A stretch of DNA of 38,654 bases from Hyphomicrobiales bacterium (lineage in GTDB: Bacteria > Pseudomonadota > Alphaproteobacteria > Rhizobiales > Methyloligellaceae). Below are positions 1 to 38,654 of the stretch, one piece after another. Made by a program: the position numbers and the translations under genes. The stretch covers positions 1 to 38,654 of the forward strand of contig JANQLP010000122.1 of assembly GCA_028280515.1 (NCBI GenBank). The letters run 5' to 3'. Each line of letters starts with the position of its first letter. The first letter of the stretch is position 1. The notes below the pieces were generated by a model. It ran no database searches and was not told the DNA's origin. It saw nothing but the letters and a program-made list of their open reading frames with translations.

Positions 1-328
1 GCAGGGACCGAAGCACGATCGGTGTGGAATTGACCATCAGGGTCGCGCCCTGCCGGTCGGCGGTCTCGATGATGTGGGCGATCGCCTTGCCGCCACCGCC
101 GCCGGACATGTTCTCGTAGGATGAGGATTTGACCTTTCCGGATTTGGTCAGAGCCTCGCCGGTTCCGCGCGCGGTGCCGTCCCACCCGCCGCCGGGGCCG
201 CCGGGAATAAGGAAATGCAGCTTCTCGACATCGGCAGCGGAACTCTGTGCCGGTGCGAAAGCCACCACGGTCAATGCGGCAATGGATGCTGCCGCAATGG
301 TCTTAAGGAATTTCTGGATCCGTATCAT
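1..328 (-). CDS. tctC: TctC-family tripartite tricarboxylate transporter binding protein (partial, N-terminal 109 aa)
   Basis: The gene starts at the ATG read leftward from 328 and runs off the left edge, so only the first 109 residues are visible. A signal peptide spans residues 1-31, ending in a small-residue cleavage site (AQSSAAD). It is followed by the IPGGPGGGWDGTAR stretch typical of mature TctC/Bug proteins, where the first strand and glycine-rich loop bind the ligand carboxylate. A GGAGAAGG ribosome-binding site sits just upstream of the ATG. TctC is the periplasmic binding protein of the TctABC sodium-dependent carrier for citrate and related carboxylates. The membrane subunits TctB and TctA would be expected beyond the left edge. 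The nearby TctD/TctE pair is the usual regulator of such carriers. The substrate cannot be told from this fragment. Confidence 0.85.
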   Translation of the reverse strand, partial: MIRIQKFLKTIAAASIAALTVVAFAPAQSSAADVEKLHFLIPGGPGGGWDGTARGTGEALTKSGKVKSSSYENMSGGGGGKAIAHIIETADRQGATLMVNSTPIVLRSL

Positions 329-449
329 CTTGCCTTCTCCATGAGCGAATTCGCGACGCGCTGTCGCCGGGAGACAGAGACAAGATTGGATGTGTGCGTT
401 CGTTAGCCCGACGCATGGCCTTCCTCCCGGCTGCACCGCGACTGTTGTT

Positions 450-465
450 TTTGTTCACTTTGTTC
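450..465. promoter_or_regulatory. Direct repeat TTTGTTC upstream of tctC
   Basis: Two exact copies of TTTGTTC (450-456 and 459-465) start nine bases apart in the 201-bp gap between the tctC start and the end of the binding-protein gene. OmpR-type regulators such as TctD usually bind short direct repeats spaced about one helical turn. This is therefore a candidate TctD site, but it is short and unproven. Confidence 0.25.
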
Positions 466-529
466 GCAGTTTGCACAGCAAGTGGGCAAAGTAGCCGCCC
501 AAGCTGTCATGAGGCTGTCGTGGCCGGCT

Positions 530-1615
530 TCAGCGCCCGCCAAGCGCGCGGTTCCAGCTGTGCAGCAGCTTTCGCCGCTTGATGCGGTCGAGATACACCA
601 GAAGTCCGGGACCAATCCGGATTGGACGCAGACCGGCCCCGATCTGCTGGCGCAACGCCGCGGCGGTATTCGGGCCTGTGACTGCGGAACTGAGCGCACT
701 CATGTACATTTCCTCCGCAAGGACCTTCTGGCCGTCCGCAGAGAGAATGAAGGACAGGAAGCGTGCACCGCCCTGCGGATTTGCGGACGCCTTGGGGATG
801 AGCGCGATCCGAGACATGACAATCGTGTAGTCCTGAAGAAGAGCAATGCCGAGATCGGGGTTCTGGGCGGCGCGGGCCGCCGCATAGGACCCGAGCAAGT
901 TGTAGCCGATAACGAATTTTCCGGTGGAAACGTGATTGATGATGGCGTTGGAGCTTGAGTACAGCTTCACGCCGTTTTCGCCGAACAGGCGAACAAGACG
1001 CCAGATCATATCGGAATGCTGGGCGTCGCGGGCGAGAAACAAAAGACCAAGTCCACTGCGCTCGACATCATAGGTCGCGACCCGCCCGAAAAATGCCGGG
1101 TCGCGTTTCTCAAGCAAGGCCATGAGTTCCGCGCGCGTCCTTGGCGGCTCCCGGTCGCGAAACGAGGGTTTGTGATAGACGACAACCGCCGGCTCGAAGC
1201 TGATGCCGAAGGCCTCGTCGCGCCACACGGACCATAACGGCAGTCTGTCCCTGCCACTCACCGGAAACCGCTGCGCGTATCCGTCGTTCACAAGCTTCAT
1301 CTGCAGGTCCATCGCCGAACTGATGGCAAGGTCCGCGGTCGGTTTCCCCTCGCCGGACTCCTGGAGGATGCGTTCAAACAGATCGACTGTCTGCAGGTCG
1401 TGGTAGATGACGCCCGTTGCCGGGTGTGCGGCCTGGAAGGCGGTGATAAGCGGACGCGCCACCTGGATGTCGATCGAGCTGTAAATAATCACCGGTCGCG
1501 TATCCCCGTCTTCCCGGCCCCCGGCCTCCAATGCGGGAAAGCGAAGTTCTTCCGCCTGGGCGGAGAACGCCATGAAGAACGTCAGGATGATGATGGCGCG
1601 CAGATGAGCTAACAT
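530..1615 (-). CDS. Periplasmic ABC-type substrate-binding protein divergent from tctDE
   Basis: This is a 361-residue secreted binding protein of the iron/polyamine-type PBP2 family (SBP_bac_8-like). The ATG at 1615 gives a clean signal peptide (hydrophobic core IIILTFFMAF, cleavage near FSAQA/EE). A longer reading to 1729 would add 38 residues without signal character and would run into tctD. The mature part opens with the VIIYSSID strand typical of the fold. No permease or ATPase gene is present, and the gene is divergent from tctD with an 86-bp shared promoter region. I infer that it acts as an accessory sensor or ligand-presenting protein for TctE rather than as part of an ABC importer. 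Binding proteins next to TctDE-type kinases are a known arrangement. The ligand is unknown. Confidence 0.8.
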   Translation of the reverse strand: MLAHLRAIIILTFFMAFSAQAEELRFPALEAGGREDGDTRPVIIYSSIDIQVARPLITAFQAAHPATGVIYHDLQTVDLFERILQESGEGKPTADLAISSAMDLQMKLVNDGYAQRFPVSGRDRLPLWSVWRDEAFGISFEPAVVVYHKPSFRDREPPRTRAELMALLEKRDPAFFGRVATYDVERSGLGLLFLARDAQHSDMIWRLVRLFGENGVKLYSSSNAIINHVSTGKFVIGYNLLGSYAAARAAQNPDLGIALLQDYTIVMSRIALIPKASANPQGGARFLSFILSADGQKVLAEEMYMSALSSAVTGPNTAAALRQQIGAGLRPIRIGPGLLVYLDRIKRRKLLHSWNRALGGR

Positions 1616-1701
1616 GACTGAAAGACTACAGACCCCGACGCCCTGATGAAAGCCACGGGCAAAAAGGGGCCAAAAAGCGCTTTGGGAGGGGCGCTCGGAC
1701 C

Positions 1702-2367
1702 ATGCGCGTTCTGGTCGTCGAGGATACAAGAAGTCTGGCAGAGGCCATCTCCAGCGCCCTGCGCGGGTGGGACTATGCGGTCGACGTGGTCGAATGTGGC
1801 GGAGATGCTGAAGCGGCTGCCTTCGCCTTTCCCTACGATGCGGTGGTGCTGGACCTTAATCTCCCGGACATGGATGGGCTGGAGGTTCTGGCGCGTATCC
1901 GCGCGCGCGGCAGCGATACGCCGGTTCTGATCCTGACTGCGCGCGGTACGCTCGATGAACGGGTCAACGGGCTCGATCTGGGCGCCGACGATTATCTGAC
2001 GAAACCGTTTGAGATCACGGAGCTCGAGGCGCGCCTGCGTGCCATCATACGGCGCAGCCATGGCCGGAAGGACGCGATCCTTCGGGCCGGAAAAATCGCG
2101 TTCCATACCGTGCACAGGTCGGTGGAGATCGATGAGCAATCTGTCAACATGCCCCGCCGTGAGTTGCTTCTGCTGGAGGCCTTGCTCTACCGGACCGGTC
2201 AGATCGTGTCCAAGGATCAGCTCGCCGAAAGCATGACCGAGTTCGACGGCGAACTGAGCGCCAGCGCCATCGAACTCTATATCAGCCGGCTGCGGAAACG
2301 CCTTGGACCCGCCGGACTGGCGATCCGGGCGGTGCGCGGCCTTGGCTACGTTCTGGAGGAGACATGA
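1702..2367 (+). CDS. tctD: OmpR-family response regulator TctD
   Basis: This 221-residue two-domain response regulator has a receiver domain (about 1-115) with the acidic pocket E7/D8, phospho-acceptor D51 in the motif LDLNLPDMDG, T79 and K101 in TKPF. A C-terminal winged-helix domain (about 125-220) ends in the RAVRGLGYVLE motif of the OmpR/PhoB class. A GGGAGGGG ribosome-binding site precedes the ATG. The stop overlaps the start of the kinase gene by four bases (ATGA), which indicates translational coupling. By analogy with TctD proteins it should activate the tricarboxylate carrier beginning with tctC, and possibly the divergent binding-protein gene. The neighbours fit this role. The exact ligand system is inferred. 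Confidence 0.9.
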   Translation: MRVLVVEDTRSLAEAISSALRGWDYAVDVVECGGDAEAAAFAFPYDAVVLDLNLPDMDGLEVLARIRARGSDTPVLILTARGTLDERVNGLDLGADDYLTKPFEITELEARLRAIIRRSHGRKDAILRAGKIAFHTVHRSVEIDEQSVNMPRRELLLLEALLYRTGQIVSKDQLAESMTEFDGELSASAIELYISRLRKRLGPAGLAIRAVRGLGYVLEET

Positions 2368-3755
2368 ACGCGCGGCCGGCGTCGCTGAAACGCCGTCTCG
2401 TTCTGTGGCTGCTCGCACCTCTCATCGGACTGTCGGTGCTGATCCTCGTTCACGCCTATCTTTCAGCGCAGGAGATGGCGGACCGCGTTTACGACCGTGT
2501 GCTGCGCGGGTCGGGGCTTGCCATTGCCGAACGGGTGGTGGTGACCGACGATGGTCAGATCGATGTGGACCTTCCCTATGTGGCGCTGGACATGCTGACC
2601 TCCGCCGCACAGGACCGTGTCTATTACCGGGTCGACAGCAACGGCACGCTGATCACCGGTTACGACGACCTTCCCACCTCACCGGCAAGCCGGACCTTGC
2701 TGCCCGGCCAGTCCACTGTCTATGACGCCACTTACCGGGGCGCGCCGATCCGCGCGATCGCACTTGCCGGTGCGTCGACCAGCGCGCAGAAATCCATCCC
2801 CTTCACGGTCTATGTTGCCGAAACCACGCAAGCCCGCCAGAACCTCGTGCTGCAGATGCTGTTGTCGTCGGCCGGGCGGCTTGGTGCGACGATCGTCGCC
2901 GCGTTGCTGATCGTCTGGCTGGGGGTGAACTGGGGGCTGCGCCCCCTCGCCCGGCTTGAAGGCGCATTGGGACGGCGCAGCCCGAACGATCTGCGCTCCA
3001 TACGTCACGATGTCCCGCGCGAGGTGCAGCGTCTTGTTGGCGCCATCAACAGTCTGATGGCACGTCTTGCGGCAGCGCTGGAGTCGCAAAAGCGGTTTAC
3101 GGGTAATGCCAGCCATCAACTGCGGACGCCGCTTTCGGTCGTCAAGGCGCAGCTCGAACTCGCCTTGCGGGAGAAGAACACCAAACAGATGCGCCAGGCC
3201 ATCGAAGAGGCGCAACGCGCCACACGTCATAGCGAGCGTCTGGTCGAACAATTGCTTCTCCTCGCGCGCGTCGATGCGGAGAGCGCCGCGGCGGGCCGGT
3301 TCGAGACGTTCAATCTTGTGGACCTCGCGCGCGAAATCACGGCCGAGTTCGCCGGCGCATCGCCGAAGCGCAAGCTCGATCTCGGGTTTGAGGCCGGTGA
3401 CACGCCCGTCATGGTATTCGGCCACCGCACGCTGCTCGGTGAAGCCCTGAAGAACCTGGTCCAGAACGCGATGACCTACTGCCCCGATGGCGCGCGCATT
3501 ACGGTCCGCGCGCTGAAGGAGGGCCGGAACGCGGTTCTTGAAGTGGAAGATGACGGACCGGGCATTCCGAAGGATCGCCGGAAGGAAATGAGCGAGCGGT
3601 TCGTGCGGCTGAATGAGCAAGATGTAGATGGGTCCGGCCTTGGGCTGGCGATCGTTGGCGAGGTGGCGGCGTTGCACGGCGGCCGGCTTGAACTCGCCGA
3701 TGCCCCTGGCGGAGAAGGCCTGAGTGCGCGAATCCTGATCCCCGTCGAAGACTGA
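2364..3755 (+). CDS. tctE: Sensor histidine kinase TctE
   Basis: This 463-residue membrane kinase has a first membrane helix at about 12-34, a periplasmic TctE_N (2CSK_N) sensor region to about 160, a second helix at about 165-188 and a HAMP-like linker. Next come the dimerisation/phosphoacceptor box around H251 (SHQLRTPL) and the ATPase domain with the N box (N364, N368), the G1 box DDGPG (396-400) and the G2 box GSGLGL (423-428). All catalytic motifs are intact. It is translationally coupled to tctD. Family knowledge points to sensing of periplasmic tri- or dicarboxylates. Its 3' end lies only five bases from the convergent gltS stop codon, so the two transcripts must overlap. Confidence 0.9.
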   Translation: MNARPASLKRRLVLWLLAPLIGLSVLILVHAYLSAQEMADRVYDRVLRGSGLAIAERVVVTDDGQIDVDLPYVALDMLTSAAQDRVYYRVDSNGTLITGYDDLPTSPASRTLLPGQSTVYDATYRGAPIRAIALAGASTSAQKSIPFTVYVAETTQARQNLVLQMLLSSAGRLGATIVAALLIVWLGVNWGLRPLARLEGALGRRSPNDLRSIRHDVPREVQRLVGAINSLMARLAAALESQKRFTGNASHQLRTPLSVVKAQLELALREKNTKQMRQAIEEAQRATRHSERLVEQLLLLARVDAESAAAGRFETFNLVDLAREITAEFAGASPKRKLDLGFEAGDTPVMVFGHRTLLGEALKNLVQNAMTYCPDGARITVRALKEGRNAVLEVEDDGPGIPKDRRKEMSERFVRLNEQDVDGSGLGLAIVGEVAALHGGRLELADAPGGEGLSARILIPVED

Positions 3756-3760
3756 GCGGA

Positions 3761-4984
3761 TCAGAGCGCTACGAAAAACCGGATGATGAAAGCGTTGGCG
3801 AGGTCGACGAAAAAGGCGGAGACGAGTGGCAGGAGGATGAAGGCAAGAGGCGCGGGACCGTAGCGTTTCGTCACCGACGACATGTTCGCGATTGCGGTCG
3901 GGGTCGCTCCCAGGCTGAATCCCGCGAACCCGGCGCTCAACACGGCGGCCGTGTAGTCGCGGCCCATCGCCGGGAACACCACGAACAGGATGAAGACCAC
4001 GGTGGCGAGGACCTGCAGCAAGAGCACGCCGAGCAGCGGACCGCCGAGACCGGCAAGGGTCCAAAGCTGCATGCTCATCAGCGACATGGCGAGAAACACC
4101 GACAGCGTGTAGTCCGAAATCAGCGCAAGGGAACGTGACCGTGCCGGCCATGGCAGACGCGGAAAGAGAGCCGGAACGGTATTGGACATGATGATGCCCA
4201 CGAGCAGGCAGCTCACGAAAAGCGGGAGCTTCAGCCCGGTTGCGCTGATCGCCTCATTGGCGAAATATCCGATGATGATTGCGACATTTACGGCGAGGAA
4301 CGCGCGCATCAGATTGATGTGATCAATCCCGTCGTCGGACTTCTCTTTCTCGTCGTAGGGCAGTCCAACCACGGGCCCGTCGGACTCGGTCGGCTCCAGC
4401 TTGCCGCGATCGATCAGGTATTTGGCAATCGGCCCGCCGATGAGCGCTGCAAACACCAGACCGAGCGTAGCAGAGGCGATGCCGATTTCCTCGGCTGCCG
4501 CAAAACCGGTCTCGGTCCTGATCGTGGGGCCCCAGGCTATTGCCGTCCCGTGACCGCCGATCAGGGAGGCCGAACCGAGCAGAACGCTGACGGGCTTCGG
4601 CAGATCGAACAGAACGGTGCCGACAAGTCCGGTCGTATTCTGAAGCAGCATGAAACCGATGGTGAGTGCCAGCAGAACGAGGATAGCACGGCCGCCGGCG
4701 ATGAGATCGGCCATGCGGGCGTTCAGTCCGATGGTGGTGAAGAAGATGACCAGGAGTTCATCTCGGGTCTCAAGGTTGAAGGTGAGCTCGAGGCCTGCCC
4801 AGGCGAACAGGGCCCATGTGAGCAAAGCGACGGCGAGGCCGCCGGATACCGGCTCGGGAATGTTGTAGTTGCGCAGGAATGCGACGTGTCTGGTCAGGAA
4901 TGCACCAAGAAAGAACACGATGAGGCCGAGGGTGACGGAGACGAAATCCGGCACTTCGAACGTCTTGAGAGCGGTTTCGTCCAT
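3761..4984 (-). CDS. gltS: Sodium/glutamate symporter GltS
   Basis: This is a 407-residue inner-membrane carrier, close to the usual GltS length of about 400. It is strongly hydrophobic throughout. It has the two inverted-repeat pore-loop signatures of the family: GGHGTA at 143-148 in the first half, and a matching LGATPTAIA stretch near the C-terminus. The ATG at 4984 is preceded by an AGAGGGCAG ribosome-binding site. GltS imports glutamate with sodium. It is the last gene of a leftward run (oxidoreductase, SDR, acetyltransferase, gltS) with gaps of about 100 bp, so co-transcription is possible but not certain. Confidence 0.93.
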   Translation of the reverse strand: MDETALKTFEVPDFVSVTLGLIVFFLGAFLTRHVAFLRNYNIPEPVSGGLAVALLTWALFAWAGLELTFNLETRDELLVIFFTTIGLNARMADLIAGGRAILVLLALTIGFMLLQNTTGLVGTVLFDLPKPVSVLLGSASLIGGHGTAIAWGPTIRTETGFAAAEEIGIASATLGLVFAALIGGPIAKYLIDRGKLEPTESDGPVVGLPYDEKEKSDDGIDHINLMRAFLAVNVAIIIGYFANEAISATGLKLPLFVSCLLVGIIMSNTVPALFPRLPWPARSRSLALISDYTLSVFLAMSLMSMQLWTLAGLGGPLLGVLLLQVLATVVFILFVVFPAMGRDYTAAVLSAGFAGFSLGATPTAIANMSSVTKRYGPAPLAFILLPLVSAFFVDLANAFIIRFFVAL

Positions 4985-5084
4985 CGTCTGCCCTCTGAAG
5001 ACGGCGGCAACGCGTGTCCAGGCACACCACGTCGATCGCCACCTCTTATCGACCTTAACGGGTGCGAACCGTCAACGCGAGAGG

Positions 5085-5861
5085 TCAGGTCCGTGACAGC
5101 GAAAGGTAGGGACAGGTTGGATCTTCCAGTGTACTGGAAAACGCCGCTTCGAGTTTGGCCAAACTGTCCGAATCCTGTGCGTGGCGGCGCAACGCCACGC
5201 GCACATGGTCTGTGTCGCCTATCCCAGAGCCGACGATCAGCCCGGCCTTGGCAGCGGCGCAGACCATCAGCTTTTGGTCTTCATGGGCCTGCGGGCATCC
5301 GATGCACCACAGGGCGTAATCGAGGGCCAATGCGCGAAGCTCGTGGCCCGGAGAAAAGTCGGCGAAGTGCACGCGGCGGCGCTTTGTGAGGCCAAGGCGC
5401 TCGGCGACACCAACGGAGTTGGCATTGAGCTGTTCAAAGATGATTGCGCACAGGCTCGCTTCTTTGGTGGATTGGAAGAAGTCGTCGATCGCCGCGTGGC
5501 CGGCTTCTGTGGCGACGCCCTTGCCCCAGAAGTCGCGCCGGATGCCATAGAGGATTTCAGCCTCGCCCTGCGAGCCGCCATATCCGGCAACACCGCACCA
5601 GCCAACGACCTCGCCGGGCGTGCCCAACGCCGAATCTTTGATCGCGATGGCACGCACGCCGTAGCCTGCGTCCCAGTAACTGTTGAACCAGTCGATGCGG
5701 CGCTTCGCTGCCGCGCGGCATTTTGCCGGCGTCGAGGAGTCGCTCATGATGCAGATCGAGACATAGGGATCGCTCAGAATCCGCTCCATGGCGTCCGCGT
5801 CGGTGTGCGACCAGCGGCGCAGGTGAAGCCGCGACGTCTTTATGTCGGTGGTCGTTGCCAT
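5085..5861 (-). CDS. GNAT-family N-acetyltransferase (RimJ/RimL-like) with a C-terminal extension
   Basis: I chose the ATG at 5861 (258 residues). An upstream ATG at 5894 would add 11 residues with no better ribosome-binding site. Residues about 8-185 form a RimJ/RimL-type acetyltransferase domain. It begins TSRLHLRRW, carries the acetyl-CoA pyrophosphate loop RRDFWGKGVATEA (108-120), and has the LNANSVGVAERLGL helix that closes the domain. Residues about 186-258 are an extra tail rich in Cys and His (CIGCPQAHEDQ at the start) that I do not recognise. The substrate is unknown. The gene lies between an SDR gene and gltS on the same strand, about 100 bp from each. Confidence 0.8.
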   Translation of the reverse strand: MATTTDIKTSRLHLRRWSHTDADAMERILSDPYVSICIMSDSSTPAKCRAAAKRRIDWFNSYWDAGYGVRAIAIKDSALGTPGEVVGWCGVAGYGGSQGEAEILYGIRRDFWGKGVATEAGHAAIDDFFQSTKEASLCAIIFEQLNANSVGVAERLGLTKRRRVHFADFSPGHELRALALDYALWCIGCPQAHEDQKLMVCAAAKAGLIVGSGIGDTDHVRVALRRHAQDSDSLAKLEAAFSSTLEDPTCPYLSLSRT

Positions 5862-5961
5862 CCTCGGGCTCTCAACGATTGGTGGTGCAGCCATTCGCGC
5901 AAGGGCGTTAGATGGTGCGCCAGGGTAGGACTTTCAATTGCGGACGGCGCATTTGCTGTTC

Positions 5962-6666
5962 CTACACCGAGACCGTGAGTCCTCCATCGACACGGATGTT
6001 CTGCCCCGTGATGTAGCTTGATGCATCGGACACGAGGAAGGCGACGGTTTCGGACAGTTCGTCCACTCTAGCGTAACGGCCCATGGGGATGCGCGCCACG
6101 CGGTCGTCCTTCGCGGGCAGGCTGTCGATGAAGCCCGGGAGCACATTGTTCATGCGAATGCCGTCGCTTGCGAATTTGGTGCTGAACAGCTTGGTGTAGG
6201 CGGCGAGACCGGCGCGAAACACGGCAGACGTCGGAAAGTCAGGATCGGGTTCAAACACGGCAAAAGTGGAGATGTTCACAATCGATCCGGACTTTTGCGC
6301 CTGCATGGCGGGCAGGACCAGCCGCGCCATGCGGATCACGTTGAGCAGGTAGTAGTCCATGCCGAGATGCCAGTCCTCGTCGCTGATCTCCATGATCGGG
6401 CCTTTGGGCCCGTGCCCGGTACAATTCACGACCCCGTCGATCCGCCCGAAACGCTCCCAGGCGGCGGTAACGAAGTTCCGCAGATCGTCCGGCTCGAGGT
6501 TCGATCCGGTGAAGCCGAGCCCGCCGAGGTCCTTGCCCAATGCCTCGCCCTTCCCCGATGACGACATGACGGCGACGTCGTAGCCCGTGTCGTGCAGTTT
6601 CCGGGCGGCATCGGCACCGATGCCGCTGCCCCCTCCAACGATCAGTGCGACGGGCTTGTCTGCCAT
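5962..6666 (-). CDS. SDR-family oxidoreductase lacking the catalytic YxxxK motif
   Basis: This is a 234-residue short-chain dehydrogenase/reductase with an intact nucleotide-binding loop GGGSGIG (11-17), an NCTG turn (81-84) and the C-terminal ITGQNIRVDGG signature. The catalytic region is unusual. After NIST (131-134) the usual Tyr-x-x-x-Lys is replaced by F144-PTS-A148, and the loop between is about three residues shorter than normal. A classical reductase mechanism is therefore unlikely, although cofactor binding seems preserved. It starts 24 bp after the FAD-dependent oxidoreductase gene and has a GGAG ribosome-binding site, so the two are very probably one transcript. The substrate is unknown. 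Confidence 0.85.
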   Translation of the reverse strand: MADKPVALIVGGGSGIGADAARKLHDTGYDVAVMSSSGKGEALGKDLGGLGFTGSNLEPDDLRNFVTAAWERFGRIDGVVNCTGHGPKGPIMEISDEDWHLGMDYYLLNVIRMARLVLPAMQAQKSGSIVNISTFAVFEPDPDFPTSAVFRAGLAAYTKLFSTKFASDGIRMNNVLPGFIDSLPAKDDRVARIPMGRYARVDELSETVAFLVSDASSYITGQNIRVDGGLTVSV

Positions 6667-6690
6667 GAACTCCGCTCCCTTGAATTGATC

Positions 6691-7911
6691 CTAGATGACG
6701 GCCTTTTCCACGAACGGCCTGTTTTCCGCAATCCTCAAATAGCCGAACGGACTCAGATCCAGCGACCGGTAAGTGCCGTAGGTGATGAGTTCAGCGGTGC
6801 CGCGCCCCATGGCCGGGGATTGCTGCAATCCGTGGCCGGAAAAGCCGTTCACAAAGATGAAGTTCTCGACCTTCGGGTGCGGCCCCAGGATCGCGTTGTG
6901 ATCGAGGATATTGAACGCGTAGTGCCCGACCCAGGAATTCGTGAGCTTGATGGCTTCGAACTGCGGAACGCGGTGGGCGATGACGGGCCATGCCTTCTCC
7001 TCCCAGATGCCGTGGTCCTCGATGAAGTCATTATAGTCGACCGCACGGTCGTCATCAGGGGGACATCCCGCGAGGTAGTACACGCCGTCGCTCCGCATAT
7101 GCACGCCCGAAGGATCGATGGTGAGCGGCAGGTCCTGGTCGAGCGGCGTCTCGGCGGCAAAGATGAAGGTGTAGCGCTTGCGCGGCTCGACCGGAATGTC
7201 GATCCCCGCCATACGCGCCGTGTGTGCCGCACGCGGACCCGATGCGTTGACGACCGTGCCACAGGAGATGGTTTCGCTCGACCTGAGCGTCACACTCTCG
7301 ACGCGGGTCTGCGATGCATTCCGCGTCATCGCGACGACTTCGTTCGAAACGTATTCGGCTCCTTTCTCGCGCGCCAGGCGCTTCCACCAGTCGAACAGGG
7401 TATTGCCGTCGAAGTAGCCTTCATCAACCGGATTGTGGCTCCCCGCGACAACGTCATCGACATTGTAGAACGGGTAGTCCCGTTTAATCTCTTCCGGAGC
7501 AAGGATGCGCGTCGCTGCCCCGCACGCGGCTTGCACGGATTGGGCTTCGCGAAGCGCTTCGGCAAATTCATCCGTGTCGGCCAGATACATGTAACCGAAA
7601 TTCTGGATGCCAATTTCGGGCACGCGCGGGTCATCTTCCAGATGCCTCGGCAAGTTCTTTACGTACTCCGCCCCGAACTGCGACACGCGGATATTGATCT
7701 CGTTGGAGAACTGCTGCCGGATGCAGCTGTTGGTGAGCGAGGTCGAGGCGAATTCGTATGTGGGGTCGCGCTCGACCACCAGCACCGAGCCGTCGAAGTC
7801 CGCGTTGCTGGCGAGAAACCAGGCGACCGCTGACCCGTAAATGGCGCCGCCGACGATGATTACATCGTAGCGCGTTTTTTCCGGCCTGTGGGGAAAGGTA
7901 GGTGTGTTCAT
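6691..7911 (-). CDS. FAD-dependent amine oxidoreductase (DAO / FOXRED1-like)
   Basis: This is a 406-residue protein of the D-amino-acid oxidase (DAO) superfamily. The dinucleotide-binding strand-loop VIIVGGAIYGS (17-27) has Ala where the middle glycine of GxGxxG is usual. The strand LVVERDP follows, with the acidic ribose-binding residue. The C-terminal signature NGFSGHGLQQSPAMGR is typical of FOXRED1-like, sarcosine and dimethylglycine oxidases and helps to bind FAD. There is no signal peptide, so it should be cytosolic. It heads the leftward run with the SDR, acetyltransferase and gltS genes. This suggests catabolism of an N-substituted amino acid or imino acid feeding towards glutamate, which is inference only. 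Confidence 0.87.
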   Translation of the reverse strand: MNTPTFPHRPEKTRYDVIIVGGAIYGSAVAWFLASNADFDGSVLVVERDPTYEFASTSLTNSCIRQQFSNEINIRVSQFGAEYVKNLPRHLEDDPRVPEIGIQNFGYMYLADTDEFAEALREAQSVQAACGAATRILAPEEIKRDYPFYNVDDVVAGSHNPVDEGYFDGNTLFDWWKRLAREKGAEYVSNEVVAMTRNASQTRVESVTLRSSETISCGTVVNASGPRAAHTARMAGIDIPVEPRKRYTFIFAAETPLDQDLPLTIDPSGVHMRSDGVYYLAGCPPDDDRAVDYNDFIEDHGIWEEKAWPVIAHRVPQFEAIKLTNSWVGHYAFNILDHNAILGPHPKVENFIFVNGFSGHGLQQSPAMGRGTAELITYGTYRSLDLSPFGYLRIAENRPFVEKAVI

Positions 7912-8025
7912 CGGGTTGCCGGAGCTGTTGCCCGCGCATTATCGGACAAGCCGAGCGCCGGTTCTACGCTGTTTCAGCTCTACCGGCCAATTCACGGCTT
8001 GACGGTTTTGCGACGAAGTCCGCGG

Positions 8026-10338
8026 TTACCAGGTGAGCTGCATGCCTGCACGTCCGGCGACGACAGCCGATTCGCTGTAACCCTGGAACTCGGACCAGCC
8101 CAAACCGAGGCCGGCATCGACCGCGAGCCGGTCGCCCTGCCCGAATACATTTCGGGCGACAACCCCGATGGCGCTGAGGCCGACGGCATTGGTGTTGCCT
8201 TCAAAGCTGTCAAAGCCGCCCCAGCCAAACCGGATTCCGAAACTTTCACCTGACGCCAGCTCCGGCGTTTCAATCGCCGTTGCAATGGCCACGCCCGCCT
8301 GCACGGTCGCCAGTCCCCGGAAAATCGCGCCCTGATCGCTTGCCAGATTGCCTGCTGCATCGGTTGTGACGACCTGCGTAAGGCCGACCTGCCGCGTCCG
8401 GCTCAAGTCAGACGTAATGCCGGGCGTGGTGTAGGTCTGGCTCGTTGTGCCGATTAAAACCTGATTGAAAGTCGTCGTTGCGGCGCCGGCACCAAGCGCC
8501 GAAGAGTTGGTATGCGTGGGAGCCACGGTCGCGTTGACGCCCAGTGCGGAGGAGTTGGCGGCAGCGGCGGTCGCCCCCGCGCCATAGGCGCTGGCGTTCG
8601 TGCCCAAAGCAAACGCAACCGGACCAACGGCGGCGGCATTGACGCCCGTTGTAACAGCGCCCGTGCCGACGGCGATACCGTTCGTTGCCCCGACGACAAC
8701 GGCGGCGTCGGTGCCTTGGGCGATCGAGCCGGCTGCATTCGCGACGGCGACGGTGCCGATGGCGATCGCCTGATCGGCGATGGCATTGGCGTCACTGCCG
8801 ATGGCAACCGTGTCGGTTGCGTCCGCATCCGCACCCAGGCCGATGCCGACGCCGCGCACGCCGTTTGTATTGACGCCCAGTCCAATCGCAATGGAGTCTT
8901 CAGCCACAGCATCCGACACCTGACCAATGGCAATGCCGCCGTCGGCTTGGACATTCGCTTCCGCCCCGAGCGCGACCGCATTGTTGATATTGTCCGCAAT
9001 GTCGATGTTCCAGCCGACAGCCGTCACATTGTTGGACGCACCGCCGATGGTCGTGTTCTCGCCAACCGCGACGCCATTGTCGGAAAGGGGCGAGATAACG
9101 GTATTGGCGCCAAGGGCCGCCCCGTTTGCGGCGTTGACGGTCGAGTTGTTGCCAACCGCCGTGTCGGTGGATTCCAGCGCGCGCGAGGATGTGCCGACCG
9201 CAACGCCGGCATCATCAGGTTGCCCGGCTCCGTTGCCAATGGAAACGCCGGTGGTGGTGGTCGCGCCAAGACCGGCCGCCACACCGGTCGACGCAGACGA
9301 ATTGGCACCGAGCGCCGTACCGCCCACGCCGGTTGCGCCCGCGCCCGTACCAAGTGCCGTGGCGTTCACCTCCGTTGCGGATGTGTTGGCGCCTAGCGCC
9401 GTGGCGCCAACCCCGACGGAGTTCGCGCCGGTGCCAAGCGCGGTACCGTTCGCGTTGGAGGCGTTCGCGCCATTGCCGATGGCGATCGCATCGACATCGC
9501 CGGTTACGGCTTCATCGCTGTTCGGGTCACCCGCACCCGACAGTGCGCCGCCGCCGAGGGTAATACCGTCGGAAAAAGTCTCCAGGTTGGTGTCGCCAAG
9601 GAAGATCGAGCCGCCGTCCGCGGAAATACCTTGCGTGGCGGTGACCGTACTGGAGGTGACGTTGCCGGTGAGCGCGAGGTTGCCGACCACGCCGATCTCG
9701 CCCTGGAAATAGGAATCCCCGGTCACGTTTACGCCGCCATCCTCGACAAGAACGGTTCCGGTAAACGTTTGATTGCACTGGGGACGTGTTGATACCAAGA
9801 CTTCCAGGTCGAGCCGCTCCTGCTCTATGTCGATTGCATCGATCTGCTCCTGTACCGCGCTGACATTGTTGTCCAGGGCAGTTCGTTGTTGACTGACCGC
9901 GACCGATGCAGCGGTGATGTTCGCAATGTTGGCCTGCAAGGCGATCCCGGCACCAACGGCATCGTCGATAATGAGCTGTGAGGCGCTTGTTGTAAAACCG
10001 ACCGCTTGCGCGGAGATAGCGCCTGCCTGAGCATCCAAGGCACTGCTCTGAGCCTGGAAGGCAGTAACGGAGTCGCTAAGTCCCTGTAATCTCGTGTCAG
10101 CTTCCGACTGCGCAAGGCGCTGCAATTCCTGGGTATATTGCTGTTGGCAGCCAGTCGTGTTGCTGCCGTCCAGTTGCGGCTGATCGGTAATGACCGGCAA
10201 CGGTATCGGCGGTGTCGGAGCGGGATTTGAGGTGTTGGGGCCTTGCGACCATGCGGGCGTGACGATGATCGTCGGAAGGATGGCAAACATCGCCGCGCGC
10301 CGCAGGGCGCGGCGATTCAAAAATGGGGCGTACAACAT
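8026..10338 (-). CDS. YadA-like trimeric autotransporter adhesin
   Basis: This 770-residue secreted protein has a signal peptide at 1-31 (cleavage near TPAWSQ) and a Pro-rich linker. A long Gln/Ala-rich coiled coil at about 64-180 is bracketed by C64 and C188. A beta-rich segment (190-280) follows. A head of about 350 residues is built of degenerate 12-16 residue repeats of the AIGxxAxA / ALGxxAxA type, the left-handed beta-roll of YadA-like heads. A TYTTPGITSDLSRTRQ segment follows, and the last ~100 residues (670-770) look like a four-strand anchor ending in QLTW. The coiled coil lies before the head rather than between head and anchor, which is atypical. It should form an outer-membrane trimer involved in adhesion or biofilm formation. 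Confidence 0.85.
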   Translation of the reverse strand: MLYAPFLNRRALRRAAMFAILPTIIVTPAWSQGPNTSNPAPTPPIPLPVITDQPQLDGSNTTGCQQQYTQELQRLAQSEADTRLQGLSDSVTAFQAQSSALDAQAGAISAQAVGFTTSASQLIIDDAVGAGIALQANIANITAASVAVSQQRTALDNNVSAVQEQIDAIDIEQERLDLEVLVSTRPQCNQTFTGTVLVEDGGVNVTGDSYFQGEIGVVGNLALTGNVTSSTVTATQGISADGGSIFLGDTNLETFSDGITLGGGALSGAGDPNSDEAVTGDVDAIAIGNGANASNANGTALGTGANSVGVGATALGANTSATEVNATALGTGAGATGVGGTALGANSSASTGVAAGLGATTTTGVSIGNGAGQPDDAGVAVGTSSRALESTDTAVGNNSTVNAANGAALGANTVISPLSDNGVAVGENTTIGGASNNVTAVGWNIDIADNINNAVALGAEANVQADGGIAIGQVSDAVAEDSIAIGLGVNTNGVRGVGIGLGADADATDTVAIGSDANAIADQAIAIGTVAVANAAGSIAQGTDAAVVVGATNGIAVGTGAVTTGVNAAAVGPVAFALGTNASAYGAGATAAAANSSALGVNATVAPTHTNSSALGAGAATTTFNQVLIGTTSQTYTTPGITSDLSRTRQVGLTQVVTTDAAGNLASDQGAIFRGLATVQAGVAIATAIETPELASGESFGIRFGWGGFDSFEGNTNAVGLSAIGVVARNVFGQGDRLAVDAGLGLGWSEFQGYSESAVVAGRAGMQLTW

Positions 10339-10864
10339 GACGGCACTCGATACTGGTTGCTAAACACAAGTCGGATGCAAGCAGCACCGGTTCGCGCACG
10401 GCCGTCCCAAAAAATTGCGCGCGATGCGAAGACTCTTCCCAGGGCGAAGTCATGTGTTCTTGTCTAAGTCAGCCTCGTTACCTCGCCTGAAGGCCCCGAA
10501 AGGCTTGGATGAGCTCCGGTTCTTCGTACCGGACTGCACATCTACACCAAAAGCATACCGTGCTTTCTTGGAAATTAACGTGAGAAAAGCGGGGAAAACT
10601 GCAAATTTATTTTGGCGGTTGCGGTTTTATCACACAATTTTCGCGAGAGACGTCGGATCTTCTCGCGTATAGGTGTGCAATACCAAGCTCTGAAAATGGC
10701 TTCCGTACCCGTTGAATATTCCTCAAGCCCGTATGGTTGGGTCCGCCCATTATTCAAGTGAATCAAGGCGCAAGTGGAGTTTCCGACACGGTCCGGAGGA
10801 AGAAACTTCTGGCGGTCGGTGCCGTGGAGGATATTCTTTGAGCTGGTCCAAGCCGTGGTGATTT
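10339..10864. other. 526-bp non-coding region between adhesin and small secreted protein genes
   Basis: The region separates two divergent genes, so it should hold the promoters of both. I see no convincing gene; the short open frames here have no recognisable content. It contains an AT-rich stretch (about 10590-10640) unlike the GC-rich surroundings, and two inverted repeats: TCCGGT/ACCGGA (10515-10533) and CGCGAGA/TCTCGCG (10642-10667). The long leader suggests complex control of the adhesin. Confidence 0.6.
10642..10667. promoter_or_regulatory. Inverted repeat CGCGAGA-N12-TCTCGCG
   Basis: Seven-base perfect arms (10642-10648 and 10661-10667) separated by 12 bases lie next to the AT-rich block in the adhesin upstream region. 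It could be an operator or a structured leader. No T tract follows, so a terminator is unlikely. Confidence 0.35.
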
Positions 10865-11335
10865 ATGCGTCGAGCCTTCTTCCTTCTCATACTTGCCGTG
10901 AGCGTTGCCGTTTTCGGATTCGAAACGGTCCACGCTCAGTCTGCACCTAAAATGCCCGACGCCAACGGCGTCACCATTCTTGTTCGCACGACCCTCATTG
11001 CGCTCGACCAGGCCAACCGCACCGGCAATTACACGGTCCTGCGCGATCTCGGCTCGCCGGGGTTCCGGCAGGCCAATACGGCGGCAAAGCTCGCCGCCAT
11101 TTTTGGGAACCTGCGGGGACAGAACCTGGATCTTGGTCCGGTGGCCGTTGTCGGGCCAATCTTCACCCAAAAACCCGCACTCAACGCCCAAGGGATGCTG
11201 CGTGCGACCGGGTACTTTCCGACAAAACCGCTACGCGTGAATTTCGATCTCGCATATCAGCGGGTTGGTAATCGCTGGCAGCTGTTCGGGATCGCCGCGT
11301 CGGCAGACCCCGCTCCGGCTGCCGCCGCGCGATAG
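10865..11335 (+). CDS. Small secreted protein of unknown function
   Basis: This is a 156-residue protein with a clear signal peptide (MRRAFFLLILAVSVAVFGF, cleavage near TVHAQS). The mature part of about 130 residues has the pattern of an NTF2-like or scaffold-type periplasmic domain: an N-terminal helix (TTLIALDQANRTGNYTVLRD), a middle region, and a C-terminal pair of strands (RVNFDLAYQRVGNRWQLFGI). It ends in an Ala/Pro-rich tail. I cannot assign a function. The ribosome-binding site is weak. It stands alone on the plus strand, divergent from the adhesin gene and convergent with the SpoIIAA-like gene. Confidence 0.75.
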   Translation: MRRAFFLLILAVSVAVFGFETVHAQSAPKMPDANGVTILVRTTLIALDQANRTGNYTVLRDLGSPGFRQANTAAKLAAIFGNLRGQNLDLGPVAVVGPIFTQKPALNAQGMLRATGYFPTKPLRVNFDLAYQRVGNRWQLFGIAASADPAPAAAAR

Positions 11336-11390
11336 ACACAACAAACCAAGTCCGGTCTGAGGTGAACTGGCCCGCTTTGGGTACGTCGCG

Positions 11391-12140
11391 TCAGTCTTCG
11401 CTGATCCACTGTTTGGCGTCGTCGATTTCCGTGTTGTGAAACACCTGGACGGCCGCGGGCATCAGCGGTGCAAAGACTTTGACCGACGTGCGCACCCAGT
11501 CGACGTCGGAAACCACGGCGACCTTGGAGAAGTCGGATAGATGCGTGAGGCCGAAACGTGCATCGTCCCACATCGCCCCCGCCGAGAAGCTCTTGAACCC
11601 CTCTCCGATCCAGTAGAGCAGCTTGATCTTCTTGTGCGTCTTGATCTTCTCCTGCGCGAGCGGAATGAGCGTTTCCTCGTAGTCCTCACGGGAGATATCG
11701 CCTTCAGCGCGGAAGGCGATGACGTCATCGGGATAGCCATCGAGAATCTCGAACCGGCCCGTGCGTGAATCTTCCGCCGCGGCCCAGGTCTCGGCCTCGT
11801 CCTGGTCTCCCGCCCCGAACGTCCGCACCTTGGCGCTGACGAAATGGTCAATGAGATGCGGCGCCGCGGACATGAACGGGCTGTCGCTGACAACGGCGAC
11901 CTTCCCAATGTGCTTCTGGTGGTCGCGAATGAACTCGAAGTGGGAGGTAAAGGCCTTGAAGTCGGTCCAGCCCGGGAAGTGATCGGCGACGATCACGAGA
12001 CCGCGCAATGCGTCGTGGTCCTTCAGATAACCGTCGACGGTATCCTTGAGTTTCTTGAAATCTTCTTCCGTCAGGCCGGTCATGGATTGCGGTCGAACAA
12101 CTGCAATGCCGTCAGCCTCTTTCAGATCAACCTTGATCAT
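11391..12140 (-). CDS. Tandem SpoIIAA-like (STAS-fold) protein
   Basis: This is a 249-residue cytosolic protein starting at the ATG at 12140, with GGGGAGGG ideally placed upstream; a longer reading to 12200 lacks support. It is made of two halves of about 125 residues. Each carries the SpoIIAA-like (STAS/SEC14-type, DUF3478-like) pattern: a first strand, a helix, LRGLVIVADHFPGWTDF in half one and KIKLLYWIGEGFKSFSAGA in half two, then a DFSKVAVVSDxxW or HIGKVAVVSDSPF strand followed by a helix. Single-domain versions of about 120 residues are common, so this looks like an internal duplication. The biochemical role of the family is poorly known; lipid or ligand binding has been suggested. Confidence 0.8.
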   Translation of the reverse strand: MIKVDLKEADGIAVVRPQSMTGLTEEDFKKLKDTVDGYLKDHDALRGLVIVADHFPGWTDFKAFTSHFEFIRDHQKHIGKVAVVSDSPFMSAAPHLIDHFVSAKVRTFGAGDQDEAETWAAAEDSRTGRFEILDGYPDDVIAFRAEGDISREDYEETLIPLAQEKIKTHKKIKLLYWIGEGFKSFSAGAMWDDARFGLTHLSDFSKVAVVSDVDWVRTSVKVFAPLMPAAVQVFHNTEIDDAKQWISED

Positions 12141-12254
12141 CGTTTCCCTCCCCGGTGTGTGTGCTGCACGAGCTGGCGCGCACAGGATACGCCTCCTCAC
12201 AGCTTGAGCATAGCAAACCGTTTTGTCGTCCGGATGGCGGTGAAAGGAGGAGCC

Positions 12255-12274
12255 GAACGGCGCGAGCGCCGTTC
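12255..12274 (-). terminator. Perfect hairpin downstream of the cytochrome P460 gene
   Basis: GAACGGCGC-GA-GCGCCGTTC forms a nine-base-pair, GC-rich stem with a two-base nominal loop, 27 bp beyond the stop codon of the P460-type gene. The downstream T tract on the minus strand is poor, so termination may be partial and the hairpin may instead be a processing or stability element. Confidence 0.5.
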
Positions 12275-12301
12275 CGCCAACTCGATCAATGAGGCTGGTC
12301 T

Positions 12302-13078
12302 TTACGGTTTGTGTGCGGTCCCCGCCTGCCGATACTCTTTCGGCACGAAGAACAGATGATCCTGGCTCTCAACGGCGAGGTGACACGAGACGCAGAATTG
12401 GACCTGCCTCTCACCCACACCGCGGGTCGTTCCGAAGACGCTCCCGTCCGGCATGATCATCGTGTACCGCCAATTGCCGCTGGCATGGTTGAAACCGTCC
12501 GGCATTTTCTCCATCAGATAGAGCGCGCCGGGCACGGTCGACCCGTCGCTCCGCACCGTGAAGCTGTCCTTGGCGATGACGGCGCCGACCGGCAACTTGC
12601 CGGCATCCTCGAACAACCGATAGGCCCGTGCCTTGTCATTCACGTAGTTGTTGAGATAGCGCTGGCCGTGTGCGGCGCTGCGGTAGGGGGTTTGGTTGAC
12701 CCGCATCCAGCTCTGATACGCCTCCGTGCCCGGATGTCGCGATAGCGCATATCCGGCCGCCATGCGGCCCTTGACGCGCGTATAGGCCTCCACGGCGGCT
12801 TCGTCGCTCAAACGTGCCGGGTCGGTGATGCGGAAATGTCGGCGCGGTGTCTTCGGGTCATCCGGTGATGCGACCGGCCCGCTCCGCGCGGCATCGTCCG
12901 GCGGTTCGGACATGAATACGGGGCCCTGCGCCGCAGCCACGCGGAGTGAGCCGGCGAGAAACAACAGCATGAGAAAAAGGCCGGCGAAGCTGGTCAACGT
13001 GCGTTGCCGGATGCATGACGTACCGTTCGAATGACGGCAATCGGGAATCTGTGTTTTGCTGTATCGCCCGCGGCGCAC
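12302..13078 (-). CDS. Cytochrome P460-family periplasmic c-haem protein
   Basis: The longest reading begins with GTG at 13078 and gives 258 residues. A TTG at 12997 would give a tidier signal peptide, so the start is uncertain. The export segment is around residues 30-51 (FAGLFLMLLFLAGS, cleavage near AAAQG). The mature protein has the P460 pattern: GAVIAKDSFT (165-174) with a Lys before an Asp, YLMEKMPDGFN, GNWRYTMIMPDGS, and a single C-terminal haem-binding motif CVSCH (C229, C232, H233). P460 proteins bind one unusual c-type haem, sometimes crosslinked to a Lys, and act on hydroxylamine or nitric oxide or are of unknown function. The gene stands alone between the MATE and SpoIIAA-like genes. 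Confidence 0.82.
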   Translation of the reverse strand: MRRGRYSKTQIPDCRHSNGTSCIRQRTLTSFAGLFLMLLFLAGSLRVAAAQGPVFMSEPPDDAARSGPVASPDDPKTPRRHFRITDPARLSDEAAVEAYTRVKGRMAAGYALSRHPGTEAYQSWMRVNQTPYRSAAHGQRYLNNYVNDKARAYRLFEDAGKLPVGAVIAKDSFTVRSDGSTVPGALYLMEKMPDGFNHASGNWRYTMIMPDGSVFGTTRGVGERQVQFCVSCHLAVESQDHLFFVPKEYRQAGTAHKP

Positions 13079-13170
13079 GGCTCACGCCTCCTGCTCGCGT
13101 GTAGCCCCAACTTAAGGACCCGCGTAAGGCAGGCAAAATCAATCCGCGTCACACCTGTGCGACCGGAATG

Positions 13171-14607
13171 TCAATGGCTGTGAGGCAATTGCTCGTGCGA
13201 CTCGACAGGCGGCGGCAGGTACTTGCGCCGCCGCTGATAGGCAAATCGCCACACCAGCACGACCGCGGCGCATGTGAGGCCGACAATGAACCCGTACCAG
13301 ATTCCTTTTGCCCCCATGTCTTGCCCGAAGGCCAGCCAGAGACCGGAACCGGCGCCAAAGCCCCAATAGCTGACGCCGGCGATTACCATCGGAATGGCGG
13401 TGTCGTTCAGCCCGCGCAATGCACCGGCGGCTACCGCCTGCAAGCCGTCCGCGAGCTGGAAGAACGCGGCCAGGAACAGCAGCGAGACGGCAAGCGCGAG
13501 AACCTCCGCGGAATCCGCGTGAGCCCGATCCAGGAACAGGGATGCAAACAGCTCCGGAATAGTCAGGATCACGACCGTCGTGACCATCATGACGCCAAAC
13601 GTCACCACGAACGCGACCCGTCCGGCATGATAAGCACCGTCGACGTCACGTCGCCCCGCGGCCTGACCGACCCGCACGGTTGCCGCCTGGGCGAGGCCCA
13701 TCGGCACCATGAACGTCACATGCGGAAGCTGGATCGCGATCATGTGGGCCGCGATGGCAACCGGGCCAAGCCAGCCCATGACGAACACCGCGGCAATGAA
13801 GAACCCGGCTTCCATGAGCGTAATGCCGGCAATCGGCGTGCCGATCACGAAGATCTGCCGGAAGTAAGCCCAGTCCGGCCGCCAGAAGCGCGCGAAGATT
13901 TCATACTTCGCGAACGGTCTGCGCAAGACGGCGATCGCTGCGAGGGAAAGGAACATCAGGATGTTCACCGTCGTCGTCGCGATGCCCGCTCCGGCGAGTT
14001 CGAGGCGCGGCAGGCCGAAATTGCCAAAAATCAACCCGTAGTCGAGCAGTGCGTTGACCGGAACGCCTGCAAGCATCACCCAGAATGCGGGCGTGGGCCG
14101 CCCGAGGGCCGACACGAAATTGCGCAGCACGCTGAACGCGATTGCCGGCAGCAGGCACCACATCAACGTGCCCATATAGGCCTCGGCGTAGCCCATCAGC
14201 TCTGGCGGCTGGCCAAGCGTGGTCAACAGCCAGGTCACGTGGCCGAACACAAACATGCAGGGCGTCACAAGGGTGATCGCCACCCACAGGCCCTGGCGAA
14301 TGACGCGCCGGACGTAACGCGGCTTACGCGCGCCGTACGCTTGCGCCGCAAGGCCCGCCGTCGCCATCGTCACCCCGAAACACAGCACATAGCCGAGATA
14401 GAACGTCATCAGGCTGAGCGTCGCGCCGGCGAGCGGTTTCGGACCCAGATGTCCGATCATCGCCGTGTCCGTGATCAGCATTGTCACCCAGGCGAACTGG
14501 GTCGCGACAATGGGCGCGGCAAGGCGAAACAGCGCCACCAGTTCGGAGCGCCATCGCTCGGGCAGCAGCTTGTGACGCTGCGCCCGGAGTGTCGCTGAGA
14601 TGCCCAT
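13171..14607 (-). CDS. MATE-family multidrug efflux transporter (NorM-like)
   Basis: This 478-residue inner-membrane protein contains two MatE repeats (about 25-185 and 250-410) and around 12 membrane segments. Features typical of the family are the first-helix region PIVATQFAWVTMLITDTAMIG, in which D47 is the conserved acidic residue, and the second-repeat region GITLMEAGFFIAAVFVMG. MATE exporters expel cationic drugs, dyes or metabolites using sodium or proton gradients. The ATG at 14607 lies before a basic N-terminal tail. The gene appears monocistronic, with 197 bp of non-coding DNA separating it from the cyclase gene. The substrate is unknown. Confidence 0.92.
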   Translation of the reverse strand: MGISATLRAQRHKLLPERWRSELVALFRLAAPIVATQFAWVTMLITDTAMIGHLGPKPLAGATLSLMTFYLGYVLCFGVTMATAGLAAQAYGARKPRYVRRVIRQGLWVAITLVTPCMFVFGHVTWLLTTLGQPPELMGYAEAYMGTLMWCLLPAIAFSVLRNFVSALGRPTPAFWVMLAGVPVNALLDYGLIFGNFGLPRLELAGAGIATTTVNILMFLSLAAIAVLRRPFAKYEIFARFWRPDWAYFRQIFVIGTPIAGITLMEAGFFIAAVFVMGWLGPVAIAAHMIAIQLPHVTFMVPMGLAQAATVRVGQAAGRRDVDGAYHAGRVAFVVTFGVMMVTTVVILTIPELFASLFLDRAHADSAEVLALAVSLLFLAAFFQLADGLQAVAAGALRGLNDTAIPMVIAGVSYWGFGAGSGLWLAFGQDMGAKGIWYGFIVGLTCAAVVLVWRFAYQRRRKYLPPPVESHEQLPHSH

Positions 14608-14805
14608 TTGTCTGTTTCTTTCAGATCCGCGCCTTCAGGGGCGCCCAACGCCACCATTCGTCCCAAGGTGACGAGGGAAAAACGCTCAGAGCGGTCATAT
14701 AGTCACCGCACATCCTGATATACAGGTGTCAGCTTCACGCTGCGATGTTTTGGTGTCGAACTGCGGCAACGAAATGAAAGAAAAACCGGGGCCGGAGCCC
14801 GTCGA

Positions 14806-16473
14806 TCAGCGCACCGGCAGGATTTGCGGGGCGTCGACGGCATAGACGGCGATCATCTGCTCCCTGCCCTTCACGCTGACCCGGCGTTGGCGAAAACCGG
14901 AAAAATCGATCCCGCTGATCTCCGCCGTTTCCACCGAGACGACGAGCGGAACACCGAACTCCTTGGTCTGCGCTTCGAGACGCGCCGCCACATTCACATT
15001 GTCTCCGAGCGCGGAAATGATCGGCGATGCGGGTGGTCCCATCGAGCCGACAATGGCTTCGCCGGTGTGGATGCCGATGCCGATCTGGAGGTCCTCGCTC
15101 AATTCACCCGTCAGTTTCTCGTTCAGTTTCGCCAGGCGCGCCAGCATCGCCCGCGCGCCATGGATCGCTTCCGCCGCGCCCTGTTCCGCGCCCGACTCCA
15201 GTCCGTAGATAGCCATCAATCCGTCGCCATTGAACTGGGCATAGTGACCGTTTGTTTCCTTCAGCGCCTGCGCCAGTTCGGCAAAAAACTGGTTGAGCAC
15301 GAACACCACGTCGAACGGCAGACGGTCCTCGCACAGTTTGGTCGAGCCGCGCAGGTCGGCGAACAGCATCGCCACCTTGAGTTCCTGCCCCTGCTGGTAT
15401 CCGTGCTCGGCGTAAACGGCGTCTGCGTCCGCGTGACCGGGCACGAGCGCGACCACATCGAGGCTTGCCCGGGGGCGGATCTGGCAGGCGAGACGCACCG
15501 AAGGCGACGCCGCCACGCGGGCCAGAACCTTCTGCTCCGCGGGCGCCGGCGGTGGCAGGTCGTCAAGGCCTTGCCCGATGCGCACCCGGCATGTCGAGCA
15601 CCGCCCTCGCCCCCCGCAAATCGAGGCATGCGGGATGCCAGCGGCGCGGATCGATTCCAGTAAAGTCGCGCCGGGGTGGAGTTCGATCCTGCGATCGCCG
15701 GGCGAATAGGTCAGACGTGCCTTTGCCGTCTTCTTCGACAGGAAGCTTTTGACGGCGCGCGCGGCCAGCAGCGCCAGAACAAGCACGACCACAACCTTCT
15801 CGGTGTCATGGACGAAATCCACCATCCAAGGGCGGGCGGTCGAGGTATAGACCGCCTGAAGTCCTCCGGGTTCGATGGCGAACTGACGCACGCGCATGGT
15901 GGCGGCAAGATAACCGGCCAGTGCGACCGCGGGCACGATCAACGCCAATGCAAAAGCAACCGGTTGAACGCGGGGATACCAAGGCTGCAAGCGCAGAACA
16001 CTGCGCAGGCCGACGCACGCATGGGTCCAGACAATGACGACGGCGAATGCCATCATGATACCACGCCACGGCTCGTAGACCGCGAAGGTGGCAAGCGTCT
16101 CCATATAGGATGCGTTGTAGGTGCTGATCTCCGGCAACACCCCGTTCGCGGCGATGTGGGCGGCAAGTATCGGCGGGATGGCCAGACCGAAATAGAGCTG
16201 CACCATTTCCCAGCGCTTCATGCGGAAGGTGCGCCGGCGCCAGAATGCCGAAACGGCGATGTAGATATGAACAAGGAAGGCGGCGGCCAACAGAACGGTC
16301 CCGGGCCATGTCCGCCACGGATCGAGCAGGACGGCGGTCGCATCCTGCATTGCTCCGACCGACACAAGGCCGAACATGTGATTGAGCAAATGCCCGAACA
16401 CGAAAACGAACATGATGATCCCGCTTCCGAGCCGCAGCCGGTTTCGCAGTGTCTGTGCTTCGAAAAACGCCAT
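14806..16473 (-). CDS. Membrane class III nucleotide cyclase with quinone-reductase-like anchor and [2Fe-2S] ferredoxin domain
   Basis: This 555-residue protein has three modules. First come six membrane helices (about 14-36, 58-77, 90-110, 132-155, 172-192, 225-243) resembling the di-haem cytochrome b anchor of succinate:quinone oxidoreductases, with candidate haem ligands H28, H70, H106 and H151. Next is a [2Fe-2S] ferredoxin domain (about 252-345) with C286, C292, C295 and C330. Last is a class III cyclase domain (about 365-545) with metal-binding D373 (FADLRGST) and D417 (FNGDG), plus N494 and R498. The substrate-defining positions appear to be Q413 and S487 rather than the usual Lys and Asp/Thr. 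Related cyclases, such as CyaC of Sinorhizobium, respond to quinone redox state. This one probably couples respiratory redox state to cyclic nucleotide synthesis. Confidence 0.88.
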   Translation of the reverse strand: MAFFEAQTLRNRLRLGSGIIMFVFVFGHLLNHMFGLVSVGAMQDATAVLLDPWRTWPGTVLLAAAFLVHIYIAVSAFWRRRTFRMKRWEMVQLYFGLAIPPILAAHIAANGVLPEISTYNASYMETLATFAVYEPWRGIMMAFAVVIVWTHACVGLRSVLRLQPWYPRVQPVAFALALIVPAVALAGYLAATMRVRQFAIEPGGLQAVYTSTARPWMVDFVHDTEKVVVVLVLALLAARAVKSFLSKKTAKARLTYSPGDRRIELHPGATLLESIRAAGIPHASICGGRGRCSTCRVRIGQGLDDLPPPAPAEQKVLARVAASPSVRLACQIRPRASLDVVALVPGHADADAVYAEHGYQQGQELKVAMLFADLRGSTKLCEDRLPFDVVFVLNQFFAELAQALKETNGHYAQFNGDGLMAIYGLESGAEQGAAEAIHGARAMLARLAKLNEKLTGELSEDLQIGIGIHTGEAIVGSMGPPASPIISALGDNVNVAARLEAQTKEFGVPLVVSVETAEISGIDFSGFRQRRVSVKGREQMIAVYAVDAPQILPVR

Positions 16474-16530
16474 TCGCCTCGCGCCGGGCGCGTCTTGCTT
16501 CTGCCGACGGCTGCTACAATGGCGGCGCGC

Positions 16531-16547
16531 CGGTTGCCTGGCAACCG
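16531..16547. promoter_or_regulatory. Perfect palindrome CGGTTGCC-T-GGCAACCG
   Basis: An eight-base perfect inverted repeat around a single T lies 58-74 bp upstream of the cyclase start and 28 bp beyond the M20 hydrolase stop, both on the minus strand. No T tract follows. Its position suits an operator for the cyclase promoter better than a terminator, but a hairpin role is possible. Confidence 0.45.
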
Positions 16548-16575
16548 TTGAAACGTTGGCCTGTTGTTTCTCCCG

Positions 16576-17775
16576 TCACGTGCGATTGCAGAGCCTCTGA
16601 ACCGCACCGAGATAGATTGCCGTGGCGTCAACCATCTGTTCGATTTCGACGAATTCGTTGAGACTGTGCGCCTGCTCGAGCGAGCCGGGTCCGAGGATCA
16701 CGCACGGGATTTTGAGGTTGGGCGCATCGGTGCCGCCGGGAAAGGCGGCCATCTCGACCGGACGGCCCAGCGCCTGATCCGCCGCCTCCTTCACCGCCGC
16801 TACGAGCACGGAATCTCTCGGCGTGTCGAGCGGCTTCACGTCGAGGGTCGGCGCGGAAATCTCAAAGGTGAAGTCGGGTATCTTTTTGGAAAGCGCGTCG
16901 AGCCGTGCGCGATAGTCCGCGACGATCTGGTCGACTGTTTCTCCGGGCAGGTAACGCCGGTCGACTTCCATTTCGCAGAAGTCCGCCACCGCCGAGACAA
17001 TATCGCCGCCGCGAATGACGTTCATGGAGAATCGGCCGGTGCCGCACAACGGGTGCGGGTCCGCGGTCTGCTGCAGATCAGCGTTGTAAGTCGCGAAGGC
17101 ATGGATGACCTCGCCCATATGCTCGATCGCGTTCACACCCTTCTCCGGCACGCTGGAATGCACCGCCTTGCCGCGCGTGCGAAAGAACACACCAAGCTGA
17201 CCCTTGTGCGCCGGACAGAGTTTGAGCTCGCTCGGCTCGCCGACGATGCCGAAGTCGGCCGTCGGGCCGTTACGCCCGAATTCGGACGAGCCGATCATCA
17301 CATGCTCTTCGTCGCAGAGTCCGACGATCAGGAGATCGCCTTCCAGCTCAGGGCCCGATCCGTGCAGACACCGGACGACCTCCAGATAGCAGGCGAGCGC
17401 CGCCTTCATGTCGCACGCGCCGCGGCCATAGACCCGGCCATCTGCCTCCACCGGGTCGAACGGGTTGTCGTATCCCTCGACGCCCACCGTATCCATGTGG
17501 CCGGCCAGCATCAGGGTCGGGCCGGAACCCCTGCCCTTCAAACGACCCCAGATGTTTGGTCTTCCGTCCGCCACTTCGCGCCGTCCGGTTTCAAGGCCAA
17601 GGTCGTCAAGAGACTTCTGGTAGTGGTCTGCGAACTCCTGCTCGCGATGGCCCGGGCTTGCGGGTGCATCAAACGGATTGACGCTCGCGATCGCGATCAT
17701 CTCCGACAGGTCCCGCACAAGCCGTTCCGGTGACGGCAGCACCGCACCGCCGGGAGTGTTTTTGGTTGCGCTCAT
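16576..17775 (-). CDS. argE: M20-family acetylornithine deacetylase-like amidohydrolase
   Basis: I chose the ATG at 17775 (399 residues), which has a GGTGGAAA ribosome-binding site; a GTG nine bases further up is the alternative. All zinc-site and catalytic residues of the M20 family are present: H93 and D95 in GHMDTV, bridging D122 in GRGACDMK, catalytic E156 with E157 in CDEEH, E180 in GEPS, and H370 in EQAHSLNEF. The lid/dimerisation domain lies between about 190 and 300. The closest match by eye is acetylornithine deacetylase (ArgE), which removes acetate in arginine synthesis. Other N-acyl amino acids remain possible. It follows the ACC deaminase gene by 75 bp on the same strand, so the two may be co-transcribed. 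Confidence 0.8.
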   Translation of the reverse strand: MSATKNTPGGAVLPSPERLVRDLSEMIAIASVNPFDAPASPGHREQEFADHYQKSLDDLGLETGRREVADGRPNIWGRLKGRGSGPTLMLAGHMDTVGVEGYDNPFDPVEADGRVYGRGACDMKAALACYLEVVRCLHGSGPELEGDLLIVGLCDEEHVMIGSSEFGRNGPTADFGIVGEPSELKLCPAHKGQLGVFFRTRGKAVHSSVPEKGVNAIEHMGEVIHAFATYNADLQQTADPHPLCGTGRFSMNVIRGGDIVSAVADFCEMEVDRRYLPGETVDQIVADYRARLDALSKKIPDFTFEISAPTLDVKPLDTPRDSVLVAAVKEAADQALGRPVEMAAFPGGTDAPNLKIPCVILGPGSLEQAHSLNEFVEIEQMVDATAIYLGAVQRLCNRT

Positions 17776-17850
17776 GCTTTCCACCGCAAGATTGGCCGTT
17801 CATGCGCCAGCGACCTTAGGGGAAAGAACCCTCCGGCGCGAGCCGCGCCG

Positions 17851-18864
17851 TCACCCGTTGCGATAGATGTAGCTGTACCCGTTTATCGCCGGTACCCCGC
17901 CGAGATGCGCATAAAGCACTCTGGAGCCTTCGGGGAAATACCCCTTGCGGACCAGGTCAATCATGCCCTGCATGGATTTTCCCTCGTAGACGGGATCGGT
18001 CATCATGCCTTCCATGCGCGCGGCCAGACGGATTGCGTCGTTCGTCTCGGCAGACGGCACGCCGTAGGCCGGATAGGCGTAGTCCGCGATGAGCACCAGA
18101 TCGTCATCCGTGATCTCGTGTCCGAGTTCGACGAGGTCTGCCGTGCTGCGCGCAATGTCCATCACCTGCGCCCGCGTCTGATCCAGCGTGCCGGACGCAT
18201 CGATACCGACCACCTTGTTGGCGCGCCCGTCCCTGGCAAACCCGACCAGCATGCCGGCATGGGTGGAGCCGGTGACCGTGCAGACGACGATGTAGTCGAA
18301 CGTGAATCCCAGGTCTTGCTCCTGGGCGCGGACCTCTTCGGCAAAGCCGACATAGCCGAGGCCGCCATATTTGTGCACCGAGGCACCCGCCGGAATGGCG
18401 TAGGGCTTGCCGCCTTTTGCTTTCACGTCCTCGATGGCGCGCTCCCAGCTTTCGCGGATGCCGATGTCGAAGCCCTCGTCGACCAACTCGATCTCCGCGC
18501 CGAGGACGCGGCTCATCAGGATGTTGCCGACCCGGTCGTACACGGCGTCTTCGAAAGGCACCCAACTCTCCTGCACCAGCCTGCATTTCATGCCGATCTT
18601 GGCGGCGACGGCTGCAACCTGCCGCGTGTGGTTCGATTGCACGCCGCCGATGGTCACCAGCGTGTCTGCATTGGAAGCAATGGCGTCAGGCACGATGTAC
18701 TCGAGCTTGCGCACCTTGTTGCCGCCGAATGCGAGCCCCGAATTGCAGTCCTCGCGTTTGGCATAGAGGTCCACCTTGCCGCCGAGGTGCTCGCTCAACC
18801 GGCTCAGTTTCTCGATGGGGGTCGGACCGAAAGTGAGCGGGTAGCGCTCGAATCTCTCCAGCAT
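17851..18864 (-). CDS. acdS: 1-aminocyclopropane-1-carboxylate (ACC) deaminase
   Basis: This 337-residue PLP enzyme matches the length and pattern of true ACC deaminases. The start ([19 protein letters not shown]) and the [18 protein letters not shown] segment are characteristic, with the PLP-binding lysine at K50. The two residues used to tell ACC deaminase from D-cysteine desulfhydrase are both of the ACC deaminase type: Glu in DPVYEGKSM (E294) and Leu in [10 protein letters not shown] (L321). It splits the ethylene precursor ACC into ammonia and 2-oxobutanoate, a trait of plant-associated bacteria. A GGGAGAC ribosome-binding site precedes the ATG. The divergent Lrp-type gene is very probably its regulator. 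Confidence 0.93.
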
Positions 18865-19021
18865 GAAAAGTCTCCCGATGATCTGAAAATCGGGAAAATG
18901 CTACCGGAATCTGCGCGAAAGGTGCTTCGATATTGGCGCTCGATATTTCCACCTCTACTTTTCAGAAGGACATAAATTGATAAGGTATTTGAAAACTGCA
19001 CTTCAAACGGAAGAATCTTTC
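18865..19021. promoter_or_regulatory. Shared acdS/acdR promoter region
   Basis: This 157-bp divergent region holds several candidate control signals. A hairpin TCCCGAT/ATCGGGA (18873-18895) sits directly in the acdS leader and contains its ribosome-binding site. TCGATATT is repeated exactly at 18927 and 18940, 13 bp apart. TTTTCA (18959-18964) and TGAAAA (18990-18995) form an AT-rich inverted repeat that would suit an Lrp-type regulator. None has been tested. Confidence 0.5.
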
Positions 19022-19486
19022 ATGACTGACGATCTCGATCGCATCGACCGTCGAATATTGCGCCATTTGCAGAAGGATGGCCGCCTGACAAATGCGGAGT
19101 TGTCGGTCAGGGTGAATGTAAGCCCGGCGACGTGCCACAGGCGCACACAGCGTCTGTTCGCGCAAGGCTTCATCCGGTCTGTTCGTGCCGAGGTCGAACC
19201 GGAACGCGTGGAACGTGGCGCCCTGGCGATCGTCGGCGTGGTGCTGGACCGCTCGACGCCGGAGAGTTTTGGAGCCTTTGAGGCCGCTGTCACAGAACTG
19301 CCCTTCATCCTCGACTGCCACCTGGTTGCCGGCGACTTCGATTACTTTTTGAAAATCCGGGTGCGCGATATCGCCGACTTCAACCGCCTGCACGGAGAAC
19401 AGCTCATAGCGATTCCTGGGGTCAGGCAGACACGGACGTTTTTCGTCATGAAGGAAGTCATCGATAACGCGCCGCTGGAGTTCTGA
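19022..19486 (+). CDS. acdR: Lrp/AsnC-family regulator, probable AcdR
   Basis: This is a 154-residue transcription factor from the ATG at 19022, which begins MTDDLDRIDRRIL as Lrp proteins normally do. An in-frame ATG at 18977 would add 15 unlike residues. The N-terminal helix-turn-helix (about 5-55) includes LTNAELSVRVNVSPATCHRR. The C-terminal RAM ligand-binding domain (about 65-145) includes HLVAGDFDYFLKIRVRD and IPGVRQTRTFFVM. It is divergent from acdS across a 157-bp promoter region, the standard acdR-acdS layout, in which AcdR senses ACC and switches on acdS. Confidence 0.88.
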   Translation: MTDDLDRIDRRILRHLQKDGRLTNAELSVRVNVSPATCHRRTQRLFAQGFIRSVRAEVEPERVERGALAIVGVVLDRSTPESFGAFEAAVTELPFILDCHLVAGDFDYFLKIRVRDIADFNRLHGEQLIAIPGVRQTRTFFVMKEVIDNAPLEF

Positions 19487-19668
19487 CCTTCGGGCGAAGA
19501 CGTTGCCCAGCGTGGTCGGAAATGAAGTGGCCCTTGATGCGCGATTGCGAGAGTTGTCGCGCCCTCTGCCATTCCCGGAAGCCTTTCGCGGAGGTTAACC
19601 CCACTTCGATCACCAATCCGTGTCTCCACTTGTCGATGGACTTGACTGTGGATGCGCTCAAACCCACT

Positions 19669-19688
19669 TATCTATCTTCTGATAGATA
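19669..19688. promoter_or_regulatory. Perfect palindrome TATCTATC-ttct-GATAGATA
   Basis: An eight-base perfect inverted repeat with a four-base spacer ends four bases before the ATG of the GST remnant. Outlying AACC (19661-19664) and GGTT (19689-19692) may extend it. The form resembles operators of TetR-type repressors, but no regulator gene adjoins it. Confidence 0.55.
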
Positions 19689-19692
19689 GGTT

Positions 19693-19899
19693 ATGAACAC
19701 GAGAAGAGCCTTGCGCGATTTGGACAAGGGTCTGGCCGACCGGTTCTATGTTGCCGGCAACAGGTTCCCAGGGGCAGGCATTACGGCATTTGCAGCGTTG
19801 ATGCTCGCGGATTACCTGGGCGTGCTGGCGTCCAAAGAATATGGCAGTCTTTTCGCTCGGCGGGCGCGGGTTACGGCGTGGCGGAGCATCGGCGGGTAA
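19693..19899 (+). pseudogene. Remnant of a glutathione S-transferase C-terminal domain
   Basis: The 68-residue frame reads like the last third of a bacterial GST. LADRFYVAGNRF, then ITAFAALMLADYLGV, and a closing RRARVTAWRSI line up with the usual pattern 'LADRPYLAGDRFTIADITAFA...' and '...RVSARPS'. The thioredoxin-like N-terminal domain, which binds glutathione, is missing. The key ADIT motif has decayed to AGIT, and the final RPS reads WRS as if by a small shift. Intact GSTs have about 200 residues. The fragment is probably non-functional. It is preceded directly by an intact palindrome. Confidence 0.5.
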
Positions 19900-19913
19900 G
19901 GAAGGAGCCGGTC

Positions 19914-20600
19914 ATGGATCTCAATGCAAACTTCGATGAGCGGGTTGCCGTGCATGGCGCTGAAATGCCTTGGGACGCGTCGCCAATGGCCGGCGTCGAC
20001 CGGCGCATGCTTGACCGGCTGGGCGATGAGGTGGCGCGCGCCACGATCATCGTGCGCTATGCGCCGGGCAGTAAGTTCTCCGCGCATGTGCATACCGGCG
20101 GTGAGGAATTCCTGGTGCTCGACGGCGTGTTTCAGGACGAGCATGGTGATTTTCCCACGGGCAGCTACATCCGCAACCCGCCGGAATCGAAACACACGCC
20201 CGGATCGGCAAAAGGATGCACGATCCTTGTCAAACTCTGGCAGTTCGATCTCGATGACCGCACGCACGTACGGATGGATACGAACAAGATGGCGTTCGTC
20301 GCCGATGCAGGGCGGGACGGCGTCGAGATCATGCCGCTCTTCAATGACGGGCGTGAGGATGTGCGGCTGGAGAAATGGGTGCCGAACAGCACAGTGTCGT
20401 TCGAAGCGGCCGGAGGCGCGGAATTGTTCGTCCTCGACGGATCATTCACCGAAAGCGGCGAGACGTTCCATCCACAATCATGGTTGCGGCTGCCCGAGGG
20501 CGCCCGCACGACATTCGAGGCCGGCCCCGACGGCGTCCGCGTGTGGATCAAGACAGGGCACCTTGCCGCCCTCCCCCCGAAGCGGCCACCGGGCGCATAG
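19914..20600 (+). CDS. ChrR-like cupin protein
   Basis: This is a 228-residue protein from the ATG at 19914, which has an AAGGAG ribosome-binding site; the in-frame ATG at 19878 lacks one. The N-terminal half carries a complete ChrR-type cupin metal site (H58, H60, E64, H94 in HVHTGGEE and ESKH). The C-terminal half is a second cupin fold (VSFEAAGGAELFVLDGSF) whose metal ligands are lost. ChrR proper is a zinc anti-sigma factor with an additional N-terminal zinc domain, and it is found with an ECF sigma gene. Neither is present, so this is a stand-alone cupin of unknown role. The MFS gene follows 73 bp later. Confidence 0.8.
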   Translation: MDLNANFDERVAVHGAEMPWDASPMAGVDRRMLDRLGDEVARATIIVRYAPGSKFSAHVHTGGEEFLVLDGVFQDEHGDFPTGSYIRNPPESKHTPGSAKGCTILVKLWQFDLDDRTHVRMDTNKMAFVADAGRDGVEIMPLFNDGREDVRLEKWVPNSTVSFEAAGGAELFVLDGSFTESGETFHPQSWLRLPEGARTTFEAGPDGVRVWIKTGHLAALPPKRPPGA

Positions 20601-20672
20601 TAGCGTGTACATCATTGTGGAATTGGCCATCTCCCACCGGTAAGCTGCCGCAAACTGACCAGGGGGTGACGG

Positions 20673-22199
20673 GTGAGCACAGAACTGAAGTTGCGCATCG
20701 TGACGCTGATGATCGCGGCGTTCACGATCGGTACGGATTTCACCGGCGCACTCTTGCTGGTGCCGCGCATCGAAAACGCGTTTGGCGCCGACATCACGAC
20801 AACACAATGGGTTCTGAATATTTATGCCCTCGTCTTCGCGATGGGCATGGTTGCCGGCGGCCGGCTCGGAGATATGTATGGGCGGCGGCGCTTTCTTCTG
20901 ATTGGCCTGGGGATCTTCATCGTGGCGTCGGCGGCATGCCTGTTTGCGCCGTCGATCGGTTGGCTGATCGGTGCACGTGCCCTCCAGGGTGTGGGTGCGG
21001 CCATGATGTGGCCGTGCATCCTGGCGTATGGCGCAACGATCGGACCGGCGGACGATCGAGGTCTCGTCATGGGCCTGATCCTGGCGGGTATTACGTCCGG
21101 GAACGTCATTGGGCCGCTAATCAGCGGTGTGGTCGTGTCAATGGGTGACTGGCGTCTGTTTTTCCTTGTCAACGCGGTTTTCGCAAGCACGGCGGCGGTT
21201 TTAGTCAGCCGTGCATTGCCGAAAGAACGATTGGAAAAAGCGACCGAACGTGTCGACTTCGCCGGCATTACCACGCTTTCTCTGGCGACGCTTGCCCTGC
21301 TCTATGCTCTCGACGTGGGTGCTAGCTGGGGATGGAGTTCAACTCTGATTCTCGGCCTGTTTGTGCTCTCCCTGGTACTGTTCGTGGTGTTTCCACTTGT
21401 TGAAAAGCGTGTTTCGGATCCCACCGTTCCGGTCGCGCTCATGCACAACCGAGAGTTCATTCTCGCATTGTGGACGAATGCCCTGTTGATACCGGCGATA
21501 TTCATCGCCTTTCTCTATTTTCCCCAGTACATGCAGAAGGTTCTTGGATGGACCGTGCTCGAGGCATCGATCGGAATGGTGCCGCTGATGGTGCTTCTGT
21601 CGGTCGGCTCGATCGTGTCCGGTCGCTACTACAAGGTCTATGGGCCCAAGCGCCTACTGTTGACCGGTTACACACTGGTTACGCTCGGCGCAGCGACTAT
21701 TCTCTTTATCAACAGGGATTGGGAGTACTTTGGTGTGCTTCCAGCGATGCTCCTGATGGGGTTCGGCGCATCGATTTCGGTCGGGTCGGCGGGCACCGCA
21801 ACTGTCAGCGCCGTGGCACCCAAGCGCGCCGGCCTGGCGGGCGGGCTTTCCTTCATGCTGCATCTGACGTATGGCGCTATCGGGGTCGCGGTGGCCACGG
21901 CCATCATGTACGCCACGAACCTGTCATCACTGGCCTCGGGATTGGCGCAGGCAGGGATAAAGATGTCGGCCGCCGATCAGATTGTTCTGAGCGGAGGATC
22001 AGTCGATACGAGCGCGGCACGGTCCGTCCTTTCGAACTTCAGTGCCGCGGATTCGGAGAAGGTCAGTGTCGTGTTGAGTGAGGCATTTACGCAGGGAATG
22101 AGTCATGCGTATTGGCCGGCAGTCGTCTCAGCCGCAGTTGGCATCCTCGTTGTCCTGGCGATCGATGAACAGAAGCTCCAGACCGTGAAAGACCAATGA
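20673..22199 (+). CDS. MFS drug exporter, DHA2 (EmrB/QacA) type
   Basis: This is a 508-residue inner-membrane protein starting at GTG, with an AGGGGGTGA ribosome-binding site. It begins with a helix carrying the acidic residue of TDFTGALLLVPRI, followed by the MFS motif A GRLGDMYGRRR (63-73). Further on is the helix ALQGVGAAMMWPCILAYGAT. The length and spread of hydrophobic segments fit 14 transmembrane helices, the DHA2 class that exports drugs and organic compounds by proton antiport. It lies 73 bp after the cupin gene on the same strand, so they may be co-transcribed. The substrate is unknown. Confidence 0.9.
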   Translation: MSTELKLRIVTLMIAAFTIGTDFTGALLLVPRIENAFGADITTTQWVLNIYALVFAMGMVAGGRLGDMYGRRRFLLIGLGIFIVASAACLFAPSIGWLIGARALQGVGAAMMWPCILAYGATIGPADDRGLVMGLILAGITSGNVIGPLISGVVVSMGDWRLFFLVNAVFASTAAVLVSRALPKERLEKATERVDFAGITTLSLATLALLYALDVGASWGWSSTLILGLFVLSLVLFVVFPLVEKRVSDPTVPVALMHNREFILALWTNALLIPAIFIAFLYFPQYMQKVLGWTVLEASIGMVPLMVLLSVGSIVSGRYYKVYGPKRLLLTGYTLVTLGAATILFINRDWEYFGVLPAMLLMGFGASISVGSAGTATVSAVAPKRAGLAGGLSFMLHLTYGAIGVAVATAIMYATNLSSLASGLAQAGIKMSAADQIVLSGGSVDTSAARSVLSNFSAADSEKVSVVLSEAFTQGMSHAYWPAVVSAAVGILVVLAIDEQKLQTVKDQ

Positions 22200-22291
22200 C
22201 TATGTGGCTCTGCGAACCCACAGGCTTCTAAACGCTTTCCTCGGGTGGGGCAAAAGGTCACGATTTCCGGCTAACCGCCAAAAATGCGTCA

Positions 22292-22307
22292 TTTGAGCAG
22301 GCTCAAA
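22292..22307. promoter_or_regulatory. FNR/FixK-type box TTTGAGC-AG-GCTCAAA
   Basis: A perfect 16-base palindrome whose core, TTGA-N6-TCAA, matches the half-site spacing of the CRP/FNR family and the rhizobial FixK2 consensus exactly. It lies 84 bp upstream of the Lon-like gene, a reasonable place for an activator near -40. It is the only such full match I noticed in the intergenic regions of the window. Confidence 0.65.
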
Positions 22308-22390
22308 GACTCGTCATGACATCGGGTTAGGGTCAGACTTCGACACGGCGATTTTCGCTGCCGACCAATTCAAGTTACCTTCCTTGTTCG

Positions 22391-24850
22391 ATGGCCAAAC
22401 AAAAGAAAAATGAAAACCAAGTTGCGCAGGCCTGCGCGGTTGAACCGAACCTGCTCCGCCGCCGGACGAACCCGTCCGCGTTAGGGTTCAAATCGACGGC
22501 GGAGCTCGACCCGATCACAGGACTGGTCGGTCAGGACCGAGCTCTTGCGGCGGTCGAGTTTGGCGTCGACATCTCCCAGCCCTCTTTCCATCTGTTCGTG
22601 CTAGGCCCGGCCGGAGCAGGACAGACGGAGGCCGTTAGCAGTTTTCTTAAGAAGAAGGCCGCGGAAGAGGAGCCGCCGTCGGAATGGGTTTACGTGAACA
22701 ACTTCGTCACGCAGCACAAGCCGCGTGCCATTTCCTTGCCGCGAGGCCGCGCCGGTGCATTGTCGAAGACGATGATCGACGCGATCGACGAGCTGCGCTC
22801 TTCGATTCCCGCCATGTTCGAAAGCGAAGATTACCAAGCACGACGCCGCGCCATCGACGAGCAGACGCACGGCTCCCAGGAGGAGGCGCTCGCCGCGCTG
22901 AACAAGAAGGCAGAGCAAGAGAGTATCGCGATCCTGCGGACGCCACTCGGGTTCGCCATGGCGCCGACGGTCGAGGGCAAGGTCATCAAGCCCGAGGAAT
23001 TCAACGAGTATCCGGAAGCCGAGCGCAAGGCGATCCAGGACAAGATCGAAGCACTGCAGAGCGAACTTGAAACCATCCTCAAGGAGGTTCCGCGGCTTGA
23101 AAAAGAGCGGCGCAAACGCGTTCGTGAGTTGAACGAAGAGCTCGCGCAGGTTGCCGTTCACGGAGCCTTAAGTGAGGCGGAAACGGCGTTTGCCGATCTG
23201 CCGGCTGTGACCGAATACCTCGAGAGCGTCAGGAAGGACCTGGTTGCAAACGTTGCGCTGTTCGTCTCTGACGGTGGCGAGGGCGAGGCGGTCGTGTCTC
23301 ACTCCGTCGACATTGAGCAGGATGCCCGCTATCGGCGCTACATGGTCAACATTATCATTGGTGATGACGACAGTGTCGGTGCACCCGTATTGGAAGAGGA
23401 CAATCCGACCCTCGGCAATCTGGTCGGACGGATTGAGCACCTCTCGCAGATGGGAGCGCTCGTAACCGACTTCCTGTTGATCAAGCCCGGCGTGCTGCAC
23501 AAGGCAAATGGCGGATATCTGCTGCTTGATGCGCGCAAGCTGCTCACTCAACCATTTGCCTGGGATGCGCTCAAACGTGCGCTCAAGAGCCGCGAGATCA
23601 CCATCGAGTCGCCGGGCGAGCACCTCTCCCTCGTCTCGACCGTCTCGCTCGACCCGGACCGTATTCCGCTGCGCGTGAAGGTGGCGTTGTTCGGCGACCG
23701 GACGCTCTATTATCTGTTGAGCGCGCTGGATCCGGAATTCTCCGCGCTTTTCAAGGTGGCCGCCGATTTCGACGACACCATGGATCACACGGAAGAGAAC
23801 ATCCATGTCTATGCCCGCCTCGTGGCGGCGCTGGCCGCGAAGCACCAACTGCGGCCGATCAATGCGGCCGGTGTTGCGCGCATTATCGACGAGAGCGCGC
23901 GGATGGCCGCAGATTCGGAGAAACTCACCCTGCAAATCGAAGACGTCGGCGACATGCTTTGCGAAGCCGACTACTGGGCGGGGCAAGCGGGCCGAAAGAC
24001 AATCAAGGCAGAGGATATCGCGAGGGCCGTGCAGGAGAACATCTTCCGGCTCGACCGGCTCCGGGAAAAGGCTCAGGAGTCGATTATCCGCAATATCATG
24101 CTGGTCGACACTGAGGGTTCGCACGTTGGGCAGATCAACGGTCTTAGTGTGCTTAGTCTGGGGAAGTTCGCGTTTGGAAGGCCGAGCCGGATTACCGCTC
24201 GGGTGAGGATGGGAACCGGACGGATCATCGACATAGAACGCGAGGTGGAGTTGGGAGGTCCGCTCCATTCGAAGGGTGTGATGATCCTGCGTGGGTTTCT
24301 GGAGGGACGATATGCGCACGACGTGCCGCTCTCGCTGACCGCCAGTCTCGTGTTCGAACAATCCTATGGCGGGGTCGACGGCGACAGCGCGTCATCGGCG
24401 GAGCTGTACACGTTGCTCTCGTCCCTTGCCGAGGTGCCTCTGAAGCAGTCCATTGCCGTGACCGGCTCCGTCAATCAGTACGGCCAGGTGCAGGCGATCG
24501 GCGGCGTGAACGAGAAGATCGAAGGGTTTTTCGACATCTGCAACGCACGCGGGCTGACGGGAGACCAGGGCGTGATCATCCCGAAGTCGAATGTCCCGCA
24601 CCTGATGCTGCGCGAAGATGTCGCCGAGGCGACCAGCAAGAGAAAATTCCACGTATATGCGGTCAAGACCATCGACGAGGGCATTCAGATTCTTACAGGC
24701 GTGCCCGCCGGCGAACGTGACAGCGAGAGCGTTTTTCCGGACGGGACGATAAACCGGAAGGTGGAAGACCGCCTCATCGCTTTTGCGGAGGCACGCCGGC
24801 GATTTGGCGCGCGCGAGGATGCCAGGCAAGGCGGAGAGGACGCCTCATGA
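22391..24850 (+). CDS. Lon-like protease with degenerate ATPase (YcbZ/AAA_32 type)
   Basis: This 819-residue protein has an N-terminal AAA_32-type region whose Walker A loop reads GPAGAGQT (72-79), with Gln in place of the usual Lys. A long helical insertion (about 130-265) is rich in Glu and Lys. A second ATPase part has GGYLLLDARKLL (374-385) in place of a clear Walker B. A C-terminal Lon protease domain (about 570-780) has the catalytic pair S666 in GDSASSAE and K709 in NEKIEGFF, 43 residues apart as in Lon. Proteolysis therefore looks intact while ATP hydrolysis looks doubtful. The gene overlaps the next by four bases and heads a three-gene operon. Confidence 0.87.
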   Translation: MAKQKKNENQVAQACAVEPNLLRRRTNPSALGFKSTAELDPITGLVGQDRALAAVEFGVDISQPSFHLFVLGPAGAGQTEAVSSFLKKKAAEEEPPSEWVYVNNFVTQHKPRAISLPRGRAGALSKTMIDAIDELRSSIPAMFESEDYQARRRAIDEQTHGSQEEALAALNKKAEQESIAILRTPLGFAMAPTVEGKVIKPEEFNEYPEAERKAIQDKIEALQSELETILKEVPRLEKERRKRVRELNEELAQVAVHGALSEAETAFADLPAVTEYLESVRKDLVANVALFVSDGGEGEAVVSHSVDIEQDARYRRYMVNIIIGDDDSVGAPVLEEDNPTLGNLVGRIEHLSQMGALVTDFLLIKPGVLHKANGGYLLLDARKLLTQPFAWDALKRALKSREITIESPGEHLSLVSTVSLDPDRIPLRVKVALFGDRTLYYLLSALDPEFSALFKVAADFDDTMDHTEENIHVYARLVAALAAKHQLRPINAAGVARIIDESARMAADSEKLTLQIEDVGDMLCEADYWAGQAGRKTIKAEDIARAVQENIFRLDRLREKAQESIIRNIMLVDTEGSHVGQINGLSVLSLGKFAFGRPSRITARVRMGTGRIIDIEREVELGGPLHSKGVMILRGFLEGRYAHDVPLSLTASLVFEQSYGGVDGDSASSAELYTLLSSLAEVPLKQSIAVTGSVNQYGQVQAIGGVNEKIEGFFDICNARGLTGDQGVIIPKSNVPHLMLREDVAEATSKRKFHVYAVKTIDEGIQILTGVPAGERDSESVFPDGTINRKVEDRLIAFAEARRRFGAREDARQGGEDAS

Positions 24851-25689
24851 CGGTACCGCGTGTCAAACACGACGTTCGCGGACGGGTTACGGTCCGCATG
24901 CGGGGCGGCGCGCCAAGCCCGTTGGTTCTCGAGGTGGCCGCACGGGTCGCGCGCTCGTTCCACGGTGAGATTCATGGCGTCTTCATTGAGCATGAGGAAC
25001 TGCTTGCACTCGCAGGGATGCCGTTCGCGAAGGAAATATCGTTGACCGGGCAAAGGACACGCACGCTTTCCCCGGAAGACGTGCGCAGAGAAATGAACGC
25101 GGCTTCCGCTGCAATGGAACGCAAGTTCGCCGCCCTGACACGGACGGCCCGCATCCCGGCGCATTTCAAGGTTATCCGGGACGTGACCGAAAAAGGGCTA
25201 CGCGAGGCAATCGGAGATACCGGCGTCCTTGCAATCGGCGAACCTGTTGCACTTGCCGCGCCTGATATCTTTCCCAAGCTGTTGGCGGATTTTTCCGGGT
25301 TTTCGGGTGTCGTCGTTGCCGGATGTGAGGCGCACCGGGCGAAGGGACCCGTGCTCACGGTCATCGATGCGGCGGCAGATGTCGCGTTGCTCGTCGACAC
25401 GGCGGAAAAACTGGCGGCCGAAGGGGCCCAGGGCGTCATCCTGCTTCTGGTCGGCACGGGACGTGACCTGGAACGGATGGAGGCGGAAGCCCGCGCCGCG
25501 CTGGATCCGGGAACCACATATCGGTTCGAACGGTCGGAACTTGAGACCCCTCAGACGCTTGCCTCGGTTGTGGAAGATCATTCGGCCGGGATCGTCGTTG
25601 CACGGGCTGGTGGGCCCGTTGCCGAGGGCGGAAGGGAAGCCGTTCGCTTCGCCTGCAGCATCCCCTGCCCGCTTTTGCTTTTGCGATAA
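24847..25689 (+). CDS. Usp-like protein of unknown function
   Basis: This is a 280-residue cytosolic protein that starts inside the stop of the protease gene (ATGA), so it is translationally coupled. The first half begins LVLEVAARVARSFHGEIHGVFIEHEELLALAGMPF, a pattern seen in universal stress proteins of rhizobia. The second half ends in SIPCPLLLLR, which resembles the last strand of the Usp fold (APCPVLVVR). The ATP-binding glycine motif expected before that strand is reduced to a GGPVAEGG-like stretch, so nucleotide binding is doubtful. It could be a tandem, degenerate Usp. I infer an adaptor or stress role alongside the protease and acetyltransferase. Confidence 0.7.
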   Translation: MTVPRVKHDVRGRVTVRMRGGAPSPLVLEVAARVARSFHGEIHGVFIEHEELLALAGMPFAKEISLTGQRTRTLSPEDVRREMNAASAAMERKFAALTRTARIPAHFKVIRDVTEKGLREAIGDTGVLAIGEPVALAAPDIFPKLLADFSGFSGVVVAGCEAHRAKGPVLTVIDAAADVALLVDTAEKLAAEGAQGVILLLVGTGRDLERMEAEARAALDPGTTYRFERSELETPQTLASVVEDHSAGIVVARAGGPVAEGGREAVRFACSIPCPLLLLR

Positions 25690-25723
25690 CTCGTGCGGCG
25701 CGCACGCAGAAAGACCTCACCTG

Positions 25724-28405
25724 ATGACAACACGTAACCTGAACTACTTCTTCGAACCGAAGTCGGTCGCCGTGATCGGCGCGAGCAGCCGGGAGGGATC
25801 GGTCGGCGCCGTCCTGGTTCAGAACATCATGCGCGGGGCGCTCGATGCACCGGTTTATCCGGTCAATCCAAAGCGTCAGCACGTCTTCGCCCTGCCCGCC
25901 TACCCGGACGTGGCGACCCTGCCGCAAACGCCCGAGCTCGCGATCATCGCAACGCCGCCGGCGACAATCCCGGGCATCATCAAGGAGCTTGGTGCGAAAG
26001 GAACGAAAGCGGCCGTCGTGATCAGCGCCGGTTTCTCGGACGGCGGCGCAGAGGGCCGCGACCTCAGACAGGACATGCTCGACCATGCGCGACCCAACCT
26101 GCTGCGCATCATCGGTCCGAACTGCCTCGGGATCATGGCACCGCATGTCGGTCTGAACGCGAGCTTCGCGAAGACGGATGCGCTGCCCGGACGGGTGGCG
26201 TTTGTGACGCAGTCCGGAGCCGTCGCGACCGCCGTGGTCGATTGGGCCCGCGAGCGCGGGATCGGCTTTTCCCACCTTGTCTCGCTCGGCGATATGTCGG
26301 ACGTCGATTTCGGCGACATGCTCGACTATCTCGCCACCGATCGGAAATCGCGCGCCGTGCTCCTTTACATCGAGGCGGTCACCGACGCGCGCAAATTCAT
26401 GTCGGCCGCCCGTGCGGCTTCCCGCGCCAAGCCGGTCATCGTTGTGAAGGTGGGCCGGTCAGAGGCCGGTGCCAAGGCTGCCGCGTCACATACGGGGTCC
26501 ATGGCCGGTGCGGACGAAGTCTATGAGGCGGCATTTCGGCGCGCCGGCGTGTTGCGCGTGTTCGCGCTGGACGAACTGTTCGATGCAGCGGAAACGCTCA
26601 GCAAGATCAATGTGCCCGGCGGCGACCGGCTTGCCATTCTGACCAATGGTGGTGGCGCCGGCGTTCTGGCGACAGATGCGCTGGCCATGAGAGGGGGACG
26701 GCTCGCGGACTTGCATCCGGAGACGCTCGCAGCCCTGGACAAGGTGCTCCCGAGCAACTGGTCGCACGGCAATCCGGTGGACATCATCGGCGATGCCCCG
26801 CCTAAGCGATATGAAGACAGTCTCAAGGTGCTGCTGGAAGATCATGATGCGGATGCGGTGCTGGTTCTGAGTTGCCCGACGGCGATGGCATCCGGCACGG
26901 TGACCGCCGAAGCGGTTATCCGGACCGCCAAGCAACACAAGAATGTGCCCGTTCTCACCAACTGGCTTGGTGGAGCATCCGTGAAGGATGCGCGAAAGCT
27001 CTTTTCCGACCACCAGGTGCCGACCTTCGAAACCCCGCACGATGCGGTTCGCGCCTACATGCATCTGATCAACTATCGCAAGGGCCAGATTTCGCTGATG
27101 GAAACGCCGCCATCGACCCCGGTCGAGTTCGCACCGGACACGGCAAAGGCGCGAGCGATCATCGAAGGCGTGCTGGAGGAAGGCCGCGATTTACTGACGG
27201 AACCGGAAGCAAAGGGGGTTCTGCAGGCTTATGAGATTCCGACGACACCGACGATGATTGCGTCCAGTCCCGCCGAGGCGCGCAAACTGGCTGGGCAAAT
27301 CGATGGTTCGGTGGTGATCAAGATCCTGTCGCGGGACATCACACATAAATCGGATGTGGGCGGTGTAGTGCTGGATCTGGAAACGCCGGAAGATGTGGAA
27401 AAGGCGGCCGCCGAGATGCTGCAGCGGGTGGCGGACGCCGCGCCGGACGCGCGCGTTGACGGCATCATGGTCCAAGAGATGCTCAAGCGCCGCCGCGGCT
27501 ATGAGCTTATTGTCGGCATCAGCGAAGACGCGCAATTCGGCCCGACGATCCTGTTTGGTCAGGGGGGTACCGGCGTGGAAGTACTCGACGATACGGTGCT
27601 CGGTCTGCCACCGCTCAACCTGCGCCTCGCCCATGAAATGCTGACCTCGACGCGGATTTACAATCTCCTGAAAGGGTTCCGCCATCGCCCGCCAATCGAC
27701 ATGCAGGCGCTCGAGCTCGTGCTCGTCAAGGTGTCCCAGTTGGCCATCGATATCGGCGAGGTCAAGGAGCTCGATATCAATCCGCTGCTTGCGGACGAGA
27801 ATGGTGTTGCGGCCCTCGATGCGCGCGTCCGCGTGGCTCCGTATGAGGGCCACCCGCACCGCCGGCTTGCGATCAAACCATATCCCAAAGAACTGGAGGA
27901 GACGGTCACGTTGAAGGACGGGCGGGAACTCCTGCTCCGTCCGATCATGGCCGAGGACGAACCGGCATTGCGCGAAGGGTTCGACAAGCTGACGCCGGAA
28001 GAGATCAAGATGCGCTTCTTCGTGCCGATGAAGGCCATGGACCATCTGATGGCGGCGCGGCTCAGCCAGATCAACTATGACCGCGAAATGGCTCTGCTTC
28101 TCACCGGTCCGGGTGCGCCCGGACAGGCGGAGATCTTCGGCGTGGCGCGTATCTCAGCCGACCCGAACAATGAACGGGCCGAGTATGCGCTGATCGTGCG
28201 CAACGAGATGACGGGTCAGGGCCTCGGCACGCTGTTGCTCGAAAAGATCATCGAATATGCGAGGGAGCGCGGAATCGAAGAGGTCCATGGCGCCGTGCTC
28301 CGCGAAAACCGGCCGATGCTGCGGCTCGTTGAAAAGCTCGGATTTGATATCGACCGGGTCACCGATGAGCCCTCGATTGTCATGAGCCGCATGAAGCTGC
28401 AATAA
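25724..28405 (+). CDS. Acyl-CoA synthetase (NDP-forming)-like / GNAT protein acetyltransferase (Pat/YfiQ type)
   Basis: The ATG at 25724 gives 893 residues, close to YfiQ/Pat (about 886). A longer in-frame extension upstream only overlaps the Usp-like gene. The order is a CoA-binding domain (about 8-100, SVAVIGASSREGSVG), succinyl-CoA-ligase-like domains (about 150-460, including ASHTGSMAGADE), an ATP-grasp domain (about 490-715) and a C-terminal GNAT acetyltransferase (about 727-893) with MTGQGLGTLLLEKII. In characterised Pat proteins the synthetase part does not make acetyl-CoA but regulates lysine acetylation of acetyl-CoA synthetase and other targets. The gene follows the Usp-like gene by 34 bp and probably ends the operon. 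Confidence 0.9.
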   Translation: MTTRNLNYFFEPKSVAVIGASSREGSVGAVLVQNIMRGALDAPVYPVNPKRQHVFALPAYPDVATLPQTPELAIIATPPATIPGIIKELGAKGTKAAVVISAGFSDGGAEGRDLRQDMLDHARPNLLRIIGPNCLGIMAPHVGLNASFAKTDALPGRVAFVTQSGAVATAVVDWARERGIGFSHLVSLGDMSDVDFGDMLDYLATDRKSRAVLLYIEAVTDARKFMSAARAASRAKPVIVVKVGRSEAGAKAAASHTGSMAGADEVYEAAFRRAGVLRVFALDELFDAAETLSKINVPGGDRLAILTNGGGAGVLATDALAMRGGRLADLHPETLAALDKVLPSNWSHGNPVDIIGDAPPKRYEDSLKVLLEDHDADAVLVLSCPTAMASGTVTAEAVIRTAKQHKNVPVLTNWLGGASVKDARKLFSDHQVPTFETPHDAVRAYMHLINYRKGQISLMETPPSTPVEFAPDTAKARAIIEGVLEEGRDLLTEPEAKGVLQAYEIPTTPTMIASSPAEARKLAGQIDGSVVIKILSRDITHKSDVGGVVLDLETPEDVEKAAAEMLQRVADAAPDARVDGIMVQEMLKRRRGYELIVGISEDAQFGPTILFGQGGTGVEVLDDTVLGLPPLNLRLAHEMLTSTRIYNLLKGFRHRPPIDMQALELVLVKVSQLAIDIGEVKELDINPLLADENGVAALDARVRVAPYEGHPHRRLAIKPYPKELEETVTLKDGRELLLRPIMAEDEPALREGFDKLTPEEIKMRFFVPMKAMDHLMAARLSQINYDREMALLLTGPGAPGQAEIFGVARISADPNNERAEYALIVRNEMTGQGLGTLLLEKIIEYARERGIEEVHGAVLRENRPMLRLVEKLGFDIDRVTDEPSIVMSRMKLQ

Positions 28406-28426
28406 CGGCTTGACGGTGCTTGTGGC

Positions 28427-31177
28427 CTAGGCGGTTGCTCCAGCCACGACCATCTTCTCGAAGACGAAGGGCAAGACGCCACCTGCCTGGACGTATGCCA
28501 CGTCATCCGGGGTATCGAGACGGGCGCGCACCAAGGTCAAGTGTGACCGGCCGTCTGGATAGTGAATCGCAAGGGTGAGTTCGCGCCTTTCCCGCAGCCC
28601 CTCGCCTATTCCGATGATGTCGAAGGTCTCTTCCCCGGTCAGTCCGAGGCTCTTGCGCCCTTCGCCATTCATGAACTGGAGCGGAAGGATGCCCATGCCC
28701 ACCAGATTGCTGCGGTGGATACGTTCATAGCTCTCTGCAATGACGGCCCGAACGCCAAGCAGCTTGACGCATTTGGCCGCTGTGTCGCGGGATGAACCAC
28801 AGCCATACTCCTTGCCGGCAACCACAATGAGCCCGACGCCGCGCGAGCGATACGCGCATGCCGCATCGAATACCGTCATCTGCTCGCGGTCGGGCATGAG
28901 CAGCGTGAGGCTGCCTTCGCTGCCCGGAATGATCTCGTTCTGGAGCCGGTTGTTTGCGAAGGCGGAGCGCATGGCCACCTCGTGGTTTCCACGCCGCGTG
29001 CCGAACGTGTTGAAGTCGGTCGGGGTGACACCGCGCGCTTGCAGATAGGCGCCGGCAGCGCTGTCGGCGGGGATCGCGCCTGACGGTGAAATATGGTCGG
29101 TGGTGATGGAATCGCCCAACATGACCAGCGGGCGAAGGCCGTGCAGGTCGGTCTTCGGCGTTGACGAGCCGTCGTCTACGTCAAAGTACGGGGCGCTCTT
29201 CAGATACGTGCTGTCCTCTTCCCATTCGAAGGTGGTGCCGGCGAAGGTGCCGAGCGCCTCCCAGCCGGACCCTCCATCGAGCACCGCGTCATACGAGTCC
29301 GCGAAGAGATGCGATTTGACGGCGCTCGCGGTGATCTTCGCGATCTCCTCGTCGCTCGGCCAGATGTCCTTCAAGTAGACCTCTTTGCCGTCGTTTCCGA
29401 CGCCGAGCGGTGCCGATGAAACATCGATCCGCATGCTGCCCGCCAACGCGTATGCGACAACCAAGGGCGGCGACATGATATAGTTCGCCCGGCAATGGGG
29501 ATGAATGCGGCCGGCAAAGTTGCGGTTTCCCGAGAGCACGGCGGCGCAGGTCAGGTCATGCTCCTCGATTGTCTTGGCTATGGGCTCGGCCAGCGGGCCC
29601 GATCCGCCATTGCATGTGGTGCATCCGAACCCGACGATGTGAAAGCCGAGCGCATCGAGATGCTGCTGCAAGCCCGCTTCCCTGAGATAGTCGGCGACCA
29701 CCTGCGAGCCTGGCGCGAAACTGGTCTTGATCCAGGGCTTTGCCGTCAGCCCGCGTTCAAGGGCGTTGCGGGCCAGCAATGCCGCGCCGATCACCACCGC
29801 CGGGTTCGACGTGTTCGTGCAACTCGTGATCGCCGCGATCACAATGTCGCCGTCGCCGAGATCGAAACCGTTGCCCGGCACACCGTGGCGTTCGTCTAAT
29901 GGCTTCAGTACAAACTCTTCTTCGATGTTCTTGTGCGCGTCCGCCAAGGTGACACGGTCCTGCGGCCGGCGCGGGCCGGCTATGCTCGGCACGATCCCGG
30001 ACAGGTCGATCTCGATCAACTCGTCAAACTCCGGTAACGGCGAACCGGTTTCGCGCCAGAGGCCCTGGGCGCGGGCGCAACGCTCGACGAATGCGACGTG
30101 ATCCGCCTCGCGCCCGGAAAGAGACAGATAATCGATTGTCTGCCGGTCGATGGGAAAGTACACGCAGGTGGCGCCATATTCGGGTGCCATATTGGAAATG
30201 GTGCAACGGTCCGCGGCAGGCAGTTCATCCAGGCTGTCGCCGCAGAATTCGACGAATTTGCCGACGACACCGAGCTGGCGCAGGCGCTCAGTGATCGTCA
30301 GCACGAGATCGGTCGCGGTGATGCCGGGAGTCCTCGCGCCCACCAGCTTGATGCCGATCACTTCCGGCACGGGAAATGATGTCTCACGCCCAAGCATGGC
30401 CATTTCGGCCTCGAGACCGCCAACGCCCCAGCCGACGACGCCGATGCCGTTGACCATCGGCGTATGACTGTCCGTTCCGTAAACCGTGTCCGGATAGGCT
30501 GCGCCCGACGCATCGTCAATCTGGTAGCCGCGCGCCAGAAACTCGATGTTGATCTGATGCATGATCCCTTTTCCCGGCGGAATGATCCGGACATTGGAAA
30601 AGGACGACTGGCACCAGTGCAGGAAGCGATAGCGCTCCCGGTTCATTTCCAGCTCGATCGCCTCGTTCTTTTCGCGCGCGCCATGGGCGCCGAAATGCAC
30701 CGGGATCAGGGAGTGGTCGATGACAAGATCGACGGGCAGCCGCGGATTGATGTCTTCCGGCGCAGCACCATGCGCCTGTGCCGCGTCCCGCATGGATGAC
30801 AAGTCGACCATGACCGGCACACCCAACATGTCCTGCAGCAAAATTCGGGCGGGCAGGAATGCGACAGGTTTGCCCACCTTGCGTCGAACGATGCGTTCCG
30901 CACTCTTCCGATCACCGCGGCGCAGGGCGTTCTCAAGGAGCACGCGCAGGCTGTAGGGCAGCGCAGCAAGATTTGCCCCGAACTCTCCACAGCCGGCCGT
31001 CAGATCGACAAGCTTGAGCCCGCTCTCATTGTCCTCGATATGTGTCAGTCCGGCCTCCGTCTTCCCGCTGAAGGTCCTGATTGTCGGATCATACACCAAA
31101 CCATCATCGACCGGCCAAACACACACTCGCCGGACTGGATCTCCAAATGCGCGCGGGCCGGACCTGTTCGCCCGCAT
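28427..31177 (-). CDS. acnA: Aconitase-family hydratase (AcnA-like)
   Basis: This is a 916-residue protein if begun at the ATG at 31177; a TTG at 31195 would add six residues. The first ~50 residues do not resemble aconitase, so the true start may lie further in. The family pattern starts near LPYSLRVLLENALRRGD. The [4Fe-4S] ligands are present in SCTNTSNP and GCTTCNGGSGP, and substrate-binding motifs GTDSHTPMVNG, GNRNFAGR and EYGCGSSRD are intact. The sequence departs from ordinary AcnA at several places, such as DHSLIPVHFG and FLHWCQSSF. It could be a second aconitase or a related hydratase such as 2-methylcitrate/2-methylisocitrate AcnD. It is convergent with the acetyltransferase gene, 21 bp apart. 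Confidence 0.82.
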   Translation of the reverse strand: MRANRSGPRAFGDPVRRVCVWPVDDGLVYDPTIRTFSGKTEAGLTHIEDNESGLKLVDLTAGCGEFGANLAALPYSLRVLLENALRRGDRKSAERIVRRKVGKPVAFLPARILLQDMLGVPVMVDLSSMRDAAQAHGAAPEDINPRLPVDLVIDHSLIPVHFGAHGAREKNEAIELEMNRERYRFLHWCQSSFSNVRIIPPGKGIMHQINIEFLARGYQIDDASGAAYPDTVYGTDSHTPMVNGIGVVGWGVGGLEAEMAMLGRETSFPVPEVIGIKLVGARTPGITATDLVLTITERLRQLGVVGKFVEFCGDSLDELPAADRCTISNMAPEYGATCVYFPIDRQTIDYLSLSGREADHVAFVERCARAQGLWRETGSPLPEFDELIEIDLSGIVPSIAGPRRPQDRVTLADAHKNIEEEFVLKPLDERHGVPGNGFDLGDGDIVIAAITSCTNTSNPAVVIGAALLARNALERGLTAKPWIKTSFAPGSQVVADYLREAGLQQHLDALGFHIVGFGCTTCNGGSGPLAEPIAKTIEEHDLTCAAVLSGNRNFAGRIHPHCRANYIMSPPLVVAYALAGSMRIDVSSAPLGVGNDGKEVYLKDIWPSDEEIAKITASAVKSHLFADSYDAVLDGGSGWEALGTFAGTTFEWEEDSTYLKSAPYFDVDDGSSTPKTDLHGLRPLVMLGDSITTDHISPSGAIPADSAAGAYLQARGVTPTDFNTFGTRRGNHEVAMRSAFANNRLQNEIIPGSEGSLTLLMPDREQMTVFDAACAYRSRGVGLIVVAGKEYGCGSSRDTAAKCVKLLGVRAVIAESYERIHRSNLVGMGILPLQFMNGEGRKSLGLTGEETFDIIGIGEGLRERRELTLAIHYPDGRSHLTLVRARLDTPDDVAYVQAGGVLPFVFEKMVVAGATA

Positions 31178-31426
31178 ACTGCGCGCGTAGGTCAACGGAG
31201 ACGGCCTGCCCTGCGACCTGGAAACAGTGAACCCATAGTTTCAACACAAGTCCTGAAGCAATCGTGCTGACACGGTCCGCACCCTGTTGGCTGTTCGGGA
31301 CGTAGCTATTTTCAACTCCGAGTCGTGCGGCATTTGCCGTTATGATGAAAAGATATGCAAAGCCGGGCTTGCCTAAACGGCGAGCCGTGCCATGCGCTCG
31401 CCCGGCGCGTTCGGAAGCGAACTGGA

Positions 31427-33829
31427 ATGCAGGATAAGGAGGTTCGTCTCGCGGTCGTCCTGACGGGCGGTGTCTCGCTCGCGATCTATATGCATGGCGT
31501 GACGAAGGAGCTGCTGAAGCTCGTGCGCGCATCGCGCTCCTATCACATGCGATCCGACACTGAAGGCGCCATGCCCGAGACCTATGTCGACAGTTGCAAC
31601 AGACGCGAAGTCGATACCGAAGCTGTCTATTTCGACCTGCTGAAGTCGTTCGCGCCGGAACTCGATCTGCGGGTGGTCATCGACGTGATCGCCGGCGCGT
31701 CGGCGGGAGGCGTCAACGGCATCATGCTCGCGCGTACCCTCGCCCACGATCTCGATATGGATCCTCACCGGCAGATGTGGCTGGACCATGCCGATGTTCT
31801 CCAACTCATCGATGAGAAATCCTCCGCCCGGAGCTGGCGCAAGCTGTATGTCTGGCCGATGGCCGGCCTGCTGCTCGGCCGGCAGCTTCATGCGATGGCG
31901 CCGGAAAAGGAAACGCGTGAAAAGCTCAGCGCATTCCTGCGTTCACGCTGGTTTCATCCGCCATTTTCGGGAGAGCGCTATACGTCGTGGCTGCTCGACG
32001 CATCGAGCGCAATGGAGCGAAAGGCACCGCTCAACGGTTCGCTGTTGCCGCAAGGGCATGCCCTCGATTTGTCCGTGAGCGTGACCGATTTTCACGGTCA
32101 CTCGAACCGCATTGCGCTTCACGATCCGCCGGAGATCGAAGAGCGCGATCACAGGCTGGTCTTGAAGTTTGCCTATCTCAAGTCGGCCGACGGAACGGTT
32201 ACGTCGGACTTCGACGCCGCCTCAGCGCCGGGACTTGTTTTCGCCGCACGTGCGACCTCGTGCTTCCCGGGCGCCTTTCCTCCGGCATCGCTCGGTGAAA
32301 TCGATACGCTGCTGGCGCGCCGTGGCGGTGCCTGGCCGGCCCGGGCGCGCTTCGTCGATGGCCAACTGGCCACATTCGCGACCGAGGGGAAGGACCTTAA
32401 AGCGGTCCGGTTCATCGACGGGAGCGTTGTCAACGACAAGCCGTTCGGGGCAGCGGTGGCTTCGATCGCTGGACGGGCCGCGCACCGCGAAGTCTCGCGC
32501 CGCATTGTATTCGTCGAACCGAACCCGCTCGACACGGCGATGGCGCAGGATCTGGCAGAACCCGGGTTTTTCCGGACCATTATTTCCTCGCTCGCGGAGA
32601 TTCCACGCAACGAGCCGATCCATGACGACCTTGCCCGTATCAACGCGTTCAATGGAAACATCCGGCTTATCCGGCAGGTGGTGCGGCAGACCGCACCCGT
32701 CATAGACCGGTTCGTCGACATCATTCTGCCACCCTCCGGCGAGGAGATGCGTCCGACCGCGGACGAAATTGCGGAATGGCGCCAGCAGGCCAACGATCAG
32801 GCGGCGCGGGAGGCGGGCTATGCGTTTCACACCTACTTCCGGCTCAAGGTCTTGGGGGTTGCCAAGCATCTGGAGTCCTTGATCTCGGCGCTGGCGTGGC
32901 CGGGGAACGGACCTGAGGTGCCGGCGCACGCACGGCTCGGGTTTCTCGCGGCCCTGAGCGAGTACGATGTGGGGGAGATCGACTGGCGGGACCGTTCAGG
33001 CACCGATCCGGTGAGCGAACCGGAAATCCAATTCCTGAAGTCGTTCGACGTCGATTTCCGGGTGCGGCGAATCCGCTTTGTCATCCGGCGGCTGAACGAG
33101 CTCTACCAGGTTGCCCTTGCAACGCCCGAGATCCGTTATCAGACGGATCGGCTCGATGATCTCAAGACGACACTTTATGAGCTGTTGGCGGAAGCGAAAG
33201 GACGATGGACGCCGGACCACTACGCGCCGCGCATTGTCACGGGGTTGAAGAGGAAACGGCGTGCCGGTCCGGGGCCCGACGCGTTCACGCCGGTGTTCTG
33301 GCGCATATCCGACGCCATGGCGCTCGACAAGCTCGATGGTTCGATCGACGAGGTCTTCGCCATCATGGTGCTGAACTATATTCCGCAGGAACTGCGCCGC
33401 GATCTGTTTGCCGCCTATATCGGATTCTCTTTCTTCGACGTGATGAGCTACCCGATGGTCCAGTGGGAGGACCTCGACGAATTCGAGGAAATTCTGATCG
33501 ACCGGATCAGCCCGGCAGATGCCGTGGCAATTCGCAAGGGAGGCGCGCGTGAAATCCTGCAAGGCACGGCCCTGCGCCGTTTTGGCGGGTTCTTCAATCG
33601 CAGCTACCGCGAGAACGACTATCTCTGGGGACGGCTCAACGCGGCCGACCGGCTGGTCGACATCATCGTTTCGGCCGTCGGTGAAAGCGGCGTGTCGCAC
33701 GACCTTGAGGTTCTGTCGATCAAACGCCGTTTGTTCGAGGCGATTCTCGATGCGGAGGAGCCGTTTCTAAAGGCGGATAGGAACCTGATACGCACGATCC
33801 GTGAGGAAATCCGCACGATATCTGCCTGA
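31427..33829 (+). CDS. Patatin-like protein (TIGR03607 type)
   Basis: I chose the ATG at 31427 (800 residues), with GGAAG upstream; the ATG at 31355 adds 24 residues of poor quality. The patatin hydrolase domain lies at the N-terminus. LTGGVSLAIYMHG (12-24) is its oxyanion-type glycine loop, the nucleophile is S92 in GASAGG, and the partner is D331 in DGS. The remaining ~430 residues match the long C-terminal region (DUF3376-like) of the TIGR03607 proteins. Patatins are acyl hydrolases acting on membrane lipids. There is no signal peptide, so it should act in the cytosol or at the inner membrane. It is divergent from the aconitase gene, about 250 bp apart. Confidence 0.87.
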   Translation: MQDKEVRLAVVLTGGVSLAIYMHGVTKELLKLVRASRSYHMRSDTEGAMPETYVDSCNRREVDTEAVYFDLLKSFAPELDLRVVIDVIAGASAGGVNGIMLARTLAHDLDMDPHRQMWLDHADVLQLIDEKSSARSWRKLYVWPMAGLLLGRQLHAMAPEKETREKLSAFLRSRWFHPPFSGERYTSWLLDASSAMERKAPLNGSLLPQGHALDLSVSVTDFHGHSNRIALHDPPEIEERDHRLVLKFAYLKSADGTVTSDFDAASAPGLVFAARATSCFPGAFPPASLGEIDTLLARRGGAWPARARFVDGQLATFATEGKDLKAVRFIDGSVVNDKPFGAAVASIAGRAAHREVSRRIVFVEPNPLDTAMAQDLAEPGFFRTIISSLAEIPRNEPIHDDLARINAFNGNIRLIRQVVRQTAPVIDRFVDIILPPSGEEMRPTADEIAEWRQQANDQAAREAGYAFHTYFRLKVLGVAKHLESLISALAWPGNGPEVPAHARLGFLAALSEYDVGEIDWRDRSGTDPVSEPEIQFLKSFDVDFRVRRIRFVIRRLNELYQVALATPEIRYQTDRLDDLKTTLYELLAEAKGRWTPDHYAPRIVTGLKRKRRAGPGPDAFTPVFWRISDAMALDKLDGSIDEVFAIMVLNYIPQELRRDLFAAYIGFSFFDVMSYPMVQWEDLDEFEEILIDRISPADAVAIRKGGAREILQGTALRRFGGFFNRSYRENDYLWGRLNAADRLVDIIVSAVGESGVSHDLEVLSIKRRLFEAILDAEEPFLKADRNLIRTIREEIRTISA

Positions 33830-34000
33830 ACGGCCGGTATTGGCCTGTAACTTCGAGGCCTGCGTCGGCGCTGTTGTCACATAGAAAAGGCACTCTGACA
33901 CGGAGGACAGGATGTCGCGGTTGCCTACACTTGTTCCGGCCGCGGGCGTCCCCATATGCGAGTCATCCCCGAAAAATTCGGATCGAAGGAGTAGAGTGTC

Positions 34001-34252
34001 ATGAAGATTCTCGCAATCATCGCGCTTGCCCTGGGACTGTCCGCCACGGCCGCAGTGGCCGGGCCGGTTACCCATGATCAGGCGAGGAACATCCAGGCTG
34101 CCATCGTTGCTCAAGACTGCTATGGCGGTGAAATGGAAACGGAAAGCGGCGGCAACGTTGCTTTCGAGGTTGAAGATGCAGTCTGCCCCGACGGCGTTTT
34201 TGACTTCAAGCTCGACAGGGACTTCAACATTCTGTCGCGCACCAAGAGCTGA
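34001..34252 (+). CDS. Small PepSY-like periplasmic protein
   Basis: This is an 83-residue protein with an AAGGAG ribosome-binding site and a clear signal peptide (MKILAIIALALGLSATAAVAG). The mature part of about 62 residues reads like a short PepSY domain: a helix (VTHDQARNIQAAIVAQDC) followed by strands, ending in a FDFKLDRDFNIL motif. Two cysteines, in QDCYGG and DAVCPDG, could form a disulphide. PepSY domains are thought to inhibit or modulate proteases or to bind ligands in the periplasm. A trypsin-like protease gene follows 112 bp downstream on the same strand, so a functional link is possible but only inferred. Confidence 0.75.
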   Translation: MKILAIIALALGLSATAAVAGPVTHDQARNIQAAIVAQDCYGGEMETESGGNVAFEVEDAVCPDGVFDFKLDRDFNILSRTKS

Positions 34253-34364
34253 TCGATGACGTCGGCCACGACCCGGCCATCCAGCGCCGGGTCAACGCCG
34301 GAACGTACAATTCGATTTGCTGCCTTGTGTTGTCCGAACGGGCGATTTGATCGATGATCCGGCA

Positions 34365-35159
34365 ATGACAGCTCCATTCGTTTCATCCCGCCTGTTCTCA
34401 CGTTTGCCCTTCGTTTTTGCCGCTTTTGTCCTTGCCTTGCTCGCATTGATGCGCGCGGTGGTGGCCGAACCCGCGTCCAACAAAAAGGTCTTTCCGGGGG
34501 TCATTGGTGAAGACGATCGCGAATACCTGACCGAGCTGAAAGCGCCGTGGACAGCCATCGGACGTGTGAACATCGGCGGCGTCAGCCGGACGGCGTACTG
34601 CACCGGTACCCTGATCGGACCGCGCATGGTCATCACGGCTGCTCACTGTCTCGTTGCAAGACGATCAGGCAAACGCCACGCGCTCGGCAACATACATTTT
34701 CTCCCCGGCACCAAGGGCGGCAAGGCCCTGGCGCATGGACGGGCCGAATGCGTCCGCCTGGCAGAGGGCTATCGCCATGATCAGGACGATGCGGCGGAGA
34801 AGTTCCGGACGGATGTGGCGGTGATTATTCTCAAAGAACCCCTGGAAATCCCCCCTGCCCCCTTGATGGGCGCGCGCATTGAGAAGGCGCCGCTCACGCT
34901 TCAGCATCTGGGGTATGCCCGCGACAGCCGGCACCGGATCAAGCGGGATGCCGACTGCAAGCTCCGCGGACGCCAGTCGGGCCTCTGGTTCACCGACTGC
35001 GACACGCACTTCGGCGGTTCCGGGGGACCGGTGTTCCTCGAACGCGATGGTGAGCCGGTCCTTGCCGCGATCATGGTCGGTGCGATCCGCAACAAGCACT
35101 CCGTCGCGGTCCCGATTGATCAATGGGTTGAACTGACGGCAAGCGATACCTGCCCATGA
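34365..35159 (+). CDS. Secreted trypsin-like serine protease
   Basis: This is a 264-residue protein from the ATG at 34365. The alternative at 34317 would put 16 polar residues before the signal sequence. The export segment (FVFAAFVLALLALMRAVVA) ends near residue 34. The chymotrypsin-type catalytic triad is complete: H94 in TAAHC, D150 in FRTDVAVI and S219 in GGSGGPVF. The Cys79/Cys95 pair around the active-site histidine is conserved, and other Cys residues (C129, C198, C212, C263) may form further disulphides. It should act in the periplasm or outside the cell. It lies directly downstream of the PepSY-like gene. Confidence 0.87.
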   Translation: MTAPFVSSRLFSRLPFVFAAFVLALLALMRAVVAEPASNKKVFPGVIGEDDREYLTELKAPWTAIGRVNIGGVSRTAYCTGTLIGPRMVITAAHCLVARRSGKRHALGNIHFLPGTKGGKALAHGRAECVRLAEGYRHDQDDAAEKFRTDVAVIILKEPLEIPPAPLMGARIEKAPLTLQHLGYARDSRHRIKRDADCKLRGRQSGLWFTDCDTHFGGSGGPVFLERDGEPVLAAIMVGAIRNKHSVAVPIDQWVELTASDTCP

Positions 35160-35190
35160 GAGCCCTACACCGGGCGAGCGCGGTGTGCTT

Positions 35191-35442
35191 CTAGCGGTCG
35201 CGCCTCAACTCGTCCGGGATGTCCCAGAAGCTGCGGTTTGCCTCCTGGTGGGCGTCAAGGCTGCTGATGCCGATGTCCTTCAGCATGCGCTGATCGAGCG
35301 ACTGCAGCCGCCGGCGCTGCCGGGCGACATCCAGACATGTGACGAGATAGCATACGAACCGGGCCAATCGCTGCCCGAACGTGCGCGTGTACCGCGCTCG
35401 ATGCGGTAGCCGGGCGCCGCTTTGTAAGGTCTCCACAGACAT
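35191..35442 (-). CDS. DUF1127 protein
   Basis: This is an 83-residue protein from the ATG at 35442, with an AAGGAG ribosome-binding site; a longer reading to 35511 has none. The C-terminal half holds the DUF1127 signature: an Arg-rich helix RQRRRLQSLDQRMLKDIGIS followed by a short tail ending NRSFWDIP. DUF1127 proteins are small basic proteins, some of which bind RNA and influence phosphate uptake and stress responses in alphaproteobacteria. The gene is divergent from a LysR regulator, a common arrangement in this group, and the regulator probably controls it. Confidence 0.85.
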   Translation of the reverse strand: MSVETLQSGARLPHRARYTRTFGQRLARFVCYLVTCLDVARQRRRLQSLDQRMLKDIGISSLDAHQEANRSFWDIPDELRRDR

Positions 35443-35540
35443 GGTCGAATCTCCTTGAATGAACCGGATATGTCCGTCGTCTGACCTATTAGATAGGGCG
35501 CTTCCTTGCATAATGGAAACGAATGTTTATAATAGCAATG

Positions 35541-35555
35541 ATAATGATATATTAT
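35541..35555. promoter_or_regulatory. LysR-type site ATAAT-N5-ATTAT
   Basis: A perfect interrupted palindrome ATAAT-gatat-ATTAT containing the T-N11-A pattern of LysR-family binding sites. It lies just upstream of the LysR start in the AT-rich region shared with the DUF1127 gene. Another ATAAT lies about 30 bp further upstream. Autoregulation and control of DUF1127 are plausible. Confidence 0.45.
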
Positions 35556-35566
35556 GGAATGTGCAT

Positions 35567-36439
35567 ATGACGCGTGAGATAGATCTCTCCTTGCTCCGGG
35601 CCTTCGTGGCTGTTGCCGAGACGGGCGGCATGACTGCGGCGGGGCGGCACCTGAACCTGACCCAGGCCGCGGTCAGCCAGCAGATCAAGCGCCTTGAGGA
35701 GTTCTACGATACGGAGCTGTTCGACCGCAGCCAGCGCAAACCTGTGCTGACCCATTCGGGCGAAAGACTGTTGGGACATGCGGAACGCATGCTGTCTCTG
35801 AACGAGGAGCTTTGGGGTCTGATGACCTCGCGCGGCTATGAGGGCGAAGTGCGTCTCGGCGTGCCGCACGACATCATCGGGGTCTATATGCCGCCGATCC
35901 TGCGCGAATTCTCCAAGGCATGGCCGCGCGTGGAGATCTCGCTGATATGTACGCCGACGACATCATTGTTGCGTTCGCTGGACCAGGGAGAGGTCGACGT
36001 CATACTCACCACTGAGTCGAAGCCGAATGATCGGAGCAAACTGCTTCTGGCAGACCAGTTGGTCTGGGTCGGCGCCCCCGGCGGGTCCGCACATGAACGC
36101 TCACCCCTGCCCGTCACGCTCGGTGACGACCAATGCGCGTTCCGTGCCGCGGCGGTCAAGGTGCTGGGTGGAACCGGGCGCGACTGGCGTTTTACCTGCG
36201 CGGCCAGTGAAATGTCGGCGTTTCATGCTTCGCTCGAGGCCGACCTTGCCGTTGCGCCGCTCCTCTCACAGACGGTGCCGGATCAGCTTGAGATTCTCGA
36301 CACGGATTGCGGGTTGCCGCCCCTGCCGACCTACTACATCAACATGTATGTGGCACCGACCGATCCGAGCGTGATCGCGCAGGAACTCGCCAAGCACATC
36401 ACACGCAGTTTCGCGAGCCGTTTCAAAAAGGCTGCGTAA
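35567..36439 (+). CDS. LysR-family transcriptional regulator
   Basis: This is a 290-residue regulator from the ATG at 35567, which begins MTREIDLSLLRAFVAVAE as LysR proteins typically do; upstream in-frame starts only extend into the AT-rich promoter. The helix-turn-helix (about 5-62) includes GGMTAAGRHLNLTQAAVSQQIKRLE. The substrate-binding domain (about 92-285) includes the VRLGVPHDII strand. It is divergent from the DUF1127 gene across 124 bp, which is its likely target. Effector unknown. Confidence 0.92.
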   Translation: MTREIDLSLLRAFVAVAETGGMTAAGRHLNLTQAAVSQQIKRLEEFYDTELFDRSQRKPVLTHSGERLLGHAERMLSLNEELWGLMTSRGYEGEVRLGVPHDIIGVYMPPILREFSKAWPRVEISLICTPTTSLLRSLDQGEVDVILTTESKPNDRSKLLLADQLVWVGAPGGSAHERSPLPVTLGDDQCAFRAAAVKVLGGTGRDWRFTCAASEMSAFHASLEADLAVAPLLSQTVPDQLEILDTDCGLPPLPTYYINMYVAPTDPSVIAQELAKHITRSFASRFKKAA

Positions 36440-36447
36440 CGAAACAG

Positions 36448-36463
36448 AAACGTACGAACGTTT
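36448..36463. promoter_or_regulatory. Palindrome AAACGT-acga-ACGTTT upstream of TetR gene
   Basis: A six-base perfect inverted repeat with a four-base spacer lies 70-85 bp upstream of the first TetR gene. It is the kind of short palindrome that TetR repressors bind, so autoregulation is likely. No other candidate stands out in this 93-bp gap. Confidence 0.45.
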
Positions 36464-36532
36464 GACTTGGCGGGCCTTGCGTGGTTTTAGCTCGCGCCGT
36501 TTACTCCTGCCCGTAAATCCGGCGCCGCAAAA

Positions 36533-37228
36533 ATGACAGGACCAAAAAAACCAAAGCGTGGCGAAACCCGCGATGTCATTCTCGATCTGGCGGATACCGC
36601 GGTGCTGGAGAAGAGCTTTGCGAACACCTCGCTTGAGGAGATCATCGCAGCGGCCGGCATCTCCAAAAACGGCTTCCTCTATCACTTCCGCAGCAAGGAC
36701 GAACTTGCGATGGCGTTGATCAAACGCCAGCTGAAGCGCAACATGGGATTGCTCAACGAGTTGTTCGCGCAGGCGGAGAAGCTCCATGACGATCCGTTGG
36801 ACGTCTATCTTGCCGTCACGGAACTCTTCCTGCCCATGTTGGAAAATGCGCCGAAGGCGCATGGCGGCATACTGGTTTCCACCTATACGTTTCAGGATCA
36901 ACACCACAACAAGGCCGTGCGCGAGCTCGCCCAGCGGTCCGTTTCGGACCGCCGTGACATGATCCTCGACCGGCTGGAAATCGTTGCGAGGAAATACACG
37001 CCACGACCCGGGCTCGAACTGACGGACCTGGCCAATCTGGCCATGACCATCGTCGAGGGCGGCATCATCATGACCGACATGCTGGATGACCGGTCGCTCA
37101 TGCCCAAACAACTGCGGATGTATCGTGAATTTGTACGCTACGCATTCATGCAGTCGAGCGCGGTGCCTGCCGAGTGCGACGACGGGGCCGCCTTCATGCC
37201 GCCCGATCGGGCGAAAACAGAAGCTTGA
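36533..37228 (+). CDS. TetR-family regulator (first of a convergent pair)
   Basis: This is a 231-residue repressor-type protein. The N-terminal helix-turn-helix (about 14-60) contains TSLEEIIAAAGISKNGFLYHFRSKDELAMAL. The remainder is a helical ligand-binding and dimer domain that I cannot assign to a ligand. Its DNA-binding domain is close in sequence to that of the convergent TetR gene, which suggests that the two arose by duplication. The two genes overlap by 35 bp at their 3' ends. No target gene is obvious beyond itself; a palindrome lies in its promoter. Confidence 0.9.
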   Translation: MTGPKKPKRGETRDVILDLADTAVLEKSFANTSLEEIIAAAGISKNGFLYHFRSKDELAMALIKRQLKRNMGLLNELFAQAEKLHDDPLDVYLAVTELFLPMLENAPKAHGGILVSTYTFQDQHHNKAVRELAQRSVSDRRDMILDRLEIVARKYTPRPGLELTDLANLAMTIVEGGIIMTDMLDDRSLMPKQLRMYREFVRYAFMQSSAVPAECDDGAAFMPPDRAKTEA

Positions 37229-37853
37229 GGTAAGACCGGGCGATGAGGATTTGTTGCGGCAGGATTTTCGGATCGGTGCGAACCCGCGACAGCATCGCCG
37301 CACCGTCGGCAATGGCAGGCAGTGAATCCGCCAGGTGCTCGATGCAGATAGAGTCGCGCGGGCGATATCTCGACGAGATCTGGTTGAGGAGACCGAGGTA
37401 TCGCATTCGCCAGCTTGACGCCGCCTCCCGATAGAGCTCGCGGATTTCCCGGTCGAACATACATTCCTGGTAGCAGATCGTTGCCAACAGCCGTCCGTAA
37501 TGTGCGCTTCGCGAACTGGCGTGATAGTTGGCGAGCATTTCCAAACCGATCAGGCATGCCTGCAACGGATCGTCCGTGCGCCTGAATGCCCAGTCCATGA
37601 TCTGGTCTTGCATGCGACACTCAAGGTCGATGTGTCGCCGCAGCAACGCAAGCGCTAACGCGTGCTTGCTCTTGAAGTGATAGAAAAAACCGCCCCGGGT
37701 GATTTCCCCTGCGGCGACAATCTCCTCGATCGACGTTGCGCCGAGCCCTTTCTCCAGCACGGCCCGCTCGGCTATATCGAGAAGTCGCTCGCGCGTTCGA
37801 TGTCCCCTTTCGATCGTCGCCATCGCTTCGCCACCCAGCTTTGAATCGACCAT
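37194..37853 (-). CDS. TetR-family regulator (second of a convergent pair)
   Basis: This is a 219-residue protein from the ATG at 37853; a start at 37823 would remove ten residues and leave the domain whole. The helix-turn-helix reads TSIEEIVAAGEITRGGFFYHFKSKHALALALL, matching its convergent neighbour at many positions. The C-terminal domain is helical and its ligand is unknown. The upstream 363-bp gap separates it from the inverse autotransporter gene, which is divergent. This regulator is therefore a candidate controller of that adhesin as well as of itself, by inference from position only. Confidence 0.9.
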   Translation of the reverse strand: MVDSKLGGEAMATIERGHRTRERLLDIAERAVLEKGLGATSIEEIVAAGEITRGGFFYHFKSKHALALALLRRHIDLECRMQDQIMDWAFRRTDDPLQACLIGLEMLANYHASSRSAHYGRLLATICYQECMFDREIRELYREAASSWRMRYLGLLNQISSRYRPRDSICIEHLADSLPAIADGAAMLSRVRTDPKILPQQILIARSYLKLLFSPDRAA

Positions 37854-37893
37854 TAGCGGCGGCGAAAAGACGTTTCAATCAGATACTGGCGTT

Positions 37894-37912
37894 ACCAGAC
37901 CATGAGTCTGGT
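37894..37912. promoter_or_regulatory. Palindrome ACCAGAC-catga-GTCTGGT
   Basis: A seven-base perfect inverted repeat with a five-base spacer lies 41-59 bp upstream of the second TetR gene. It probably serves as its operator. It is followed on the plus strand by only four T, so a terminator is less likely. A further CTGG/CCAG pair overlaps its left arm. Confidence 0.5.
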
Positions 37913-38049
37913 TTTGCGGAGTCGTCATGGTTAGGGCATCAAGCCGTAGCCAGTAAGCCGAGATACCAAAGACAGATTTGGCTGATCCGACGATCCTTGT
38001 GAGGCAGTAATCGCCCGGATTCAGATGTGTTCGCACTACTCAGGGGCGT

Positions 38050-38155
38050 GTAGTCCAGACGCTGCGTAATTCCGCCTGTATCTTTTCGGCAACAGGGTAT
38101 GAAAATGCGAGGCTAAAATCATCAATCTGGACTACGGGTACAGTAGTCAGGTACC
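38050..38155. repeat. GTAGTC/GACTAC inverted repeats in adhesin promoter region
   Basis: GTAGTCCAGA (38050-38059) and its exact reverse complement TCTGGACTAC (38126-38135) are 66 bp apart. GACTAC (38130-38135) also pairs with GTAGTC (38143-38148) to make a tight hairpin. GGTAC/GTACC (38137-38141 and 38151-38155) overlaps it. The alternative pairings suggest either several regulator sites or a switchable leader structure. Confidence 0.45.
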
Positions 38156-38202
38156 GCGATTCAGAAATAATTGACCGCAGAACAGGCGAATAAGCCACTA
38201 TC

Positions 38203-38210
38203 GGGGGGGG
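38203..38210 (+). repeat. Homopolymeric tract of eight G at the adhesin ribosome-binding site
   Basis: Eight G lie six bases before the GTG start of the inverse autotransporter gene, in the Shine-Dalgarno position, and form its only visible ribosome-binding site. Such runs can gain or lose bases during replication. A change in length would alter spacing or strength and could switch expression. Confidence 0.7.
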
Positions 38211-38216
38211 TCTGCG

Positions 38217-38654
38217 GTGATCTACCAGCTCGACCGTCTATTTGCATTTTTGATTGTTATCGTTGGCTTTGCATTGCTGATGGCGACAGCACCCGCGCGC
38301 GCGGGCGGCGAGTTCGGCGGATCGGGCAAGTTCACCGGCTGGTGGGAACTGGGTGGCTTCTATGGGACCGATGACTCCAGCCGTGGCGAGGTGGTGCTGT
38401 TCACGCCGCTGGCGCAGAGTGCATCGACGCTGTTCTTTCTGGACGCGCGCGGCAAGCTCTTCGAAGAGGACGTGCAGGAGGCCAATCTCGCTTTAGGCTA
38501 CCGCCAGATGATGCCGTCGGGCTGGAACCTGGGCCTGTGGGCCGGATGGGACATCCGCGACACGGAAGAAAACAACACCTTCCATCAGGTCTCGTTCGGG
38601 CTTGAAGCGCTATCGGAACGTTTCGATGTGCGGGTGAACGGCTATGCGCCCATC
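38217..38654 (+). CDS. Inverse autotransporter (intimin/invasin-like) adhesin, partial N-terminal part
   Basis: Starting at GTG 38217, 146 codons are open to the right edge of the window. A signal peptide (hydrophobic LFAFLIVIVGFALLMA, cleavage near APARAGG) leads into the pattern of an inverse autotransporter beta-barrel: GWWELGGFYGTDDSSRGE, then VVLFTPL, LFFLDARGKLFEEDVQEA, LGYRQM, GWNLGLWAGWDIRD, and NTFHQVSFGLEALSERFDVRVNGYAP. Alternating strands and short turns fit a barrel that would secrete a C-terminal passenger, as in intimin and invasin. The passenger lies outside the window. The start codon follows a run of eight G. It is the second surface adhesin in this window, of a different class from the trimeric autotransporter. 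Confidence 0.82.
   Translation, partial: MIYQLDRLFAFLIVIVGFALLMATAPARAGGEFGGSGKFTGWWELGGFYGTDDSSRGEVVLFTPLAQSASTLFFLDARGKLFEEDVQEANLALGYRQMMPSGWNLGLWAGWDIRDTEENNTFHQVSFGLEALSERFDVRVNGYAPI

Follow-up and report, generated by a model that had tools for sequence, protein, structure and literature searches.

The window, that is, the whole stretch of 38,654 nucleotides analysed here, carries a three-gene run. The best explanation, to which a probability of about 0.58 is assigned, is an operon activated by FnrL at low oxygen, in which an old core of two genes, for a LonC-like Ser-Lys protease (LON) and a dedicated tandem universal stress protein (USP), is followed by a third gene (gene 3). The LON-USP pair is the conserved core of the operon and spans several phyla, and gene 3 is a rare addition to it.

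Organization of the locus

The observed order of genes and of the elements upstream of them is the following:

22292-22307, no strand: putative FNR/FixK-type operator TTTGAGCAGGCTCAAA (TTGA-N6-TCAA), a perfect palindrome 83 bp before the LON ATG
22328-22333, plus strand: putative -10 element TAGGGT, 28.5 bp from the site centre, suggestive of class II activator geometry
22391-24850, plus strand: LON, S16 protease ORF of 819 aa with an intact open frame
24847-25689, plus strand: USP, tandem universal stress protein of 280 aa, with a 4-bp ATGA overlap with LON
25724-28405, plus strand: gene 3, NDP-forming acyl-CoA synthetase-GNAT fusion of 893 aa, after a 34-bp gap behind USP
28427-31195, minus strand: aconitase AcnA, convergent, outside the operon and marking its 3' end

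The three-gene run behind a palindrome described in the initial annotation is thus confirmed in its ORFs, their plus-strand orientation, the 4-bp overlap, the 34-bp gap and the palindrome TTTGAGCAGGCTCAAA itself. A scan for sigma-70 promoters and terminators gave no more matches than shuffled sequences, with no terminator-like site in either gene gap; LON, USP and gene 3 are probably co-transcribed, and read-through from the upstream MFS gene may also reach the operon.

The LON-USP pair

A close tie between the Usp-like protein and the protease is supported. Of 119 loci that extend 700 bp or more past LON, 88 have USP as the very next gene and 31 have no USP match; in 49 of the 119, an NTGA 4-bp overlap opens a frame of more than 200 aa. 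These counts omit loci with less than 150 bp upstream or less than 700 bp downstream and the duplicates L157 and L178 (of L040 and L071), and the order matches G140 and G066:C216 were left out of the locus set. The pair occurs in proteobacterial, Chlorobiaceae, Anaerolineae, planctomycete, Latescibacterota, Balneolaceae, Salinivenus and Trueperaceae loci. In the phylum sample of the Trueperaceae, USP is present at 6/6 window-type loci versus 0/24 more distant LonC-like loci, the latter typed by identity level and not by tree, and including one (L276) that ends early downstream. A pairing of the Thermus-type LonC with the tandem Usp TTHA0350 was accordingly rejected, as none of these 24 loci, with L276 short downstream, has a USP match. 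No LON-USP gene fusion was found when the LON frames of the collected loci were read from stop to stop, and a literature search that covered few subscription papers returned no description of this pair. Four LON genes lacking USP (L048, L069, L072 and L082, with one representative per cluster identified) adjoin DnaK- and/or DnaJ-like genes.

The window USP has no direct sequence match in Pfam, NCBIfam or PDB. Its Usp-like identity is nevertheless upheld by its family, in which 25 of 43 aligned members, the window protein not among them, match Pfam Usp (PF00582) at E ≤0.01, and by the predicted fold (mean pLDDT 90.6), which matches tandem Usps. The G-2x-G-9x-G[S/T] nucleotide motif, which belongs to a subset of Usps, is absent from the window USP and present in its strict form in 11 of the 43 members.

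The protease

LON is composed of AAA_32, LonB_AAA-LID, LonC_helical and Lon_C domains. The intact Ser-Lys pair initially reported stands, since Ser666 and Lys709 are invariant in 120/120 aligned sequences, and the protease motif positions around them are mostly invariant or nearly so (the alignment omits L102, which has an internal stop, and the short L019, L128, L129 and L186). In the P-loop, Gln78 replaces Lys and Glu80 replaces the usual Thr/Ser, and the position after the Walker-B Asp is Ala, Val, Ile, Thr or Met in all 120 sequences and never Glu. The congeners L118 and L119 keep the intact P-loop GPPGAGKTT; Gln78 rests on a single codon, CAG, in a draft assembly, the codon being AAG in both congeners. 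Because near relatives have an intact P-loop, nucleotide binding, and perhaps hydrolysis, is possible for the LON family. AsrA (PA0779) may be a family member.

The best solved relative is a LonC (MtaLonC, PDB 4fwd; E 8.6e-88), compared with E 6.6e-26 for the LonB-like 3k1j. MtaLonC is described, in the part of PMC3391209 consulted, as having no ATPase activity and degrading unfolded proteins only. By analogy, LON is probably a LonC-like protease in which ATP-driven unfolding of the substrate is absent. The earlier proposal of a Lon-type protease acting in targeted proteolysis therefore holds for the Ser-Lys protease, and targeting is doubtful in a LonC-like enzyme with neither the Walker-B Glu nor the P-loop Lys. 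It is very unlikely that LON is here a decaying or scaffold protein: the substitutions at positions 78 and 80, where the congeners L118 and L119 keep the canonical P-loop, would fit such a loss, but the frame is intact, the catalytic pair is invariant, the surrounding protease motif is mostly kept, the protein is 77% identical to L118, and MtaLonC, according to the same part of PMC3391209, works without ATPase activity.

The FNR-type site and a candidate regulator

In the window alone, the single TTGA-N6-TCAA match is unremarkable (0.36 expected; at least one match in 29 of 100 shuffles). Over the whole genome of the organism, 87 copies of the motif were counted versus 28 for the reversed control, and a perfect site lies within 300 bp upstream of LON in 17 of the 119 loci (shuffle mean 0.54, maximum 3, in 200 runs) and is absent from this interval in 102; in the LON upstream stretches, TTGA-N6-TCAA ranks first among 2816 inverted words. 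A comparison with other conserved ORFs, made on the first 89 loci, gave sites at 14/89 LON genes versus 21/319 other ORFs (odds ratio 2.6, p 0.01), a result weaker than the shuffle test, which is read as LON loci sitting among other FNR-site genes. Relatives of gene 3, separately, have the site upstream in 11 of 60 cases (shuffle mean 0.16, maximum 2, in 300-bp stretches), three of the 11 belonging to one genus with the same site; the 60 matches were taken from 148 genomes of the order, and some start a few residues inside the gene. In the 300-bp stretches TTGA-N6-TCAA is the sole first-ranking word, and in 380-bp stretches it ties with GCCG-N3-CGGC (11/60 each). Among 28 compared sites (omitting L208 and L209, which share the site of L202), TANNNT matches lying 26.5-31.5 bp from the site centre, a range picked after inspecting the data, number 9 in 6 offsets versus 5 in the other 35, and the hexamer is most frequent at the window's own distance of 28.5 bp (4/28).

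Conservation of the site among the closest relatives was rejected, since neither the congeners L118 and L119 nor the next relative L120 has a perfect site within 350 bp upstream of LON; their best near-sites have 3, 1 (at -282) and 2 mismatches, respectively. Mapped on the LON tree, the presence of the site takes 14 changes to explain, and regulation through the site turns over, as judged from its absence in the nearest relatives. Conservation of the palindrome in relatives, on which the initial annotation had made its model depend, thus fails for the nearest relatives, although the site recurs in distant ones. The window half-sites carry G/C at the fifth position, unlike the T/A of the canonical TTGAT-N4-ATCAA (given in the part of PMC2908626 consulted).

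A candidate regulator is encoded in the same genome. The FnrL-like protein P0004 scores 261 bits against the FnrL model, under its 300-bit cut-off, and has cysteines at positions 13, 16, 24 and 110, which we take to be the cluster ligands; its gene has one TTGA-N6-TCAA site 83 bp before the start codon and another inside the gene start, and shares its contig with cbb3 genes and with a Usp gene preceded by a site at a distance of 67 bp. The site at 22292-22307 is probably functional, because of this regulator, the recurrence of the motif upstream of LON and gene-3 relatives, and the -10-like element. The FNR-type control postulated for the operon thus gains support, at the level of sequence, from the FnrL-like gene, the separate enrichments at LON and gene 3, and a class-II-like -10 spacing.

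Somewhat doubtful is the alternative that LON and USP form a general proteostasis pair under mixed regulation, the palindrome being incidental or serving another CRP/FNR member (FixK, DNR or CRP). It would account for the lack of a site at 68 of the 83 pair loci that have sufficient flanking sequence up- and downstream and for the DnaK- and/or DnaJ-like neighbours of the four USP-less LON genes, and other regulators are available, since 9 proteins of the genome exceed the HTH_Crp_2 cut-off, one of which (on contig C85) is nearest to the FixK model, lacks the N-terminal cysteine set and also has a site upstream of its gene. Against it stand the enrichment of exactly TTGA-N6-TCAA upstream of both LON and gene 3, accompanied by a -10-like element spaced as for an activator, and the presence of an FnrL-like gene that has its own upstream site.

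Published FnrL regulons include Usp genes, according to the parts consulted of PMC4634722, PMC5398030, PMC4263372 and PMC2908626; selective term searches of the main texts of these four papers turned up no Lon protease or protein acetyltransferase as an FnrL target, the nearest being a single membrane-protease-like protein in PMC4634722. In the microoxia tables of PMC6515984, as far as consulted, bll6068 (GNAT) and bll6069 (Usp) of B. diazoefficiens appear.

Gene 3

Gene 3 combines a CoA_binding/Succ_CoA_lig/ATP-grasp_5 region with a GNAT domain, and is under the cut-offs of the NCBIfam ligase models. The assignment as a Pat/YfiQ-type acetyltransferase is correct as to a synthetase region followed by GNAT, and incomplete in that the ligase histidine is kept (His256, in SHTG; HTG is kept in 13/13 relatives examined). 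The synthetase region of Pat/YfiQ is catalytically dead, its active-site His having been lost. Since gene 3 keeps this residue, its product may form acetate and ATP, either alongside protein acetylation or in place of it.

Of the 78 pair loci with 2 kb or more of sequence downstream, only 2, the window and L108, have gene 3 behind LON-USP; these two are far apart on the LON tree, and in both the three genes lie behind TTGA-N6-TCAA. In the two LON-carrying congeners there is no gene-3 match in the stretches around the pair. In L124 (G058) gene 3 is found on the opposite strand, 1.7 kb beyond LON, and in L171 (G268) likewise at 9.4 kb. A conserved three-gene unit was therefore rejected. For the other two elements of the initial annotation, oxygen-linked lysine acetylation directing proteolysis and a Usp adaptor that would join the acetyltransferase to the protease, the only evidence found is co-location.

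An oxygen-responsive circuit, with enzymes acetylated by the gene-3 product and then brought to the protease through the Usp, is considered unlikely. The recurrence of the three genes behind a site in the distant L108, the proximity of LON and gene 3 (10 kb or less) in 3 of the 19 order genomes having both, and the FNR-type sites of the gene-3 relatives themselves are in its favour. Nevertheless, besides the rarity of gene 3 next to the pair, the gene is no commoner in genomes with LON (19/44) than in the whole order sample (148/297), and with the ligase His kept, protein acetylation is not its sole possible job.

Proposed function

Under the preferred reading of an FnrL-activated operon, [4Fe-4S]-FnrL would bind TTGA-N6-TCAA, at about -41.5, when oxygen falls, and would recruit RNA polymerase; LON and USP would be made in translational coupling, and the LON chamber, by analogy with MtaLonC, would take in unfolded or damaged proteins at little or no ATP cost, a cheap proteolysis that would be useful in energy-limited cells. 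Because of the deep gene pairing, USP is most likely a regulatory or feeding partner of LON. Gene 3, as its catalytic His and GNAT domain suggest, would convert acetyl-CoA to ATP and acetate, acetylate enzymes, or both; among its relatives in the order, independent FNR-type sites are a recurrent feature, and here it stands downstream of the pair. LON is probably an energy-saving quality-control enzyme, turned on when respiration fails, and gene 3 would tie the same switch to acetyl-CoA chemistry, whether to make ATP by fermentation or to acetylate proteins.

Many bacteria induce Usp proteins under stress and at low oxygen, and what these proteins do at the molecular level is mostly unknown. 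A Usp kept beside one protease subfamily across several phyla, often with translational coupling, offers a testable handle on Usp function. More tentatively, LON-USP may be an undescribed, phylum-spanning two-part machine for proteolysis, in which a dedicated tandem Usp gates the entrance to a Lon chamber that works without ATP. Repeated wiring of this machine to oxygen-sensing FNR-type regulators would let ATP-short cells clear damaged protein cheaply, and the acyl-CoA ligase in the operon described here might serve to regenerate ATP; if so, Usps would gain a concrete molecular job as protease partners.

Comparison with known systems

With LonC proteases, LON shares the LonC_helical domain, a gapless alignment of the protease domain (LON residues 626-771) to MtaLonC/TTC1975 (4fwd), and a Walker-B-like GGYLLLDA that lacks Glu, a feature also described for MtaLonC in the part of PMC3391209 consulted. 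It differs in that its identity to the LonC-like relatives of the Trueperaceae phylum sample is about 30-35%, its close relatives keep a canonical P-loop, window-type and LonC-like proteins are separate genes in G336, G361, G363 and G368, and the window-type LON is paired with USP, whereas LonC-like loci are unpaired.

Gene 3 matches the Pat/YfiQ type (PDB 9it0 and 9isq, which we take to be YfiQ-linked entries) over its full length (1-883), in the same domain order (E 3.7e-214), but these structures show a gap at the HTG ligase histidine that gene 3 and 13/13 relatives keep. The CoA-ligase and ATP-grasp domains are common to ADP-forming acyl-CoA synthetases (2csu, 4xyl, 8wzu), and the SHTG histidine is aligned in 2csu and 8wzu; gene 3 differs from them by an extra C-terminal GNAT domain.

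The operon resembles the FnrL regulon of alphaproteobacteria in its TTGA-N6-TCAA site and Usp target (PMC4634722, PMC5398030 and PMC2908626, in the parts consulted, where Usps are known FnrL targets). With tandem Usps, USP shares two Usp-like halves in 280 aa and Foldseek matches to UspE (4r2j, E 1.9e-09), Rv2623 (3cis, 1.0e-07) and TTHA0350 (3ab8, 3.3e-07); it differs from them in sequence, with about 15% identity, and in being the gene partner of LON.

Gene content of the locus

The order of the three genes and the palindrome preceding them, as proposed in the initial annotation, were borne out in the window, where the relevant features are:

14806-16473 (-): adenylate/guanylate cyclase (predicted) bearing a 2Fe-2S ferredoxin domain
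22292-22307: TTGA-N6-TCAA palindrome (window site)
22391-24850 (+): LON, Lon-like S16 protease
24847-25689 (+): USP, tandem Usp protein
25724-28405 (+): gene 3, NDP-forming acyl-CoA synthetase extended by a C-terminal GNAT domain
31355-33829 (+): long patatin-like protein (TIGR03607), adjoining an aconitase gene

The aconitase gene is convergent with the operon, from the far side. Profile searches assign the AAA_32, LonB LID, LonC_helical and Lon_C domains to LON. Direct database searches with the window USP protein returned no match; Pfam Usp matches 25 of 43 aligned USP members, and the predicted USP model (mean pLDDT 90.6) resembles tandem Usps, among them UspE and Rv2623. The Usp nucleotide motif is absent in window USP and kept in 11 of the 43 members.

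Conservation of the LON–USP pair

LON–USP is the conserved core of the three-gene locus and its interesting part, and the literature searched yields no description of the pair. LON relatives comprised the best 80 of 589 confirmed candidates plus further loci from additional genomes, giving 125 loci once two duplicates were dropped, 119 of them with at least 700 bp downstream. USP lies immediately downstream of LON in 88 of these 119 loci and is absent after it in 31; for the window and the loci from its order, the pair is found in 43 of the 45 with sufficient sequence (exceptions, L125 and L126). It occurs in proteobacterial, Chlorobiaceae, Anaerolineae, Salinivenus, Balneolaceae, Latescibacterota, planctomycete and Trueperaceae loci, and on the LON tree the loci with USP group together (15 changes in presence vs a shuffled mean of 27.7). 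The LON stop overlaps by 4 bp the start codon of a frame exceeding 200 aa in 49/119 loci; given such translational coupling, the two proteins are plausible physical partners, and no LON–USP fusion was found among the collected loci.

Several neighborhoods have further content. In the congeners L118 and L119, a Na/Ca exchanger gene lies upstream of the pair, and a gene clustering with a P-type cation ATPase representative is convergent downstream. Genes clustering with DnaK, DnaJ, or both adjoin USP-less LON in L048, L069, L072 and L082; in the pair locus L074, another Usp-family gene follows about 2.6 kb downstream, and several genes are preceded by FNR-type sites.

The FNR-type site

The idea of a low-oxygen promoter is supported by sequence statistics. 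A perfect site lies within 300 bp upstream of LON in 17 of 119 loci (mean 0.54, maximum 3, in 200 shuffles), and TTGA-N6-TCAA ranks alone at the top there among inverted 4-mer words with spacings of 2 to 12. It also precedes 11 of 60 gene-3 relatives (shuffles 0.16, maximum 2), six at -66 to -71, three of these six from one genus. Class II FNR promoters have the operator centered at -41.5. In the sequence downstream of 28 sites compared, TANNNT occurs nine times at 26.5-31.5 bp from the site center, a range picked after looking, vs five over the other 35 distances; the window has TAGGGT at 28.5 bp, and this spacing corresponds to a predicted class II geometry.

The window's own genome contains 87 TTGA-N6-TCAA sites vs 28 for the reversed word. 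Its FnrL-like protein (261 bits, below the FnrL model cut-off of 300) has cysteines at 13, 16, 24 and 110, and its gene carries one site 83 bp before the start codon and another inside the gene start. The same contig (C44; loci L147 and L148) bears cytochrome c, cbb3 oxidase, Usp and uroporphyrinogen methyltransferase genes, with a site shortly before each of the last two, and is an apparent low-oxygen island. Motif enrichment, the FnrL-like gene and the class II geometry together make it probable that the window site is a genuine activator site.

Several observations count against this reading. Conservation of the site in relatives did not hold: it is absent in 102 of the 119 LON loci, the nearest relatives included. 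Its presence changes 14 times on the LON tree, and other conserved ORFs in the first 89 loci have sites at 21/319; from this patchiness and these other sites, we read LON as a gene repeatedly recruited into putative FNR-type regulons.

Gene 3, a late or loose addition

The complete gene order is rare: gene 3 follows the pair in two (the window and L108) of the 78 pair loci whose downstream sequence reaches 2 kb or more. It lies on the opposite strand past LON in L124 (1.7 kb) and L171 (9.4 kb), and none was found around the pair in L118 and L119 within the 10 and 18 kb searched. Of the 44 order genomes that carry LON, 19 also have gene 3, vs 148/297 in the whole order sample, so the two genes show no tendency to co-occur. 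In three of the 19 order genomes carrying both they lie less than 10 kb apart, which appears to exceed random placement (about 0.1 expected by our estimate). Because L108 and the window are widely separated on the LON tree, the adjacency has probably arisen on two or more occasions. The arrangements in L124 and L171, which neighbor each other on that tree, may reflect one single event. Gene 3 is a late or loose addition to LON–USP.

For the proposed circuit linking acetylation to targeted proteolysis, we found nothing in support besides co-location. The ligase histidine (His256, in SHTG) is present in gene 3 and in 13/13 relatives checked, unlike the Pat-type structures 9it0 and 9isq, which have a gap at this position; gene 3 may, because this residue is kept, convert acetyl-CoA + ADP + Pi into acetate + ATP, a reaction sensible under oxygen limitation, besides or instead of acetylating proteins. 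In the order sample, the top-scoring relative of gene 3 (L252; G186:C16:5557-8232; 68%) contains one in-frame TAG, from decay or assembly error.

Comparison with LonC

In the sample of the Trueperaceae phylum, window-type LON is accompanied by USP in 6/6 loci and a more distant LonC-like type in 0/24 (one incomplete downstream). Both types coexist in four of these genomes, so that window-type LON looks like a sister of LonC, not LonC itself. Ser666 and Lys709 are invariant in 120/120 aligned LON sequences. The P-loop reads GPAGAGQTE in window LON vs the canonical GPPGAGKTT in congeners, the lysine loss being one codon in one draft assembly. The closest solved relative in the PDB search is MtaLonC, which PMC3391209 describes as being without ATPase activity and degrading unfolded proteins as its sole substrates; the window LON family has, similarly to MtaLonC, a Walker-B-like GGYLLLDA without Glu. 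Given this likeness, the missing Glu and the altered P-loop, window LON would likely clear unfolded protein independently of ATP, as MtaLonC does.
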